NCBI RefSeq assembly: GCF_011492945.1
Contig: NZ_CP045119.1
Coordinates: 1,550,001-1,614,000, forward strand
From: Rubrobacter tropicus
Lineage (GTDB): Bacteria > Actinomycetota > Rubrobacteria > Rubrobacterales > Rubrobacteraceae
Length of the DNA: 64,000 nt
Reading direction: 5' to 3'
The notes beneath the pieces are model-generated. The model saw only the letters and a program-made list of their open reading frames with translations, had not been told where the DNA came from and did no database searches. The position numbers were made by a program, and so were the translations under genes. The first letter of the stretch is position 1. Every line of letters starts with the position of its first letter. Below, piece by piece: positions 1 through 64,000 of this stretch.

Positions 1-986
1 ACCACTTTGACGGGTACGCCTCGCGCCAGTAAGAGTGAGATGCACGAATGCCGTAGGTCATGGAATCGGACGGAATGGGGCAGACCGGCACGCTTGAGCA
101 GGGGCTTCCAACTGCGGTTGTGCAAGTTCTGGTGTCCGATGGTCGTACCCCTGGCATTCGGGAAGACCCATTCGGATATACGCTCGCTGCGCGTGGCGGC
201 GTTGACCCTATGCTGACGTAGTGCCGATACTGCCAGCTTGGACAGTCGGATGGTGCGGCGTCCCGCGTTCGTCTTCGGGGGACTGACGACGCCCTCGTAC
301 ACACTTCGATTGACGCGCAACGTGCCGCCGTCCATGTCAACATCCTTCCACTGTAGGCCGATAAGCTCGCCCTGACGCATCCCCGTAGTTGTCGCCAGCA
401 CGTACAGAGCGTGGAGCTTGTCGCCTCGTGATGCGTCGAGCAGGGTACGCATCTGGTCTTGCGTGAGCGGGTCAATCTCCGTCTTGACCTGACGCGGCGG
501 TATGGCGGCGTCGGCCACGTTCCTTGATAGAAGTTGAAGCCGTACCGCGTCCTTCAACGCCTTGCGTATGGTCACGTGGATGTACCGCACCCGTCGAGGG
601 GACAGCCCCGCGTCGAGCTTCTGACGATACAGTCTCTCAAGCTGCATGGCGTTGAGCTTGTCGAGCTTCGTGCCTCCGAGTGTCGGCTTTATGTGGAGTC
701 TGACGATGGCCTCGTATGGCTTGAACGTCCCCGGCCTGACGTTTCCGCGTATGGCCTCCAACCAACGGTCCATGTACTTCTCTACGCTCAACCCTTCCGA
801 GTGGGCAGCTACGCCCTCGTCGCGGTCCTGGAGCTTTTTGCGGACGGCTGCTTTCATCTCCGTCTTGGTCATGGTCTTGCTGCTGATGTAGCGCGTCTTG
901 CCGTGGGCATCCTCGTACACGCCCACTATGCGCCCGTCGGCACGCTTGAACACGCTGCCTTCTCCGTTGCCCCGTTTCTTGGTCAT
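1..986 (-). CDS. int: Tyrosine site-specific integrase (phage type), 3' end beyond the window
   Basis: A continuous frame runs from ATG at 986 down to base 1 with no stop, giving 329 residues; the C-terminus lies outside the window. Residues 1-60 look like the AP2-like arm-binding domain of phage integrases (GEGSVFKR, then a Tyr/Ile strand). A SAM-like core-binding domain follows at about 60-150, and then the catalytic domain. Box I is seen as GMRQGELIGLQW (catalytic Arg204), a Lys is at about 238, and box II as HDLRHSC (His309, Arg312). The remaining catalytic residues, including the Tyr nucleophile, fall off the edge. Tyrosine recombinases of this type integrate genetic elements, commonly at tRNA genes. 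It starts about 100 bp from tRNA-Lys/tRNA-Glu and its GC content is lower than that of the genes further right, which fits a mobile origin. What element it belongs to cannot be seen. Confidence 0.93.
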   Translation of the reverse strand, partial: MTKKRGNGEGSVFKRADGRIVGVYEDAHGKTRYISSKTMTKTEMKAAVRKKLQDRDEGVAAHSEGLSVEKYMDRWLEAIRGNVRPGTFKPYEAIVRLHIKPTLGGTKLDKLNAMQLERLYRQKLDAGLSPRRVRYIHVTIRKALKDAVRLQLLSRNVADAAIPPRQVKTEIDPLTQDQMRTLLDASRGDKLHALYVLATTTGMRQGELIGLQWKDVDMDGGTLRVNRSVYEGVVSPPKTNAGRRTIRLSKLAVSALRQHRVNAATRSERISEWVFPNARGTTIGHQNLHNRSWKPLLKRAGLPHSVRFHDLRHSCISLLLARGVPVKV

Positions 987-995
987 TTTTCCCCC

Positions 996-1019
996 GGTTA
1001 CTGTCGCGGTTACTGTCAC
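996..1019. repeat. Tandem 12-bp repeat upstream of the integrase
   Basis: Two adjacent 12-mers, GGTTACTGTCGC and GGTTACTGTCAC, differ at one base and end 10 bp before the integrase start codon. Direct repeats in this position are where integrase arm-type or excisionase binding sites usually lie; that role is inferred. Confidence 0.55.
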
Positions 1020-1046
1020 GGCACCAAACCGGGTCCGTCGGGGGTC

Positions 1047-1076
1047 TTGGAAAAGTGGGGAATATGCGGGTAGAAT
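1047..1076 (+). promoter_or_regulatory. Promoter of the tRNA-Lys/tRNA-Glu pair
   Basis: A TTGGAA -35-like hexamer at 1047-1052 and TAGAAT at 1071-1076 are separated by 18 bp. The -10 box ends 12 bp before the first base of tRNA-Lys. The same TAGAAT/TAGACT-type -10 recurs across the window. Confidence 0.6.
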
Positions 1077-1088
1077 CGGGCCGAAGCC

Positions 1089-1160
1089 GGGCCAGTAGCT
1101 CAGTGGCAGAGCAGGGGACTTTTAATCCTCGTGTCGAAGGTTCGATCCCTTCCTGGCTCA
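1089..1160 (+). tRNA. tRNA-Lys (anticodon TTT)
   Basis: All four arms fold. The acceptor stem GGGCCAG pairs with CTGGCTC (one G-T), the anticodon loop is CTTTTAA, and the T-arm contains TTCGATC. The discriminator is A and no CCA is encoded. It is followed after 3 nt by tRNA-Glu, so the two are probably cotranscribed. Confidence 0.96.
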
Positions 1161-1163
1161 CGG

Positions 1164-1236
1164 GCCCCCATCGTCTAGAGGCCCAGGACACCGCCCTTTC
1201 AAGGCGGCGGCACGGGTTCGAATCCCGTTGGGGGCA
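1164..1236 (+). tRNA. tRNA-Glu (anticodon TTC)
   Basis: The acceptor stem GCCCCCA pairs perfectly with TGGGGGC. The anticodon loop is CTTTCAA and the T-loop TTCGAAT. The 3' half recurs in diverged form at 3711-3750, and a perfect 13-bp inverted repeat begins at its last base, so its 3' end is a candidate integration target. Confidence 0.96.
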
Positions 1237-1305
1237 CTACCTTGCGCCTCGCCGTTTATCAACGGCATCCAGCTCAACTAAAGGAAAAGCTCGGCGCAAG
1301 GTAGT
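1236..1305. repeat. 13-bp inverted repeat at the tRNA-Glu 3' end
   Basis: ACTACCTTGCGCC (1236-1248) is the exact reverse complement of GGCGCAAGGTAGT (1293-1305). The 44-nt interior holds another perfect hairpin, GCCGTT-TATC-AACGGC (1251-1266). It can be read as a structured transcript end, a tRNA terminator or an att-site arm region. From here to 1414 no gene is visible. Confidence 0.6.
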
Positions 1306-1414
1306 TCCGGGACGGTGCCCTGAACCCCGATCCGAAGGCGTCCGTTCGCCCGAACTAAGCCCCGGTAGTCGTCAGGGTTGTCGTCAAACGCTCCGGGTTA
1401 GGGTCAAAGTGGGG

Positions 1415-2221
1415 TCAAGATTTCGGACCAGAATAGTCGGACCTCAACGCGGCCAAGAAGTCTGGTACGTGTCTCGACCACGATTCCAATACGGGGTCGC
1501 TTTCGGTTCCTTTGCTGTGGGCTTTGACCAACTGGTGTTCAAGGCCGCGAAAGACATTCCTCACGTACAGGGCTTCGTTTACGAGCGACTGTATGAAGTC
1601 GAACGTTTCTTTCAGTTCTTCTTTCGGGGGCAGGCCGCCTGTTGACTCGCTGCGTCGGTCTTGCTCGGTCCACCAACTATGGATGAACTCGTTCCTCATG
1701 CCGACGAACTTGGACAGTCGTGCTTCAAAGTCGGGACCAAATATCCCGCTTTTCCTCAAAGCGTGTGCGACGTGTCCGGGTGTCTGCCTTCGCCTTTTTG
1801 GGTCAGGAGACGTGAAGTCTTCAAGCGTCAGATTGAGCCCTTTTAACGGTAATGCAGTGCAGCAGAATTTGATGTGGTGTTCGATGGTTTGCAGGAGTAT
1901 CAATGTTGCGCCTGCTTTGTTGAGGACGATATCCCGAAGTTTGCGAAGTTGCAGGATGTCCTTGATGAACTTGTCTATCGCCTCTTCTCCGAAGAACTCT
2001 TTGCCTTGGTTGAGGCAATCTCCGATAGCGAAGTTCACATGGTCGTCTAGATGGGCGCTTCGGGTCCCTAGCCCCAACAGGTAGGCGAACACTACGGAGA
2101 ACTCTTCCCACGTCGGGGTTCGTGTGAAGTTCATCGCGCTCGGATGCATCTCGACTCCCACGCGCTTGAGGTAATCGAGTTCGTCATCGTCCAACAGGTC
2201 CCATCGGGTCATATCGTTCAC
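1415..2221 (-). CDS. Hypothetical protein with a HEPN-like RX4H motif
   Basis: 268 residues, starting at GTG 2221 behind an AAGGAG Shine-Dalgarno. I do not recognise the family over its full length. The C-terminal half is helical and contains GMRNEFIHSWW, with Arg176 and His181 in the RX4H spacing typical of HEPN ribonucleases, which act in toxin-antitoxin, abortive-infection and CRISPR systems. A HEPN assignment is therefore an inference from one motif. The gene is clearly AT-richer than the genes to the right and lies alone between a tRNA-Glu gene and a tRNA-Glu-like 3' fragment. This suggests acquired, possibly defensive, cargo. No antitoxin-like partner (MNT or small HTH) is visible on either side. 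Confidence 0.72.
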   Translation of the reverse strand: MNDMTRWDLLDDDELDYLKRVGVEMHPSAMNFTRTPTWEEFSVVFAYLLGLGTRSAHLDDHVNFAIGDCLNQGKEFFGEEAIDKFIKDILQLRKLRDIVLNKAGATLILLQTIEHHIKFCCTALPLKGLNLTLEDFTSPDPKRRRQTPGHVAHALRKSGIFGPDFEARLSKFVGMRNEFIHSWWTEQDRRSESTGGLPPKEELKETFDFIQSLVNEALYVRNVFRGLEHQLVKAHSKGTESDPVLESWSRHVPDFLAALRSDYSGPKS

Positions 2222-2932
2222 AAACTCCTTGGGCTACCTGTAACCGTTTTCGGGTTCGCTCCACTTGGATTGTACGCGGCTAAGATGTTGGCGGTCTGGA
2301 ACTGGAAAACAAACGGGTGCTTGCTACACGGTCTGCCTCATGTGCGTGCGCGTCGTGCGTGGGTGCGCGTTCAAGAGGCCATTCGGATTGCGTATGTATG
2401 GTATGCCTGAACTGTAGGCTAGGGTAAGATAGCAACACATAGCAATAGGTTGTTGCTATCGTGGTGAACGGTGGCGATGTACGAGGGTAGGGAAGAGGGC
2501 AGGCCACACGATATATGCAGGTAGCTGGATGGTTGTGCGCTATGACTTCCGAGAATTCGCGTGAGTATACGTGGATGTAGTGAGTATATGCTTTGCTTAT
2601 CAGCAATACTCTGCATCAGGGATGATATGACGTACTACGGATAAGCTCCATTCTCCGAAGTTAGCTTTCCGCTTTGCGGAGTTCTAACAAGTTCGCATAG
2701 CCCCGGATCGACACTTGTTAGCGTACTGGACTAAGATCGACGCTCGTCGGGAATCGTCCCCACTTGCTCGTGATACTCGTGGAAGGTGTGCCCCTCTGTG
2801 GCGTCCCTGGAGCATAGGACCGAGGCCGAGCGTCTTAGAAAGGCGTAGAGAAGCCGCCGTCCATGAGTATCTTTAAGGTATGGACCGTGGATCAAGAAAT
2901 CAGGAGTGGGAGAGCCTGCACAGGAGGGAACG
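2222..2932. other. AT-richer non-coding stretch with inverted repeats
   Basis: I see no credible gene in these 711 bp; the short frames on both strands have no family resemblance or ribosome site. GC content is well below that of the rest of the window. It contains a perfect 10-bp inverted repeat GATAGCAACA/TGTTGCTATC (2428-2460), a short hairpin TCCGC-TTT-GCGGA (2668-2680) and a perfect 9-bp inverted repeat CTAACAAGT/ACTTGTTAG (2684-2721). It looks like the remains or control region of a foreign element. Confidence 0.5.
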
Positions 2933-3367
2933 ATGAGCGCAAGGAAGGCCACGCAGAAGTCCAAGGGATTCACGGACGAGGAACGGGCCGCGATGAAGGA
3001 GCGCGCCAGGGAGCAGAAGGCGGAAGCGCAGAAGGAGGATGGGGAACGCGCCGTACTCGCGAAGATCGCCGAGATGCGGGGGCCGGATCGCGCCATGGCC
3101 GAGCGGCTCCATGGGATCATCAAGGCCAGCGCGCCAGACCTCTCGCCGAGAACCTGGTACGGGATGCCCGCGTACGCCGAGGACGGCAAGGTCGTCTGCT
3201 TTTTCCAGAGCGCTGAGAAGTTCAACACGAGGTACGCGACGTTCAGCTTCAGCGACAGGGCGAACCTCGACGAAGGCGCCATGTGGCCGACCTCCTTCGC
3301 GCTAAAGGAGTTGACCGCCACCGAAGAGGCAAAGATCGGCGCGCTCGTGAAGAGGGCGGTGGGCTGA
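2933..3367 (+). CDS. DUF1801 (YdhG-like) family protein
   Basis: 144 residues. The start ATG at 2933 is preceded by AGGAGGG at the right distance; an earlier in-frame ATG at 2906 has no such site. The first 45 residues are Lys/Glu-rich and helical. The rest matches the DUF1801 pattern: a helix with [21 protein letters not shown], then DGKVVCFF, then a strand with ATFSFS, and a closing helix. The biochemical role of this family is not established. It stands alone, has normal high GC unlike the islet just upstream, and is followed by about 340 bp with no gene. Confidence 0.8.
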
Positions 3368-3710
3368 GCCAGCTCCTGAGCCCCGCTCCCCGCCTGGTCA
3401 CGACGACCGCGAAGGAGAACCAGACTACTGCCCAAAGGCGGCGCCGCCTGATAGATGGAGACTCGACGAGCATGGCCACGAGGACGCACACGCGGTCGCC
3501 TGCGCCGCACGTTGCCGACAGCCACGATCCGCGTGCACGGCGCGCGAGAACACCCCGATAATTCGACGCAGTGCGCGCGATGCCCGTGCCGATTCACCCA
3601 AGTTTCTAGAAGTCGGGTTCTCGGGACTTCTCCTGAGCACTACCGCCCCAAGTGCACTTAACTCCCGCAAACCCGCTGGTATACTGGGTTTCGGAAAGTG
3701 TCCTCACGCA
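3368..3710. other. Intergenic region without a recognisable gene
   Basis: Only short overlapping frames without family resemblance or ribosome sites are present. A TATACT -10-like hexamer at 3680-3685 lies about 25 bp before the tRNA fragment and could be the relic promoter of a tRNA gene. Confidence 0.4.
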
Positions 3711-3750
3711 GCCTTTCGCGGCGGCACGGGTTCGAATCCCGTCGGGGGCA
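3711..3750 (+). pseudogene. 3' fragment of a tRNA-Glu-like gene
   Basis: From CCTTTC onward this stretch matches the 3' half of tRNA-Glu at 1164-1236. It covers the anticodon-arm remnant, the complete T-arm with TTCGAAT and the acceptor strand CGGGGGC-A, with a 2-nt gap and one substitution. No 5' half pairs with it. Such fragments are typical att scars left when an element integrates at a tRNA 3' end, but a tRNA gene that lost its 5' half (it still has an upstream TATACT) is equally possible. The CGGGGGC end would need a GCCCCCG 5' strand, so the source may be another Glu isoacceptor. Confidence 0.72.
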
Positions 3751-3757
3751 CGTATTA

Positions 3758-3833
3758 GCCGGTCAGCCCGGTCAGCACCCCAGCTAGTCAGCAAGAGCTG
3801 ACAGGCTGAAATGCTGACCAGCTGAAGTGCTAG
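3758..3833. repeat. Intergenic GCTGA/TCAGC repeat (locus 1)
   Basis: A run of TCAGC units (GTCAGCACC, TAGTCAGC) is followed by their complements (GAGCTGACAGGCTGAAATGCTGACC), forming a loose palindrome just before tRNA-Val. It belongs to the family described in the findings. Confidence 0.65.
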
Positions 3834-3836
3834 TAC

Positions 3837-3908
3837 GGGCGATTAGCTCAGGGGTAGAGCACCTCCCTTACAAGGAGGGGGTCGCTGGTTCGAACCCAGC
3901 ATCGCCCA
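3837..3908 (+). tRNA. tRNA-Val (anticodon TAC)
   Basis: The acceptor stem GGGCGAT pairs with ATCGCCC. The anticodon loop reads CTTACAA and the T-loop TTCGAAC. The discriminator is A and no CCA is encoded. Confidence 0.96.
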
Positions 3909-3910
3909 CT

Positions 3911-3958
3911 GGGGGGCCTTCGGCCCCGCTTTTAGCTATCAGCTTTCAGCCGCTAGCA
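3911..3958. repeat. Hairpin plus intergenic repeat (locus 2)
   Basis: GGGGGCC-TT-CGGCCCC just after tRNA-Val is a likely terminator stem. It is followed by TTTTAGCTATCAGC and TTTCAGCCGCTAGC, half-sites of the window's intergenic repeat family. Confidence 0.55.
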
Positions 3959-3988
3959 ATTATAGTTGGGAAGGATCTCAGGACCGCT

Positions 3989-5068
3989 ATGGGTGTGAAG
4001 TTTGTGGAGAACGGGTTGACGTTCGACGACGTTTTGATCGTGCCCAAAAGGTCTTCGGTTTTCTCCCGCAAGGACGTCTCGCTGAAGACCCGTCTGGTTG
4101 GGGACCTGACGCTGGAGTTGCCGATCATCAGCGCGAACATGGACACCGTTACGGAGCTTGCGATGGCGACGGCCATGGCCGAGGCGGGGGGGATGGGTGT
4201 GATCCACCGCTTCGTGGAAGACCCCGAGACGCACGCGGACTGGGTGGGCCGCACCCCGGGCCACCGCTTTATGGCCGTCGGCGTCAAGCCGGCCGACCTC
4301 GGGAAGATTTCGATGGTCGATGGGCTCGACGGCGTGGTCATAGACGTGGCCCACGGCCACAGCGACCGCGTGACGGAGATGATCTTTGAGGTCCGTGAAA
4401 GGTTTCCCGAACTATGGGTCGTGGCCGGCAACGTGGCCACCGCCGAGGGCGCGTGGGACTTGCTAGAGGCCGGCGCCCACGCGATAAAGGTCGGGGTGGG
4501 CCCCGGCGCCGTGTGCACGACGCGCATCGTTACGGGTTGCGGCGTGCCGCAGCTCACGGCGATCCTCAAGGTCAGGGCGGCGCTCGACCGCTGGTGGGAC
4601 GCCGAGCGCCGCAAGGCGCGCCCGCGCGTCCTCCACCCGCCGGCCCTGATCGCCGACGGCGGCATCCGCAACTCGGGCGACATCGCCAAGGCGCTCGTGG
4701 CCGGCGCCGATACCGTCATGATCGGCTCCCTCTTCGCCGGCACGGACGAGGCGCCCGGGGCCGTGATCCGGGAGAACGGACAGGCTTTCAAGCTCTACCG
4801 CGGCATGGCCTCCCGGGGCGCGATGGATCGCGTCGGCACGGACCGCACCCCGGAGGGCGTCTCGACCCTCATCCCCCACAAGGGCTCCGTGAGGACCCTC
4901 ATCACCCAACTCGAAGGCGGCATCCGCTCCGCCCTGAGCTACTGCAACTCCGCCTCCATAGCCGACCTCCACGAACAAACGATCGAGATGGTAAAGGTGA
5001 GCCCGCCTCCGTGCGAGAAAACAGCCCCCACGCGCTCTCCCTCTCCCGGCCCAACCGCAATAGCCTAA
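3989..5068 (+). CDS. guaB: IMP dehydrogenase / GMP reductase family enzyme, no CBS domains
   Basis: 359 residues. The start ATG at 3989 follows a GGATCTCAGGA ribosome site; the frame continues upstream through tRNA-Val, which is not coding. The TIM-barrel IMPDH/GMPR signature is clear: [11 protein letters not shown] near the N-terminus, the SANMDTVT loop, [11 protein letters not shown] with the catalytic Cys176, [10 protein letters not shown] for phosphate binding, and the flap [14 protein letters not shown] oxidises IMP to XMP, while GMP reductase runs GMP to IMP. The Cys loop (GPGAVCTTR) is closer to IMPDH than to the usual GMPR form. The CBS pair found between strands in canonical IMPDH (about 490 aa) is absent, which explains the short length. 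It may be a GuaB paralogue rather than the main IMPDH. Confidence 0.88.
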
Positions 5069-5105
5069 AAAGCTGACCGCCGAAGGCTGACGGCTGACAG
5101 CTTCT
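5069..5105. repeat. Intergenic repeat (locus 3)
   Basis: AAGCTGACCGCCGAAGGCTGACGG followed by CTGACAGCTT, immediately 3' of the IMPDH-family gene. Confidence 0.55.
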
Positions 5106-5131
5106 TTGTTACACTCCCGTCTGCCCTTCGC

Positions 5132-5205
<74 letters not shown>

Positions 5206-5209
5206 CCAG

Positions 5210-5246
5210 TTTAGCTTTTAGCGGTCAGCTTTCGGCTTTCAGCTTC
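5210..5246. repeat. Intergenic repeat (locus 4)
   Basis: TTTAGCTTTTAGCGGTCAGC followed by TTTCGGCTTTCAGCTT, directly after tRNA-Asp. Confidence 0.55.
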
Positions 5247-5364
5247 CTGGCCTGGAGGAAGAGCTTTCTTCGCCGCCGTTTTCGCTTCGCAATGATGGGG
5301 TAACGTGGCCCGGATGTGTCCGGCGTAGCTTTGTGGGGGCGGAGATCGGGGCGGTCCAGACGCG

Positions 5365-5565
5365 ATGAAGCGCGAGCTTGCGGAAGAACCCAAAAACGAC
5401 GCGGATCTCATCTCCGAGATGGGCAGGGAGCGCATGGCGCTCCGGGCCAGAAACGCCACGGTCCTACTCACGGCGGCCTGCTCTTTCGTCTGCCTGGGCG
5501 CGGCCCTGGCCGGTTTTACCGGGTTTGTCCTCTCCGTCACCGTGGCAGGGCGCCTTCGGTGGTAA
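5365..5565 (+). CDS. Small hypothetical membrane protein
   Basis: 66 residues. A charged N-terminal 28 residues is followed by one long hydrophobic stretch (from TVLLTAACSF to LSVTVAG), which could span the membrane once or as a tight hairpin. There is no strong ribosome site at ATG 5365. It sits between tRNA-Asp and thioredoxin, ending 42 bp before the trxA start. No family is recognised, and it could be a chance frame. Confidence 0.4.
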   Translation: MKRELAEEPKNDADLISEMGRERMALRARNATVLLTAACSFVCLGAALAGFTGFVLSVTVAGRLRW

Positions 5566-5607
5566 AAATATACTGATATTCAGATGAGAGATTCCAGGAG
5601 GTATGTT

Positions 5608-5946
5608 GTGTCCGATCCCGTAGCCGTTACTATCGACACGTTCGAGGAAGAGGTTTTGAAGTCGGAGGTGCCCGTGCTGGTCGACTTCTGGGCTGAGTGG
5701 TGCGGTCCCTGCCGGCAGGTCGCGCCGGTGATGGATGAGATCGCGCGCGACTACGAGGGCTCCGTGAAGGTGGCGAAGGTGGACGTGGACGCGGAGTCCG
5801 CGCTCGCGGGCCACTTCGGCATCTCCAGCATCCCGACCATAGCCCTCTTCGAGCCCGGCGAGCAGCCAAAGGCCGTCATGGGCGCCCTTCCCAAGGAGAT
5901 GCTCGAGTCAGCCTTCGAGTTGGGGCGGTTCCAGAAGGCGGTGTAA
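5608..5946 (+). CDS. trxA: Thioredoxin
   Basis: 112 residues. GTG 5608 lies 6 nt after a perfect AGGAGG; an earlier in-frame ATG at 5584 has no such site. The sequence has the thioredoxin fold with the redox centre WCGPC at residues 31-35, the buried DFW before it and the cis-proline in SSIPT. It reduces protein disulfides in the cytoplasm using NADPH through thioredoxin reductase. An AT-rich TAAAAATATACTGATATT promoter-like stretch precedes it. A strong hairpin follows at 5969-5999. Confidence 0.95.
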   Translation: MSDPVAVTIDTFEEEVLKSEVPVLVDFWAEWCGPCRQVAPVMDEIARDYEGSVKVAKVDVDAESALAGHFGISSIPTIALFEPGEQPKAVMGALPKEMLESAFELGRFQKAV

Positions 5947-5968
5947 GAGGCCTGGCCACCGCGCCAGC

Positions 5969-5999
5969 GGGACACCACGACCGAAAATCGTGGTGTCCC
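5969..5999 (+). terminator. 12-bp hairpin after trxA that resembles the tRNA-Phe anticodon arm
   Basis: GGGACACCACGA and TCGTGGTGTCCC form a perfect stem with loop CCGAAAA. It can terminate trxA but has no T-tract. The loop and 3' arm match 19 of 21 bases of the tRNA-Phe anticodon region 80 bp downstream; see findings. Confidence 0.6.
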
Positions 6000-6050
6000 C
6001 TGCCGCTTGATAGCCCCCGTCTCGTAACGTAGAATCTCCACGCTTTCCCC

Positions 6051-6123
6051 GGCGGGATAGCTCAGTTGGTAGAGCACATGACTGAAAATCATGGTGTCCC
6101 GGGTTCGAATCCCGGTCCCGCCA
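6051..6123 (+). tRNA. tRNA-Phe (anticodon GAA)
   Basis: The acceptor GGCGGGA pairs with TCCCGCC. The anticodon loop is CTGAAAA, the T-loop TTCGAAT and the discriminator A, with no encoded CCA. Confidence 0.96.
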
Positions 6124-6261
6124 CTTCTTGATTTCCTGCGAATCGCGAGGTTCGTGGCCGCCTTGAGGACCACGACCTGTTCGCGCCGTTCCCCAAGCGG
6201 ATGACCGGTCAGGAAGTGAAGTGCATCGAGCGGCGCAAAGACGCGTTGCGTTCGCTGGGCC

Positions 6262-6759
6262 TTATGAGGTCTGCTCCGGAGGCGGCGGTATATCGACTCC
6301 GTACCTGGCTGCGGCCGCCATGACCTTCTCGATGTCCGGGGGACCGGGTGGGGGGGAAGCGTCCCCCGCCGCCGGCTCGCCGGCCTCCAGGAAGAACCTC
6401 TCCAGGCCCCCGGGCGTGATGACGCCCAGCATCCTGGAAGGCGCCGCGCCGACGTTCATCCAGGTGTGCAGGATGCCCCTCGGGGCGTAGACGCACGACC
6501 CCGCGCCCGCCGGGATACTATCCTCGCCCACGAGGAACTCCACCTCCCCCTCCAACACGTAGAGCGTCTCGTCTTCGTTTAGGTGGGAGTGCGGGGGCGG
6601 TCCGCCGCCGGGCGGGGTCGTCTCCTCGACCAACGAGTACGCCCCGCCGGTGTCCTCGCTCGAGAGCTTCACCTCGATCAGGTCGCCCACCAGCCACACC
6701 GAGCGGCCTCCGCCAGGCGGCACCTTCACCGGCCCCTTTCCCCTCGCCTCTGTGTCCAT
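6262..6759 (-). CDS. Cupin-domain protein
   Basis: 165 residues. ATG 6759 has GGGAGG 7 nt upstream; the 25 residues of open frame before it are not needed. The cupin motifs are visible: PPPHSHLNEDETLYVLEGEVEF (metal-binding His, His and Glu) and the second motif PRGILHTWMN (last His). Single-domain cupins of this size are often quercetinase-like dioxygenases or small-molecule sensors. Substrate cannot be told. The C-terminal 40 residues are Pro/Gly-rich. Confidence 0.85.
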   Translation of the reverse strand: MDTEARGKGPVKVPPGGGRSVWLVGDLIEVKLSSEDTGGAYSLVEETTPPGGGPPPHSHLNEDETLYVLEGEVEFLVGEDSIPAGAGSCVYAPRGILHTWMNVGAAPSRMLGVITPGGLERFFLEAGEPAAGDASPPPGPPDIEKVMAAAARYGVDIPPPPEQTS

Positions 6760-7024
6760 CTTCGTCCTCCCTTCCCGGCCCGAACTTCGCCACCAGTGTG
6801 CCGGATTTCGCGGGGAGGCGCATACCAGGCGCATACCGCGAAAGGGCTATCTTGGAGCTTGTTCGCCTACCTTCCGGTAAGGTGAGCCTTCTCTGAACCT
6901 CGCGCTGATGGGTTTTTCGGAGGTTGGCCTTGCAAGGAGATGCGCCGCTATTGTGACAGAGGTATCATGGGTCCGGGTGAAAGACAAGACCTGCTCTTGC
7001 GCGGTGGGGAAAGGAGGAACAGCG

Positions 7025-7303
7025 ATGTTGTTCGTGGCGCTGCTCAAGACCCGAGGTACTGCTACCTTCCAAGAAGGGGTCGCCCGCCGGATGCAATGGG
7101 ACTACCCGGAGGGCGTGAGGGTCCTTGGCGAGTACTGGCTCGAAACCGAGCACCCGAGGGTCGTCTCCGTCATGGAAGCGGATAGCATGGACGCCTTCGG
7201 CCAGATAAGGATGCAATGGGCCGACATGTTCGAGATTGAGGTGTTCCCCGCCGTGACGGGTGAGCAGGGCATGGAGATGGCCAGGCAGGCCATGCCCGGG
7301 TAG
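7025..7303 (+). CDS. DUF3303-like small protein
   Basis: 92 residues from ATG 7025, which follows AAGGAGG by 8 nt. The pattern MLFVALLKT, a helix, then YPEGVRVLGEYWLETEHPRVVSVMEAD and a second half ending FEIEVFPAVTGEQG resembles the ferredoxin-like DUF3303 family, whose function is unknown. It stands alone. Confidence 0.7.
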   Translation: MLFVALLKTRGTATFQEGVARRMQWDYPEGVRVLGEYWLETEHPRVVSVMEADSMDAFGQIRMQWADMFEIEVFPAVTGEQGMEMARQAMPG

Positions 7304-7639
7304 GCGACGGCGGCGGGCCAAGACCGTCTCCTTCGGGCCGGGTCGCCGATAAGCGCCGGGCCCGAACAGGAGGGGGGTAAAAGAGTCGGGGCCCGGCTTC
7401 ACATGGCTACGCGGCGGAGCCCGTAAAGTTTCGCGTCTTATCGGTGAGTAGGTCCGTGTCACTCCCGTAACGAAACCAAGGGCTGCATGAACGGTAAGGA
7501 ACGTCGGCCGTTCGCCGGGTTCCGTGTTCCGCGGGCGGGCCGCGAGGCTACTGGCTTTTCCCGTCTGCAGCGGTTAACATGGCCCTCGAAACATCTGGTG
7601 TAAACGCGCGATGGGCCGCGTATGGTGTGGGGGGCAAGA
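7304..7639. other. Intergenic region, no gene seen
   Basis: GC-rich with no frame that has a ribosome site or family likeness. It presumably carries the promoter of the secreted metalloprotease-like gene. Confidence 0.4.
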
Positions 7640-8383
7640 ATGGGCAAGATTCTGACCGTGGCGGCTCTGGTGTTGGCGCTGTCTTTGGCGGGGTGGTCCT
7701 CGCCGGCGCAGGCCCTCGTGCCATCGACGGACTTCGACGCCGACCTCGAGGAGGACGGCGACGTCCAGATGTGCAACCGTGGGGGATTGGAGAGCGCCTA
7801 CTATTTTCGGGCTATCGTGAACCTGAACGCGGACACCTCGCTACTCCCCGGCGCGGACCCCCGGTTCGTGGACGTGACGGATACGGGAGAGTTCTGCGAG
7901 GCGCTCGTGCAGGGCTTCAATAACGGCGGGATCAGGGCCCCGCTCGCGCAGTGGAGCTACTCTTTGCACCCCGACCGCTTGCAGATCAACATCAACCCGG
8001 ACAAGTACCCGTCGCTGCCCGAGAGCCAGCAACTCGCCACCATGACGCACGAGATGGAGCACGGCGCCGGTCTCGACCACCCGCCCATCGGCCGCTACTG
8101 GTGCCAGAACGCCGTGATCTCGACCCTGGCCGGCTGCCGTTCCATCGACACGCCCCGCCGTATGACCCCGGGACCCCAGGACGCCGCGTCTTTCGACGCA
8201 TATTGGGACCGGATCGGCAACCCCAGCGGCGACGGCCCCTACCCCGTCCGCAACAAGTGCTGGGATGATACCGACGCGGACGGGGACGGGGTGTGCGACC
8301 GCTTCGGACCGCCGGCCAGCGCGCGAGACGGACGCGCCGCGCCCGCGACCCCCGTCCCGACGCCCGGTGTCATAGAAGAGTAA
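7640..8383 (+). CDS. Secreted metzincin-like zinc metalloprotease
   Basis: 247 residues. A signal peptide is clear (Lys, hydrophobic core, then PAQA cleavage near residue 25). Residues 137-147 read HEMEHGAGLDH, an exact HEXXHXXGXXH metzincin zinc site with Glu138 as the catalytic base. A Met downstream near RRMTPG may serve as the Met-turn. Near the C-terminus DTDADGDGVCD resembles a thrombospondin-type-3 calcium repeat. Four or more Cys suggest disulfides. The protein is thus predicted to be exported and active outside the cell, but the substrate is unknown. Outside the active site I recognise no named peptidase family. ATG 7640 is chosen because it begins the signal peptide; ATG 7622 is the alternative. 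Confidence 0.82.
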   Translation: MGKILTVAALVLALSLAGWSSPAQALVPSTDFDADLEEDGDVQMCNRGGLESAYYFRAIVNLNADTSLLPGADPRFVDVTDTGEFCEALVQGFNNGGIRAPLAQWSYSLHPDRLQININPDKYPSLPESQQLATMTHEMEHGAGLDHPPIGRYWCQNAVISTLAGCRSIDTPRRMTPGPQDAASFDAYWDRIGNPSGDGPYPVRNKCWDDTDADGDGVCDRFGPPASARDGRAAPATPVPTPGVIEE

Positions 8384-8458
8384 CCGGCCCCCTCTTCGGG
8401 TCTCCCAGGGAAACTATCGGCGGCTTTCGGTGGTGCGGAGGCGCGTGAAAATACTCTG

Positions 8459-8501
8459 CATGTTGTGGTATTTTGGGTCTTTGGTCCACATCATGTTGTG
8501 G
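8459..8501. promoter_or_regulatory. Direct repeat CATGTTGTGG x2
   Basis: CATGTTGTGG occurs at 8459-8468 and 8492-8501, 33 bp apart (about three helical turns), with CCACA also between them, in the short region before the next gene. It could be a regulator site. Confidence 0.35.
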
Positions 8502-8535
8502 GCCCTGTTTTTGACGCATACACGCATCCGGGGGG

Positions 8536-8982
8536 ATGGTCTTGAGAAGCATGGAACTGGGCGGCATCGGGGTCGAGCGGCGCCGCTACGCGGTGGAGGA
8601 GATACGTTTCGCGCTCGCGCGGCTGTACCGGGGGTTCGTGTCGTGGACTTCGATGTACGGCGAGTTGGACGAGGCCGAGGAGCGGGAGCGCAGGGAGCGG
8701 GTCGACCAGCTCCTCGAGGGGCTTTCGAGGAGCTACCTGCCCCGGTCGATGTGGCTGGCGGACGAGACCCGAGAGAAGATCGAGGACTTCACACAGAAGA
8801 GCCGGGAGCTCCGCGCCCTTCTCTCGGCCGAGGTCGAGGAGAAAGGATACGAACGGGCCCGCAAGGGGATGTCCCGCCGCGTGAGCAAGAAGCTCGGCCC
8901 GGCCAAAAAACAGGTGGACTCGGCGCTCGAAACCGAGCTGTCGGGACCCCGCCCGTCGGGGTGGAGAATCCGCAGGAAGTAG
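8536..8982 (+). CDS. Hypothetical helical protein
   Basis: 148 residues, strongly charged and predicted to be almost entirely helical. It includes GELDEAEERERRERVDQLLE and later a basic patch (RKGMSRRVSKKLGPAKKQ). No family is recognised. The start is uncertain: ATG 8536 directly abuts GGGGGG, while TTG 8542 has better spacing and ATG 8551 has none. It is followed by an intergenic repeat and a convergent oxidase gene. Confidence 0.65.
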   Translation: MVLRSMELGGIGVERRRYAVEEIRFALARLYRGFVSWTSMYGELDEAEERERRERVDQLLEGLSRSYLPRSMWLADETREKIEDFTQKSRELRALLSAEVEEKGYERARKGMSRRVSKKLGPAKKQVDSALETELSGPRPSGWRIRRK

Positions 8983-8991
8983 AGGGCGTCT

Positions 8992-9091
8992 GGCTGTCAG
9001 ATTTTAGCGATCAGCTTTCAGCCAAGGACACAAGGCTGATAGCTGAGGGCGCAGGCCTGCGAAGCAGGCCGAAGCGGGCTGAGAGCTGACC
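8992..9091. repeat. Intergenic repeat between convergent genes (locus 5)
   Basis: Opens with GGCTGTCAG and GCGATCAGCTTTCAGCC, then AGGCTGATAGCTGAG, a hairpin GGCCTGC-GAA-GCAGGCC, and closes with GAAGCGGGCTGAGAGCTGACC. This is the full-length layout of the family: left TCAGC arm, right GCTGA arm, internal variable hairpin. Confidence 0.7.
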
Positions 9092-9098
9092 GCATTAA

Positions 9099-10046
9099 TT
9101 ACGCCTCCGCGGCGAGACGGACGGCTTCTTCCGCGCAGCCCCAGGAGAGGGTGACGCCCGAGCCGCCGTGGCCGTAGTTGTGGATAATGGGAACGCCCGA
9201 GCCGTCTTCGCGCTCCAGCCGGACCTCGGGGCGGCCCGGTCTGAGGCCGACCCTGTGCCCCAGAACTTCGGCGCCCGCGAGGCGGGGTTCGAGGGCCGCG
9301 CAGCGGCGTAGGATCTCCGCCGCCACCGAGGCGTCCGGTTCGGTCTCCCACTCGCCCTCGTCCGCCGTGCCGCCGAGGACGCAGTCTTCGGAGCGGGGGA
9401 CGATGTAGGTGACGCCTTCCGGGTCATCCTCGTCCAGAACAAAGTCTTTCAGGTTAGGGTTGCGGACGCGCAGGATCTGGCCGCGGATCGGTGTGAGGGA
9501 ATCGTCGCCGACGAGGTCCCGGGCGCCGAGGCCGGCGCAGTTGATGAGCACCCGGGCTTCTCCGGCGAGATCGTCCAGGCTGCCGAGGGCGCGCTCCTCG
9601 ATCTCGCCCCCCGTCCTGGCGAATCGGCCCATCAGGTAACGGAGGTAGGCGGGCATCTCGATCACGGGCACCACGAAGGCGTGCCCTTCCAGGTAGCCGG
9701 GTGGCAACTCGCCCTCTTCGCAGCGCCGGACGCCGGGGACCGCCGCGGCCCACCACGGCTCCCCGACCGGCTCTCGCCGGAGTTCCACGCCGCCGCGCAT
9801 CCGGACGCCCGTGCCCGGCGCCGCGGCCAGGCCCTCGAAGACCTCGAAGGTTCTGGCGCCCCAGCGCAGGACGGCTGCCTCGGGGTAGGCCCTGTACGGG
9901 TACCAGATCGCCGCCGCCACGGCCGAGGTCGTGTTCTCGGGAAGCTCCGCGGTTACGATGCGGGCGTCCACGCCGGCTTCGCGCAGGCGGATCGCCGTGG
10001 AGAGCCCTATTACCCCGCAGCCGATCACGACGGCCTCAGCCAACAT
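9099..10046 (-). CDS. dao: D-amino-acid oxidase (FAD)
   Basis: 315 residues from ATG 10046, behind AAGAAGGGAGG. The N-terminal VVIGCGVIGLSTAIRLREAG is the Rossmann GXGXXG for FAD. TSAVAAAIWYPYRAYP follows the DAAO pattern, and the C-terminal GVPIIHNYGHGGSGVTLSWG is the hallmark DAAO signature that contacts flavin and substrate carboxylate. The enzyme oxidises D-amino acids to the imino acid, giving H2O2 and then the keto acid and ammonia. A thermostable member has been described from Rubrobacter xylanophilus (established knowledge). It may recycle D-amino acids from peptidoglycan. It is divergent from the ThDP enzyme, with a 92-bp shared upstream region. Confidence 0.93.
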   Translation of the reverse strand: MLAEAVVIGCGVIGLSTAIRLREAGVDARIVTAELPENTTSAVAAAIWYPYRAYPEAAVLRWGARTFEVFEGLAAAPGTGVRMRGGVELRREPVGEPWWAAAVPGVRRCEEGELPPGYLEGHAFVVPVIEMPAYLRYLMGRFARTGGEIEERALGSLDDLAGEARVLINCAGLGARDLVGDDSLTPIRGQILRVRNPNLKDFVLDEDDPEGVTYIVPRSEDCVLGGTADEGEWETEPDASVAAEILRRCAALEPRLAGAEVLGHRVGLRPGRPEVRLEREDGSGVPIIHNYGHGGSGVTLSWGCAEEAVRLAAEA

Positions 10047-10138
10047 CCTCCCTTCTTGGTCCCGTACACACTCTAACTTCTCTGCCGGGTTGGCGTGTAG
10101 GATGTGCGGTGGCGGGTTCGTAGATTTCGGGAGGTCGA

Positions 10139-11775
10139 ATGGGCGCGAAGGCCAGGGCGGGACACGTTGCGGTCGAGACGCTGGCCCGGGCTGGGGTCCG
10201 GCGCTTCTACACGGTGCCGGGCGAGAGCTTTTTGGAGGTTCTTGACGCCGCCGAACGCCACCCACAGACAAAACTGATCTCGACCCGCCACGAGTCGGGC
10301 GCCTCGTTCATGGCCGAGGCTGACGCCAAGCTGACGGGCGTGCCGGCGGTGGCGATGGCGACGCGGGGGGTGGGGGCCTCCAACCTCGCCATCGGCGTCC
10401 ACACCGCGATGCAGGACTCAACCCCCATGGTCGTCCTACTCGGGCAGGTCGAGACGGATTTCCTGGACCGGGAAGCTTTTCAGGAGGTGGACCTTCCTGC
10501 CTTCTACGCCCCGATCACCAAATGGTCGACCACCGTCCACCGCGCCGACCGGCTCCCCGAACTCGTCGCCCGCGGCCTGCGCATCGCCACCTCGGGCCGC
10601 CCCGGCCCGTCATGCTCGCCCTCCCCGCCGACGTCCTCGCCGAGGAAGTGGCGGATGAGGTGCCGCGGCTCTCCGAGGGCACGCCCGCTCTGCCCGGACC
10701 CGAGGACGTCGAGCACGTCGTGCGCAGGCTCGTGGGCGCGAGGCGGCCCGTCGTGATCGCGGGCGGCGGGGCGAAGCGGTCACGCGAGGCCCTGGTCCGG
10801 TTCGCCGAAGCTTTCGGCGCGGGCGTCTACGCCGCCTTCCGGCGCCAGGACGTCTTCCCGAACGACCACCCCCTCTACCTCGGACACCTCACCCTCGCGA
10901 CCTCGGCGGAGACGCTGAAGAGCCTGGAGGAGGCGGACCTCGTGGTGGTGGTCGGTTGCCGTTTGAGCGAGGTGACGACGCAGACCTATGCGCTGCCGCG
11001 CCACGACCAGGCCGTGATCCAGGTAGACGCGGACCCCGGCGAGGTCGGCGCGACGGTCCCGGTCGAACGCGGCGTCGTCTCGGAGGCCGGCGCCGCGCTC
11101 GAAGCCTTCACCAGGCATGCCCCCAAAGCGGTCGTGAGGGACTGGACCGCCGCCCACAGGGCATACCTGGACTTCAGCGAGGTACCGGAGAGCCGCTCCG
11201 AGAACGGGGTGGACCCGGCAGAGGTCGTCGGCGCGCTTCGAAACGTGCTCCCGTCCGACGCGGTCCTGGCCAACGACGCCGGAAACTTCTCGGTCTTCCT
11301 TCACCGCTACTGGCGGCACGACCACCCGCTGACGCAGCTGGCGGCCACGAACGGCGCGATGGGGTACGGCGTGCCGGCCGCCGTCGGGGCGAAGCTCGCG
11401 GCGCCCGAGAGGTCCGTCGTGGCGCTCTGCGGGGACGGGGGCTTCCTGATGAGCGGTCAGGAGATAGAGACGGCCGTCCGGTACGGCGCGGATATTACGG
11501 TCGTCGTCTTCCGAAACGGGATGCACGGCACCATAGCAATGCACCAGGCCCGCGACGTCGGCCGGACCGCGGGCTCGGATATCGGCGCCGTCGACCTCGC
11601 CGGTTTCGCCCGCAGCCTCGGCGCCGAGGGCTACGGCGTAACGGCCCCCGGGGACCTGGAGCCCGCCCTAAGGGAGGCCGTGGCCCACGAAGGCGTCTCG
11701 CTCGTGGACGTCGTCACGGACCCCGACCTCATCACCCCGACCTCCCGCCTCTCGGAGTTGACGAGATCCGGCTGA
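10139..11775 (+). pseudogene. ThDP-dependent enzyme (acetolactate synthase-like), single-base frameshift
   Basis: Two frames together give one about 545-residue ThDP enzyme. ATG 10139 follows GGGAGG. The first frame contains the PYR domain with Glu (RHESGASFMAEA) and runs to about 10608. There the product should continue GRPGPVMLALPADV, but one base is missing in CCCGGCCCGTCATG and the reading moves to the next frame, which is then open to 11775. The second part has the central domain (RRPVVIAGGGAKRS) and the ThDP/Mg2+ motif GDGGFLMSGQ with VVVFRNG. The family is acetolactate synthase-like, but the substrate (pyruvate, benzoylformate, sulfopyruvate or other) cannot be told. Since everything else is intact, a sequencing indel is as likely as true decay. 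Confidence 0.87.
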
Positions 11776-11863
11776 CCGCGGATAGCTATCAGCTTTCAGC
11801 AAAACCGAAAAGCTGAAGGCTGAAAGCGGAGGCGGAGCCGGAGCGGGCTGATGGCTGATAGCT
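11771..11863. repeat. Intergenic repeat between convergent genes (locus 6)
   Basis: GATAGCTATCAGCTTTCAGC is followed by AAGCTGAAGGCTGAAAGCGG, a variable hairpin (GGCGGAGCC) and GAGCGGGCTGATGGCTGATAG, lying between two stop codons. Confidence 0.7.
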
Positions 11864-12349
11864 CTAGACCTTCCCCTCGTTCTCCGCGTCGGGGTGGACG
11901 GAGATGGAGGCGTCCACCGACCCGGAGTTTGCGGCGGCGTGGCGGATCATGCCCTTCAAAATCCGCCGCGGACCGTCGCCGCTGACCTCCCCGTAGAGCT
12001 TCCGCAGGCGCTCCTGCTCCTCGCCGAGACCCCGCGAGAGCGAGCTCAGGCCGGCCATCGACGCCCCCTCTAATCCGCGCTCGAACTCTTCCTCGCTCGA
12101 GGACATGGCCCATTCCAACGAGAGGGAAGCCGGACCCGCCACGGGCCTCGAACCCGAAGCCAACTCCTCGGCCTCTACCCCGAGCGCCCGCGCCAGCTTG
12201 CGCACCGTGCCGAAGTGGGGGCGCGCTATGCGCCCGCTCTCGATGCCCGAGATCGTCGTCGGGCTCAACCCGGCCTCCCGCGCCAGCCGCGCCTGCGTCC
12301 ACATCCGCCGCCCCCGGATCGAAGCCACCCTCTCGCCCAAATCGTCCAC
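11864..12349 (-). CDS. XRE-family transcriptional regulator
   Basis: 161 residues from GTG 12349. Residues 5-65 form a helix-turn-helix of the XRE/Cro type (LAREAGLSPTTISGIESGRI, then TVRKLARALGVEAEEL). The C-terminal 90 residues are helical, of unknown fold, and may bind a ligand or mediate dimerisation. It is transcribed divergently from the small heat-shock gene. Its own promoter probably uses an extended -10 (TGCTAGAAT on the minus strand, at 12380-12388). The paired ATCTGTAAAAA repeats in between are good candidates for its operator, making Hsp20 control by this regulator plausible but unproven. Confidence 0.87.
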   Translation of the reverse strand: MDDLGERVASIRGRRMWTQARLAREAGLSPTTISGIESGRIARPHFGTVRKLARALGVEAEELASGSRPVAGPASLSLEWAMSSSEEEFERGLEGASMAGLSSLSRGLGEEQERLRKLYGEVSGDGPRRILKGMIRHAAANSGSVDASISVHPDAENEGKV

Positions 12350-12389
12350 TCGTCCGCCTCTCTGCCCGCCGTCCCAGATATTCTAGCAC

Positions 12390-12413
12390 AATCTGTAAAA
12401 AATCTGTAAAAAA
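12390..12413. promoter_or_regulatory. Tandem ATCTGTAAAAA repeat, candidate operator
   Basis: ATCTGTAAAAA occurs twice in direct succession in the 146-bp divergent region, just upstream of the -35 of the Hsp20 promoter and upstream of the regulator's -10. It is the only A-rich patch here. No CIRCE or HAIR heat-shock operator was seen. Confidence 0.5.
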
Positions 12414-12417
12414 ACTG

Positions 12418-12444
12418 TTGACAAAGTGTACGAAGGTGTATAAT
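12418..12444 (+). promoter_or_regulatory. Hsp20 promoter
   Basis: Perfect TTGACA (12418-12423) and TATAAT (12439-12444) hexamers are separated by only 15 bp. The short spacer would lower basal activity and suggests regulation by an activator or by torsion. The start codon is about 50 bp downstream. Confidence 0.75.
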
Positions 12445-12495
12445 GGGGCCGTAAGCAGGTTGGCCGGAGGCCACGAAGAAGAGGAGGTAGTGAAG

Positions 12496-12978
12496 ATGGC
12501 TATCAGTCCTTTCAGGGGTCGCGGGTTCTACGACATGCACAGCGAGATGAACCGCATGCTCGAGGAGATGTTCGGTGGATTCTCGCGGGGCGGTCGCCAG
12601 CAGGGTGAGCAGCCCATGCAGTGGGCGCCGGCGCTCGACGTGTTGCACGAGGACGGGGACGTGATCGTGCGGGCCGAGTTGCCGGGTGTGAGGCAGGAGG
12701 ACGTGGACATCACGTTCCACAACGGCCTGTTGACCATCAGCGGGGAGCGCAAGGCCGAAGAAGAGAAGCAGGGCGCGGGTTACTACGTGCGCGAGCGGCG
12801 TTACGGGACGTTCAGGCGGAGCATGTCGTTGCCGCAGGGAACCGACGAGAGCAGCATCAGCGCCCGCTTCCGGGACGGCGTGCTCGAGGTCAGGGTCGCG
12901 GGGGCCGCTTCCGTGCAGGAGCCCAGGCGCATCCAGATCGAGGGCGCGGGCCCCGAGGAAAACGGCTCCGAAGCCTAG
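12496..12978 (+). CDS. hsp20: Small heat-shock protein, Hsp20/alpha-crystallin
   Basis: 160 residues. ATG 12496 is preceded by GAGGAGG. The N-terminal arm contains a MLEEMFGGF helix. The alpha-crystallin domain spans about 45-140 and is typical: ALDVLHEDGDVIVRAELPGV, then DVDITFHNGLLTISGER, YGTFRRSMSLP, and the conserved closing strand ARFRDGVLEVRV. It prevents aggregation of unfolding proteins as an ATP-independent holdase. It is driven by a consensus-like promoter and divergent from an XRE regulator. Confidence 0.95.
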   Translation: MAISPFRGRGFYDMHSEMNRMLEEMFGGFSRGGRQQGEQPMQWAPALDVLHEDGDVIVRAELPGVRQEDVDITFHNGLLTISGERKAEEEKQGAGYYVRERRYGTFRRSMSLPQGTDESSISARFRDGVLEVRVAGAASVQEPRRIQIEGAGPEENGSEA

Positions 12979-13063
12979 CGCTTCGGCGTCGCAGATAGGG
13001 GAGGGGCCGGGAACTCCCGGCCCCTCTTCGTTTTGGCCAGGCATTGGCCTTGCGCCGTTGCGC

Positions 13064-13069
13064 TAGACT
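13064..13069 (+). promoter_or_regulatory. Leaderless -10 (TAGACT)
   Basis: TAGACT ends 7 nt before the GTG start at 13077, so transcription should begin at or next to the start codon. Confidence 0.6.
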
Positions 13070-13076
13070 GGCCTTC

Positions 13077-13274
13077 GTGGGCAACGAGTGTCGGCTGGAA
13101 GAGGAGCGGGCCAGGATCGAGGCCGAGTACCGGCGGGTCCTGAGGAGTTCCGTGGAGTTCGAGAAGAGGATCCGTGACCGCTGGCGGCAGAAGAGCCGCG
13201 AGAAGAACCGTCGCATCTCCGAGCTCGAACGGCAGGTCGCCGACCTGAAACGACGGCTGGATGAGCAGGGGTAG
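13077..13274 (+). CDS. Short coiled-coil protein
   Basis: 65 residues, wholly helical with heptad character (EEERARIEAEYRRVLRSS, then ISELERQVADLKRRLDE). GTG 13077 is chosen because a TAGACT -10 sits 7 nt upstream, giving a leaderless mRNA; a TTG at 13044 lies upstream of that -10. Function unknown. The stop codon is inside the following hairpin. Confidence 0.65.
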   Translation: MGNECRLEEERARIEAEYRRVLRSSVEFEKRIRDRWRQKSREKNRRISELERQVADLKRRLDEQG

Positions 13275-13297
13275 GGGCGTTTTCGCCCCTACCCCTG
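13266..13297. terminator. Perfect 14-bp hairpin, bidirectional terminator
   Basis: CAGGGGTAGGGGCG, loop TTTT, CGCCCCTACCCCTG. It lies between converging genes and includes the stop codon of the coiled-coil gene. It lacks a T-tract, as is usual for high-GC actinobacterial terminators. Confidence 0.75.
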
Positions 13298-13321
13298 TAT
13301 ACGCGTAACCTGGGGCCTTTC

Positions 13322-13624
13322 CTAATTGTCCGTGTTCTCTCCGGGGCCGGGGTTGTGGGACATGTCGGGGGCGCCCGTGAGGTCTCCGGGGGAGCCTGAG
13401 GGGGTCTCGGGTTCCCGGACGTGCAGGAGCGCCGAGTCGAGGGCCTCCTCGTCGGTTGGGTGGGGGAGGTCCAGCCTGGACGCGAGGATCCTGTCCAGCT
13501 CGTCCTCTGGGAGCGCCTGGACCTCCTTCTCGGCGCGTGAGAGGTCTTCGAGGCCCATGCTGGCTTCGAGGTCGTTGATCATCAGCGCAACGAGCTTACG
13601 CTCTTTCGTCTGGCGGTCGGCCAT
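13322..13624 (-). CDS. Hypothetical protein
   Basis: 100 residues from ATG 13624, with AGGAG at a spacing of about 6. The N-terminal half is helical (KLVALMINDLEASMGLEDLS, then LPEDELDRILASRL); the C-terminus is disordered and Pro/Gly-rich. No family recognised. It is followed by the OatA-like gene on the opposite side of the hairpin. Confidence 0.6.
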   Translation of the reverse strand: MADRQTKERKLVALMINDLEASMGLEDLSRAEKEVQALPEDELDRILASRLDLPHPTDEEALDSALLHVREPETPSGSPGDLTGAPDMSHNPGPGENTDN

Positions 13625-13731
13625 CTTTTTCTCCTCTTTGGGTGGGTCGTTTCGGGATCGGTCTACCACCGGGCCGGGGTATCGGCTGGCGTTCGGTTCA
13701 CTGCGGGGTTGGGATACAACCGGACCCCGCG

Positions 13732-15873
13732 TCAGCCTTCCTCTATTTGGGCCGAGATCATGTCTGCGTAGAGGCGCTGGCCCGGGGGCTGGAGGTGGAC
13801 GCCGTCCGTGACGAAGAGGTTGGGCTGGCCCGCGCTGGCCGAGTACCAGTCGACGAGTTCCGCCTTCGGGTACTCCTGGACGCCCTCGTAGATCACGGCG
13901 TTGTTCGGAGCCTCCCAGGCCCGCGGCACCCGCACGTTGACGAAGATCACGCGGTCCACGTCGGAGAGGACGTTCATCATCTCGTCGAACTGGCCGGCCG
14001 TGAAGGTGCCGTTGTTGCCGAGGTGGACGATCACGGTCTCCCCGAGCTGCCCCGCCGACCGCCGCGAACGAAGTATGTCGGTGGCATAAGAGACCTGCAT
14101 CCCGACCTGGGCGTCGATGACCGAGAGCTCTGCGACTTCTTTCTGCAAGGTGGCGGCGGAGCCGAGCATCACGGAGTCCCCGATGGCGCTGACGGGCCCG
14201 GTCGAAGCGGGCGCCGCGGCGTTTTGCTTCTTCGGGTCTTTCTTGGAAGCGTTTTTGTCGGACGCTTTTGTCTTGTTGGCGTCACCTTTTGCCCGATCTT
14301 TATCGGCCGCCGCTTTGTCTTTGTCGCTCTTTGCTTTGTCCGGCGAAGGCTTTTCGTCCTTCTTGGAGAGGGGTTCGGAGGCGACCTCTTCCTCCTCTTT
14401 GTTCCCGTTCTCGTTGGTGTCTTTTTGGGATGGCTGATCTGTGGTCTCTTCGACCGTGTGGATCTCCTGCGCGGCGAGGTAGGCCGGCGGCGCCGGTGCC
14501 TTGGCCTGCGCGACGGCGACGCCGAGCACGACGCAGAGCGCGATGACCGGCGTGACCGCGGCGGCCCAGCGGAACCCGAGCGCGCGGCGGCGAGGGCCCC
14601 TCGCCTGCCGGAGCCGCTTCCAGGCGCGGCCGAGGGCGCCTGACCGGATGGGCTCTTCGACGTAGCGGAAGGAGAGGTGGGCCAGCAGAACGGTGACGGC
14701 CAGGCGCAGGGCGAGCAGCTTCGGACCTTCCAGGGGTACGTCGAGACCGGGGCGGGTGACCATGAAGACGGGCCAGTGCCAGAGGTAGATGCCGTATGAG
14801 CGCTCCCCGATCCAGCGCAGGGGGCGCCACCCGAGCAACAACCGTCCCACGTGCGAGTGCGGGTGGGCGAGCGCCGCTATAAGGGCCGCCGTTGTCAGGG
14901 AGACCGCCAGGAAACCGCCCTTGTAGAGCGCCGGCTGGAACTCGTCGAGGCGCAGGCAGAAAAGCACGAGCCCGCCGAGGGCCGCGAGGCCGACGAGGTC
15001 GAGCAGGGCCGGCAGGGTCCAGCCCCATTTGCGCCGGAGACGTCCCCTGGCCCCTGACCCCCGGAGCCTCGCGAGACGGGCGCAGCCCTCCCTGTAGGCC
15101 CGCTCCCCGGGGCGCCAGGCAAAGGCGAGCGCGGCGCCGATGAGGAGGCCGGCGGCACGGGTGTCCGTGCCGTAATAGATGCGGGACGGGTCCACCTCTG
15201 GGACGTACAGGAAGGCCATCAAGAGCGCGGAGAGGCCGGCGATCACGAGGGAAACGAACGCCAGGCGGCGCAGGCGCCAGCGGCGGGCGCCGAGGCTCAC
15301 GCCCAGGGCGACCACGGGGGGCCAGAGCAGGTAGAACTGCTCCTCGACGGCGAGCGACCAGAGGTGGCGCAGGAGCGAGGGGCGGCCCATGGCTTCGAAG
15401 TACGATTCGTTGCCGAAGATCAAATACCAGTTGGTGAAGTAGCCGAAGGCCGAGAGCGCGTCGCCCCTGAGGCCCGCAACCTCCCCGGGAAGGAAGATCA
15501 CGGCGTAGGCGAGCGTCGCGACGACCACCAGGTAGAGCGCCGGCAACAGCCTCCTAGCTCGTCTGATCCAGAACGTCTTCAAGTCTATGCGGCCCCGCTG
15601 GCGCCACTCGGTGACGAGGAGGGCCGTGATCAGGTACCCGCTTATTACGAAGAAGATCTCGACGCCGAGGAACCCGCCGGGCAGCCACTCGAGCCCCGCG
15701 TGGTAGAGCAGCACTGCCACGACCGCAAGCGCCCTCAACCCGTCGAGACCCGGCATGAAAGGCAGCCTTATACCGCGGGCTTTGGGGTCGGACGGGCCGA
15801 CGATCTTGACGACGTGCGTTATCTCTGGTCCGGCACCAGGCGTTGCGTCGCCCGGCGGCCGAGACCGCAACAT
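13732..15873 (-). CDS. Acyltransferase-3 / SGNH fusion, OatA-like O-acetyltransferase
   Basis: 713 residues. The N-terminal acyltransferase-3 domain (about 38-400) has the opening MPGLDGLRALAVVAVLLYH with the family's catalytic-region His, the FFVISGYLIT motif and about ten membrane segments. A Lys/Asp/Ser-rich linker (about 480-550) leads to an extracytoplasmic SGNH hydrolase domain: AIGDSVMLGS (Ser nucleophile), HLGNNG (Asn) and DGVHLQPPG (Asp/His pair). In OatA, the membrane part passes acetyl groups outward and the SGNH domain attaches them to peptidoglycan, giving lysozyme resistance; other family members modify polysaccharides, so the target is inferred. Confidence 0.9.
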   Translation of the reverse strand: MLRSRPPGDATPGAGPEITHVVKIVGPSDPKARGIRLPFMPGLDGLRALAVVAVLLYHAGLEWLPGGFLGVEIFFVISGYLITALLVTEWRQRGRIDLKTFWIRRARRLLPALYLVVVATLAYAVIFLPGEVAGLRGDALSAFGYFTNWYLIFGNESYFEAMGRPSLLRHLWSLAVEEQFYLLWPPVVALGVSLGARRWRLRRLAFVSLVIAGLSALLMAFLYVPEVDPSRIYYGTDTRAAGLLIGAALAFAWRPGERAYREGCARLARLRGSGARGRLRRKWGWTLPALLDLVGLAALGGLVLFCLRLDEFQPALYKGGFLAVSLTTAALIAALAHPHSHVGRLLLGWRPLRWIGERSYGIYLWHWPVFMVTRPGLDVPLEGPKLLALRLAVTVLLAHLSFRYVEEPIRSGALGRAWKRLRQARGPRRRALGFRWAAAVTPVIALCVVLGVAVAQAKAPAPPAYLAAQEIHTVEETTDQPSQKDTNENGNKEEEEVASEPLSKKDEKPSPDKAKSDKDKAAADKDRAKGDANKTKASDKNASKKDPKKQNAAAPASTGPVSAIGDSVMLGSAATLQKEVAELSVIDAQVGMQVSYATDILRSRRSAGQLGETVIVHLGNNGTFTAGQFDEMMNVLSDVDRVIFVNVRVPRAWEAPNNAVIYEGVQEYPKAELVDWYSASAGQPNLFVTDGVHLQPPGQRLYADMISAQIEEG

Positions 15874-15969
15874 GTTGCGCGTTTTGCTCCCCCCTTAATC
15901 TCTAAGGAAGGCGAATGATAGCAGCTATGATGGGGACCATCACGCCTTTTTCGGGGGCTTTTTGAACTT

Positions 15970-17736
15970 CTAGGAATCTGTCCCGGAGCGGGGGCCCGGG
16001 GCGGAGATCTCGTCCTTGATGGCGTCGACTTCGGCGTCTATTTTAGTGAGGTCCTCGCGGGCGCGGCTCATGCGGGCGTGCTCGGTTCTGACGAAGCGGG
16101 TGTACGGGGCAATGGCCTCCCGCATCTTCTCCACGGAACGGCCCAACTCGGTCTCGAACTGGCGCCTGACCACCTCCCCGAGCCGCCGGCGCAGGGCGTC
16201 GGTCTTCTCCCGGAAGTCCTGGCGGGCCTTGCGCCTCCGGTTCGGAAGCACGAAGAGCCCGTAGCCGGCGATGATCGCCGCCGCTATGACCCCGGTGGCG
16301 TCCAGAAAGCGGGTGGTGGCGAGGGCGACCACGACGGCGCCGATGCCCAACGCGCCCGCTTCTATGGCGGCCGTACGGGCCACGGCGTTCTGGATGGAAT
16401 TGGCGAGGAGCTCGGACTCGCGCTCGCGGTCGTAGCCGCCGACGACGTCCTGGGCCGTCTTGCCGACGGAGCGCAGGATCTTGCCCCGGTCGTGCTCGAA
16501 ATCGTCGCGGACCTCACCTATCATCTCCCCGTCGTACTCGGCCCGCCGCCTGCGCTCCAGGTAATCGACCACGGTCCGCCACTGCTTGTGGTTGCGCCCG
16601 ACCAGCCAGTCCACGAGCTCGTCCACCCGCTCGTCGATGAGCTTCTCCGTGTCGGCCACGACCTCCCGCTCGAAGCGCCGCTTGACCTTCTCCTCCCGAA
16701 ACAGCTCCCGCACGTTCATGAGCCGGATGTTCTCCTCCAGCCACAAATCCCCGCGCTCGCCCATCTTGAGGACTATGTTCTCTATCTCGGACAGACGAGC
16801 CTCGAAGTCCCGCTTCGTGTCCTCGACGTAGAGCGCCAATTGCGACTCGACGTTCTCGGAGGTTCTGAAGTCCTCTTCGAGCAGGTTCAGCCGCTCCTCG
16901 ACCGCGCCCCGGTATCGCCGGGCAAGCTCCTCGACGGGCCCCAGCGGGCTCTGGAGCTTCAGGCGCACCCTTCCCTCCTCGTCCAGAAGGTCGTGGACGT
17001 AGGCTTCGAGGTCCCCGAAGCCGCTCGCCTGCAGGAGCGCCCTGCTCTCCATCGCGCTCGTCGCCGCCTTCGCCTTGCGGGCGAGGAGGGAGGAGACGAA
17101 GAAGATCGGGGGCGAGAGGCCGAGCGCCGAGCGGAGGCCGTCCTCCACGAAAGAGCGGACCTGCCCTACCTTGTCGTCGTCGCCGAGAAGGTCGGCCTTG
17201 TTGACGACCATGAGGACCTTCTTGCCCCAGTCCCGCACGAGCTCCAGGTAGCCGCGCTCGCTCTCCGTCAGCGGCCTGTCGGCCGAGGTCACGAAGATGA
17301 CCAGGTCGCTGCGGGGGACGAAGCCGCGGGAGAGCTCCTCGTGGTGGCGGATGATCGCGTTGGTGCCAGGCGTGTCCACGATGGCGACCTCGCGCAAGAA
17401 CTCGTTCGGGTGGCCCCGCTCCAGCACCCCGTCCCTGCGCTCCCGCTCCATCGGCTCGTCCGCGTGCCTGAGGAGCGTGATCCTGTCGGTAGTCGGCGTT
17501 ACGCCCTCCCGCGAGACCTCCGCCCCGAGCAGGGCGTTCACGAAGGCGCTCTTGCCAGCGTTGAACTCCCCGACGATGACCAGCAGGAAGAGCTCCTCGA
17601 GGTCGGAGAGCGACCTGCGCACGATCTCCACATCCTCGCCCGGCGCCCCGAATCCGACAAGAAAGTCCACAAGGGTCCCGAGCAGGGCCCGCTCCCGCCC
17701 GACCAGCGCCTCCTGACGCGCGTCCAGCACCCGCAC
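15970..17736 (-). CDS. Bacterial dynamin-like GTPase
   Basis: 588 residues from GTG 17736, behind GGGAGG. The G domain shows G1 VGEFNAGKS (56-63), the G2 Thr in VTPTTDRIT, G3 DTPG (121-124) and G4 NKAD (179-182). Long helical bundles follow (about 250-450), then a hydrophobic hairpin at about 455-499 suited to membrane insertion, then a further helical segment. This is the layout of bacterial dynamin-like proteins such as LeoA/DynA/IniA, which remodel or protect membranes. It is a single copy with no second dynamin next to it, unlike the paired IniA/IniC type. A role in membrane repair or stress is inferred. Confidence 0.88.
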   Translation of the reverse strand: MRVLDARQEALVGRERALLGTLVDFLVGFGAPGEDVEIVRRSLSDLEELFLLVIVGEFNAGKSAFVNALLGAEVSREGVTPTTDRITLLRHADEPMERERRDGVLERGHPNEFLREVAIVDTPGTNAIIRHHEELSRGFVPRSDLVIFVTSADRPLTESERGYLELVRDWGKKVLMVVNKADLLGDDDKVGQVRSFVEDGLRSALGLSPPIFFVSSLLARKAKAATSAMESRALLQASGFGDLEAYVHDLLDEEGRVRLKLQSPLGPVEELARRYRGAVEERLNLLEEDFRTSENVESQLALYVEDTKRDFEARLSEIENIVLKMGERGDLWLEENIRLMNVRELFREEKVKRRFEREVVADTEKLIDERVDELVDWLVGRNHKQWRTVVDYLERRRRAEYDGEMIGEVRDDFEHDRGKILRSVGKTAQDVVGGYDRERESELLANSIQNAVARTAAIEAGALGIGAVVVALATTRFLDATGVIAAAIIAGYGLFVLPNRRRKARQDFREKTDALRRRLGEVVRRQFETELGRSVEKMREAIAPYTRFVRTEHARMSRAREDLTKIDAEVDAIKDEISAPGPRSGTDS

Positions 17737-17769
17737 CGCTATACCCTCCCGTCCATCCGAGCAGTATAG

Positions 17770-17867
17770 CTTGTCAGCACTTCAGCTTGTCAGCGCTTCA
17801 GCTTTCTCGCTGACTGGCTGAGAGCGGAGGCCGAAGGCCGGAGCGGGCTGACCGGCTGACCAGCTGT
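17770..17867. repeat. Intergenic repeat between divergent genes (locus 7)
   Basis: Starts TTGTCAGCACTTCAGC and CTTGTCAGCGCTTCAGC, then CTGACTGGCTGAGAGCGG, hairpin GGCCGAAGGCC and GAGCGGGCTGACCGGCTGACC. This copy lies between two divergent 5' ends, which is unusual for the family. Confidence 0.68.
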
Positions 17868-17932
17868 TTCGTGGCAAAGCCGCCGTGGTAAGAACACGAT
17901 TCATCTGCGAGGCGGTATAGACGGAGGAATGC

Positions 17933-18901
17933 GTGAACTACAGGAAGCTTGGCCGGACGGGTATCGAGGTGTCGGAGGTCGGCTACGGGGCGTGGGGGAT
18001 CGCGGGCGACGCCTGGCTCGGCGCCAAAGACGAGGAGTCGCTGAAGGCCCTGAACCGGGCCGTGGACCTTGGCCTGAACTTTATAGACACGGCGCTGGCC
18101 TACGGTGAGGGGCACAGCGAGCGGCTCGTCGGCAAGGTGGTCGCGGAGCGGGACGAGGATATTTACGTCGCCACCAAGGTCCCGCCGAAGAACCTGCGGT
18201 GGCCCGCGCCGGCGGGGCTGCATCCCGACGAGGTCTTTCCCGGCGATTACGTCAGGGGGTGCACGGAGGAGAGCCTGAAGAACCTCGGGGTCGAGGCGCT
18301 CGACGTGCAGCAGTTCCACGTCTGGCAGGACGAGTGGCTCGGCGAGGGGGACTGGCAGGAGGCCGTCGAGGACCTCAAGCGGGAGGGCAAGATCCGGTCC
18401 TTCGGCGTCTCCATAAACGACCACCAGCCCGCCAACGCGTTAAAGCTAATCGAGTCCGGTATCGTGGACACGGTGCAGGTGATCCACAACGTCTTCGAGC
18501 AGAGCCCGGAGGACGAGTTGTTCCCGGCCTGCCAGGAGCACGGCGTCGGCGTGATCGTGCGGGTGCCCTTCGACGAGGGGGCGCTCACCGGCAACATCAC
18601 GCCGGAGACCGAGTTCGACGAGGGCGATTTCCGCAACCACTACTTCCGCGACGACCGCAAGCGCGAGGTGCAGGAGCGGGTGCGGGCCATCGTCTCCGAG
18701 CTCGGGGCGAGCGAGGATGAGATCGCCGAGATAGCGCTCCGCTACATCCTCAGCCACCCGGCCGTCTCGACCGTGATCCCGGGCATGCGCTCGGTCCGGA
18801 ACGTCGAACGCAACATGCGCGTCGGCGACGGGCGGGGACTCCCAGAAGACCAGGTGCGGCTGCTCAAGAACCACCGCTGGGTCCGCGATTTCTACGCGTA
18901 G
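17933..18901 (+). CDS. Aldo/keto reductase
   Basis: 322 residues from GTG 17933, positioned after GGAGG; a TATAGA -10 lies just upstream. This is an (alpha/beta)8 [21 protein letters not shown] at the start, catalytic Asp in [11 protein letters not shown] with Tyr, Lys in VATKVPP, and His in QQFHVW. The C-terminal half binds NADPH ([10 protein letters not shown]). The substrate is unknown. Homologues act on methylglyoxal and other aldehydes. Confidence 0.88.
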
Positions 18902-18931
18902 GGAAGAGGTTGTAGGTTTCAGGCATCAGGC

Positions 18932-19837
18932 TTGAGGCTCTTTGGCCGGAGGCGTTTTGGCGCTCTGGCGTTCGCCGTGCTCGTGCTCGCCTGGGCGTCG
19001 TCGTTCTCGGTGGTCAAGGTTGGTCTGGGGTACGCCCCGCCGGTGCTTTTCGCCGGTGGTCGGACCTTGCTCTCCGGGATCATCATGACGGCGGTGGCGC
19101 TCGCCTGGGGCGGGAGCCTCGACTTTCGGCGGGACTGGCGGATCTTCGCGTTTCTGGGGGCCTTTAACGTCGTGTTGTTCATCGGCGCCCAGACGTTCGC
19201 CATTATGTACCTGCCCTCGGGGACGGCGGCCGTCCTGATCTACCTCCAGCCCATCCTCGTCGGCGTCTTCGCGTGGGCTGTTCTGGGCGAGTCCCTCACG
19301 CCGATGAAGGTTCTGGGCCTCCTGCTCGGGTTCGCGGGCATCGTGGCGGTGAGCTCGTCTGGGCTGCTCGGGGCCGCGGAGGAGATCACGCCGGTTGGCG
19401 TTGCCTGCGGTGTTGCCTCGGCGCTCTTCTGGGCGCTAGGCACCGTCGGTTTCAAGAAGTACGAGGCGAGGATCTCGACGCTCTGGGCCGTCGCGGTCCC
19501 GTTTCTCGCGGGCGGGGCCGTCCTTACGGCGCTCGGGCTCCTTCTGGAGAGCCCGGCGGAGATCTCCTGGACCGTTCCCCTGTTCTCGAGCGTCCTGTAC
19601 TCGGCGTTCGTCGGCACGGGGCTCGCGTGGCTCCTCTTCTTCGGGCTCGTGCGGGCGGGTGAGGCGAGCCGGGTGGCCTCCTACATCTTCGTCGTGCCGC
19701 TCGCGGCGGTCGCCATAGGGGCCGTCTTTCTCGACGAGACACTCGGGCCCCCGCTCCTCGTCGGCGCGGCCCTCGTCGTCTCGGGCATCTACCTCGTGAA
19801 CCGCACGCCGCGCGGGGCAAAGGAGCCGCCCGAGTAA
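18932..19837 (+). CDS. EamA/DMT-family transporter
   Basis: 301 residues with ten predicted membrane segments in two EamA repeats. The first holds AWASSFSVVKVGL and TAAVLIYLQPILVGVFAWAV. The second holds AFVGTGLAWLLFF and SYIFVVPLAAVAIGAVFLDE, the conserved PLxA/E motifs. These are drug/metabolite exporters. The start is assigned to TTG 18932 without a good ribosome site, so it may be off by a few codons. It is 30 bp downstream of the aldo/keto reductase and could be cotranscribed. Confidence 0.87.
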   Translation: MRLFGRRRFGALAFAVLVLAWASSFSVVKVGLGYAPPVLFAGGRTLLSGIIMTAVALAWGGSLDFRRDWRIFAFLGAFNVVLFIGAQTFAIMYLPSGTAAVLIYLQPILVGVFAWAVLGESLTPMKVLGLLLGFAGIVAVSSSGLLGAAEEITPVGVACGVASALFWALGTVGFKKYEARISTLWAVAVPFLAGGAVLTALGLLLESPAEISWTVPLFSSVLYSAFVGTGLAWLLFFGLVRAGEASRVASYIFVVPLAAVAIGAVFLDETLGPPLLVGAALVVSGIYLVNRTPRGAKEPPE

Positions 19838-19888
19838 CGCCGGGCGGTTTGTGGAAAGATTTGTGGGGTCCAAGAGAAGGAGAAGGAC

Positions 19889-20305
19889 ATGGAGCAGCCG
19901 AGACCGCCGGTGCCGCCTTTCGACGAGGCAGGCGCCAGGGAGAAGGTAAAGAAGGCCCAGGACGCCTGGAACACCCGCGACCCCGAGAAGGTCGCCCTCG
20001 CCTACACGGAGGACTCGAAGTGGCGCAACCGCGACGAGTTCTTCGAGGGCAGGGAGGCGATAGTCGAGTTCCTGACCCGCAAGTGGGAGCGCGAGCTCGA
20101 CTACCGCCTGATAAAGGAACTGTGGTGCTACCAGGGGAACCGCATCTCCGTGCGCTTCGAGTACGAGTCGAGGGACCAAAGCGGCCAGTGGTGGCGCTCG
20201 CACGGCAACGAGCACTGGGAGTTCGACGACAACGGCTACATGCGCCGCCGCGACGCCTCGATCAACGACTACGAGATAGACGAGTCCGAACGCAGGATCT
20301 TCTAG
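19889..20305 (+). CDS. DUF1348 / NTF2-like protein
   Basis: 138 residues from ATG 19889, with AGGAGAAGGA before it. The cone-shaped NTF2-like fold is indicated by the start helix [20 protein letters not shown] and the family signature [18 protein letters not shown], then [15 protein letters not shown] and the SINDYEI end typical of DUF1348. No catalytic role is established for this family. It lies 51 bp after the EamA gene on the same strand. Confidence 0.88.
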
Positions 20306-20320
20306 AGCATCTTTGCAAAG

Positions 20321-20405
20321 AGCTGTCAGCTTTCAGCTTTTTGCCCTTGCTGAAAGCTGATGGCTGAAAGCGGAGGCGAAGCCGCAGCGGGCTGATCGCT
20401 GATGG
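20321..20405. repeat. Intergenic repeat (locus 8), upstream of a terminator
   Basis: AGCTGTCAGCTTTCAGC is followed by GCTGAAAGCTGATGGCTGAAAG, hairpin GGCGAAGCC, then GGGCTGATCGCTGATGGCGCGGG, which runs straight into the long hairpin at 20407. Confidence 0.72.
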
Positions 20406-20406
20406 C

Positions 20407-20444
20407 GCGGGTAGCGGGGGCTTTATGCCCCCGCTACCCGCTTT
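20407..20444 (+). terminator. 15-bp hairpin terminator
   Basis: GCGGGTAGCGGGGGC, loop TTTAT, exact complement GCCCCCGCTACCCGC, then TTT. It ends the run of genes from the aldo/keto reductase. Confidence 0.8.
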
Positions 20445-20532
20445 GGGCTTCAGGTTCGCTTCGGGCTTACGCTGATCCTCCGAGGATGCGTTGCTAGACT
20501 CTATATCTGACGTTTTCGAGAGGGAGGGCGCT

Positions 20533-20823
20533 ATGGTAGATCATCTGGTGTTTTTTGCCGTCAAGGAAGGGGCTTCGGCCGGGGAGGTCGAGGACCTGAT
20601 CTCGTCCATCCGGGGGCTGAAGAACGAGGTTCCCGGCGTGGTCGACCTGTCGGTCGGGGAGGACTTTAGCGGCCGTTCCGGGGAATACACCCACGCGCTC
20701 TTCGCGCGGTTCGAGGACGCGGCGGGATTGCAGGAGTACATGGGACACCCCGCGCACCTCGCAGTCGTAGAGAAGCTCGGTGCGACCACGACGGGCCGCA
20801 TCGTCGCGGACTACGAGTTCTAG
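20533..20823 (+). CDS. Dabb-family (stress-response A/B barrel) protein
   Basis: 96 residues from ATG 20533, behind GAGAGGGAGGG. MVDHLVFFAVKEG is the standard N-terminal strand with His, and the body ends in EYMGHPAHLAVVEKLG, typical of dimeric alpha-beta barrel Dabb proteins. The biochemical role is usually unknown. It is followed after 3 nt by the rhodanese gene, so the two are an operon. Confidence 0.87.
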   Translation: MVDHLVFFAVKEGASAGEVEDLISSIRGLKNEVPGVVDLSVGEDFSGRSGEYTHALFARFEDAAGLQEYMGHPAHLAVVEKLGATTTGRIVADYEF

Positions 20824-20826
20824 GCC

Positions 20827-21156
20827 GTGCGGGAGGCCGACTACGAGAACATAAGCCCGCGCGAGCTCAAGGAGCGCCTCGACGCCGGTGACTACCCCGT
20901 GCTGCTCGACGTCCGCGAGCGGTGGGAGTACGACCTCGCGAGGATCGAAGGCGCGACCCTCGTCCCGCTCTCCGAGATAGAGGAGCGCTTTCGCGAGCTC
21001 GACCCCGGCGCCGAGACCGTCGTGATCTGCCACCACGGCGCCCGCAGCGCCCACGTCACCCGCGCCCTGAACCGGGCCGGCTTCCACTACGTCTCAAACC
21101 TCGAAGGCGGCCTCGACGCCTACGCCGACGTGGACGAGTCCGTGGGGAGGTACTGA
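20827..21156 (+). CDS. Rhodanese-domain protein
   Basis: 109 residues from GTG 20827. A single rhodanese domain: LLDVRERWEYDLARIEGA and the active-site loop CHHGARSAH, in which Cys carries the persulfide. It moves sulfane sulfur to an acceptor such as cyanide or a thiol. Six-residue loop length is that of sulfurtransferases rather than Cdc25 phosphatases. Nearly abutting the Dabb gene implies a shared transcript. Confidence 0.9.
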   Translation: MREADYENISPRELKERLDAGDYPVLLDVRERWEYDLARIEGATLVPLSEIEERFRELDPGAETVVICHHGARSAHVTRALNRAGFHYVSNLEGGLDAYADVDESVGRY

Positions 21157-21303
21157 GGAACTACACGCGGCAACGGCCGATCGTTCGCATCTTAACGAGC
21201 TTCAATTTTCATGTTACCGCTGCGTTGCCTCACGCGAGTAAGATGGCAGGCAGTCTGAGGTGTACCGTTTGCGAGGTCTTGCGGGCATCGGGGAGGCGAA
21301 CTG

Positions 21304-21831
21304 GTGCTGAGGAACGTGGGGCTTGTGAGTGTCGCTGTTGGTGTCGCGGTCACTACGTTGTTGGCTCTGCTTCTCGAAACTATCGTGCTTCCACCGATCA
21401 ACCTCTTTATGTACGATCTGTTTGCCGTCGAGCGGGCCGGAGGGGCCGTAAGCTTTACCGGGGACGCGTGGAACGCCTATATGGTCTTGAGTACCTCTCT
21501 GATGCTGGGGGCATTGCCCGTCTCTTTTCTCTTGGGGGGCGTATCGGCTGGCGTTGTAGCCCGTTCGCGACCCGCGATTAACGGTCTGACAAGCGCTGCG
21601 GTGGTCGTAGCACTCGGGTTTGCGTGGCTGCTTGCGACCGCGTTGCCCTCGCTGATGGACCCCATCAGCAACCCTGGCGAGGTGTACACCAGGTCTGAGA
21701 ACCTCCAGATGCTCTTCCTGTGGGGGACTGCTTTCTGCGCCGTCACCCCGTTCGCGCTCCTCGCCGGATACCTGGGTGGCAGGTTTGGAGGGCGCCGGGG
21801 CGAACGTGCGCACCTGAACACGAATCCATGA
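21304..21831 (+). CDS. Hypothetical membrane protein
   Basis: 175 residues from GTG 21304, following GGGAGG. Four hydrophobic segments are visible (about 5-28, 58-82, 95-115 and 138-158), with glycines near the last (AGYLGGRFGGRRG) and a basic tail. No family recognised. Its GC content is lower than that of its neighbours, which hints at later arrival. Confidence 0.7.
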   Translation: MLRNVGLVSVAVGVAVTTLLALLLETIVLPPINLFMYDLFAVERAGGAVSFTGDAWNAYMVLSTSLMLGALPVSFLLGGVSAGVVARSRPAINGLTSAAVVVALGFAWLLATALPSLMDPISNPGEVYTRSENLQMLFLWGTAFCAVTPFALLAGYLGGRFGGRRGERAHLNTNP

Positions 21832-21864
21832 CGGCGGGTCTGGAGTACGTTGCGCGCCGGAAGA

Positions 21865-22239
21865 CTACCCGCTCTTGAGCGTCTCCTCGACCTCCGCGTA
21901 AAGCGCGGTGGCGAGGCCCTCCGGCGTCGCAGACCTTTCCTGGAGCATCCGGGCCGCGTCGGCGACGGTGACTTCGCCCGAGATCTCGAACGTCAGAACG
22001 ACCGGCTCGTCGTCCTCCAGTCCTAATCCGTCCGCGATCGCCCGTCGCACTTCGGGGGTATCCCGGCCCGTCTTCCCCGAGACCTCCTTGCTCATGGTCT
22101 TCGGGTCGAGTTCCTGGCAGATCTCGATGCCGCCGCCCATGCGCCGCTCCCACCACCACTCCGCGCCGATACCCGTGAAGTTCTCGGTTACGAGGAGGGT
22201 CGCTTTGTCCGCCAGCAGTTCGTTCAGTCTCTCCGCCAT
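21865..22239 (-). CDS. Hypothetical protein
   Basis: 124 residues from ATG 22239. TATAAA ends 6 nt upstream, so the message should be leaderless. Mixed alpha/beta; notable are GIGAEWWWERR in the N-terminal third and a helical C-terminus. No family recognised and no motif suggests a function. Confidence 0.62.
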   Translation of the reverse strand: MAERLNELLADKATLLVTENFTGIGAEWWWERRMGGGIEICQELDPKTMSKEVSGKTGRDTPEVRRAIADGLGLEDDEPVVLTFEISGEVTVADAARMLQERSATPEGLATALYAEVEETLKSG

Positions 22240-22245
22240 GCCGCC

Positions 22246-22251
22246 TTTATA
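22246..22251 (-). promoter_or_regulatory. Leaderless -10 (TATAAA)
   Basis: On the minus strand TATAAA is followed by 6 nt and then the ATG at 22239. Confidence 0.6.
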
Positions 22252-22269
22252 CCAGCGAAAGTCGGTATT

Positions 22270-22315
22270 TCAGCCCGGTGCTCCTGCTGATGGCCGAAAG
22301 CTGATGGCTGACTGC
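22270..22315. repeat. Intergenic repeat (locus 9)
   Basis: TTTCAGCCCGG, then GCTGATGGCCGAAAGCTGATGGCTGACTG; a shortened member of the family. Confidence 0.55.
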
Positions 22316-22316
22316 T

Positions 22317-22796
22317 CTACCGGTATACGCCCCACACGCGGTACTCGCCGTCGAAACGGGCCACGAGCACCCGGTGCTCGGAGAGGCTGGCGCTCGACTC
22401 GTACTTCGGGAAGACCATGTCGACCTGCACGCTGCGCTTTTGCAGGAGCTTGCCGTACTTGGGGCGATTGGGGCAGGCGGTCTTGTGGAACTTTTTCAGC
22501 GGCGCCTGCAGGCCTCTGAAGGCCGCCTCGGCGTAGCGGTCCTCGGAGCGGGGCACGCCGTAGATCTCAGGCACCGAGGTGAGGGCTGCCCTCGTCGCGC
22601 CGGCAATCGCCCTCGGGGGCAGCTTGTCGGGTTCCGCGTTCGGGCATTCGTTCTTCGTGGGATCCGGCTTGACCACGGGCGGGCGGGATATGTCCGGGGG
22701 CGACCCCTTCTTCGTGTCCTGGGCCAGTGCCGTGGCGCCGGCAGTTATCAGGACCAGGGCCGCAACGGCCACAACCAGAAAAGATCTCACGCTCAT
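22317..22796 (-). CDS. Secreted hypothetical protein
   Basis: 159 residues from ATG 22796, with GAGGAGG before it. An N-terminal signal peptide (FLVVAVAALVLITAG, cleavage near TALAQ) implies export. The mature part has a Pro-rich beginning and two Cys (NECPNAEP, KTACPNRP) that could pair. The C-terminus ends VARFDGEYRVWGVYR. No family recognised. Confidence 0.72.
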   Translation of the reverse strand: MSVRSFLVVAVAALVLITAGATALAQDTKKGSPPDISRPPVVKPDPTKNECPNAEPDKLPPRAIAGATRAALTSVPEIYGVPRSEDRYAEAAFRGLQAPLKKFHKTACPNRPKYGKLLQKRSVQVDMVFPKYESSASLSEHRVLVARFDGEYRVWGVYR

Positions 22797-22965
22797 GGAC
22801 GATCCTCCTCGCGGACGCCGCAGAACCCCACGACCGCATTGTAGGCCGGCGGGTGTTACGAGGGCGTGTCGCCGCGGATGCGTTCGTGTAACGGTTTGAG
22901 GGGGCTCTCCCCGGGGCGTGGGGGTGCGGCCTCGGGTAGACTGGGGCCTAAGCAAAGGGGGTTGG

Positions 22966-23604
22966 ATGCTTCAAGTCAAGGATTCTATGGCCCGTGAGGT
23001 GGTAACGCTCTCACCCGGGGAGACGGCGGGGGAGGCGCTCGGCCTGTGCCGGGAGAGGCATATCCGCCACCTGCCGGTGTTGGAGGACGGTCGTTTGGTA
23101 GGCGTCGTGTCGGACAGGGATCTGCGCTCTGCGACGCCGGCTTTCGGGGACCCGGCACGGGCCGCGGCGCTCGCGGAGATCCTGGTACGGGACGTCATGG
23201 CGCGCGACGTGATCACGGCCAGGCCCGACGACCCCATAGACGAGGCGGCGAACACGATGAGGGAGAAGGGGATCAACTGCCTCCCCGTCCTCGAAGAGGA
23301 CGAGCTGGTGGGCATCGTCACCTCCTCCGACGTAATGGAGGCCCTCGTCTACCTGGTGGGGGCGCACGAGCCGGGGAGCCGGATGGAGGTGGTCGTGCCC
23401 GACCGTCCCGGCACGCTCGCGGGCGTGGCCGGCCTGATCGGGGAGCTCGGCATAAACATAGTGAGCGTCGTCACCGGGCCCCAACAGGCCGGCTCGCCCC
23501 CTTCCCGCGTCGCCGTCTTCCGCGTCGACACGATAAACCCCGCGGAAGCGACCGACGTCCTGGAGAGGGCCGGCTACCGGGTGCTCTGGCCGCCCCGCCC
23601 GTGA
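22966..23604 (+). CDS. acuB: CBS-ACT protein, AcuB-like
   Basis: 212 residues from ATG 22966. Two CBS motifs (VKDSMAREVVTLSPGE with LVGVVSDRDLR, and VRDVMARDVITARPDD with LVGIVTSSDVMEAL) are followed by an ACT domain (MEVVVPDRPGTLAGVAGLIGELGINIVSV). This is the order of Bacillus AcuB, a partner in control of acetyl-CoA synthetase. Its stop overlaps the start of acuC by 4 nt (GTGA), so the pair is translationally coupled. A TAGACT -10 lies about 25 bp upstream. CBS and ACT domains suggest sensing of adenylates and an amino acid. Confidence 0.9.
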   Translation: MLQVKDSMAREVVTLSPGETAGEALGLCRERHIRHLPVLEDGRLVGVVSDRDLRSATPAFGDPARAAALAEILVRDVMARDVITARPDDPIDEAANTMREKGINCLPVLEEDELVGIVTSSDVMEALVYLVGAHEPGSRMEVVVPDRPGTLAGVAGLIGELGINIVSVVTGPQQAGSPPSRVAVFRVDTINPAEATDVLERAGYRVLWPPRP

Positions 23605-24761
23605 CCGGCAGGGCCGCCATAGTCCACGACCCAACCCTCGAATCCTACGGCTTCGGCGGAGACCACCCGTTCAACCCTTTACGCCTGCGCCTGACCCTGG
23701 AGCTCTGCGAGGATCTTGGCCTCCTCGAAGGCCACCCGCTCACCCCGTCGGAACCCGCCACGGACGAGGACCTCACGACGGTCCACAACCTTACCTACGT
23801 GCGGATGGTCCAGCGGGCCGGACGCGGGTCCGCGTTCCTCTCCGACCTCCTCGACTACGGCCTCGGCACGGGGGACAACCCGCTCTTTCCCGACATGCAC
23901 GCCGCCTGCGCCCGCGTCGTCGGCGGCGTCCTGGAGGCCTGCCGGCTCGTGATGGGCGGCGGGGCCGACCATGCCATGTGCATCTCCGGCGGGCTCCACC
24001 ACGCGATGCGCTCCAGGGCCAGCGGCTTCTGCGTGTACAACGACGCCGGCGTCGCCATCGCCCGTCTCAAGGAGGAACATCCCGGCATCCGCATCGCCTA
24101 CGTCGACACCGACGCCCACCACGGCGACGGGGTGCAGTGGATGTTCTACGAAGACCCGGCAGTCCTTACCGTCTCCCTTCACGAGGCCGGACGGTACCTC
24201 TTTCCCGGAACCGGAGAGGTGGATGAGAAGGGCCGGGGGGAGGGCAGGGGCTACGCCGTCAACGTCCCCCTGCGGCCGTACACGGACGACGATTCCTTTA
24301 TCTCCGCCTTCGAGGCCGTCGTGCCCGAGGTGCTGCGTGCTTTCGGTCCGGACCTGATCCTCTCCCAGAACGGCTGCGACGCCCACAAGCTCGACCCTCT
24401 GAGCCACCTCTCCGCCACGACCCGCCTCTACGAGCACACCCCGGCCAGGATGCACGACCTCGCCCACGAGCTCTGCAACGGACGCTGGGTGGCGACCGGC
24501 GGAGGGGGCTACGACATCTGGCGCGTCGTCCCGCGGGCCTGGACAGCCCTGTGGGCCGCCGTCTCCCACCAGGAGCTGCCAGAGAAGCTACCGGAGGGCT
24601 GGCTCGCGAGGTGGGGGGAGAAAAGCCCCGTCACCCTGCCCCGCCTCATGCGTGATGACCCGGACGACTACCCTCCGGGGCCGCGGGCGCGCGAGATCTC
24701 CGAAGCCAACAAACGCACGGCCGAGAAGGTCCTCGAGAAGGTGTTGCCCTACATCCGGTAG
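23601..24761 (+). CDS. acuC: AcuC-like histone-deacetylase-family deacetylase
   Basis: 386 residues from GTG 23601, which overlaps the acuB stop. Class I/II HDAC fold: GGLHHAMRSRASGFCVYND (catalytic His pair), DTDAHHGDGVQ (zinc Asp and His), QNGCDAHKLDPLSHL (third zinc ligand) and the GGGGYD tyrosine loop. In Bacillus, AcuC deacetylates and reactivates acetyl-CoA synthetase. Neither acsA nor the acetyltransferase acuA is in this window. Confidence 0.92.
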   Translation: MTGRAAIVHDPTLESYGFGGDHPFNPLRLRLTLELCEDLGLLEGHPLTPSEPATDEDLTTVHNLTYVRMVQRAGRGSAFLSDLLDYGLGTGDNPLFPDMHAACARVVGGVLEACRLVMGGGADHAMCISGGLHHAMRSRASGFCVYNDAGVAIARLKEEHPGIRIAYVDTDAHHGDGVQWMFYEDPAVLTVSLHEAGRYLFPGTGEVDEKGRGEGRGYAVNVPLRPYTDDDSFISAFEAVVPEVLRAFGPDLILSQNGCDAHKLDPLSHLSATTRLYEHTPARMHDLAHELCNGRWVATGGGGYDIWRVVPRAWTALWAAVSHQELPEKLPEGWLARWGEKSPVTLPRLMRDDPDDYPPGPRAREISEANKRTAEKVLEKVLPYIR

Positions 24762-24831
24762 GACGAAAAAAGGTTGCGAATCCGGCCCCGTCGCGGTATT
24801 TTGGCTGGGTGATCAAGACGGCGAACCGGAG

Positions 24832-25167
24832 ATGATAGTGCGGGAAAGAGCGACGTTGCATAGCATGACGGTACCCACCGCCTCCACCGCGGAGACCAAG
24901 CCGGGGATAAAGATAGAGCGCCGCATCACGCAGGAGCCGCCGTACAAGGTCATCCTGCACAACGACGACTTCACCCCGATGGAGCACGTGGTCGCGACCC
25001 TCAGAAAAGTCATCCCCCGCATGTCCACCCGCCAGGCCGTCTCCATAATGCTAGAAGCCCACACCAACGGCAAGGCCGTCGCCACCAAGTGCCACAAAGA
25101 GCTCGCCGAGCTCTACATGGAGAGCCTCAACAACGAGGGCCTCATCTCCACCATAGAGCCGGACTGA
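24832..25167 (+). CDS. clpS: ATP-dependent Clp protease adaptor ClpS
   Basis: 111 residues from ATG 24832; ATG 24865 is an alternative. The ClpS core is clear: PPYKVILHNDDFTPMEHVV (the Asn-Asp-Asp that hold the N-degron amino group), the hydrophobic helix, HTNGKAV and the closing strand. ClpS delivers N-end-rule substrates to ClpA/ClpC-ClpP. The N-terminal 30 residues are poorly conserved. Confidence 0.93.
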   Translation: MIVRERATLHSMTVPTASTAETKPGIKIERRITQEPPYKVILHNDDFTPMEHVVATLRKVIPRMSTRQAVSIMLEAHTNGKAVATKCHKELAELYMESLNNEGLISTIEPD

Positions 25168-25169
25168 TC

Positions 25170-25192
25170 TAGCCGGTCAGCCAGTCAGCAAG
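25170..25192. repeat. Short intergenic repeat (locus 10)
   Basis: CTAGCCGGTCAGCCAGTCAGC directly follows the clpS stop; only one arm of the family is present. Confidence 0.4.
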
Positions 25193-25295
25193 GATTCGCG
25201 TGGTCCAACATCGTGCGTCCGGTCGCCGGTTTGGCGGGGTATCGGATGATTCGGCAGCGACTTCACACTAACGGTCAGTTACCGCTAATGGGCGC

Positions 25296-27330
<2,035 letters not shown>

Positions 27331-27437
27331 AGACTTCCTCTCCTGTACCGTCCTTTCCACGACCCTGATTGTATCCGTTTTCGGAGATGATGCCGGAGAG
27401 GCCTGCGCGGGTATACTGCCCGGGTTCCGACAAGGAG

Positions 27438-28775
27438 ATGGGGGAGAAGGCGTTGTCCCGGTGGTTCTCCACACCGCGTCTTATAGTCTACGGTTTCCTG
27501 GCGTTGATGGCGCTCGGGACCGCGCTACTCAAGCTGCCCGTCTCGACGCAGGCGGGGATCTCCTGGGCGAACGCGTTCTTTGTTTCGGTGAGTGCCGGCA
27601 GCGTTACGGGGCTCTCGACCGTTACCATACAGACCACCTTCACGACGTTCGGGCAGGTCGTGATGATGGTCCTGGTGCAGCTCGGGGGGTTGGGGATCAT
27701 GACGGTCACGACCATCGCCGCCTTGCTAGTGGGCCAGCGGGTCGGTTTCAGGAGCCTTCTCGCGGTGCGCGAGGAGATGGACAACGTGGACTCGCTGCGT
27801 AACACGCTCCGTCTTCTCGGCCAGATAGCCGCCATCACCTTCGCGGTTGAGATCGTCGGGGCGGTGGTGCTAGCCGCGGCGTTCTTCCGCCGCGGCATGG
27901 GCCTCGGCGAGAGCGCCTTTCAGGGGCTGTTTCACTCCATCATGGCCTTCTGCAACGCGGGGTTCACGATACTGCCGGGGGAAGGCCTCGTGCCCTACGC
28001 GGGGGACTGGCTCGTCGTCGGGACGCTCGTCGTCGTCATTACGCTCGGCGGGCTCGGGTTCCCGGTGCTGGTGAACCTCTACCGTTACACAGACGAAAGG
28101 AGGCTCTCGGTCCACGCGAAGCTGGTCTTGATCACCTCCGGCGTCCTCATCGTGGTTGGCGTCGCGAGCGTCGCCTTCATGGAGTGGACCAACCCGGCCA
28201 CCCTGGGGGGAGAGACCGTCAGCACGCAGGCGGCCATGTCCGTTTTCCAGGGCGTCACGCCCCGGACGGCCGGGTTCGCCACCGTCGACTATGCCGAGAT
28301 GCGCGACACCACGCTCTTCGTGCAGACGCTGCTCATGTTCATAGGGACCGCCCCGACTTCCACCGGCGGCGGGGTAAAGGTCACCACCGTGGCGCTCGTC
28401 TTCCTCATCGTCGCCTCACAGGTCCGGGGGCAGGACAAGATCACGCTCTTCTGGCGCGAGCTGCCGAGGACGCTGGTCGCGAAGGCGCTCGCCGTCCTCG
28501 CCCTCTCCACCGTGCTCATAGTCGTCGGGACGCTGACGATCATGATCTCGGACGGGCTCGAGCTCCTGCCCGCCCTGTTCGAGATCACCTCAGCCTTCGG
28601 CACCACGGGCCTCTCCCTGAACGTAACCCCGGACCTCTCCGGCTTCGGCAAGATGCTCGTCGCCGTCATCATGTTCCTCGGCCGCGTGGGCCCCATAACC
28701 TTCGTCATCGCCATGACCGCACGCCAGCGCCCCCCGAAGTACACCTACCCGCAAGAGGATATAGCCATCGGATAG
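27438..28775 (+). CDS. ktrB: Potassium uptake protein, TrkH/KtrB family
   Basis: 445 residues from ATG 27438; TTG 27453 has a better-spaced GGGGGAG and may be the real start. Four membrane-pore-membrane repeats are visible, each with a filter-like Gly: VTGLSTV, FCNAGF, TPRTAGF and GTTGLS. This is the KtrB/TrkH K+ (Na+-coupled) channel subunit. The partner KtrA/TrkA with RCK domains is not adjacent. A TATACT -10 lies about 25 bp upstream. Other cation transporters lie close by. Confidence 0.92.
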   Translation: MGEKALSRWFSTPRLIVYGFLALMALGTALLKLPVSTQAGISWANAFFVSVSAGSVTGLSTVTIQTTFTTFGQVVMMVLVQLGGLGIMTVTTIAALLVGQRVGFRSLLAVREEMDNVDSLRNTLRLLGQIAAITFAVEIVGAVVLAAAFFRRGMGLGESAFQGLFHSIMAFCNAGFTILPGEGLVPYAGDWLVVGTLVVVITLGGLGFPVLVNLYRYTDERRLSVHAKLVLITSGVLIVVGVASVAFMEWTNPATLGGETVSTQAAMSVFQGVTPRTAGFATVDYAEMRDTTLFVQTLLMFIGTAPTSTGGGVKVTTVALVFLIVASQVRGQDKITLFWRELPRTLVAKALAVLALSTVLIVVGTLTIMISDGLELLPALFEITSAFGTTGLSLNVTPDLSGFGKMLVAVIMFLGRVGPITFVIAMTARQRPPKYTYPQEDIAIG

Positions 28776-28798
28776 CGCTGGCGAAGCCAGCGCTATCC
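28770..28798. terminator. 13-bp hairpin at the ktrB stop
   Basis: GGATAGCGCTGGC-GAA-GCCAGCGCTATCC, a perfect stem that includes the ktrB stop codon. Confidence 0.75.
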
Positions 28799-29017
28799 GC
28801 ACGCTCCGGCTGTCGCCTCCGCTCGTCAGCGCGGCGCTGCGCGCCTTTCAGCACGCCCTCTTCGAGGGCTTTCAGCCCGTCATCTGTGGGCGTTACGCCT
28901 CTCGGCATGCGAACCGCCCCGCGCTGCCCGGTCGGGTCATGGGCGGTAAGAAGCTGACGAGCTGAAAGCGAGGGCCGCAAGGCCCTAAGCGTGCTGAAAG
29001 CCCGCGCAGCGGGCGTG
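28799..29017. repeat. Long composite intergenic repeat (locus 11)
   Basis: 219 bp between convergent transporter genes. Half-sites (CGTCAGC, TTTCAGCACGCC, GGCTTTCAGCCCG, then GCTGACGAGCTGAAAGCG, GTGCTGAAAGCCCG) alternate with perfect short hairpins: GCCCTC-TTC-GAGGGC, AGGGCC-GCAA-GGCCCT and GCCCGC-GCA-GCGGGC. The hairpins differ in sequence but keep pairing. No gene is present. Confidence 0.72.
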
Positions 29018-30295
29018 CTAGAAGTAGCGCAGGACGACGTAGACGGTGGCCAGGGCCAACGATGCCAGGGTGACGGGGATACCGTAGAGCATGAACTTTA
29101 CGAACGAGATCTTCTGCCCCGCGCGCTCGCTCATCCCGGCGACTACCACGTTGGCCGAGGCGCCTATGAGGGTCAGGTTGCCGCCGAAGTCCGCCCCGAG
29201 CGCGAGCGACCACCACAGGGGCCTGACCTCGGCCTCAGAGAGGCCTTCGGCTTCGGCCAGATCCTGTATTACCGGGATCATGGTCGCCGTGAAGGGTATG
29301 TTGTCGACGATGCCGGAAGCGAGGCCGCTGCCCAGGATGACCACGACGGCCGTCGTCGCCGAGGTTCCCGCGCCCACGCCGGTCAGCGCTTCGGCGATGC
29401 TGCCGACGAAGCCCGTGACCTCGAGCCCGCCGACGAGGATGAAGAGGCCGACGAAAAACAGGAGGGTGGGCCACTCCACGTCGCGCAGGATCTCCTCGAC
29501 GTTCACGCCGGAGTAGAGCATCAGGGCGGCGCCGCCGAAGAGGGCTATCGTCGCGGCTTCGAGGTGGAGGGCCCCGTGGAGGAAGAAGGCCAGGATGACG
29601 AGGCCGAGGATTATCAGGGAGCGGCGGAGCAGGACCCCGTCCCGGATGCTGCCGGCCGCGTCCATGTTGGCGATCACCTCCTCCGCGTTGTCGCTGCCCC
29701 TCAGGTCCTTGCGGAACATCAGGTAGAGGATGCCGAGTACGACGGGGAGCGAGATCAGGACTATCGGGGTCAGGTTTACGACGAAGTCCGCGAAGGTGAG
29801 GCCCGCGGCGCTCCCGATCAGGATGTTCGGCGGGTCCCCTATCAGGGTCGCCGCCCCCCCGATGTTGGACGCCATAACCTGCGTGAGCAGGAACGGCATG
29901 GGCGAGGTGTCCAACGCGTCCGCGATGAGGAACGTCACGGGCACCATGAGGATGACGGTCGTCACGTTGTCCAGAAACGCGGACAGGAAGGCGGTAACGA
30001 GGGCGAGAAGTATCAGGATGCGTCCGGGTTTCGCCCCGCCCCACTGGGCGCTCTTGATGGCGAGGTACTCGAAGACGCCGGTTCGCTCCAGGATCGCCAC
30101 GATCACCATCATCCCCGCGAGGAGCCCTATGGTGTTCCAGTCTATGAACTCGGTTGCGGCCTCCTCCTGGCTGACCACGCCGACCGCCACGAGCACCGCC
30201 GCGCCGAACAGGGCCAAAACCGTCCGGTGCGCCAACTCGAAGGCTATAAAGGCGAGCACGACCACGAAGAGGCCTACCGCAAAGACTTCCTGCAT
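29018..30295 (-). CDS. ArsB/NhaD-family ion transporter
   Basis: 425 residues with about 11-12 membrane segments. Typical family motifs are IDWNTIGLLAGMMVIVAILERTG, FLDNVTTVILMVPV, ASNIGGAATLIGDPPN and GSGLASGIVDNIPFTATM, followed by TLIGASANVVVAG. These two pseudo-repeats are shared by NhaD Na+/H+ antiporters and ArsB-like/SLC13-related carriers; the ion is not certain. A close paralogue lies at 30911-32185. No Shine-Dalgarno is seen, but TATTAT lies 10 nt before the ATG, suggesting a near-leaderless mRNA. Long open frames reading through upstream are artefacts of high GC. Confidence 0.9.
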   Translation of the reverse strand: MQEVFAVGLFVVVLAFIAFELAHRTVLALFGAAVLVAVGVVSQEEAATEFIDWNTIGLLAGMMVIVAILERTGVFEYLAIKSAQWGGAKPGRILILLALVTAFLSAFLDNVTTVILMVPVTFLIADALDTSPMPFLLTQVMASNIGGAATLIGDPPNILIGSAAGLTFADFVVNLTPIVLISLPVVLGILYLMFRKDLRGSDNAEEVIANMDAAGSIRDGVLLRRSLIILGLVILAFFLHGALHLEAATIALFGGAALMLYSGVNVEEILRDVEWPTLLFFVGLFILVGGLEVTGFVGSIAEALTGVGAGTSATTAVVVILGSGLASGIVDNIPFTATMIPVIQDLAEAEGLSEAEVRPLWWSLALGADFGGNLTLIGASANVVVAGMSERAGQKISFVKFMLYGIPVTLASLALATVYVVLRYF

Positions 30296-30352
30296 AGGAT
30301 AGAGGATAATACAATTCGAAAGAGGTTGTCCGCGACGCGCCGAGGAGAACGG

Positions 30353-30817
30353 GTGAGCCAGGGGCCCCGGAGGAACATAAGGGTACAGGACGTGATGCGG
30401 CCGGCCGTGAGCGTCACGCCGGAGACGACCGCGCGGGAGGTCCTGAAGATCCTGCGCGACAACAACGTCCCCGGCGTCCCGGTAGTAAACGAGGGCGGCA
30501 AACTCGAAGGCTTCGTCACCGACGGGCACCTGATGGAGTCGGCCCTTCCCCGCTACATGAAGATGATGGGCAACCTCTCCTTCGTGCCCGACGACGCGGA
30601 CGAGTGGGTCCACTACCTGACCGATGCGGCGGACAAGCCCGTCCGGGAGGTCATGACCACCGAGGTCTCCCAGGTCCCCCTCGGCCGGAGCGAGCTGGCC
30701 GTGGCCCACAAGATGGTGCACGATGGAGTGTCGAGCGTCGTCATAACCGACGGCGGCAAGGTAGTCGGCATCGTCAACCGCCTCGACCTCTACGCCGCGA
30801 TAGAAGGGATCGAATAG
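30353..30817 (+). CDS. CBS-domain pair protein
   Basis: 154 residues from GTG 30353, with GAGGAG before it. Two CBS motifs form a Bateman module: VQDVMRPAVSVTPETTARE with GFVTDGHLM, and VREVMTTEVSQVP with VGIVNRLDLYAAIEG. Such modules sense AMP, ATP or related ligands and often gate transporters or channels. It lies in the 57-bp-spaced centre of two paralogous NhaD/ArsB-type transporter genes, so regulation of these carriers is a reasonable inference. Confidence 0.88.
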   Translation: MSQGPRRNIRVQDVMRPAVSVTPETTAREVLKILRDNNVPGVPVVNEGGKLEGFVTDGHLMESALPRYMKMMGNLSFVPDDADEWVHYLTDAADKPVREVMTTEVSQVPLGRSELAVAHKMVHDGVSSVVITDGGKVVGIVNRLDLYAAIEGIE

Positions 30818-30910
30818 GGCGGACGGCTCCGGGCCGGGAGATTCGGCGCTTGCTAGTATGCCCGCGTGGGAGGAGAGAGGCATCACGGGTTGGCCTGGGG
30901 GGCGGGTTAG

Positions 30911-32185
30911 ATGATGCTCTTCGCCATCGCGGTCTTCGTCGTGGTGCTGTTCGTGTTCGCGACGGACATGGCGCACCGCACGCCGGCGGCCCTCGGGGGG
31001 GCGATACTGCTCGTCATCGCGGGCGCCATCGGCCAGGAGGAGGCGATCGAGGCCGTCCACTGGGAGACTTTGGGTTTGCTTGTCGGGATGATGATCCTGG
31101 TCGGCATCCTCAAGGAGTCGGGCGTCTTCGGGTACCTCGCCATCAAGAGCGCCCAGGCCGCAGGGGGGAGGCCCGGGCTCGTACTGATCTATCTGGCCGC
31201 CATCACGGCCCTCCTCTCGGCCTTCCTGGACAACGTCACGACCGTGCTCCTGATGTTCCCCGTCACGCTCGTCATCGCCCAAATACTCGAGGAAGACCCG
31301 ATCCCCTTCCTCATAGTGGAGGTGCTCGCCTCCAACATAGGGGGGACGGCGACGCTGGTTGGCGACCCGCCGAACATCATCATCGGCACGGTCGTCGAGG
31401 AGCTGACGTTCATGGACTTCATAGTGAACCTGGCGCCCCCGATACTCGTGATCCTGCTCGTCACCCTGGGCCTAGTGTGGCTGGTCCACGGCCGCAAGCT
31501 CCGCACCACCGAGGAGGACCGAAAGGGGATCATGGCGCTGGACGCCGCCGAGGAGATAGAGGACCGCCCGCTGCTCGTCCGGGCCGGACTCGTGTGCGTT
31601 GCGACGGTGATCGGGTTCTTCTTGCAGCAGGTGACGGGCCTCAACCCGGCCGTCGTGGCGCTCGCGGGGGCGGCGGTCGCCATGCTCGTCTGCGGCCCCG
31701 AGGTCGAGGAGGTCTTGCACGAGGTCGAGTGGCCGACGATCCTGTTCTTCGTCGGCCTGTTCGTGATGGTGGGAGCCCTCGAAGCCACGGGGTTCATCGA
31801 CGCGGTGGCCCACTCGCTGGCCTCGGCCTCCGGCTCCCTGGCCGGGACGGCCATGATCGTGATGTGGGGCAGCGGCTTCGCGTCGGGCGTGGTCGACAAC
31901 ATACCCTTCACGGCGACCATGATCCCCGTGATAGAAGGGCTCGCCGAATCCCGCGGCTACGACGCCGCCACGACCGAACCACTCTGGTGGTCGCTCTCTT
32001 TGGGCGCCTGCCTCGGAGGCAACTTCACCCTGATCGGGGCCTCGGCCAACCTCGTGGTCGCCGGCCTCGTCGCCCGCGAAGGCATGACGACCTTCACCTT
32101 TTTGCGCTTCCTGCTCTGGGGCTTCCCGCTCACCCTGGTGGCGCTCGCCATCTCCAGCGCCTACATACTCCTGTTTCAGATTTAG
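30911..32185 (+). CDS. ArsB/NhaD-family ion transporter, paralogue
   Basis: 424 residues, colinear with the protein of 29018-30295 and sharing all core motifs: VHWETLGLLVGMMILVGILKESG, FLDNVTTVLLMFPV, ASNIGGTATLVGDPPN, GSGFASGVVDNIPFTATM and TLIGASANLVVAG. The starts ATG 30911 and 30914 cannot be distinguished, and no good ribosome site is present. It follows the CBS gene by 93 bp on the same strand. Probably a Na+/H+ antiporter-like carrier, although ArsB-like oxyanion export cannot be excluded. Confidence 0.9.
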   Translation: MMLFAIAVFVVVLFVFATDMAHRTPAALGGAILLVIAGAIGQEEAIEAVHWETLGLLVGMMILVGILKESGVFGYLAIKSAQAAGGRPGLVLIYLAAITALLSAFLDNVTTVLLMFPVTLVIAQILEEDPIPFLIVEVLASNIGGTATLVGDPPNIIIGTVVEELTFMDFIVNLAPPILVILLVTLGLVWLVHGRKLRTTEEDRKGIMALDAAEEIEDRPLLVRAGLVCVATVIGFFLQQVTGLNPAVVALAGAAVAMLVCGPEVEEVLHEVEWPTILFFVGLFVMVGALEATGFIDAVAHSLASASGSLAGTAMIVMWGSGFASGVVDNIPFTATMIPVIEGLAESRGYDAATTEPLWWSLSLGACLGGNFTLIGASANLVVAGLVAREGMTTFTFLRFLLWGFPLTLVALAISSAYILLFQI

Positions 32186-32495
32186 CACGCCTCCTTCGGA
32201 GGCTTTCAGCCCGGCGCCTTTGGCGCCTCGTCAGCACGCTCCAGCTTCCGGCTTCCGCTTTCAGCACGCCCGCTTCGCGGGCTTTCAGCCAAGTCGTCTC
32301 GGAGCATCGCCCCTCTCGACACCCGAGCCGCCGCGCGTGGCGCCGCCCGGTAGCGCGTTGCGCGGCCGAAAGCTGACAAGCTGAGAGCGAGGGCCTTCAG
32401 GCCCGAAGCGCGCTGACAAGCGGAGCCCGAAGGGCGTAGCGTGCTGCGACGACCAAAGGGAGGAGCCGGGAGCGTGCGCGCCGCCTTCGGCGGCG
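32186..32495. repeat. Long composite intergenic repeat (locus 12)
   Basis: 310 bp between convergent genes without a coding frame. Built like locus 11: CACGCC-TCC-TTCGGAGG, GGCGCCTTTGGCGCC, TTTCAGCACGCCCGC-TTC-GCGGGCTTTCAGCC, then GCTGACAAGCTGAGAGCG, GGGCCTTCAGGCCC, and a last hairpin GCGCCGCC-TTCG-GCGGCGC next to the glycosyltransferase stop. Confidence 0.72.
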
Positions 32496-34043
32496 CTAGT
32501 CGAAGACCTCGACGATCTTCTCCGCCAGCGTGCCCCAGCTCAACGATTGGACGGTGTTGCGCCGTACGGTGTTTGAGTGGTCTCGCCGCTCTTCTTCGGG
32601 CCGGGAGAGAAAGTCCAGAAGGGCCGCCGACAGGTTTTTTTCGAAGTCCTTCACCGGCACCCTGAGGTCGAAGGGGAGACCCTGGCCCACAAACGCTCCC
32701 GCCTCCCGCAATCCCGAGTGGTCGGCCACGAACGGGACGACGCCGGCGGCGGCGAATTCGGCGGCCACGAGGCCGAAGGTTTCAGGAAAGATCGAAGGAA
32801 CCATCGCCACGTCGGCGGCCGGCAGTACCCTGGCGAGCTCCGCGTGCCCGAGCGGGCCCACGAACTCGACGGACTCCCCGAACCCGCCGGCTTCCCGCAG
32901 CAGGGCGCCGGAGTGATCGAAGTGCTCCAGCGGGTTCGCCGGGCCGCCCTCGAGCAGACGCCCGCGCTCTGCCAGGCGCCGGACGTTCTCCTCGTCCCCC
33001 TCGTCGAGCGCCCGGACCAGCGCCTGCAACACCTCGCGGAAGGTGCCGAAGCCTATGAGGAGGAGCCTGGCCCCGGTCTCTTCGTGTACGGGGGCGAAGG
33101 ACGAGATGAGGCTGTGGACGCCCTTTGAGTGGATAAGCTTGCCGAGGTAGACGATCACGGGCGCATCCGAGGTCAAGAGTGGCGCCAGCCGGTCCCCGGC
33201 GTCGGAGTCGTGGGCGCGGGCGTCGTAGGAACCCGCTATCTCTTTGAGGCCCCGGACCAGGTCTTCCGCGTCTTCCGAGCGGTCCAGGCGCTCTTCCAGC
33301 GCCCGCTGCTGGCCGGGTCCGCGTCCCCGCCCTCCGCCCAGGGACTCCAGGATGTCGAGGTCGAGGGCGTCCGGGCGGAAGAGGTCCGTGTCCACGCCGC
33401 CCGGCAGGGAGCGGGTCTTGCCGGCCAGGTGGGGGAAGTCCTCCGCTATGGTGCCGGCGCTGTGGGTCGAGAGGGCCAGGATCTCGACCGCCCCTTCGAG
33501 CCCTTCCCGCGTGAGGTCCATGTATTTCTCGCTCCTGCGCGAGACGTACTGCAGGCAGCTTCCGTGGACTACGCTCGCGTACGGAACACCCGAGCCGTCG
33601 AGCGCCTGGCGCGAGATCAGGGGACCGGGCACGGAATGGTTGGTGATCACCGCCCCCGCCCCCGAAGCCCGGAGCACGACCCCCACGGTCTCGGCGTTGC
33701 GCGCCAGGTAGTTCTCCAACTCCTCGTCCGTGAGGTCCAGAAAAGTCTTTACCCGCCACCCCGGGTAGTCGTCGTAGACGTAGACGGGGAGCAGGTCCCC
33801 GATGCGCGGGTTGTAGACGACGCACCGGCCCGGATACGGCGTCTCCTGCTCGCCAAGCTTTTCTATCCCATTCTCGTCGACGGCCGCGTGCGCGTTCACG
33901 AAATCGTGGGCGAGCGGGCCTTCGTCCTGGCAGAGAAGGTGGACCTCGTGACCAGCGCGCACCAGGGCGCGGCAGAGGTTCTGGACGTAGATGTTGCTCC
34001 CCGTTCCGGAGAGCATGTACCCGTGCGTCATAAGCAGCTTCAC
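32496..34043 (-). CDS. Glycosyltransferase family 4
   Basis: 515 residues from ATG 34043. GT-B fold: the N-terminal domain begins MKLLMTHGYMLSGTGSNIYVQNL (Gly-rich acceptor loop) and contains VVHGSCLQYVSRRSEKYM. The C-terminal domain has VIVYLGKLIHSKGVHSLI and PSIFPETFGLVAAEFAAAGV, the EX7E region that binds the nucleotide sugar. An insertion of about 60 residues (ESLGGGRGRGPGQQ and on) lies between the domains. It transfers a sugar to an unknown glycan or lipid. No biosynthesis cluster surrounds it. Confidence 0.9.
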   Translation of the reverse strand: MKLLMTHGYMLSGTGSNIYVQNLCRALVRAGHEVHLLCQDEGPLAHDFVNAHAAVDENGIEKLGEQETPYPGRCVVYNPRIGDLLPVYVYDDYPGWRVKTFLDLTDEELENYLARNAETVGVVLRASGAGAVITNHSVPGPLISRQALDGSGVPYASVVHGSCLQYVSRRSEKYMDLTREGLEGAVEILALSTHSAGTIAEDFPHLAGKTRSLPGGVDTDLFRPDALDLDILESLGGGRGRGPGQQRALEERLDRSEDAEDLVRGLKEIAGSYDARAHDSDAGDRLAPLLTSDAPVIVYLGKLIHSKGVHSLISSFAPVHEETGARLLLIGFGTFREVLQALVRALDEGDEENVRRLAERGRLLEGGPANPLEHFDHSGALLREAGGFGESVEFVGPLGHAELARVLPAADVAMVPSIFPETFGLVAAEFAAAGVVPFVADHSGLREAGAFVGQGLPFDLRVPVKDFEKNLSAALLDFLSRPEEERRDHSNTVRRNTVQSLSWGTLAEKIVEVFD

Positions 34044-34423
34044 GGCGGCCAGAATACCAGAGCCGCGCGAAAGAGCCCCGAAGCGCGCATGCTTCCGGGC
34101 TCCGGAGATTGCGTGCCACCGTCCGAGCGGGGTCGGAGACGGCTGCCATCAGGGACGCCGACAGGAAGAGGCCGGCCAGCGACTCTGCCCTTCCCCCGCG
34201 GCTCGTAAGGGCGGAGATGATCGCTTCGTTCTCTTCTTCGTCTCGGGTTCCTGAAACGTCTCAAGGATAGCCGCTGCGCATCCCCGCAACCTCCGCGTAA
34301 GTGGGAAAGTTTTTCCGGCCAATTCGGGATGGTCCGGGAGGGGAGGAAGTCTGGTGGGCCAAGCCGTTGGTTAGCCTGTAGTATTTTGGGGGCTGGTTGT
34401 TTGAGACGCGCTAGGAGGATCTG
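34044..34423. other. Intergenic region, no gene seen
   Basis: 380 bp without a supportable frame. A TATTTT -10-like hexamer close to 34382 lies about 35 bp upstream of the redoxin start. Confidence 0.4.
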
Positions 34424-35512
34424 GTGTTTACGAGACGCAAGCGGGACGTCGTTGCGCCTGAGGTTGGGGTCGAGGCCCCGGAGTTCAACCTCCCGAGCGC
34501 CCAGGGGGGACAGCTCAGGTTGAGCATGAGGACCGTGAGGGGGCCCGTCGTGGTCGCCTTCTACAGGCCCGGCAACGAGGAGGACGTCGAATACTTCCGG
34601 GCGTTGGCCGCGAAGGAGCAAGAGATCAACCTCGCCTCGGGTTCCGTCGTCGGCATCGGCGTCGCCGAGCCGTCCGCGGCCCGCGAGTTCGCCAGGGAAT
34701 GCGGCCTGAAGTCCTACCTCCTCTACGACTACGCCAGGGTGACGAGCTCCCAGTGGGGGCTTCTGGAGGGGGACAGGCGCCACGGGTACTCCTCGCGGCC
34801 GGCCGTCTTCATAGTCGGGCCTGACGGAAAGGTCGCCAACGCCTGGACGGGGGAGAGGCCGTCGGCCGAGGAACTTTTGGAGAAGGTCAGCGGCATCACG
34901 GGCCTGCCCAAGAAACCGGAGGAGGAGAAGCCCGCCGCGGAGGAGGCCGAAGCCGGGGGCGAGAAGCCCAAAAAGATGTCGGCCGAGGAGCGGGAGAAGA
35001 TCAAGGCCGAGCGCCGCGCCGCCCGCGAGGCGGGGAAATCCATCAAGACCGCCGAAACCTCGCCGGCGGCGCCCGGCACCGCGGCGGGTGGGGAGCAGCC
35101 CAAAAAGATGTCCAAGGAGGAGCGCGAGCGCATAAAGGCCGAACGCCGCGCCGCCAGGGAGTCGGGCAAGTCCCTGAAGACCGACGCCCCCGGAACGCCC
35201 GCCGAGACGCCCGCTGACGCGCCGAAAAAGATGAGCGCGGAGGAACGGGAGCGTATAAAGACGGAGCGCCGCGCCGCGCGGGAGGCCGGGAAATCCGTGA
35301 AGACCGGGGCCTCGGAGACGGCGACGCCGGCCGGGATCGACGGCGGGGAGAAGGCCCCCGCCGAAGCGTCGGCCGACGCGCCGAAAAAGATGTCCAAAGA
35401 GGAGCGGGAGCGGATCAAAGCCGAGCGCCGGGCGGCGCGGGAGGCGGGCCAATCCCTCAAGAAACCCTCGGGGGACGGGTCTCCCGGGGACGGGAGCGCG
35501 GAGAAGCCCTAG
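34424..35512 (+). CDS. Redoxin-domain protein with four charged C-terminal repeats
   Basis: 362 residues from GTG 34424, with AGGAGG before it. Residues 12-160 are a peroxiredoxin-like thioredoxin fold (APEFNLPSAQGG, VVVAFYRPGN, SRPAVFIVGPDGKV). The peroxidatic Cys expected at about residue 50 is absent (GNEEDVEY); the only Cys is at 93, so ordinary peroxidase chemistry is unlikely. Residues 181-346 hold four near-identical units of the type KKMSKEERERIKAERR plus AAREAGKS, starting at 181, 226, 266 and 319, separated by Pro/Ala/Thr-rich linkers. The units should form highly charged helices. The function of this architecture is unknown. The next gene, a coiled-coil protein, starts 15 bp downstream. 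Confidence 0.85.
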   Translation: MFTRRKRDVVAPEVGVEAPEFNLPSAQGGQLRLSMRTVRGPVVVAFYRPGNEEDVEYFRALAAKEQEINLASGSVVGIGVAEPSAAREFARECGLKSYLLYDYARVTSSQWGLLEGDRRHGYSSRPAVFIVGPDGKVANAWTGERPSAEELLEKVSGITGLPKKPEEEKPAAEEAEAGGEKPKKMSAEEREKIKAERRAAREAGKSIKTAETSPAAPGTAAGGEQPKKMSKEERERIKAERRAARESGKSLKTDAPGTPAETPADAPKKMSAEERERIKTERRAAREAGKSVKTGASETATPAGIDGGEKAPAEASADAPKKMSKEERERIKAERRAAREAGQSLKKPSGDGSPGDGSAEKP

Positions 35513-35527
35513 AGCCGGGGAGAGTAG

Positions 35528-36403
35528 ATGGTGGAAGAAGAGGGGCGGCGCGAGGATAACGGAGGGCCTCCCCCCGAGATCGTCGAGCTTCGGACCAGGA
35601 TCGGGATAAAAGACAACCGCATCCGCGAGCTCCTCGAAGAGGTGACGGCCTCCCGCCTCGCTGCCGACGAGGCCAGGGCCGCGCGTGAAGCGGGTGACGG
35701 CCACGTCGAGGCAATCGAGCGAGACAGGGACAGGCTAAGGGAGCGGGTCCGCGAGCTCGAAACGGAGTCCCGGGGGCGCTGGCGCCGGAGGGAGGGCTCG
35801 GAGCGCCGGATATCGCGCCTCGAACGCGAGATCGAGCGCAAAGACGGCGAGATAGCCCGCCGCGACCACCTCCTGAAGCGAAGCGCCGAAGACCTGGAGG
35901 AGGCGAACAGGGCGGCGCGGGAAGAATCCTCACGCAAAGACGACGCCCTACGGATGGCCCGCGGCAGGGTCGAAGGGTTGGAGAGGGACCTGGAAGGCAG
36001 GGAGGCCGAGATCTCCTCCCTGCAGACGCAATTGGAGGAGGTGCGGGCCGCACTTGACTCCGAGCGGGAGTTTCGGGAGGGCCTCGCCGACCCCGAAAAC
36101 CGCCTGCGGGCCGGTATCGAGCTCTTCAATGACTCTGAAGGCCGCGACTCCACGAACGCCCTCTCCCGCACCCTGGGCAGGCCCGAGGTCCACGTTGGCC
36201 TCGGCGAAGGCGAAGAGCCGCCCACCATCATCTCCTTCACCTGGCAAAACGTCACCTGGCAGACCTACGCCGCAAACCCCAACCCCGCGGTAAGGCCGCC
36301 CCGCGTCTACCTCAAGAGCTCGGGCGAAGACCTCTCCGGCGTAGACCGCGAACCACCAAACGCCCGCGTAGTCGCCGGAGGCCGCGTAGCGCTGGGGCTC
36401 TAG
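35528..36403 (+). CDS. Coiled-coil protein
   Basis: 291 residues. Residues 20-190 are a long, very charged coiled coil (KDNRIRELLEEVTASRLAAD, GRVEGLERDLEGREAEISSL). The C-terminal 90 residues are different: a globular part with TIISFTWQNVTWQTYAANP and RPPRVYLKSSGEDL. No family recognised. It starts 15 bp after the redoxin-repeat gene, so the two are surely cotranscribed and may interact through their charged helices (inference). Confidence 0.8.
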   Translation: MVEEEGRREDNGGPPPEIVELRTRIGIKDNRIRELLEEVTASRLAADEARAAREAGDGHVEAIERDRDRLRERVRELETESRGRWRRREGSERRISRLEREIERKDGEIARRDHLLKRSAEDLEEANRAAREESSRKDDALRMARGRVEGLERDLEGREAEISSLQTQLEEVRAALDSEREFREGLADPENRLRAGIELFNDSEGRDSTNALSRTLGRPEVHVGLGEGEEPPTIISFTWQNVTWQTYAANPNPAVRPPRVYLKSSGEDLSGVDREPPNARVVAGGRVALGL

Positions 36404-36600
36404 CCTTCGGGCTCCGCTTGTCAGCACGCTGCGCCCTTCGGGCTCCGCTTTCAGCGCGCGTCGGCCCGCTCCGCAGGCCTCGCTCTCAGCTGTCAGATTT
36501 TTGCCGCGCGGGGCCCAACCGGGCCGCGGACGGTTCGGATACCGTGTAGGGCGCGCCACAGGTGACTGGCTGACCAGCTGAAACGCTGACCGGCTGAAGT
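36404..36600. repeat. Composite intergenic repeat (locus 13)
   Basis: AGCC-TTCG-GGCT, CCGCTTGTCAGCACGC, a second near-copy CCC-TTCG-GGCTCCGCTTTCAGCGCGC, then CTCTCAGCTGTCAG and, near the end, GACTGGCTGACCAGCTGAAACG and CTGACCGGCTGAAGTG. It lies between convergent genes and no coding frame is present. Confidence 0.7.
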
Positions 36601-36601
36601 G

Positions 36602-37330
36602 CTAACACCCTTTCGGGTCTTGGCCCGTTCGGATCAGGTCTTCCGTCTGGTCTATGAGCTCGATCAGCGTGTCCAGGCCGGGGTTCTCCTGGCTTGATCG
36701 CTTGCCTTCGATGCAGACTTCCGAGGGCTCGTCTGGCTCGTGGGCGAGCCTGTACCACGCCGGCCTGTTGCCGGGGTCCGTCGTGTTCGGGCGGCTCGAG
36801 ACGACGAGGTGGGGGTCGAGCCGCTTCACTTCCGAGGCTAGCGAGCGCAGGCTGACGGCCGTCACCGCGACGTGCGGGCGGATCGCCCGGACGGCGCCGA
36901 CGAGGGTGTCGCGGTAGGTGAGATGTGTCTCTTCGTAGGCGAAAACGACCCGCACGTCGCCGGTTTGGGATTCTCCGAGCCTCCTCACCGCGGCGAGCAC
37001 GCCCTCGTAGCCGACCCCTTTGGAGAGCACCTCTCGCGCCCCGGCCTCCAACAGGTCGTTGCGGCGCTTCCGATCTTGCGTCTCGGTAAGCACCAGTACG
37101 GGGATGGACGGGTTGGCGCCGTGCATCTCCCTTACCAACTCAAGCCCGTACTCATCGAGGAGCGGCACGTCCACGATCGCGGCGTCCATCCCGCCTTCCA
37201 CCATCCACCGCCGTCCCTCGGAGACCGACCCGGCCTGCGCCATGACCTCCAGGTCGGGCTCCCGGGCGAGCATCAGCGAGGCCGACTGACGGAATCCCCG
37301 GTGGGCCTCCGCAAACAGGATGCGCAGCAC
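36602..37330 (-). CDS. Response regulator-like protein with two receiver-like domains
   Basis: 242 residues from GTG 37330. The first domain (about 1-120) is a CheY-like receiver: phospho-acceptor Asp54 in AAIVDVP, Thr in VLTETQ and Lys104 in VLSKGVG. The usual acidic pair near residue 7 is only partly kept (AEAH). The second domain (about 122-242) begins VRVVFAYEETHLTYRDTL, has the same length and strand pattern, but no phospho-Asp is evident. No DNA-binding output domain is present. It is the last gene of an overlapping four-gene operon. Confidence 0.82.
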   Translation of the reverse strand: MLRILFAEAHRGFRQSASLMLAREPDLEVMAQAGSVSEGRRWMVEGGMDAAIVDVPLLDEYGLELVREMHGANPSIPVLVLTETQDRKRRNDLLEAGAREVLSKGVGYEGVLAAVRRLGESQTGDVRVVFAYEETHLTYRDTLVGAVRAIRPHVAVTAVSLRSLASEVKRLDPHLVVSSRPNTTDPGNRPAWYRLAHEPDEPSEVCIEGKRSSQENPGLDTLIELIDQTEDLIRTGQDPKGC

Positions 37331-37340
37331 GTCCCTGCCC

Positions 37341-37532
37341 CTAACCGCCGGTGTCCCGGTCGTCGGGCTCCCCTTCGGGCAGCTCCTTCTTCGCCCCCTT
37401 GTCGCGGCCCAGGGTGTCGACGAAGTCGTGTACGCCGCGGCCCATTGAGCGGAAAAGGTCGGCGATGCGCCGGGGGCCCATGATGAGGAAGACGAGGACG
37501 ACGAGAAGTACCTCGATGAGGCCAAGGGTCAT
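37341..37532 (-). CDS. tatA: TatA/E-like twin-arginine translocase subunit
   Basis: 63 residues. One N-terminal membrane helix (LIEVLLVVLVFLIM), then the hinge and amphipathic helix GPRRIADLFRSMGRGVHDFV and a charged tail: the Tat A/E layout with the FGP/MGP turn. TatA forms the export pore for folded proteins with TatC. Its ATG overlaps the upstream stop (ATGA), so it is translationally coupled to the SRPBCC gene. No tatC is in the window. A Tat substrate (multicopper oxidase) lies a few kb away. Confidence 0.85.
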   Translation of the reverse strand: MTLGLIEVLLVVLVFLIMGPRRIADLFRSMGRGVHDFVDTLGRDKGAKKELPEGEPDDRDTGG

Positions 37533-37969
37533 CCGAGACGCCTGGCTTCCATCAGGTGCTTGAGGCGGGAGAGGGAGCGTTCGCCGTTGGTGCGGGCGAA
37601 GCGCTCCGCGCCGACGAAGCGGGCGGCCCGGTCCAGGAACCCCCGCTTGAGATGGAACTCGCCCTGGTAAGAGACCCGGCAGCCGCCGTTCGCGTCGGGG
37701 GAGATGTCCACCCGTCCGCCGCCCTCGACCGCCGAGGCGTAGATCCAGCGGACGGTCGTCGGGCCGTGCTCCAGGACCTTTACCTCCGGACGGATCCTGC
37801 CGATGGGGCTCTCGATTTCGAGCCTGTATTCGTCCGTCCCGAGCGGCTCGATGCCGTCGACGCCGACCATCCACTGCTTCGCGTTGCGGAAGTCGCCGAC
37901 GAAGGCGGCCACCATCTCCGGCGGTGCCGCTATCCGCTCCTCGATGGTAACGGCGCCCTTGCCGCTCAT
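37529..37969 (-). CDS. SRPBCC-family (START/Bet v1-like) protein
   Basis: 146 residues from ATG 37969, which overlaps the stop of the zincin gene by 4 nt (ATGA); its own stop overlaps tatA in the same way. Polyketide-cyclase/CoxG-like pattern: VTIEERIAAPPEMVAAFVGDFRNAKQWM at the start and a long C-terminal helix after RVSYQGEF. These proteins bind hydrophobic ligands in a helix-grip cavity; the ligand here is unknown. Confidence 0.86.
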   Translation of the reverse strand: MSGKGAVTIEERIAAPPEMVAAFVGDFRNAKQWMVGVDGIEPLGTDEYRLEIESPIGRIRPEVKVLEHGPTTVRWIYASAVEGGGRVDISPDANGGCRVSYQGEFHLKRGFLDRAARFVGAERFARTNGERSLSRLKHLMEARRLG

Positions 37970-38334
37970 CCCCACCCCAACTCTTCCAGCCGCTCCTCGT
38001 CGAAACCGAAGTGGTGGGCCACCTCGTGGACCACCGTTATCCGGATCTGCTCCTCCAGCTCGTCCCGCCAGAAGTCCCGCTCCAGGGGCCCGCGGAAGAT
38101 CGTGATCTTGTCCGGCAGGATCCCGTAATACCCCGACCCCCGCTCCGTGAGCGGCACACCCTCGTATAACCCGTAGAGCGTGTCGTCTTCCTCGCTCCCG
38201 ACGAGCGGCGAAGAGAGGTCGGGCCAGTCGTCCACCACTATGGCGACGTTGTCCAGAAGCTCCGCAAGCTCGGATGGCAGCCCTTCGAGCGCCTTCTCGA
38301 CGAGCTCGTAGAAGTCTACCGTCTCCCTGTTCAC
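37966..38334 (-). CDS. Minimal zincin metallopeptidase family protein
   Basis: 122 residues from GTG 38334. The C-terminal VVHEVAHHFGFDEERLEELG holds an HEXXH zinc site followed by FGFDEERL, the mark of the small DUF1025/MPN-like 'metallopeptidase family' common in actinobacteria. The N-terminal half (FYELVEKALEGLPSELAELLDNVAIVVDD) is also typical. TACAAT ends 7 nt before the GTG, so the mRNA should be leaderless. Substrate unknown. It heads the four-gene operon. Confidence 0.88.
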   Translation of the reverse strand: MNRETVDFYELVEKALEGLPSELAELLDNVAIVVDDWPDLSSPLVGSEEDDTLYGLYEGVPLTERGSGYYGILPDKITIFRGPLERDFWRDELEEQIRITVVHEVAHHFGFDEERLEELGWG

Positions 38335-38341
38335 GGGCCTA

Positions 38342-38347
38342 ATTGTA
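38342..38347 (-). promoter_or_regulatory. Leaderless -10 (TACAAT)
   Basis: TACAAT on the minus strand, then 7 nt, then the GTG at 38334. It heads the zincin-SRPBCC-TatA-regulator operon. Confidence 0.6.
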
Positions 38348-38431
38348 CACGGACGCGCAGATACTTCGCCCCGGACCGCGTGTCGGGCTAGAATCATCCC
38401 TCGATCAGGTTCTGGATGGAGGTGCGCACTT

Positions 38432-38668
38432 TTGAGGTTTTTGTCCGGCTCGCGTCCGGGACGGTGGATTGTGTGGCTGTTCTACTGGACGTTCAACAGG
38501 CCGCTGCCCGTGCCGCACGCGGCCGAGTGGATGATGATCCCGGAGCACTCGGTGGATCAGGTCCTCGAAACGGGCGCCCTGCGCAGCCTCTACCCGCAGG
38601 ACGTATTGGAGGCCGCCCGCCGCATGGACCGCCAGCGCCGCGAACACGACGAGCTGCACAAGGGCTGA
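38432..38668 (+). CDS. Small hypothetical protein
   Basis: 78 residues if TTG 38432 is the start (GGAGG 9 nt upstream); GTG near 38471 is an alternative. The sequence WIVWLFYWTFNRPLPVPHAAEW is followed by a helical, charged tail. No family recognised. It precedes rarA by 40 bp. Confidence 0.55.
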   Translation: MRFLSGSRPGRWIVWLFYWTFNRPLPVPHAAEWMMIPEHSVDQVLETGALRSLYPQDVLEAARRMDRQRREHDELHKG

Positions 38669-38696
38669 TACCGCCTGAAGAAGAGTTCCCCGCCGT

Positions 38697-38702
38697 TATA
38701 CT
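38697..38702 (+). promoter_or_regulatory. Leaderless -10 (TATACT) of rarA
   Basis: TATACT, then CATCGC, then the ATG of rarA at 38709. Confidence 0.65.
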
Positions 38703-38708
38703 CATCGC

Positions 38709-40010
38709 ATGGACCTCTTCGACCAATCGGGTGCGGATAACCTCTCCCGCCGCGCCCCGCTCGCCGAACGCTTGCGTCCGAAGACGCTTGGGGAGGTCGT
38801 CGGGCAGGCCCACCTGACCGGCGAGGGCGGGCCCCTGGGTGCGGTGGTCCGGCGCGGCAGGATAGGCTCCCTCGTCCTCTGGGGACCGCCCGGAACGGGC
38901 AAGACCACCCTCGCCCGCGTCCTCGCCGGCACGGTCGAGGAGGAGTTCGTTCCCTTGAGCGCCGTCACGAGCGGCGTAAAGGACCTCCGTGGGGCCCTCG
39001 ACGAGGCCCGCGAACGACTGAAGTTCCGGGACCGGGGAACGCTCCTCTTCGTGGACGAGGTCCACCGCTTCAACAAGGCCCAGCAGGACGCGCTGTTGCC
39101 GGCCTTGGAGGAAGGGCTCGTCGATTTTATAGGGGCGACGACGGAGAACCCGTCCTTCGAGGTGACGGCCCCGCTGCTCTCCCGCTCGCGCGTGCTACGG
39201 CTGCGGCCTCTGGCGGAGGAGGATCTGAACTCCTTGCTCGGGCGTGGCCTCGAGGAGCTTGGCGTCTCCATCTCCGACGACGGCCGGGAGTACCTCTTGA
39301 GTCTGGCGGGCGGCGACGGGCGCAGGATGCTGAACGCGCTCGAAGTCGCGGCGGCCGGCACGAGGCGCGTCGAGGCCGCCGACGTGGAGCGGGCGGTCGG
39401 GCAGAGGGCGCCGCGCTACGGGCGGGAGGAGCATTACGACGTCATAAGCGCCTTCATAAAGAGCGTTCGCGGCGGCGACCCCGACGCGGCCCTTCACTAC
39501 CTGGCCAGGATGCTGGAGGCGGGTGAGGACCCTGTCTTCGTCGCCCGGAGGCTCGTGATCCTGGCCTCCGAAGACATCGGCAACGCCGACCCCCACGGCC
39601 TGCCGCTCGCCGTCGCCGCCACCGAGGCCGTCCGGCTCATCGGTATGCCGGAGGGCCGCATCCCGCTCGCACAGGCGACGACGTACCTGGCCTCCACCGC
39701 CAAATCCAACGCCGCCTACGCCGGCATCAACGCGGCCCTCGACGAGGTGCGCCGGGGTGGGACGCCCGAAGTCCCGCTCTTTCTGCGCAACTCCCGCACG
39801 GACTTGATGAAAAGGGAAGGTTACGGCGCCGGCTACCGTTACGCCCACGACGACGCGCCCGAGGGCATGAACGACCACTACATGCCCGAGGAGCTGAGGA
39901 ACCGCATCTACTACGAACCCAAAGAGAGCGGGTCGGAGGCGGAGGTCAAGGCGCGGTTGGAGCGGTGGAGAAAACAGAGAGAGAAGCGGGAGCAGTCGCG
40001 GGGGGATTGA
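38709..40010 (+). CDS. rarA: Replication-associated recombination protein A (RarA/MgsA)
   Basis: 433 residues. AAA+ ATPase: RPKTLGEVVGQAHL at the start, Walker A GPPGTGKTT (59-67), Walker B LLFVDEVH (113-120), sensor 1 ATTENPSF and the arginine finger region. The C-terminal RarA/MgsA tetramerisation part is present (ALHYLARMLEAGEDPVFVARRLVILASEDIG). It acts at stalled replication forks. The mRNA is predicted leaderless. Confidence 0.95.
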   Translation: MDLFDQSGADNLSRRAPLAERLRPKTLGEVVGQAHLTGEGGPLGAVVRRGRIGSLVLWGPPGTGKTTLARVLAGTVEEEFVPLSAVTSGVKDLRGALDEARERLKFRDRGTLLFVDEVHRFNKAQQDALLPALEEGLVDFIGATTENPSFEVTAPLLSRSRVLRLRPLAEEDLNSLLGRGLEELGVSISDDGREYLLSLAGGDGRRMLNALEVAAAGTRRVEAADVERAVGQRAPRYGREEHYDVISAFIKSVRGGDPDAALHYLARMLEAGEDPVFVARRLVILASEDIGNADPHGLPLAVAATEAVRLIGMPEGRIPLAQATTYLASTAKSNAAYAGINAALDEVRRGGTPEVPLFLRNSRTDLMKREGYGAGYRYAHDDAPEGMNDHYMPEELRNRIYYEPKESGSEAEVKARLERWRKQREKREQSRGD

Positions 40011-40167
40011 GAAGGTCACACCCGGCGGCCTTTCTCCTGGCCGTGAAGCTCCATACCTTGATACCGACGAGCGGGTCGCCCGTGTTCTTCGTGGGACGGA
40101 GAAGGGCTTCGAAATCCGGCCGCGGTCAGCGCTAGGCGGCGTGGGCGTCCGATGGTTTGACGCTCTG

Positions 40168-40255
40168 TAGAGCGGTCGGCTTTCAGTTGTCAGCCGTTAG
40201 CGAGAACAAAGAGCTGATAGCCGAGAGCGGAGGCGAAGCGGGCTGATTGCTGATA
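40168..40255. repeat. Intergenic repeat between convergent genes (locus 14)
   Basis: GGCTTTCAGTTGTCAGCC, then GAGCTGATAGCCGAGAGCGG, hairpin and GGGCTGATTGCTGATAGCGCGGG, which leads into a long terminator exactly as at locus 8. From 40011 to 40167 no gene is seen. Confidence 0.7.
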
Positions 40256-40257
40256 GC

Positions 40258-40290
40258 GCGGGGTGCGGAGGCAATGCCTCCGCACCCCGC
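40258..40290. terminator. 15-bp hairpin terminator between rarA and the multicopper oxidase gene
   Basis: GCGGGGTGCGGAGGC, loop AAT, exact complement GCCTCCGCACCCCGC. It ends 2 bp from the stop codon of the oxidase gene and can serve both directions. Confidence 0.8.
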
Positions 40291-40291
40291 T

Positions 40292-41854
40292 TCAGAGCAC
40301 CGTCTCGAACTGGGTCATCATGTCGTGGTCCTCGTGGGAGACGTTGTGGCAGTGCATCACGTACCTGCCCGCGAAGTTTCGGAACTCCATGAGCACCCGC
40401 GCGGTGACGTTAGGACCCAACCACACAGTGTCCTTCCAGCCCGACTCTCCCGGTCGTCTCGGACGCCCCTTCAGGTCCAGGATGAGGAACCTCACGAGGT
40501 GGGGGTGGATCGGGTGAACCCAGCCGCCCGCGGGGTTCACGAACCGCCAGATCTCGGAGGTGCCCAGGCGCGGCCGGGCGTCTACGCGCCCGGGGGCGAA
40601 CTGCCTGCCGTTGATGGACCAGAAGCCGTCCTGGCGGTCGAACTCCCAATTTCTCGTCCTCGCCGCCCGCGCCGGGGTCGGCACGCCCGTCGGGTCCGCG
40701 AGCGGGCGTAGCCTCGCCGGGATGGGGGCCGTAAAGCCCTGCCTGCGCGTGACGTCGAAGGCCATCACCCGGCTCGTCGGCAAGCGCGGGTCGAAGCGGT
40801 CTTCGAGGCGGCGGTCCTGGGGCTCGTCGAGCCGGTTCTGGAGCACGATGCGCGTGCCGGGCTGGTAACGGGCGAAGTCGATGACCACCTCGTAGCGCTC
40901 CGCGGGCGCGACGTGCAGGCGCCTGGTCGGCTCCGGCGCCGGGAGAAGCCCGTGGTCGGAGCCGATGACGTGGAAGACGGAGTCGTCGCTGAGGGCGAGG
41001 CGGTACTCGCGCGCGTCCGAGCCGTTGAGGATCCGAAAACGGTACTTGCCCCTCGCCACCTCGAAGCGCGGCTGTTGCCTGCCGTTGACCGTGACCACGT
41101 CTCCCTCGACGCCCTTGAAGCCCTCGTTGGCGTAGACCAGCAGGCCGCTCTTGTCGATGATCACGTCCTGTATCTTGAGCCCGACATCGAACTCCCCATC
41201 GGGAAGGTTCAAGCGCTCTTCCAACTCGTCCGTGAGGACGTAGAAACCCGCCAGGCCCCTGTACACCTGCTGGCTCGTGGCGTGGATGGCGTGGTCGTGA
41301 TACCAGAGCGTGGCCGGGCGCTGGAAGTCGTTGTTCGGCCAGAAATACTCGAAGCTTTCGCCGGAAGGAAAGGTGAAGAGCGGGTGGCCGTCGTGCGGCG
41401 CGTCCGTGTTGACGCCGTGCAGGTGCACCACGATCTCCGAAAGGGACCTCCGCCCAAGCTCCTCCGGGATGATTATGTTCCCGGGGTCGCCAGCGGCCGG
41501 AAGGTTGTTCACGAACGTTGCGTTCACAGGGATGCCCTTCCGCGCCAGGATGGTGGGCCCGGGGGAGACCCCTTCGTAGCCCCAGATGGGGGTGGTGATC
41601 CCGGGTATGATCTCCTGCCTGCCAACCCGCGCGTCTAGCCTTATGCTTTCTCCCCGCCTGGCGTCGATCACCGGCGGTATGGCCAGGTCCGCCTCGAACG
41701 GCGGCCTGCGCGGGCTCTCGAACCCGCCCGCAGCGCGGGCCGAGCGGCGGGAGCCGAGCGTCCTCTCCAGGGGCAGCAGCAGCCCGGCGCTACCCAGGAG
41801 GCCGAGTTTCAGCGCCTCACGCCTGGTGACTCCCCTTCGCGCAGACGGGTCCAT
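40292..41854 (-). CDS. Tat-exported multicopper oxidase
   Basis: 520 residues from ATG 41854, with AGGAGG before it. The twin-arginine signal is TRREALKLGLLG followed by a hydrophobic stretch. All four copper clusters are present: HLHG, WYHDH, HPIHPH and HCHNVSHEDHDMM, the last holding the type-1 His, Cys, His and Met ligands. The CotA/bilirubin-oxidase/phenol-oxidase group fits the length and the FDVTRRQ region. It oxidises phenols, bilirubin or metal ions with O2 to water outside the membrane. Other nearby genes deal with quinones, a product of such activity. Confidence 0.92.
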   Translation of the reverse strand: MDPSARRGVTRREALKLGLLGSAGLLLPLERTLGSRRSARAAGGFESPRRPPFEADLAIPPVIDARRGESIRLDARVGRQEIIPGITTPIWGYEGVSPGPTILARKGIPVNATFVNNLPAAGDPGNIIIPEELGRRSLSEIVVHLHGVNTDAPHDGHPLFTFPSGESFEYFWPNNDFQRPATLWYHDHAIHATSQQVYRGLAGFYVLTDELEERLNLPDGEFDVGLKIQDVIIDKSGLLVYANEGFKGVEGDVVTVNGRQQPRFEVARGKYRFRILNGSDAREYRLALSDDSVFHVIGSDHGLLPAPEPTRRLHVAPAERYEVVIDFARYQPGTRIVLQNRLDEPQDRRLEDRFDPRLPTSRVMAFDVTRRQGFTAPIPARLRPLADPTGVPTPARAARTRNWEFDRQDGFWSINGRQFAPGRVDARPRLGTSEIWRFVNPAGGWVHPIHPHLVRFLILDLKGRPRRPGESGWKDTVWLGPNVTARVLMEFRNFAGRYVMHCHNVSHEDHDMMTQFETVL

Positions 41855-42206
41855 TCGCGCCTCCTTCCCACGAGAGTTCACTCCGCGCAAACGCGGCAGG
41901 TATCCCCCCATGATGCCCGGGGCTACCCGGTTTTCGCGTGAGCCACCCGGCTTGTTTTGGGACAGTTCTACGTAACGCCCTTCGGGCTAGCCCCATGGGC
42001 ACCCACCCGGGACGCGGAGGGCGATTGGTATCATGGATCAGAGGGGTGCGGCCGGGCACAAGGGGCTTTTGACCCGAATCAGAGGATGGCGGGCGTTCCT
42101 GAAACCCTGCTCGTCGCATCCGGCGACGCATCAGCGGCCGCAAGCACGTGCAGGCGGGTGATGTGGCCGCCGTTACGGCTTAGAGCATCGGACCACCGCG
42201 GCCGTC
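41855..42206. other. Intergenic region, no gene seen
   Basis: 352 bp; the one frame extending through it overlaps the GNAT gene antisense and has no family likeness. Confidence 0.4.
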
Positions 42207-42815
42207 TTACCGCGACGCCTCCGGCGAGAAAATACGTCCGAGAACCGGACTCTCGAACTCGGGGGCCAGGCAGTCCATGTAGATCTCATCCCACAGCTTC
42301 CCGCCCATGAGGCGGGACTCGCGCCGGCGGCCTATCTCCCGGAAGCCGGCCTTCTCGTAGGCCCGGAAGCCGGCGGGATTGTAGGCGAACACGGTAAGCA
42401 GGACGTTGTGCAGGCCGAGGGCCGTGAAGGCGTAGTCGAGCATGAGGCGGGTCGTCTCGGTGCCGTAGCCCTTGCCCCGGCAATCCGAGTCCCCGATCAG
42501 GATCCCGAAAGAGGCGCTCCTGTTGCGGTGGTCCAGGCCGTGCAGGGCCGTGTTGCCGATGGGCCGCAGGGTCTCCCGCTCGTAGATGGTGAACATCGGG
42601 TCGGTTTCGGCTTTCGACCGCTGCTCGTACCAGTCGCGCTCCTTTTCGGCGGTCACGGGGCCGGGTGGGAGTCCGAGCATGCGCATGGTGCCGAAATCGT
42701 TGATCCAACGCCCGTACAGCGGCAGCAACTCCTCCCGCAAGGGTCCGAGCGCCACGCGCTCCCCCACGATGTTGAGCGCCACTTCCGCGCTAGGTTGGGG
42801 CTTGCTTCCCTTCAT
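42207..42815 (-). CDS. GNAT N-acetyltransferase, RimJ/RimL type
   Basis: 202 residues from ATG 42815, with GGAGG 8 nt upstream. VGERVALGPLREELLPLYGRWIND, then FGILIGDSDCRGKGYGTETTRLMLDYAF (acetyl-CoA loop with RGKGYG) and VFAYNPAGFRAYEKAGFREIGRRRE are standard for the RimJ/RimL/SpeG-like group. The acceptor (protein N-terminus, antibiotic or polyamine) is unknown. Its 5' end overlaps the upstream gene by 26 bp, so they are cotranscribed. Confidence 0.9.
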   Translation of the reverse strand: MKGSKPQPSAEVALNIVGERVALGPLREELLPLYGRWINDFGTMRMLGLPPGPVTAEKERDWYEQRSKAETDPMFTIYERETLRPIGNTALHGLDHRNRSASFGILIGDSDCRGKGYGTETTRLMLDYAFTALGLHNVLLTVFAYNPAGFRAYEKAGFREIGRRRESRLMGGKLWDEIYMDCLAPEFESPVLGRIFSPEASR

Positions 42816-44649
42816 CGCCGTCCGCCTCCCCTTCTTCCTGATGCCCCCCGTCCAACCGCGACTTCTCGTTGGTGGCGAGAAGGAGGCTCAGGAAGACGAA
42901 AGGCTCGAACCAGACCACGTACGCGTAGAACCAGTAGTTGACGGTTAGCTGGAAGGCGATGATTACGGCGGCCGACAGCGCGGCGAGCCGCCTGACGGTG
43001 CGCCTGCGGGGCACGAAGGCGACGAGGACGGCCAGGAAAATGGCGAACGCGGTGAGCGGCCTCTGAAGGAACGCCAGTTCCGGCACCTGGGTGAAGATGG
43101 TCCAGGGGCTCACGCGGTCGCCCTGGAAGGCGAGCGTGCTCTCGTAGAAAAGCCTCGCGGCTTCGATGGGTTGGCCGGGTATCAGGAGGATGGCGAAGCT
43201 GATCAGGACGACGCCGAGCCCGCCGAGCACGAAGTCCGTTATCGGACGGCGCTTCCAGCCGTCGTGGGAGATCCAGAGCGGACCAAGCATGAGCGGGTAG
43301 AGCTTGACCGCGAACCCCGCGGCAACGGTCGCGCCGCGGGCGAGGGGGGAGGCCGCGGCCGCGAGCGCGATGGCGGAGATGGCCGCCACGATCACGTCGT
43401 TTGTGTTGTTGTTGGTCGCGTAGAGGGTGTAGGGAAAGGCCGCCCACGCGAAGACCATCGCCGACGCGCCCTTCGGACCGGAGAGCTTGTACCCGGCTAT
43501 GAAGAGCGCCATCGCGCCCGCCACGAACGAGAACATGGTCAGGGCGTGGGCGGCCGGCAGGAAGTCCCAGTTCCCCGAGAAGCCGAACATGAGGACGAAG
43601 GGGACGTAGAGGAGGTAGTTGAGGGGGCCGTAGGTGTCCCCGGTGCCGACGTCCGGGGGCATGTTGCCGTAGGGGATCTCCCCCCCGATTATGCGGTCGG
43701 CGCCGACCACGCCGGCGTACCCGACGTCTATGACGCGCGAGTCGGTGTTGAGGGCGAGGACGAGGCCGGCGGCGAGCCCGGCGAGCAGGAGCAGCAGCCA
43801 GGTCGGCAGGTTGCTCGTCTTCTCGACCCGCTCCCCGATGCCGAAGCCCATGAGGAGGGTGCGTCCCAGGAGGTAGATCAGGGGCGGATACCACAGCACC
43901 ACAGCCTCCAAAACGATCCCCTGCCGGAAGAACGAGTGCGAGACGAGGAACCCGAGGAGCATGACGATGTCCAGGTTGCGCAACGAGAAGAGCTTGTCGG
44001 TCCTGACGAAGGCGAGGGCGAAGGCGAGCGCGAGCGGCCCCCAGACCCACGGGTAGTTGGCCTGTTTGCCGTAGGCGCCCGAGATCCCACGCGCCATCAG
44101 CCACCCCACCTGGTCCCCCGTCTGCACGGAGTCGATCACCCACGTCTCGTCATCTATTTGGACCGTCGCCACCTCCTTGCCCTGGTCCGTCGGCCTCCCG
44201 CCGACCATCCCGGTCTCGTCGACGTAGAAACGGACCGTCCACCGCCCGTCCTCGTACCGCGCCCCGGTCGTGTAGGGCCCGTGCTCCGCTAACTCACCCC
44301 TGACCTCGGCGTCCGAAGCGGCGAGCCTGACGGCCTCCGCCTCGGTGAGGGTCGGATAATCTATCTCCTCGGCCTTCGACGAGACCTCGACCCCGCCAAC
44401 CCTCCCGGAATCGTCGGCCACCGCGAACTCCGCGACCTCGTCGCCGGACACGGTCTCGACGAGGGCGACCCGCCACGCGTCGTCGTCCCCGTCGTAGAGC
44501 GCCTCCGCCTCGACGGTCGGTTTCGCGTAATACTCCGAGAGCTCCTCGACGGCGGCGGCCTTACCGGCGGCCTCCTCCTCCCCGAGTCGCGGCCCGGGCG
44601 CGAGGCCGACCGCGAGCAGGAGCAGGGGCAGCAGAACGACGGCCCACAT
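42790..44649 (-). CDS. Polytopic membrane protein with PepSY-like ectodomain and GT-C-like membrane region
   Basis: 619 residues from ATG 44649. An N-terminal membrane anchor (VVLLPLLLLAVGL) leads to an extracytoplasmic part of about 160 residues with two PepSY-like units (DDAWRVALVETVSGDEVAEF and EDGRWTVRFYVDETG, with WVIDSVQTGDQVG). Then come about eleven membrane segments. The loop GGEIPYGNMPPDVGTGDTYG with acidic residues resembles GT-C/DUF2029 glycosyltransferases that use polyprenyl-phosphate sugars. The combination is not one I know. The next upstream gene encodes a similar GT-C protein. An alternative GTG at 44733 would overlap that gene by 4 nt, but the region in between contains a REP-like hairpin. 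Confidence 0.8.
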   Translation of the reverse strand: MWAVVLLPLLLLAVGLAPGPRLGEEEAAGKAAAVEELSEYYAKPTVEAEALYDGDDDAWRVALVETVSGDEVAEFAVADDSGRVGGVEVSSKAEEIDYPTLTEAEAVRLAASDAEVRGELAEHGPYTTGARYEDGRWTVRFYVDETGMVGGRPTDQGKEVATVQIDDETWVIDSVQTGDQVGWLMARGISGAYGKQANYPWVWGPLALAFALAFVRTDKLFSLRNLDIVMLLGFLVSHSFFRQGIVLEAVVLWYPPLIYLLGRTLLMGFGIGERVEKTSNLPTWLLLLLAGLAAGLVLALNTDSRVIDVGYAGVVGADRIIGGEIPYGNMPPDVGTGDTYGPLNYLLYVPFVLMFGFSGNWDFLPAAHALTMFSFVAGAMALFIAGYKLSGPKGASAMVFAWAAFPYTLYATNNNTNDVIVAAISAIALAAAASPLARGATVAAGFAVKLYPLMLGPLWISHDGWKRRPITDFVLGGLGVVLISFAILLIPGQPIEAARLFYESTLAFQGDRVSPWTIFTQVPELAFLQRPLTAFAIFLAVLVAFVPRRRTVRRLAALSAAVIIAFQLTVNYWFYAYVVWFEPFVFLSLLLATNEKSRLDGGHQEEGEADGDEGKQAPT

Positions 44650-44696
44650 CCGCCGCGTTGTAAACCACCGGTGCGATGTCCGGCACCCGTTCGTGG

Positions 44697-44717
44697 GGGC
44701 GGGTTTGAGACCCGCCC
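44697..44717. repeat. REP-like palindrome GGGCGGGT/ACCCGCCC
   Basis: A perfect 8-bp stem with loop TTGAG just after the stop of the upstream gene. 'Gly-Gly-Gly-rich' GGGCGGGTTT palindromes of this sort are widespread intergenic repeats in high-GC genomes. Confidence 0.5.
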
Positions 44718-44729
44718 GGCGACGGGCGA

Positions 44730-45902
44730 TCACGACGGGACACCTTTCGCGCCGGCCTGCCGAATGGGCAGGAGCAGCAATCCCCACAGCGCCACCAGCA
44801 GCGCGTTTCGCAGGAGCAGCAACTGCGGCCCCGGGTATCTCAGGTTCAACAGGTCGTCGTAGTGGGTCGGGAAGACCTGGGTAGTGGTCCAGCAGGCGGC
44901 AAGAAAGACGATGGAGATTCCGGCGCCCGCCGGCCCGCCCGCGCAGATTGGCACGAGTGGCAAGAGCCAGAGGACGTACTGCGGGGACAGGACCTTGGAG
45001 CCGAGCATGAACGCCAGTATAAGGGCCGCCGCCCAGCGTGGAAAATGCAGGCTTTCCGGGCCCTCGCGCCTGAACCGGCGATACATCACGAACGCCGTAA
45101 AGGCGAGCAGCGCGGCGCTCACAGGCAGGCTCGAGCCCGCCGCGAGCCCGGCGGCGGGTCCCCGGGCCTCGAAGGCCCCGAACTCGAAGGCTACGCCTTC
45201 TACCTTCCCGGCCGCCAGGAGGACCGACGCGGCGACGCTCTCGACCTGGAGGCCCCGGTCGGCGTGGTACGCGAAGCTCTCGACGAACCGCGCGTCCCCG
45301 AAGGCCAGCGCCGGGACGAAGAAGAGGGCGAGAACCCCGAAAAAGATCGCGAGGCCAGCGCCGCGCCGCGCGAGGACGAGGGGCAAAACGGCGAGCGCCG
45401 GCACGAGCTTGGCGGCGGCGCCGAAGCCTAAAGATGCGTAGGAGAGGAGCCGGTAGCGTCCTCCCAGCGCGGCACCGAGGACGGCGACCGCGAGGGAGAG
45501 GGTGACGACGGGATCGTAGCGGGTGACCGCGACGGGGTAGAGCAGGAGCGCGCCGGCCGTGAACGTCAGCGCCGGCACCGGCCAGGCGCGGCCGAGACGC
45601 CGCGCGGTTAGGGCGACGAGGAAGAGGGCGGCCACGAGGACGAGCGCCATCTCGGAAGAGAAGAGGTCTACGAAAGCTCTCCTATCGTCAGAGAAGAGGG
45701 CCGGGGGGAGGAAGGCGGGCAGGGAGCCCGGCGGGTACTCGATAAAGAAGTCCCTGTAAGGGATCTCGCCCCGCAGGATCGCCTCGCCCGCGCCGTGGTA
45801 GGTCCCGAGGTCGTTCGAACCTTCCCGGAGGTCGGGCGGCAGGGATTCCGAGAGCCCAAGCACGGCCCCGTAGAGGACCGCCCCGAGCAGGGCGAGCGGC
45901 AT
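44730..45902 (-). CDS. GT-C / DUF2029-like polytopic glycosyltransferase
   Basis: 390 residues from ATG 45902, the only possible start after the previous stop. About ten membrane helices. The first periplasmic loop GTYHGAGEAILRGEIPYRDFFIEYPPGSLPAFLP is the GT87/DUF2029 signature with the acidic residues needed for catalysis. RYDPVVTLSLAVAVLG and FGFGAAAKLVPALAVLPLVL follow. These enzymes move mannose or arabinose from lipid carriers to envelope glycans. Long reading frames upstream in this frame are not coding. Confidence 0.85.
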   Translation of the reverse strand: MPLALLGAVLYGAVLGLSESLPPDLREGSNDLGTYHGAGEAILRGEIPYRDFFIEYPPGSLPAFLPPALFSDDRRAFVDLFSSEMALVLVAALFLVALTARRLGRAWPVPALTFTAGALLLYPVAVTRYDPVVTLSLAVAVLGAALGGRYRLLSYASLGFGAAAKLVPALAVLPLVLARRGAGLAIFFGVLALFFVPALAFGDARFVESFAYHADRGLQVESVAASVLLAAGKVEGVAFEFGAFEARGPAAGLAAGSSLPVSAALLAFTAFVMYRRFRREGPESLHFPRWAAALILAFMLGSKVLSPQYVLWLLPLVPICAGGPAGAGISIVFLAACWTTTQVFPTHYDDLLNLRYPGPQLLLLRNALLVALWGLLLLPIRQAGAKGVPS

Positions 45903-45943
45903 CCAGAAGAGGAGGACGTCCCTGGGCGTCTGGCCTTGCCGGA

Positions 45944-47137
45944 TTACGCCGGCCCTTCCAGCTCCTGGCCGAAGAGGTCGGCGATGGGTTCGAGGCCCTC
46001 GTGTGCGCCGGTGAAGAGGAGCGAGTCGTTGCCCTTCAGGACGTAGGTGTCGCGGGGGCGGTAGGTCCAGCGCCCGCCGCGGTTGACGGCGAGGGCGAAC
46101 ATGCCGGTCTCGGTCTCCAGTTGCAAGTCTTCGAGGGTCTTGCCGTCGGCGGGGGAGCCGGGCGAAACCGTTAGCTTCATGACTATTTCGTCGGACTCGC
46201 CTATGGCGGCTGAGAGGACGGGGTGTACCTCTTCGCCCTTCTCCACGATCCAGACCATCTCCATCGCGCAGTCGGCGATGGTCTCGGAGGCCGTAGCCAG
46301 GTGCAGGACGCCGCGCAGCCTGGAGGCGTCTTCGATGTGGCGGGCGGCCAGGAGCACCCAGCGCTCCAGGCGGTAGCGCATCTCGTCCATCTCGTTCTCG
46401 ATGGCGACGACCTCGCGGGCGAGGCCCGCGTCGTAGTAGAGGAGGGCCGAGTAGGCGAGGCCTACGGCGACCTCCGAGAGGTTCTTCATCTCTATCAGGA
46501 TGTCCACGGCCCGCTCGAGCTCGGTCAGCTCGCCCGCCGGCTCGGCCGGGTGCGCATGTACCGTCACGGCCCCGGCCAGCCCCCTGACCTCGGCGACGCC
46601 CTCGGGCGGGCCCTGCATGAAGAGCACGTCGCCGGCCCGAAGCACGTCCTCGGGCTCGGGGTCGAAGTTCCACTCGTCGTCGGAGCGGACGGCGATGGGG
46701 CGCATTCCGGTTTCGGTCGGGAGGTCGGCGTCCTCGAGGCTCAGGCCGTCGAGATCGCTGCCGGCGTGGATGCGCACCCTTGAGGGCGTCTCCTCGGCCT
46801 CGGGTATGTCCTGGAGGAGCTCGCGGGGGATGCCGAGGCGTTTCACCACGATCTTGGCTATGTCGTTCGCGGCGTTGCCGATCTTCTCTATGTCCTGGAC
46901 GACCTGGAGGATGCCCGCCATCTGCTCCGAGTCGGCGGGACTTCGGGCCGCCAGGATGGCGAGGGTACGCATGTCGAAGACGAGGTCGTTGAGGCGTCCC
47001 TCGAGGCGAAAGACCTCTTCCGAGATGTCTTCCGAGTTGTAGAAGAGGGCTGCGTAGGCGAGGTCCACCATGAGCTCCGAGGTGTCCTTCGCCTCGCGGA
47101 GCATGTCCTTCAGGTTGCGTGGTCTTCCGTCGCGCAT
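45944..47137 (-). CDS. Tandem PhoU / TrkA_C regulatory protein
   Basis: 397 residues. The protein is an internal duplication. Unit 1: a PhoU-like helical bundle (about 8-105) then a TrkA_C/RCK_C-like domain (DGLSLEDADLPTETGMRPIAV). Unit 2: a PhoU-like bundle (ERAVDILIEMKNLSEVAVGLAYSALLY) then a second TrkA_C part (DGKTLEDLQLETETGMFALAV and RDTYVLKGNDSLLFTG). TrkA_C domains bind nucleotides, notably c-di-AMP in some groups. It lies 4 bp after the MgtE-like gene, so it is probably its cytoplasmic regulator. Confidence 0.9.
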   Translation of the reverse strand: MRDGRPRNLKDMLREAKDTSELMVDLAYAALFYNSEDISEEVFRLEGRLNDLVFDMRTLAILAARSPADSEQMAGILQVVQDIEKIGNAANDIAKIVVKRLGIPRELLQDIPEAEETPSRVRIHAGSDLDGLSLEDADLPTETGMRPIAVRSDDEWNFDPEPEDVLRAGDVLFMQGPPEGVAEVRGLAGAVTVHAHPAEPAGELTELERAVDILIEMKNLSEVAVGLAYSALLYYDAGLAREVVAIENEMDEMRYRLERWVLLAARHIEDASRLRGVLHLATASETIADCAMEMVWIVEKGEEVHPVLSAAIGESDEIVMKLTVSPGSPADGKTLEDLQLETETGMFALAVNRGGRWTYRPRDTYVLKGNDSLLFTGAHEGLEPIADLFGQELEGPA

Positions 47138-47141
47138 GTCC

Positions 47142-48470
47142 CTACCCCGTAAGATCGAAGATGTTCAACGCAATTATAAGGCTCATGAAACCGAGCAAGT
47201 CCACCGCGGCCGTGATGATCGGGATGCCGTACGTATCGGGGTCCAGGCCGAACCGGTAGCTGACCGTCGAGCCGTAGTACGCCGCGAGCACGGCCGCCGT
47301 CGTCGCCATGAGGCCCGCGAGCGCGCTGACCCCGAGCATGACGAGGAAGCCGGGGCTTAGTTGTCCGGTGCCGAGGCCCAGCGACGCCAGGACCTCGGGG
47401 CTGAGTTGGCCGAGGGCGACCGCGATCCAGTGCGACGCCCCGCCTATGAACAGGTAGACGCCGACGGCGAAGATGTACGTGAGCGTGAAGTCCCTGAAGG
47501 CCCGCGGCTCCGGAATGCCCCGCGGCGCCAGCAAACCCAGGTGGACCTTGGACGAGAGCCGGCTGGAGAGGATGCCGCCCAGGGCGCCGCCCTCCTGCAA
47601 GAAAGCCGGCAGCAGGATAAAGAGGGCCGGCAGGGTCACGAAGACTTCCTTGCGGTCCTCGAGCGCCAGGCCTACCAGGGTCATCACCGTGCCGGTGAGG
47701 GCCAGGATGGGGAGGCTCTCGGCGAGGATGCGCTTGAGGTTCGCGGCGCCGAGCCGAAGACCGAGGCCGACGGCCGTAGTGGCTATCAGGATCAGGGCCA
47801 CCGCGAGCACGTTCGAGAAGATGGGGATGCCGATCAAATACGTGGTCAGAACGAGGGCGGGTAGGGTCAAAATGTCGCCCGCGGCGGTCAGCATGGGGGC
47901 CGCTATGTTGTCCATATCCCAGCCGCGGGAGACGGAGAGGCGGGCCACGAAGACGGTGATGCCGAGCAGCAGGAGGCCCGCGAGGATGCCGCCGACCGTC
48001 GAGATCACCACGTAGTCGAAGACCGTTAGCTCCGTCGGAACCCCGAGCACCCCGCACAAGAACCTGGCCAGGAAAGCGAGGAAGACCCCCGAGACGAGCG
48101 AGAGCACGGCCGCGGCCTGCGCGTTCTCGGCGAGCACGCCCCTTCTCAGGCTCAGCTCGAAGAGGCCCGTCTGGATGGAGGTCGAGAGCCGGCTGCCCAT
48201 CGCCCCGAAGATGGCGCCCCGCATCCCGATGGCGGCCGGGATCAGGACCGCCAGCCCGACCAACTCGTCGAGCGTCCCCGAGATGCCGGCGAGCACGATG
48301 CCGGCCACGAGCTCCCCGACCGACGAGAGAAAGAGCGCCGCGAACCCCTGCCGCAGCGATTCTTTCTCTTCCGTGAGGTAGCCGTAGACCGTCGGGCGCA
48401 GCCGCGGCCGGTTTTGCAGCCGTTCGCGCACCCTGTCCCGGCGCCCGCTGGTTTTCTCCGTCTCGGACAC
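47142..48470 (-). CDS. MgtE/SLC41-family divalent cation transporter (double membrane domain)
   Basis: 442 residues from GTG 48470. Two copies of the five-helix MgtE membrane domain: the first around GELVAGIVLAGISGTLDELVGLAVLIPAAIGMRGA, the second around FVTLPALFILLPAFLQEGGALGGILSSRL. The cytoplasmic N and CBS domains of classical MgtE are missing, as in SLC41 proteins. Mg2+ or another divalent ion is the likely substrate. TATACC ends 7 nt before the GTG, so the mRNA is predicted leaderless. It heads a leftward block with the PhoU/TrkA_C protein. Confidence 0.9.
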   Translation of the reverse strand: MSETEKTSGRRDRVRERLQNRPRLRPTVYGYLTEEKESLRQGFAALFLSSVGELVAGIVLAGISGTLDELVGLAVLIPAAIGMRGAIFGAMGSRLSTSIQTGLFELSLRRGVLAENAQAAAVLSLVSGVFLAFLARFLCGVLGVPTELTVFDYVVISTVGGILAGLLLLGITVFVARLSVSRGWDMDNIAAPMLTAAGDILTLPALVLTTYLIGIPIFSNVLAVALILIATTAVGLGLRLGAANLKRILAESLPILALTGTVMTLVGLALEDRKEVFVTLPALFILLPAFLQEGGALGGILSSRLSSKVHLGLLAPRGIPEPRAFRDFTLTYIFAVGVYLFIGGASHWIAVALGQLSPEVLASLGLGTGQLSPGFLVMLGVSALAGLMATTAAVLAAYYGSTVSYRFGLDPDTYGIPIITAAVDLLGFMSLIIALNIFDLTG

Positions 48471-48477
48471 GGGGAAC

Positions 48478-48483
48478 GGTATA
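48478..48483 (-). promoter_or_regulatory. Leaderless -10 (TATACC) of the mgtE-like operon
   Basis: Minus-strand TATACC, then GTTCCCC, then the GTG at 48470. Confidence 0.6.
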
Positions 48484-48562
48484 GACGTTGCCGTGCCGGT
48501 TGTAAAGGGACGGAGCGGTACGGGGCCGAACCGCTCCGTGTTACCCGATACGGTCCGCGGGG

Positions 48563-48568
48563 TAGAAT
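48563..48568 (+). promoter_or_regulatory. Leaderless -10 (TAGAAT) of the kinase gene
   Basis: TAGAAT, then GAAGGC, then the GTG at 48575. Together with the promoter at 48478 it forms a 104-bp divergent control region. Confidence 0.65.
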
Positions 48569-48574
48569 GAAGGC

Positions 48575-50065
48575 GTGCAGCACGATTTTTCTATCGGTGA
48601 TCGGTACGAACTCGGCGGGCTTTTGGGCTCGGGAGGCATGGGTTCCGTGTACCGAGCCCACGACGCGCGGCTCGACCGCGAGGTGGCCATAAAGGTCCTC
48701 GGGCGGCACCACGCGGGGTCGCCCGAGTTCGTGGAGCGTTTCGAGCGCGAGGTGAAGAGCGTCGCCTCGCTCGACCACCCGAACGTGGTGCGGGTCTTCG
48801 ATTCCGGCCGGGGCGACGACGGCTCCCCTTACATGGCGATGGAGCTCATGGACGGCGGGACCCTGAAAGACAGGATCCGGCAGGAAGGGCCGCTCCCGCC
48901 CCGGGAGGCGGCGAAGGTGGCCCTCCAGGTCGCTGACGCCCTCGGGGCGGCCCACGCCGCCGGCATCGTCCACCGCGACGTCAAGCCCGAGAACGTGCTT
49001 CTTGCGAAGGGTGGCGGGGCCAAGGTGGCCGACTTCGGGATCGCGCGCGCCACGGAGGCGACCGCCATGACCCACACGAGCATGATCCTTGGCACCGCCC
49101 CCTACCTCTCGCCCGAGCAGGCGAGGGGGGAGACGGTCGGCCCGGCGAGCGACCTCTACTCCCTGGGCGTCGTCCTCTACGAGGCGCTGACGGGCCGCAC
49201 GCCCTTCGGGACCGGCGAGCACGTCAACCCGCTCGCGATAGCCATGAAGCACTGCACCGAGCCGGCGCCCTCCCCGAGGACCTCCAACCACCGGGTGCCG
49301 CGGCCCCTGGAGATCGTTACCCTCACCCTGATGCGCAAGCAGCCGGCCGACCGCTACGCGAGCGCCGCCGCCCTCGCCGACGACCTCGAGGCCTTTCTAA
49401 GGGGCGAGGAGCTCTCGTCCGCGGCGGCGATGCGGCTGGCATCGTCCTCGGAAGGAACGGGCACACGGGCGCTACACCGGACGCCCGCCCCGCCGCGCCG
49501 CCGCCGCAAGGTCGTGCCGGTAATGGCCTTCGCGCTCGCCTGCGTCCTGGCGCTCGCGTTTTCGCCGCTAGTCTCGATGCAAAAACCCGTGGCGTTCGTG
49601 GAGGACACCGTAGCCGGCGATGTGGGGGGCCTGGACCGGGCGGCGAGCCCGACGCTCCGAACCCATCCCGGCGTGCCCGAAGCGCCCGAAAAAGAGCGCA
49701 TAGAGGCGAACCAGCCGGAGAAGCAGGCCACCCAGGTGGAAGAGCAGGCCCCCGCCAAGGCCCCACCAGCCGAAGCCGCGCCGGTCGAGGCCCCGGACGA
49801 GGTAGACGCCGCAAGCGCCTCCGCTTCGGCGCCGGCCAGCGCATCGGCCTCATCCGCCTCGGCCCCGGCCGACTCTTTCGCCCCGGCGCCGGGCGCCGTC
49901 GGCCCGACTCCGTCGGAAGAGGCCGCGGAGCAGACGCCCGCCGCCTCCGCCCCGGCTGCCGAAGAGACGCACGCCCCCGAACCCGAGGCTTCCGCGCCGG
50001 CCGACGACGGAGGGGCCGACGTGCCGGACGTGGAGATCCCGGATGTCGAAATGCCGAACTTCTAG
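48575..50065 (+). CDS. PknB-type serine/threonine protein kinase
   Basis: 496 residues from GTG 48575 (leaderless). Complete kinase domain: Gly loop GSGGMGSVY, Lys40 in VAIKVLG, HRDVKPEN (catalytic Asp135), DFG in VADFGIARA, and SPEQARGETV for the activation segment end. One membrane helix lies at about 313-333. The outer part of about 150 residues is low-complexity Ala/Pro/Glu with no PASTA or other sensor domain. The kinase probably regulates division, envelope or transport; its neighbour across a shared promoter region is the mgtE-like operon. Confidence 0.94.
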   Translation: MQHDFSIGDRYELGGLLGSGGMGSVYRAHDARLDREVAIKVLGRHHAGSPEFVERFEREVKSVASLDHPNVVRVFDSGRGDDGSPYMAMELMDGGTLKDRIRQEGPLPPREAAKVALQVADALGAAHAAGIVHRDVKPENVLLAKGGGAKVADFGIARATEATAMTHTSMILGTAPYLSPEQARGETVGPASDLYSLGVVLYEALTGRTPFGTGEHVNPLAIAMKHCTEPAPSPRTSNHRVPRPLEIVTLTLMRKQPADRYASAAALADDLEAFLRGEELSSAAAMRLASSSEGTGTRALHRTPAPPRRRRKVVPVMAFALACVLALAFSPLVSMQKPVAFVEDTVAGDVGGLDRAASPTLRTHPGVPEAPEKERIEANQPEKQATQVEEQAPAKAPPAEAAPVEAPDEVDAASASASAPASASASSASAPADSFAPAPGAVGPTPSEEAAEQTPAASAPAAEETHAPEPEASAPADDGGADVPDVEIPDVEMPNF

Positions 50066-50101
50066 GGGCGTGGCCGGTCTCCGGGCGGGGTTGACGGGCG
50101 T

Positions 50102-50634
50102 TTACGCCTCGTCGTTGCCGGCGGCCCCTTCGCGGGCCTCATCCTGCTCCGGCGGTTCGGGGGCGTTGACGCCGGCGTAGAGTACCGTAACGATCACGGC
50201 GACGAGGCCGAGCGGGGCGAGCCAGCCGGGAAGGCGCAGGCCGAGGGCCCGGTCGAGCGAGTACTTGCCGGGGCCGCCCACGATGAGCGCGGTGGCCGCC
50301 GCGATGTTCGTGACGGGCAGCTCCGCGCCGCCCTCGGTCACCCAGATCGGCTTCCCCAGTGCGCCTTGGTGGTCGCCATCGCCATCGAACCAATTACTCC
50401 CACGGGACCGAGCGGGTTGAGAAACCCGAGCAGCGTGAGCACGCCGCCCCCGAACTCGGAAAGCCCCGCCATCACGGCCCACGGCCTACCCGGCTTCAGG
50501 CCCAGCATCTCCATAAACCCGCTGGTCCCTTCCATCCCGGGGCCGCCGAACGACCCGAAGAGCTTCTGCGCTCCGTGGCCGGCCATCAACCCTCCAAGGG
50601 CCACGCGCAGGATCAACGCCGCGAGATTACCCAT
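50102..50634 (-). pseudogene. DoxX-family membrane protein, single-base frameshift
   Basis: ATG 50634 opens a DoxX protein (LILRVALGGLMAGHGAQKLFG, then GLSEFGGGVLTLLGFLNPLGP). After MATTKAHWG the frame breaks near 50354, where one base is missing next to a G run. The next frame continues KPIWVTEGGAELPVTN and GKYSLDRALGLRLPGW to the stop at 50102. Total about 177 residues, the normal DoxX length. DoxX proteins include MhqP, which works with the ring-cleaving dioxygenase MhqO, found just upstream here on the same strand. Sequencing error or pseudogene cannot be told apart. Confidence 0.85.
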
Positions 50635-50700
50635 GCCGCTCTCCTCTCTGTCTCCATACCGTTTGCTTTATCGAAGTGTCCCCGCGAAAGCCGCGGCTTA

Positions 50701-50740
50701 AAAGCTGTCAGCTATCGGCCTTCAGCTTTCAGCTTTTGAG
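50701..50740. repeat. Intergenic repeat (locus 15)
   Basis: AAAGCTGTCAGCTATCGGCC then TTCAGCTTTCAGCTTTT. A second piece, GATAGCTGACCGCTGATAGCTGAAGG, lies at 50880-50907 right after the stop of the dioxygenase gene. The segment 50635-50909 contains no gene. Confidence 0.6.
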
Positions 50741-50909
50741 TTTTTGTGGCCGGGAGCCGGTTGCCGGTGAGGTTAGAAGCGTTCGATGCCCCGTCTCTGG
50801 GCTAGTCGCTCTGTAACGATCCGCGCAAAAACAGTCCGGCGTCTGACACCGTCTTCAGCGGCCGGCCTTCGGTCAAACGATAGCTGACCGCTGATAGCTG
50901 AAGGCTCTT

Positions 50910-51863
50910 CTACACCGGCGTCAGGCGTGCTTCTATCTCCTCTCGGCGGCCCTCCAGGAACGGCGGCAGGGAGAGTTTCTCGCCGAGGTGGGCGGCGTCC
51001 TCGTCCGTCGCGAAGCCTGGGCCGTCGGTGGCGATCTCGAAGAGGATGCCGCCGGGCTCGCGGAAGTAGATGGACCGGAAGTAGAAGCGGTCTATCTGCG
51101 GGGTAACGCCGAGGCCCATCGCCCGGATCTTCTCCCGCCAAAGCGCGTGCTCTTCGTCGTTGGGCGTCCTGAATGCCACGTGGTGCACGCCCCCCCTACC
51201 GAGGTGCGCCGCCGCGGCGCCCGGCCTCTCCAACACCCGCACGGTCGCCCCCGGCCCGCCGGGCCCGACCTCGAAGGTGGCGACCCTGCCGCCGTCCTCG
51301 GCCCGCTCGCCGGTCTTGGTGAAACCCATCGCCTCCGTCAGGGTCCAGGCCGTCGGTTCCAGGTCGCGCACCGTCAGGTCGACGGAGGCGAGGCCCCGGA
51401 TGCCGTACTCCTCCGGGACTTCGCTGGCGTCCCACGGCACCCCGCCGCGCGTCCCCTCGCCCCTGTCCTCGGAGAGCCGCAGGCGCTGGCCCTCGGGGTC
51501 CTTGAAGTCCAGCCGGGCACGGTCGGCGCCGCTCTGGACGCCGCCGTGGGCGACGCCGGCGTCCTCCAGACGGCCGGCCCACCAGTCGAGGGCCGCGGCG
51601 TCCGGGACGCGCAGCTCGGTCGTCGAGACCTCGCCGGCGCCGGGGTGGTTCGCGGCGATCCTTAGCTGCGGCCAGTCGAAGAAGGTCACCTCGGTCCCGG
51701 GGTTGCCGGCCTCGTCGCCGTAGAAGAGGTGGTACGCCGAGACGTCGTCCTGGTTGACGGTCTTTTTGACGAGCCTCATTCCGAGCACCCCGGTATAGAA
51801 ATCCACGTTCGCCTTCGCGTCGGTGGTTACCGCCGTCAGGTGGTGCAATCCTCCGAGTTCCAA
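50910..51863 (-). CDS. mhqO: Ring-cleaving dioxygenase, MhqO-like (VOC superfamily)
   Basis: 317 residues from TTG 51863, with AAGGAG 7 nt upstream. Two glyoxalase/VOC modules: GLHHLTAVTTDAKANVDFYTGVLGMRLVKKTVNQDD (first metal His) and RGLASVDLTVRDLEPTAWTL with GRGGVHHVAFRT and GILFEIATDGPG (second His and Glu). The KKTVNQDD and FEIATDGPGF patterns belong to the MhqO/MhqA group, which opens hydroquinone rings in quinone detoxification. It follows a TetR gene by 25 bp and precedes a DoxX gene. Confidence 0.92.
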   Translation of the reverse strand: MELGGLHHLTAVTTDAKANVDFYTGVLGMRLVKKTVNQDDVSAYHLFYGDEAGNPGTEVTFFDWPQLRIAANHPGAGEVSTTELRVPDAAALDWWAGRLEDAGVAHGGVQSGADRARLDFKDPEGQRLRLSEDRGEGTRGGVPWDASEVPEEYGIRGLASVDLTVRDLEPTAWTLTEAMGFTKTGERAEDGGRVATFEVGPGGPGATVRVLERPGAAAAHLGRGGVHHVAFRTPNDEEHALWREKIRAMGLGVTPQIDRFYFRSIYFREPGGILFEIATDGPGFATDEDAAHLGEKLSLPPFLEGRREEIEARLTPV

Positions 51864-51888
51864 GTCTGTCTCCTTTGCCTTTGCGTAT

Positions 51889-52551
51889 TTACCTTGAATG
51901 GCTTTGCGGGATGAGGGATCTCAACCCGGCGCTCACGCGGGCGGGGGAGAGGCCCTCGACGCGGCGCTGGTGGTAGTAAAGGTCGACCTCCAGCGGGGCC
52001 AGGAGCGCCGTGGCCAGGTACTCCAGGTCGAGGTCGGCCCGGATCCCGCCCTCCCGCCCGGCCCCCCGCAATAGCCCCAGGACGGTCCAGCGCCGCCAGT
52101 CGTAGGCCGGGGAGCGAAACCGCGCCAGGCGGGTCGCCCCCCAGAGCGGCTCCTCGCCGCCGTAGAGCAGGTCCAGGTTCTCCTCGGTGAACAGGACGAG
52201 GCGGTCGAGAAAGCGATCCAGCTTCTCCAGAGAACCGACGCCCGGCTCCCCGACGATCTCCATGGTCTCCCGCTGGAACTCCCGGGTCGGCTCGTCGAGC
52301 AACGCCTCGCACAGAAGGCCCTTGTTCGGGAAGCGGCGGTAGAGCGTCCCCTTGCCGACGCCGGCCTCCTGCGAGATCTCCTCCATCGTCACGCACGTTA
52401 CCCCCCGCGCCTCGAACAGCCTCCGCGCGGCAGCCAGAATAGCCCGCCGGTTGCGTGCCGCGTCGCTCCGCTCGCGACCGCCGGCAGCCGGCCGCCCCCG
52501 GTGGTCGACTTCCCACCCCGTCCTGCCGGTTTTCCCACCTACGTACTCCAT
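51889..52551 (-). CDS. TetR-family transcriptional regulator
   Basis: 220 residues from ATG 52551. The N-terminal helix-turn-helix is standard: RRAILAAARRLFEARGVTCVTMEEISQEAGVGKGTLYRRFPNK. The ligand-binding C-terminus is not of a subfamily I can name; SSPAYDWRR-like and YYHQRRVEG segments are present. It is cotranscribed with the MhqO-like gene and divergent from wrbA with overlapping promoters, so it probably senses quinones or electrophiles and controls both sides (inference). Confidence 0.9.
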   Translation of the reverse strand: MEYVGGKTGRTGWEVDHRGRPAAGGRERSDAARNRRAILAAARRLFEARGVTCVTMEEISQEAGVGKGTLYRRFPNKGLLCEALLDEPTREFQRETMEIVGEPGVGSLEKLDRFLDRLVLFTEENLDLLYGGEEPLWGATRLARFRSPAYDWRRWTVLGLLRGAGREGGIRADLDLEYLATALLAPLEVDLYYHQRRVEGLSPARVSAGLRSLIPQSHSR

Positions 52552-52569
52552 CGAACACACCCCGCAAGC

Positions 52570-52598
52570 TTGACACCGGCAGTCTACCGCGATACCCT
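52570..52598 (+). promoter_or_regulatory. wrbA promoter overlapping the tetR promoter
   Basis: TTGACA (52570-52575), 17 bp, TACCCT (52593-52598). The minus-strand TAGACT (52581-52586), a likely -10 for tetR, falls inside this spacer, so one bound repressor could block both promoters. Confidence 0.6.
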
Positions 52599-52645
52599 CC
52601 GGCTTTAAAGTGGACGCGGGTCCGCTTATGACCAAAGGAGCAAGA

Positions 52646-53242
52646 GTGGCAGTCAAGGTAGCGGTGATCTACTACAGCGCGACGGGCAACGTCTACAAGC
52701 TGGCGCAGGCCGTGGAGGAGGGCGCCAAGGAGGCAGGGGCCGAGGTGAGGTTCCGCAAGGTTCACGAGCTCGCGCCGGAGGAGGCCATCAAGAGCAACCA
52801 GGGCTGGTCCGACCACGCGCTCATGACGGAGGACGTGCCGGAGGCCGAGCTTTCGGACCTGGAGTGGGCCGACGCCTACATCTTCGGGACGCCGACCCGT
52901 TTCGGCAACGTCTCCGCGCAGCTCAAGCAGTTTATCGACACGACGGGTGGGCTGTGGTTCGAGGGCAAGCTCGCGGACAAGGTCGTCAGCGGCTTCACGA
53001 GCGCCTCGAACGCCCACGGCGGCCAGGAGTCCACGCTCCTCTCCCTGTACAACGTCTTCGCCCACTGGGGCGCCATCCTCGTCACGCCGGGCTACACCGA
53101 CCCCGTGCTCTTCGAGGCCGGCGGCAACCCCTACGGCGCCAGCAGCACCAACGAGCCAGACGAGCAGGAGCTCGCCGCCGCCAGGTACCTCGGGCGCCGC
53201 GTGGCCGAGAAGGCCGCGCTTCTGGCCGGTAGCAGGGTTTAG
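52646..53242 (+). CDS. wrbA: NAD(P)H:quinone oxidoreductase, WrbA type
   Basis: 198 residues. GTG 52646 is chosen because AAAGGAG lies 6 nt upstream. Flavodoxin-like fold: VIYYSATGNVYKLAQAVEEGA (FMN phosphate loop), GTPTRFGNVSAQLKQFIDTTGGLW and FTSASNAHGGQESTL with HWGAILVTPGY, all WrbA hallmarks. It reduces quinones by two electrons, avoiding semiquinone radicals. It is divergent from the TetR/MhqO genes. Confidence 0.94.
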   Translation: MAVKVAVIYYSATGNVYKLAQAVEEGAKEAGAEVRFRKVHELAPEEAIKSNQGWSDHALMTEDVPEAELSDLEWADAYIFGTPTRFGNVSAQLKQFIDTTGGLWFEGKLADKVVSGFTSASNAHGGQESTLLSLYNVFAHWGAILVTPGYTDPVLFEAGGNPYGASSTNEPDEQELAAARYLGRRVAEKAALLAGSRV

Positions 53243-53245
53243 GTA

Positions 53246-53283
53246 AGCTTTCAGCCCTCAGCTTTCAGCTTTTGGCCCCGAAG
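53246..53283. repeat. Intergenic repeat (locus 16)
   Basis: AAGCTTTCAGCCCTCAGCTTTCAGCTTTTGGCC after the wrbA stop. Confidence 0.55.
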
Positions 53284-53330
53284 GCCGAGGTTTCGTTGGG
53301 GGGCGGCGTGCGCGGCGTTGGCCCCCTGTG

Positions 53331-53336
53331 TAGACT
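53331..53336 (+). promoter_or_regulatory. Leaderless -10 (TAGACT) of the Fe-ADH gene
   Basis: TAGACT, GCCCGT, then the ATG at 53343. Confidence 0.65.
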
Positions 53337-53342
53337 GCCCGT

Positions 53343-54371
53343 ATGATGGGGGGCACGCACACCTTTCTGCCGACGGAGCGCGTCCACTTCGGCGCCGGCA
53401 GTCTGCGGAAGCTCGAACAGGAGGCCCGGCCTTACGGTCGGGCTTTCGTCGTTACCGGGCGAACGTTGGACAAGAAGACGGACCTCGTCCGGAGGGTAGA
53501 GGCCTTGCTTGGGGGGAGGCACGCGGGCACGCACGTGGGCATGGGGGAGCACACGCCGGGGAGCGCGGTGGAGCTTGCCGCCGGCGAGGCGGAGGCGGCC
53601 GGGGCGGACCTGCTCGTGAGCGTCGGGGGCGGGAGCGTTATCGACGGGACGAAGGCCGTCTCCAGGCAGCTCGGGTACCCGGCGCAGGTGGCGGTGCCCA
53701 CGACGCTCTCGGGGGCCGAGTGGGCGCACCGGGTCGGGGTCACGGACGAGGCGGCGGGGAAGAAGGCCGGGTTCGCGGACCCGGCGACCGTGCCGCCCGT
53801 CGTGATCCTGGACCCCGAAGCCACCGCCTTTACCCCCGAACGCCTCTGGCTCTCGACCGGCATCCGGGCGCTCGACCACGCCGTCGAGGGCTTTCTTTAC
53901 GGCGGGGACCATCCCATCACCGACGTTACCGGCCTCGAAGGCGCCCGGCGCCTAATGAGGCTTCTGCCGGGGTCCAAAGAGAACCCCGACGACCTCCAGG
54001 CGCGGGCGGAGCTTCAGGTCGCGGCGTGGCTCGCGTACTTCGGGCCGCTCAACACGCCGATGGGGCTCTCCCACGAGTTGGGGCGCAGGATCGGGGCAAC
54101 CTACGAAGTTCCCCACGGCGTTACCTCGTGCATAACCCTGGCCCCGAGCCTGGAAGTGGCAGAGGAGACCGCCCCGGCGGAACGCTGGGGGATGCTCACC
54201 GAAGCCCTCGGCGGCGACCCCGCCGGGCGGGTCGCCGCCCTGGTGCGGGGCCTCGGTTTGCCGGACAGGCTCGGGGACGCGGGCGTGCCGGAGGGAGATC
54301 TCGCGGGCATCGCCGGCGGGTTCGGCGACAAAGAACCGGACGCCCTGCGGATACTCAACGCGGCGTACTGA
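53343..54371 (+). CDS. Iron-containing alcohol dehydrogenase, maleylacetate-reductase-like
   Basis: 342 residues from ATG 53343 (leaderless). Fe-ADH fold: RVHFGAGSLRKL, the NAD loop VSVGGGSVIDGTKAVS, AVPTTLSGAEW (maleylacetate-reductase-like rather than butanol-dehydrogenase-like), then the metal/active region GIRALDHAVEGFLYG and SHELGRRIGATYEVPHGVT with conserved His. Maleylacetate reductase acts after ring cleavage of hydroxyquinol or chlorocatechol, which would fit beside the MhqO-like dioxygenase. The exact substrate is inferred. Confidence 0.87.
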   Translation: MMGGTHTFLPTERVHFGAGSLRKLEQEARPYGRAFVVTGRTLDKKTDLVRRVEALLGGRHAGTHVGMGEHTPGSAVELAAGEAEAAGADLLVSVGGGSVIDGTKAVSRQLGYPAQVAVPTTLSGAEWAHRVGVTDEAAGKKAGFADPATVPPVVILDPEATAFTPERLWLSTGIRALDHAVEGFLYGGDHPITDVTGLEGARRLMRLLPGSKENPDDLQARAELQVAAWLAYFGPLNTPMGLSHELGRRIGATYEVPHGVTSCITLAPSLEVAEETAPAERWGMLTEALGGDPAGRVAALVRGLGLPDRLGDAGVPEGDLAGIAGGFGDKEPDALRILNAAY

Positions 54372-54402
54372 AGTAGCGTCCGGAGAGTCGGGAGGTCATG
54401 CC

Positions 54403-55380
54403 GTGATCCCCGCCAAGTTAGAGGCCGGCAACGAGGTCAGGGTCGTCTCCCCGTCGGTCAGCCTCGGGTTCATCGCCGCAGAACAGCGGGAGCTTGCCGA
54501 AGAGCGGTGGAGGGGGCTTGGGCTCGGGATCTCCTACTCCCCGAACAGCGAGATGCTCGACAGGTTCGACTCCTCGCCCGTCGGGGCCCGCGTCTCGGAC
54601 CTGCACGGGGCGTTCTTGGACCCCGAAGTAAAAGGGATGCTGACGACGCTCGGCGGCTACAACTCCAACCAGTTGCTCCGGCATCTCGACTACGGCCTGA
54701 TAAAAGACAACCCGAAGGTTCTCTGCGGGTTCTCGGACATAACCGCCCTTGCGACCGCGATCTACGCCAGGACCGGCCTCGTCACGTACTCCGGTCCCCA
54801 CTTCACGACCCTCGGGATGAAGCGCGGCATCGAGTACACGATCGACCACTTCGAGCGGTGCTTGATGCGGGAGGGGCCTTTCGGCGTCGAGCCCGCCGAC
54901 CACTGGAGCGACGACCTTTGGTACGCGGACCAGGAGAACAGGGACATGGTCCCGAACCCGGGCTACAGGGTGGTCAACGAGGGTGAGGCAGAGGGGACCA
55001 TTATCGGCGGCAACCTCGGCACGCTCGCCCTGCTCTTCGGCACCCCGTACATGCCCGGGCTTGAGGGGACTGTCCTGTTGCTGGAGGACGACGAGGAGAT
55101 CAGGCCCGAGCACTTCGACCGCACGCTCCAGTCCCTCGTCCACCAGCCGGGTTTCGAGGGCGTGCGGGGGATTCTGTTCGGCAGGTTCCAGCGCGCCTCG
55201 AACATGGACTTCGAGACGCTCGACCAGATCCTGGGCGCGAAGCCGGAGCTGGGCGGTATTCCCATCGTCGCCGACGCGAGCTTCGGCCACACCACGCCCG
55301 CGTTCACCTTCCCCATCGGGGGGACCGGCTCCCTGCGCGCGCACGCCGGGGACGCTTCGTTTCGGATAGAGGCGCACTGA
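54403..55380 (+). CDS. S66 peptidase, LD-carboxypeptidase / MccF-like
   Basis: 325 residues from GTG 54403, with GGGAGG before it. Start GNEVRVVSPSVSLGFI; Ser nucleophile in VLCGFSDITAL; catalytic Glu region IIGGNLGTLALLFGTPYMP and VLLLEDDEE; catalytic His in DASFGHTTP. S66 enzymes cleave the L,D bond of murein tetrapeptides (LdcA) or hydrolyse microcin C (MccF). It lies 31 bp after the Fe-ADH gene, but a functional link is not obvious. Confidence 0.92.
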   Translation: MIPAKLEAGNEVRVVSPSVSLGFIAAEQRELAEERWRGLGLGISYSPNSEMLDRFDSSPVGARVSDLHGAFLDPEVKGMLTTLGGYNSNQLLRHLDYGLIKDNPKVLCGFSDITALATAIYARTGLVTYSGPHFTTLGMKRGIEYTIDHFERCLMREGPFGVEPADHWSDDLWYADQENRDMVPNPGYRVVNEGEAEGTIIGGNLGTLALLFGTPYMPGLEGTVLLLEDDEEIRPEHFDRTLQSLVHQPGFEGVRGILFGRFQRASNMDFETLDQILGAKPELGGIPIVADASFGHTTPAFTFPIGGTGSLRAHAGDASFRIEAH

Positions 55381-55392
55381 ACCCGTGGCGGT

Positions 55393-56583
55393 TCAACCCC
55401 GGTTGCGCAGCCTGGCCCTGAGCTCTTTGTGGCCGAGCGTCTCGTAGGCGGCGAGGGCCGTCAGCAGGACGGCGAGCAGCCCGAGCGAGAGCAGGGCCGG
55501 GACGAACAGGGCGGGCAGCAAGAGGACTAGCGCCACGGCCGCGGCGACGAGACGTTCCGCGCTCACGGTGCCATGGTCGCGCAACCTGAAGGCGTTGTGG
55601 CCGAGCAGGTAGAGGGCGACCCCGCCGCAGAGGGCGAAGGCCGGGACGGGCTCAAGCGGGTCCCCGATGTGCTCCAGCGTCTTCTTTATCCCGAGCGCGA
55701 TCAGGATGATGCCGGCGACCATAGGCAGGTGGAGGTAGCTGTAGGAATCGCGGGCGAGCGTCGCCCGCTCCGGACCCCTGGCCCTCTCCAGTTGGCGTTC
55801 GGCCGCGAGGGAGACGTGGTCGAAGTACGTCCACCACAGCCCGGCGGCCACCACCACCGCAAGGACGGCCGCGAGCACCACGCCCGGGCCGAGGTCCCCA
55901 CCCGAGGCGCCGACGCCGACGGCCACTATCGACTCGCCGAGGGCTATGATCATGATCAGGCCGTGCCGCTCGACGAAGTGCCCCGGACTGACGCTAAAGC
56001 CCTCGACGCCGAGCACCAGGGCAACGCCGTAGCTCGTCGCCAGCGACGCGGCCCAGAGCGCGGCCTGGGCCGCCCCGTCCGCGAAGCCGGCCGCGACCAG
56101 GAGGAGCGGGCCGGCCACGAAGCCGGGTGCGAGGCGGAAGATGGCCACGCTCACGTCCGGGTTGTCGGTCCTGGTGGCGAGCACGTACAGGGCCGAGTGA
56201 AGCACCGTTACCACGACCAGGGCCAGGCCGAAGACGACGCCCGTCTTCCCGAACGCCCCGGGCACCGCCAGGGCCGCCACCATCACCGCCGCCATCGCCC
56301 CGACCACGACCAGCCGGGCCGGCGTCCGCTCCTCGACCGGCACGGCGTTGGTGAGCCACGCGTACCCCACCCACGGCCACCACAGCGCCGCCAGAATCGC
56401 CATTCCGCGCGCGAGACCGGCCCACGTCGGGTCGTCCGCCATGAGCCCCGTCACCTGCGTCAGGGAGAAGACGAAGACGAGGTCGAAGAACAACTCCAGC
56501 GGCGTTACCCGCTGCTCGGCGCGTTCCTCGACCGGCCCCCGCGACCCCGCGCGAACGTCGTCCCTGGCGTCCAAATCGGCCAT
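55393..56583 (-). CDS. Low-temperature-requirement A (LtrA) family membrane protein
   Basis: 396 residues from ATG 56583, with GGGAG upstream; ATG 56595 is an alternative. The family signature ERVTPLELFFDLVFVFSLTQ-type start is present (TPLELFFDLVFVFSLTQVT), followed by about eleven membrane segments. The HFVERHGLIMIIALGESIVA motif is typical. LtrA was named from a Listeria cold-sensitivity gene; the transport or enzymatic role is unknown. It converges with the S66 gene. Confidence 0.92.
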   Translation of the reverse strand: MADLDARDDVRAGSRGPVEERAEQRVTPLELFFDLVFVFSLTQVTGLMADDPTWAGLARGMAILAALWWPWVGYAWLTNAVPVEERTPARLVVVGAMAAVMVAALAVPGAFGKTGVVFGLALVVVTVLHSALYVLATRTDNPDVSVAIFRLAPGFVAGPLLLVAAGFADGAAQAALWAASLATSYGVALVLGVEGFSVSPGHFVERHGLIMIIALGESIVAVGVGASGGDLGPGVVLAAVLAVVVAAGLWWTYFDHVSLAAERQLERARGPERATLARDSYSYLHLPMVAGIILIALGIKKTLEHIGDPLEPVPAFALCGGVALYLLGHNAFRLRDHGTVSAERLVAAAVALVLLLPALFVPALLSLGLLAVLLTALAAYETLGHKELRARLRNRG

Positions 56584-56662
56584 CTCCCGGCGCATTCTAT
56601 ACCGCGCGCTCGTGCTTCGGGTTATATTGTCCCGGGGAGAGGGCTGCCGATAGGAGAAGCGT

Positions 56663-57560
56663 ATGATGTTTGTGGACCGCTTTCCGCCGCTGCCGCTGGA
56701 CGCGTGGGAGGGGACCAGGGAGACGCTCCACCGCTACGCGCAGGTGGTGGGCAAGATCCGGCTGGCGAACGCCCCGTTCAAGAACCACTGGTGGCACGTC
56801 ACCCTCTACGTTGACCCCCGTGGCCTGAGTACCGGCCCGATCCCCTACGGCCGCACGAACTTCGAGGTCTGCCTGAACCTTTTAGACAACCGCCTCGAAG
56901 CCCGGACGGGCACGGGGGGATCTTTCGGGTTCTCGCTCGACGACCTGCCCGTCGCGGAGTTCTACCGCAAGCTCGTCGGGGGCCTCGCCACCCTCGGCGT
57001 CGAGACCTCCATAAACACCCGCCCCTTCGACCTCGACGACGACGAGCCCCTGGACAGGAACCTCGTCCACCGCACCTGCGACGGCGAGTACGCGCGACGG
57101 TACTGGGAGATACTCGTCCGGACCACCAACGTCTTCGAGGAGTTCGCCGGCCGGTTCAACGGCAAGCAGAGCCCCGTTCACCTCTTCTGGCACTCCTTCG
57201 ACCTGGCCCTCGCCCGCTTCTCCGGCAGGCGTGCCCCGGGCGCGAGGGGCCGACCCCGTGACCCGCGAGGCCTATTCGCACGAGGTCATCTCCTTCGGCT
57301 TCTGGCCGGGCGGAGGGGACGTTCGTGAGCCCGCCTTCTACTCCTACACCGCCCCCGAACCGCCCGGCCTGACGGACCAGCCCCTCGCGCCAGGCGCGGC
57401 CCACTGGCTCCCGGAAGGCGGCACCGCCAACCTCCCCTACGAGGCCGTCCGCCGCAGCGATTCGCCCGGGAAAACCCTCCTGGCCTTCCTGCAGAGCGCC
57501 TACGAAGCCGGCGCCCGGACCGCCCGCTGGAACCTCGACGACCTCCGCACCGGGGCGTGA
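56663..57560 (+). pseudogene. DUF5996-family protein, frameshifted
   Basis: ATG 56663 opens a frame of DUF5996 type: WEGTRETLHRYAQVVGKIRLA, NHWWHVTLYVDPRGLSTG and HLFWHSFDLALARFSGRRAP. Near 57240-57255, in a stretch of G and C runs, the frame shifts by +1 and continues ADPVTREAYSHEVISFGFWPGG and AFYSYTAPEPPGL to the stop at 57560. The joined product is about 299 residues, the usual family length. The function of the family is unknown. As with the ThDP enzyme and DoxX, a sequencing indel is possible. Confidence 0.85.
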
Positions 57561-57581
57561 GCCCCGAGACTCACCGGCCAA

Positions 57582-57621
57582 AAAGCCAAAAGCCGACGGC
57601 TGATAGCTGAAAGCTGAAGGC
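57582..57621. repeat. Intergenic repeat (locus 17)
   Basis: AAAAGCCGACGGCTGATAGC, TGAAAGCTGAAGGCTAG between two convergent stop codons. Confidence 0.6.
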
Positions 57622-59210
57622 TAGACCTCCAGCCTCGCCTCCTCGAGGTCGAGGTCGCGTTCGACGCGGCGCATGACCTCGTCGTTTATGAAGCCCTCGT
57701 TACGCAGGCGCAAGAGCTCCGTGCGTTGGGCGGCGAGGACCTCGTGCTGGAAACGCTGGAAGGCGGTCGAGCGGTCCTCGTAGTCCTCTTCGTCCTCCGA
57801 TTCGGCGGCGCCGGCGCGGGCGGCGAAGCGGCGCCGGCGGTAGCCGTAGAGGCCGCGCATCCGCTCGGCGGTGTCCTCGCGCACCCACTCCTCCTCGGCC
57901 AGCTCGTCCACGCGGGCGACCGCGGCCTCGGCGACGCGGAGGCGGGCCTTCAACTCCTCCCTCTCGTCCAGGCCGTCGCCCCTCACGCCGAGGGTTCGGA
58001 TCAGGGGCGGCAGGGAGAGGCCCTGCAGGACGAGGGTCGCGAGTATCACGCAGAAGGTGAGGAAGATCAGGAGGTCCCGCTGCGGGAACGGGGCCCCGCC
58101 CTGAACGGTGAGCGGGATCGCGAGCGCGGCGGCCAGAGAGACGGCCCCGCGCATACCGCTCCAGGCGACGATGGCCGTGTTGCGCCAGCCGGGATACGGG
58201 TCGCGCCCCAGCAGCCGCCGGGAGACCAGGCGCGGCAGGTAGGTCAGGACGAAGACCCACAAGAGCCGCGTCAGGATAACGACCGCCCCGACGAGCGCGC
58301 CCCAGAAGACCAGGGTTGCCGTGGGTTCACCGGAGATGCCGTCCAGAACCTGCGGGAGCTGCAGGCCCACGAGGACGAAGAGGACCGCGTTCAGCAGGAA
58401 CTGCAAGACCTCCCAGACCCCGTAGGCCTCGATGCGCGTGGCCGGCGCGTAGAGCTCCGAGGACCGCCACCCGAGGTAGACGCCCGCCGTCACGGCGGCT
58501 ATCACGCCGGAGAGGCCGAGTTCCTCGGCCAAAAGGTACGCCGCGTAGCCCGTGAAGAGGGAGATCGTGATCTCGACCATCGCGTCGTCCACCCGCCGGC
58601 GCACCTGCGCTATGACCCACGCCACCGCGAGGCCAACCAGGAACCCGCCCGGTCCGGTTAGCAGGAACCCGAGGCCGGCCTGCCACAGCGAGAACGAGCC
58701 CTGGACCACGGCGGCAACCGCGAAGCGGTAGAAGACGAGCGCGGTCCAGTCGTTGGTAAGGTTCTCGCCCTCCACGATCGTGATGATCCGGCGCGGCACG
58801 CCCAGGCGGCGCAGGATCGTGGCCGGCGCCACGACGTCGGTGGGGGAGACGACCGCGCCGAGCACGAACGCCACGTTCCACGGCAGCCCGATGACCCAGT
58901 GCCCCACGGCCGCAACCGTCAGGGCCGTCGCGACCACGAGGCCTATGGCGAGCAGCGAGATCGGGCGCACGTTGGCCCTCAGGTCCCGCAACGAGGAGAA
59001 GAACGCCGCCGCGTAGAGGAGCGGCGGAAGGAAGATCAGGAGCACCAGCTCCGGCGGCAGCTCGATGTCGGGCACCCCGGGCACGAACCCGAGCCCGAGC
59101 CCCCCCATGACGAGGAAGATCGGGTAGGGGATGCGCGCCGCCCGCGCCGCGAGCGCGAGCCCCGCCACCGCCACCAGCAGCAACAGGATAACGAGCTCGA
59201 AGTGCTCCAA
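57621..59210 (-). CDS. Na+/H+ antiporter, CPA1 family
   Basis: 529 residues from TTG 59210, with GGAGGG 8 nt upstream and overlapping the previous stop region. About 12 membrane helices. CPA1 motifs: FVLGAVVSPTDVVAPATIL (core Asp of the ion site), EGENLTNDWTALVFYRF and SGMRGAVSLAAALAIPL. The C-terminal about 130 residues are a charged cytoplasmic tail (ERMRGLYGYRRRRF, then VERDLDLEEARLEV). It exchanges Na+ for H+. It starts 3 bp after the quinone reductase stop, so both share an mRNA. Confidence 0.93.
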   Translation of the reverse strand: MEHFELVILLLLVAVAGLALAARAARIPYPIFLVMGGLGLGFVPGVPDIELPPELVLLIFLPPLLYAAAFFSSLRDLRANVRPISLLAIGLVVATALTVAAVGHWVIGLPWNVAFVLGAVVSPTDVVAPATILRRLGVPRRIITIVEGENLTNDWTALVFYRFAVAAVVQGSFSLWQAGLGFLLTGPGGFLVGLAVAWVIAQVRRRVDDAMVEITISLFTGYAAYLLAEELGLSGVIAAVTAGVYLGWRSSELYAPATRIEAYGVWEVLQFLLNAVLFVLVGLQLPQVLDGISGEPTATLVFWGALVGAVVILTRLLWVFVLTYLPRLVSRRLLGRDPYPGWRNTAIVAWSGMRGAVSLAAALAIPLTVQGGAPFPQRDLLIFLTFCVILATLVLQGLSLPPLIRTLGVRGDGLDEREELKARLRVAEAAVARVDELAEEEWVREDTAERMRGLYGYRRRRFAARAGAAESEDEEDYEDRSTAFQRFQHEVLAAQRTELLRLRNEGFINDEVMRRVERDLDLEEARLEV

Positions 59211-59213
59211 CTC

Positions 59214-60152
59214 TTAGCCCTCCACCCGCAACACGGCCTTGCCGGGATACCCGCGGTCGAGCAACCGCCGCGCCACGGGACCCACCTCCGTCCACGGCTC
59301 CTCGACGCTGATGCGCGGCGCGAGCCGGCCTTCGGCAACCAGCTTCGTCAGCCGCGCCAGCCCGTCGGAGGCGGGTTTGGCGAGGACCTCGTGGAAGAGG
59401 ATGAAGCCGTAGAGGCTCGCGCCGCCGGAGAGATAGAAGGCCGAGACGTCGAAGGTCGCCTCGGCGCCGGCTGAAGGGCCGAATGCCACGCAGGTGCCCC
59501 TGGGCGAGATCATGCCCATCGCCTCGCCCAGGGGCCCGCCGCCCAAAGAGTCGAGGATCAGGTCGAACGGCCCGAACCTCCCCGCCGCCGCGGCCCCCTC
59601 CCCGACGGCCACCTCCGCGGCCCCCGCCTCCCGGACGAGCCCCGCGTGCTCCTCGCGCCTGACGAGCGCGACCGGCCGGGCCCCGCCGAGCGACGCCAGC
59701 CCGAGCGCGAAGAGCCCAACCCCGCCCGACGCGCCGGTCACTAGCACGTTGCGCCCCAGCAGCCCGTCCCCCTTCTCCAGCGCGTAGAGCGCCGTGAGCC
59801 CCGCCACCGGAAGCGTCGCCGCCTGCCCGAACGAGACGCCGTCCGGCAGCTCGGCGAGGGCGCCCGTCGGAACCACCGCCCGCTCCGCCCAGGCGCCCGA
59901 CCCTAACAGGCCGACCACGCGGGCGCCTTCGGGCGGGCCCGTGCCGTCCGCCGCGGCCCTCTCCACGATCCCGGCGAGGTCCCAGCCGGGACGGAAGCCG
60001 GGCTCGGCCGTCTGCGAGCGGCGCACCTCCCCACGGTTCAGCGAGACCGCAAAGACCCGCACCAGCGCCTCCGAGGGGGTCGGCTCCGGCTCCTCCACCT
60101 CTCCCAGGCCCAGGCGGGCCGTCGCGCTCTCGTTTACTATCACCGCGCGCAA
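59214..60152 (-). CDS. Zinc-less MDR / quinone oxidoreductase family protein
   Basis: 312 residues from TTG 60152, with GGGGAGG 6 nt upstream; GTG 60185 is an alternative. Medium-chain dehydrogenase/reductase: FAVSLNRGEVRRSQ, GWDLAGIVE, then the NADPH loop VLVTGASGGVGLFALGLASLGGA. The structural and catalytic zinc Cys are absent, as in quinone oxidoreductases. The ending PRISVEEPWTEVGPVARRLLDRGYPGKAVL is usual. Substrate unknown. Confidence 0.9.
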   Translation of the reverse strand: MRAVIVNESATARLGLGEVEEPEPTPSEALVRVFAVSLNRGEVRRSQTAEPGFRPGWDLAGIVERAAADGTGPPEGARVVGLLGSGAWAERAVVPTGALAELPDGVSFGQAATLPVAGLTALYALEKGDGLLGRNVLVTGASGGVGLFALGLASLGGARPVALVRREEHAGLVREAGAAEVAVGEGAAAAGRFGPFDLILDSLGGGPLGEAMGMISPRGTCVAFGPSAGAEATFDVSAFYLSGGASLYGFILFHEVLAKPASDGLARLTKLVAEGRLAPRISVEEPWTEVGPVARRLLDRGYPGKAVLRVEG

Positions 60153-60201
60153 ACCGAACCTCCCCAGGTTAAACGACGTTTCCACCGGCCGCTATGGCCG
60201 T

Positions 60202-60468
60202 TCAGCGGCGGGGCTCCATGACCACCTCGTCGACGTAACACCAGATCCAGTCCTCGCCCGGCTGGAAGGATCGCACGATCGGGTGCTCCGTGGCGTGGTA
60301 GTGCTTCGTGGCGTGCCTGTTTTTGGACGAGTCGCAACAACCCACGTGTCCGCAGGAGAGGCACTCCCTGAGGTGGACCCAGGTGTCGCCCGTCTGGAGG
60401 CACTCCTCACACCCTTCGGCGCTGGGCTCGACGTCTTTGATCTGGTCCAGGTGCGTACAGGTCTGCAC
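60202..60468 (-). CDS. UBP-type zinc-finger protein
   Basis: 88 residues from GTG 60468, with GAGAGGAG upstream. CTHLDQIKDVEPSAEGCEEC, then HLRECLSCGHVGCCDSSKNRHATKHYHATEHPI, is the full ZnF-UBP ligand set (Cys and His). In eukaryotes this domain binds the ubiquitin C-terminus; in actinobacteria it occurs as a stand-alone protein of unknown role. It follows the NTF2-like gene by 19 bp. Confidence 0.92.
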   Translation of the reverse strand: MQTCTHLDQIKDVEPSAEGCEECLQTGDTWVHLRECLSCGHVGCCDSSKNRHATKHYHATEHPIVRSFQPGEDWIWCYVDEVVMEPRR

Positions 60469-60487
60469 GTTTCTCCTCTCGCCGGGG

Positions 60488-60880
60488 TCATCCCTGCCCG
60501 ACTCTGTCGGACTCTTCCAGCCCCGCGGCCCGCAGGGCGTCTTCCAAATCGTCGTGCCGGACCACGGCCGCAACGAGGCCGTCTCGCACCCTAAAGACCG
60601 TCGCGACGGTCGCCCCCCCGGTCTTCTCTCCCGTGTCGGCGTCCCGCCACGTCGCTTCTTCCTCCACGACCACGGTCCTCCCGCCACGGAACGAGCGAAG
60701 GGGCTCGAGGCGGATGTTCGCCCGCCCCACCCAGTCCTTCAGCACTTGCCGGCCCATCGCCGGGCCCCGCGGTCCCCCGAGCTCGACGTCGGGGTGCGAG
60801 AGGGCCGCGAGGCGTTCCGCGTCGCCGGCGTTCAGGGCCTCGTGCCAGGCCAGGACGGCTTCGAGGTCCGGGGCGCTCAC
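60488..60880 (-). CDS. SnoaL/NTF2-like protein
   Basis: 130 residues. GTG 60880 overlaps the MFS stop by 4 nt (GTGA), so it is coupled to the transporter. The NTF2 pattern is VLAWHEALNAGDAERLAALSHPDVELGGPRG followed by VVVEEEATWRDADTG and VFRVRDGLVAAVVRHDDLEDAL. No catalytic residues can be assigned. Confidence 0.85.
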   Translation of the reverse strand: MSAPDLEAVLAWHEALNAGDAERLAALSHPDVELGGPRGPAMGRQVLKDWVGRANIRLEPLRSFRGGRTVVVEEEATWRDADTGEKTGGATVATVFRVRDGLVAAVVRHDDLEDALRAAGLEESDRVGQG

Positions 60881-62499
60881 GCTGGGGCGGCCTCAGCGTC
60901 GGACTGCCCGGCCTCCTGCGTCCGGGCCGGGCTGCCCTTGCCCTCGATGATGAGGGCCGCCGCGAGGGCGCTCAGGAGGGCGAGGCCGGCCGCCACATAC
61001 ATGGCGAGGCGGAAGCCGGAGAGGAACGCCTCGTCCACGGCGCCCTCGATCTCTGCGGCCTGCTGTCCTCCCACGCCGGGCGGCGGCTCGGCGGCCCCGA
61101 GGTCCGGCTTCTCCCGCTCCATCGCCGCCTGCTGGGAGGGGGAGAGGTCCACCTGCGCCAGGCGGGAGTCCAGGGCGGACGAGAAGGCGGCGAAGACGAA
61201 GACGCCCATCAGGGCGACCGCGAGCAGGCTCGCGGTCCTGGAGACCGCGTTGTTCACGCCGGAGGCCAGGCCAGAGTGGCGGCCCGAGACGGCATTGAGC
61301 GCCGTCGTGGTCAGCGGGGCTATTACCAGCGACATCCCGAACCCCATGACGACCACCGCCGGGAAGAACGTGGTCCAGTACGACCCGCCCGTGCCCGGCA
61401 GGGCGAAGAGGAAGAAGCCGACGGCGGTTATGACGGGGCCGACGGTCAGGGGCAGCTTCGGGCCGACGGACGTCACCAGCCCGCCAGACCAGCGCGACAT
61501 CAGGAACGTGAGCACTATGAAGGGCAAAAAGGCGCTGCCCGCCGCCGTCGCCGAGTAGCCGTGCACCTGGATCAGGACGAACGGGAAGAAGTACAGAGCC
61601 CCGCCCAGGCCCATGTAAAGGAGCAACGTCAGCAGGTTCGCCCCCGAGAAGTTGCGGGAGCGGAACAGCGAGAGCGGCATCATGGGCTCGCGGCTGCGGC
61701 CCTCGACGAAGACGAAGAGGACGAGCGACCCGACGCCTATCAGCAGGGGCAAAAAGACCAGCGGGCTCGCGAAGCCGCGGCTGGTGCCTTCGATCAGGCC
61801 GAAGACCAGCCCGCCGAGGCCGACGGTGCCGAGCGCCGCGCCAGGCAGGTCGAGCCGGCGGGCGTCGGGGTCGCGGCTCTCGGGGACGTGGCGCAAGGAG
61901 AGGTAGAAGATCAGGGCCGCCAGCGGCACGTTTATCAGGAACGCCGCCCGCCAGGAGACGTTGTCTATGAGGAAGCCGCCGACTATCGGACCCAGGGCCG
62001 CCGTAACGCCCGAGAAGCCGGACCACGTGCCGATGGCCCTGCCGCGGTCGGCCTCGGAGAACGAGGCGCTTATGATGGCCAGAGAGCCCGGGATCATGAG
62101 CGCCCCGCCGACGCCCTGGACGGCCCGCGCCGCTATGAGCTGCCCGGGGTTCGGCGCCAGGCCGCACCACAGCGAGGCGACCGTAAAGAGGCCGACGCCG
62201 AACAGGAAGATCCTGCGCCGCCCGTAGTGGTCGCCCAAAGAACCGCCTACCAGGATCAGGGCCGCGAGCATCAGGGCGTAGGACTCGACGATCCAGAGCG
62301 CGTCCACGGCGCTCGCGTTCAGCTCCTGCTGTATCCGGGGCAGGGCGACGTTCGTGATCGTGCCGTCCATGAACCCCATCCCGGAGGCCAGGATGGTCGC
62401 GGCCAACACCCACGGCCCCGAGGACGCCGCGCACGGCGAAGCCCCGTCGCTTGACCTGATCACTCCTTCATCGCATGGCGGTCTGCCGGCGTAAGACAA
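60877..62499 (-). CDS. MFS drug exporter, DHA2 (14-TMS) family
   Basis: 540 residues from TTG 62499, with GAGGAGGAG upstream. About 14 membrane helices. Motif A GGSLGDHYGRRRIFLFG, motif B-like RAVQGVGGALMIPGSLAII and motif C-like LGPIVGGFLIDNVSWRAAFLINVP mark the DHA2/EmrB proton-driven exporters. The substrate is unknown. The extracytoplasmic loop before the last helix is long and Gln/Pro/Glu-rich. It leads an operon with the NTF2-like and UBP zinc-finger genes. Confidence 0.93.
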   Translation of the reverse strand: MSYAGRPPCDEGVIRSSDGASPCAASSGPWVLAATILASGMGFMDGTITNVALPRIQQELNASAVDALWIVESYALMLAALILVGGSLGDHYGRRRIFLFGVGLFTVASLWCGLAPNPGQLIAARAVQGVGGALMIPGSLAIISASFSEADRGRAIGTWSGFSGVTAALGPIVGGFLIDNVSWRAAFLINVPLAALIFYLSLRHVPESRDPDARRLDLPGAALGTVGLGGLVFGLIEGTSRGFASPLVFLPLLIGVGSLVLFVFVEGRSREPMMPLSLFRSRNFSGANLLTLLLYMGLGGALYFFPFVLIQVHGYSATAAGSAFLPFIVLTFLMSRWSGGLVTSVGPKLPLTVGPVITAVGFFLFALPGTGGSYWTTFFPAVVVMGFGMSLVIAPLTTTALNAVSGRHSGLASGVNNAVSRTASLLAVALMGVFVFAAFSSALDSRLAQVDLSPSQQAAMEREKPDLGAAEPPPGVGGQQAAEIEGAVDEAFLSGFRLAMYVAAGLALLSALAAALIIEGKGSPARTQEAGQSDAEAAPA

Positions 62500-62512
62500 A
62501 AGCGTCTCCTCC

Positions 62513-63091
62513 TCAGTACGAAGACCCCGGCCGCGTCAGAAACTCCGCCTCCTCCGGCGTCGTCTCCCGACCCAGTAAGGCGTTCCTGTGCGGAAAACGC
62601 CCGAACCTCTCCACGATGTCCCTGTGCCCGACCGCGTACTCGACCACGTCCGGCCCACCCGGCTCGCCCGCCAGCCCCTCGAAGAGCTCCACCGACCGTC
62701 TCTGGTCCTCGACGCTTTCTGAGTGCATGAAGGGCATGTAGAGGAACATTCTTTGAAGAGCCGGCAGCTCCCGGTCCAGCGCGCGCCCGATGGCGTCCTT
62801 CGCCGCGTCGAGGGCCTTCGCGTCCGTCGCGTGGGTCCTCGCGTCGCCGCGGAACATGTTGCGTGGGAACTGGTCGAGCGCGATGACGAGCGCCAGGCAG
62901 CCCTCCGCCTCCTCGCGCCAGTGGTCCAACTTACCGGCGGCGGCCTGCTCGTACAGGTCTTCGAAGCGGTCCGTTACCTCGCGGTCGAAGGTTTCGTCCT
63001 TCCGGAACCACTCGCTCCTGAACTCGCCGTATCCCGGGTCTCCCTGCGTGCCAAACCAGAAAGCGAGGACTTCTAACGGGCTAGTCCGCAC
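62513..63091 (-). CDS. DUF924 family protein
   Basis: 192 residues from GTG 63091. The family pattern is complete: VLAFWFGTQGDPGYG, WFRKDETFDREVTDRF, ALVIALDQFPRNMFRGDARTHATD, MFLYMPFMHSESVEDQ and HRDIVERFGRFPHRNALLGRETTPEE. It resembles a TPR-like helical fold; function unknown. Its start overlaps the diadenylate cyclase gene by 11 bp. Confidence 0.92.
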   Translation of the reverse strand: MRTSPLEVLAFWFGTQGDPGYGEFRSEWFRKDETFDREVTDRFEDLYEQAAAGKLDHWREEAEGCLALVIALDQFPRNMFRGDARTHATDAKALDAAKDAIGRALDRELPALQRMFLYMPFMHSESVEDQRRSVELFEGLAGEPGGPDVVEYAVGHRDIVERFGRFPHRNALLGRETTPEEAEFLTRPGSSY

Positions 63092-63668
63092 GCGAGATCA
63101 CCGCCACCTCGTCGTCCCGGCGGGTGAGGGTCTGGCCTTCGACGCGGCTCCTGTAGCCCTCGATCATCCACAGCTCCGGGACTATCTCCGTGACGAGCTC
63201 CCCGTCGTCGAACATCCTGACCATCGAGCTTTCGGAGACGACGACCGCGACGGCGTCGGTCTGCTGGGAGATGGAGGCGCCCGCCATGTGGCGGCTGCCG
63301 AGCCCGAGGGGGACGTTCAGGCTGTCGGAGGCCGCGTCTATGTAGCGGGCCGCCGAGAGGACGACGCCGGCGTTCGAGACGACGAAGGCGCCGTCGAGCT
63401 GGGCCAGCTCCTTTATCGTCTCGCGCGTGTTCGGGTCGTCTATGTACTTGTCCTCGTCCGGGTGGCCCTGCAGGGGGTCCAGGATCATGGGCTTCGAGCG
63501 CCGCATCACCTCGCCCGAGTCGCCCACGACGAAGAGAGTCCCGATCTTGCGCCCCTCACGCCCCTCGCGCGCGATCTCGACCGCGAGCGAGACCACCTGC
63601 TCCAGCACCCGCGTGTTGACGTCCCGCCTCTCCGAGCAGATCTCCTCGTATATCCTCGATCTCGCCAT
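63081..63668 (-). CDS. Diadenylate cyclase (DAC/DisA_N domain)
   Basis: 195 residues from ATG 63668, with GAGGAAA upstream. DAC motifs: LDGAFVVSNAGVVLSAARYI (DGA, residues 92-94), GLGSRHMAGASISQQTDAVAVVVSE (RHxA-type ATP-binding, Arg126-His127). It makes c-di-AMP from two ATP. There are no N-terminal membrane helices (not CdaA) and no DisA DNA-binding domain. The N-terminal 75 residues contain EIAREGREGRKIGTLFVVGD, the usual lead-in. The gene begins 4 bp after the end of a histidine kinase gene, an unusual pairing. c-di-AMP is a K+/osmotic second messenger. Confidence 0.92.
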   Translation of the reverse strand: MARSRIYEEICSERRDVNTRVLEQVVSLAVEIAREGREGRKIGTLFVVGDSGEVMRRSKPMILDPLQGHPDEDKYIDDPNTRETIKELAQLDGAFVVSNAGVVLSAARYIDAASDSLNVPLGLGSRHMAGASISQQTDAVAVVVSESSMVRMFDDGELVTEIVPELWMIEGYRSRVEGQTLTRRDDEVAVISRAD

Positions 63669-63672
63669 TTCC

Positions 63673-64000
63673 TCATCCTCCGTTCTGCGTTTGAATCTCC
63701 AGCGGCAACCGCACGGCGAAGCGCGTCCGCCCCGGCCCGGTCTCCAGGTGGATCTCACCCCCGTGCCCGACGACGATCCGCCGAACCACGTCGAGCCCGA
63801 GCCCGGCCCCCGAACCGACCTCTTTGGTGGTGAAGAAGGGCTCGAAGACGCGGCCCTCTATCTCGGGCGGTATCCCGGGCCCGTCGTCCTCCACCTCCAC
63901 GACGACCGCGCCCCCGTCCCTGAAAGCCCGCACCCTGATGCCGCCCCCGCCCGCCACGGCGTCCGCGGCGTTGTCGAGCAGGTTGGTCCAGACCTGGTTC
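63673..64000 (-). CDS. Sensor histidine kinase, C-terminal part (5' end beyond the window)
   Basis: 109 residues seen; the frame is open to the right edge. HATPase domain: N box NQVWTNLLDNAADAV, G1 VEDDGPGIPPE, F box FEPFFTTK, G2 GAGLGLDVVRRIVVGHGGEI. It binds ATP for autophosphorylation of the His (not in the window). It is followed after 4 bp by the diadenylate cyclase gene. Confidence 0.92.
   Translation of the reverse strand, partial: NQVWTNLLDNAADAVAGGGGIRVRAFRDGGAVVVEVEDDGPGIPPEIEGRVFEPFFTTKEVGSGAGLGLDVVRRIVVGHGGEIHLETGPGRTRFAVRLPLEIQTQNGG

Follow-up and report, generated by a model that had tools for sequence, protein, structure and literature searches.

Cys-less or redox-inactive thioredoxin folds that serve binding are known from calsequestrin, phosducin and ERp29. 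Among thioredoxin-fold proteins more widely, one position discriminates between groups: it holds Arg in the peroxiredoxins and the cis-Pro in the thioredoxins (PMC2757866). The locus described here lies in a window of 64,000 nucleotides of Rubrobacter tropicus DNA. Its first gene encodes a redoxin that, judged from sequence and predicted fold, is best explained as a pseudoenzyme of the AhpC/TSA superfamily, with a thioredoxin fold that is redox-dead; the second, 15 bp downstream and likewise on the + strand, encodes a long coiled-coil protein (Table 1). Both open reading frames were located correctly in the original prediction, and its remark that no system with such a pairing is known agrees with the literature that we searched, which contained neither a described system of this kind nor a paper on the protein or the pair.

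Table 1. Features of the redoxin locus. Positions are those of the window unless another locus is named.
Feature	Position	Strand	Basis or remark
Family-4 glycosyltransferase, divergent, conserved neighbour	32496..34043	-	Pfam; synteny
Shine-Dalgarno AGGAGG of the redoxin gene	34413..34418	+	sequence; most orthologues likewise have an SD-like sequence ahead of the start
Cys-less redoxin gene, 362 aa, GTG start	34424..35512	+	
AhpC/TSA-type thioredoxin-fold domain, aa 11-162	34454..34909	+	Pfam PF00578, AF2, Foldseek
Dead active site N-E-E-D, aa 51-54, replacing CxxC/TxxC	34574..34585	+	alignments
Pro126, cis-Pro position of CxxC redoxins (Arg in true peroxiredoxins)	34799..34801	+	alignments; rule from PMC2757866
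Charged repeat unit 1, aa 183-209	34970..35050	+	
Charged repeat unit 2, aa 227-253	35102..35182	+	
Charged repeat unit 3, aa 268-294	35225..35305	+	
Charged repeat unit 4, aa 321-347	35384..35464	+	
Coiled-coil partner gene, 291 aa	35528..36403	+	
Long helix/coiled coil of the partner, aa 16-187	35573..36088	+	AF2, one continuous helix
C-terminal domain of the partner, aa 186-291	36083..36400	+	without Pfam family
TatA/B/E-like protein, 63 aa, PF02416, 24 bits (cut-off 21)	37341-37532	-	inside the conserved block
Sigma factor/EF-G-like GTPase/zinc-ribbon loci	L117 1760-5351; L118 1813-5507; L119 5338-9076; L122 4763-8683		

The redoxin matches the Pfam family AhpC-TSA (PF00578) over aa 14-138 with E=9.3e-11 and 42.2 bits, above the gathering score of 26, and this curated cut-off together with the thioredoxin fold recovered by AlphaFold2 and Foldseek places it in the AhpC/TSA superfamily. 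The fold is modelled with confidence (block-mean pLDDT 89-96 over aa 11-160), the top Foldseek match is 3hjp, Bcp4 (TMt 0.86), and the nearest solved relatives, both by sequence and by predicted fold, are PrxQ/BCP proteins of archaea and mycobacteria. There is no apparent transmembrane segment. Attribution to a bacterial family follows from redoxin and coiled-coil genes in genomes of the same family; in a scan of a sequence collection the named homologues are almost all from Rubrobacter or other Rubrobacteraceae.

The active-site loop of the window redoxin, FYRPGNEEDVEYF, is free of Cys. In alignment to PrxQ structures, Asp54 stands at the peroxidatic Cys of the PxxxT/SxxC motif; in alignment with Cys-bearing redoxins it lines up with the second Cys of WCPxC. 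The column of the first Cys of CxxC is occupied in the redoxin clade by Asn, Ser, Asp or a similar residue; N/S/D-x-x-D stands in place of the CxxC active site. The second-Cys column holds Asp in almost all orthologues of the family; the exceptions with Cys are G011 and G023, which belong to a single early-branching genus. It seems very improbable that the redoxin is still catalytic through a non-thiol residue or through its lone Cys93: catalysis does occur in some Cys-less thioredoxin-fold proteins (PMC2757866), but Cys93, the sole Cys of the window redoxin, is missing from nearly all orthologues, and the active-site loop varies and has indels.

Where catalytic peroxiredoxins have Arg, the window redoxin has Pro126 and nearly all orthologues have Pro, with Arg only in those of L007 and L009. 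By sequence, the cis-Pro precedes the third core strand (RPAVF or RPATF in the redoxin clade), as it does in CxxC redoxins. In the tree, the redoxin clade is monophyletic (support 100/100) and groups with the WCPxC redoxins (94/88, one long-branch row left out); the alternative of a grouping with SxxC peroxiredoxins is not rejected (p-AU 0.07). The nearest Cys-bearing relatives therefore appear, with moderate support, to be cis-Pro-bearing WCPxC redoxins and not true peroxiredoxins, and both cysteines of the CxxC motif would consequently have been lost. Of the Cys-less, peroxiredoxin-like domain originally proposed, the absence of an active-site Cys stands and is common to the family, while the peroxiredoxin affiliation gives way to an apparent kinship with WCPxC redoxins. 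With Cys-bearing redoxins as the outgroup, G011 and G023 form the two earliest branches and the Asp-bearing rows group together (93/78); the simplest history, if not a proven one, would be a single change from Cys to Asp.

An Asp can act as a sulfinate mimic, and hyperoxidised peroxiredoxins have chaperone activity. The nearly invariant Asp54 might in this way be a permanent mimic of a hyperoxidised peroxiredoxin, making the protein a constitutive holdase chaperone for which the rod protein would provide oligomeric support. We consider this improbable, given that the catalytic Arg and the Pro/Thr of peroxiredoxins are missing, that the loop varies in length, that CxxC redoxins, rather than 2-Cys peroxiredoxins, are probably its closest kin, and that a literature search for a natural example returned nothing relevant.

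Conservation is distributed unevenly over the domain. Column entropy averages 0.92 over aa 11-160 and reaches 1.12-1.24 in the active-site loop, where changes of length and indels also occur, whereas two segments are nearly fixed (aa 19-42, entropy 0.43; aa 94-103, entropy 0.38). The conserved surface has therefore shifted away from the catalytic site. Together with the confident fold, this pattern is what would be expected if catalysis had been lost and another surface kept.

The four charged repeats that had been predicted in the C-terminal half are present and under selection, with two amendments: the full unit has 27 residues (consensus KKMSxEERERIKAERRAAREAGKSxKT), and the units are spaced unevenly, by 44, 41 and 53 residues, with no regular tandem array. 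AlphaFold2 models exactly four 16-residue helices (187-202, 231-246, 272-287 and 325-340) in disordered linkers. The window units diverge from one another by 3-5 of 27 residues and by 16-20 of 81 nucleotides, with dN/dS between 0.03 and 0.21; differences so few in residues and so many in nucleotides, at low dN/dS, mark them as old, selected copies and not as recent duplications or products of chance. When 26 copies drawn from 10 genomes are compared, 12 of the first 26 positions never vary, and synonymous change is free. Orthologues carry from zero to four units: four in G000, G004, G005 and G025, three in G002 and G007, two in G026, a canonical unit and a related one in G022 and G030, and one in G006 and G008. 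Others, G019, G032 and G034 among them, have a single older SPEEREKRRAER-type unit; G009, G012, G018, G021, G024 and G029 are without any. This variation, and the apparently damaged copy in G017 with its in-frame stop, could be taken as signs of a decaying gene whose repeats arose by replication slippage, the local degeneration against which the original prediction had set itself. Purifying selection on both domain and repeats, the confident fold, and the conservation of Cys loss and pairing across the family leave that account next to no probability, and we reject local decay or slippage.

A search with the repeat unit alone, which had been suggested as a check, gave a match in no protein of the searched relatives besides the redoxin, no second use of the unit in the genome, and no match in plasmid or phage records; an origin of the unit from a mobile element was rejected on the latter result. 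No solved relative of the unit was found in the PDB. All four window units open with AAAAAGATG (at 34970, 35102, 35225 and 35384) despite the GC-rich genome. A role of this sequence as a DNA signal was rejected: orthologues mostly have AAG AAG, which points to local codon choice.

Each unit contains 10-11 basic and 5 acidic residues, for a net charge of +5 to +6, and is extremely hydrophilic. Such helices would also suit a redoxin that is independent of the coiled coil and associates with RNA, DNA or ribosomes, the adjacency of the two genes reflecting conservation of the surrounding block. We regard this as possible though doubtful. The acidic linkers, which bring the charge of the whole tail to only +7, speak against it.

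Redoxin orthologues were found in 29 of the 36 Rubrobacteraceae genomes searched; for two of the 29, the tail end alone is known, at the edge of a contig. The coiled coil lies directly downstream in 23 of the 29, which bears out the suggestion that the two genes co-occur in other genomes, and about 3 kb away in G018; four genomes have the redoxin without it (G017, G023, G032 and G034), and in G003 the contig ends where the pairing would be judged. The two genes of G018 are separated by an opposite-strand gene for what appears to be an FAD-linked oxidase (L067 5157-8153), and the redoxin of this genome is tail-less. Many genomes have the coiled-coil start a few bases from the redoxin stop, with an SD-like sequence inside the 3' end of the redoxin gene. 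In the Cys-retaining G011, the next gene encodes a coiled coil of 152 aa without the C-terminal domain, so the pairing is probably older than the loss of Cys. This close abutment, and the retention of the pair from a deep branch onwards, count against a redoxin that is independent of the coiled coil. On the other side, a redoxin with a repeat unit survives the loss of the coiled coil in G023, G032 and G034, and a mirror-tree analysis with the neighbouring genes as controls gave a redoxin/coiled-coil partial correlation of 0.11, in a small sample, with no signal above the shared background. The partial correlation of redoxin and glycosyltransferase was 0.48, also in a small sample and with the glycosyltransferase itself among the controls. 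The coiled coil in turn occurs without a redoxin orthologue in G016 and G027, both complete genomes, and G012 and G024 retain a full partner beside a repeat-less redoxin; the tail is therefore not essential for the partnership. With each gene lost alone in some genomes, full partners beside repeat-less redoxins and a mirror-tree value near zero, the physical complex originally envisaged loses ground, and an obligate redoxin/coiled-coil complex is weakened as a proposal.

The whole block is conserved: the divergent glycosyltransferase, redoxin, coiled coil, TatA-like protein, SRPBCC protein, metallopeptidase and RarA. The adjacency of redoxin and coiled coil is therefore no independent proof of a shared function, and the fixed order can be cited for a redoxin acting on its own. 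The glycosyltransferase is the sole fixed functional neighbour and gives a weak hint as to what a scaffold might organise. At window 29018-32185 lie two adjacent, divergent multi-helix permease genes of one family, a pair also seen in some relatives (L062, L063 and L069). Among PADLOC models, none matched the redoxin or the glycosyltransferase and those matching the coiled-coil partner were weak; an anti-phage defence system is unsupported on these results.

The partner conforms to its original description as a long coiled coil followed by a separate C-terminal domain in the AlphaFold2 model. The domain has no family in Pfam and no relative among solved structures, and its model is of low confidence. 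It also ends a 608-aa coiled-coil paralogue in the same genome (G000, L061 3180-5006). The gene of this paralogue lies near an SppA-like peptidase gene, and similar long paralogues are present in the majority of the family genomes searched. Other actinobacterial families have the domain after a zinc ribbon, and in L117, L118, L119 and L122 the zinc-ribbon genes lie directly downstream of genes for an EF-G-like GTPase and a sigma factor of the sigma-70 type (checked against Pfam for the GTPase in L117 and L118 and for the sigma factor in L118). Since the rod end domain is common to proteins encoded beside such factors, a link to translation or stress control in Rubrobacter is possible.

Binding rather than catalysis, the reading that the original prediction had leaned to, is favoured by the family-wide loss of Cys, the conserved pairing and the confinement of the unit to the redoxin. 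We give roughly even odds (about 0.5) to the proposal that the redox-dead redoxin acts as a docking module, bears a multivalent basic tail and serves one cytoplasmic scaffold together with the rod protein. The redoxin domain would dock a protein via its hyper-conserved SAQGGQLRLSMRTxRGPV and KSYxLYDY segments, the basic helices would be identical low-affinity sites for a polyanion or a protein surface, and the copy number of the units would tune avidity. The genes of redoxin and rod are neighbours and often abut closely, and the two proteins would act in the same scaffold. More tentatively, and we think it unlikely, the pair may represent a scaffold type of its own, built of a former redoxin as docking module, basic helices tunable by copy number and a rod end domain that possibly links it to translation or stress control. 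The locus is a clear example from nature of how the fold of an antioxidant-type enzyme has become a non-catalytic component, and the bacterial family in which it occurs counts radiation-resistant species among its members. One early-branching genus preserves an intermediate state, with Cys retained and the pairing already in place, and the family provides an evolutionary series in Cys, Asp and repeat number, besides a partner domain that lacks a Pfam family.

Several known systems share parts of this arrangement. The actinobacterial zinc-ribbon proteins of L117, L118, L119 and L122 have the C-terminal domain in common with the coiled-coil partner, but most are without a coiled coil, and no redoxin neighbour was found in their loci. 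The likeness to calsequestrin, phosducin and ERp29 is one of general description, while lineage, tail and partner differ. PrxQ/BCP peroxiredoxins (3hjp Bcp4, 2ywn, 4g2e and 5epf) are the closest solved structures by sequence and fold; in comparison with them, the window redoxin is without the peroxidatic Cys, the Thr and Pro of PxxxTxxC and the catalytic Arg. The WCPxC redoxins of the AhpC/TSA superfamily, exemplified by a paralogue in the same genome (G000:C1:4270211, L112), share the fold, the PF00578 match and the cis-Pro strand, and are, with moderate support, the nearest group in the tree (at 94/88, with the long-branch row omitted). They carry both cysteines of CxxC, whereas the window redoxin has N-E-E-D in their place and, in addition, the repeat tail and the coiled-coil neighbour.
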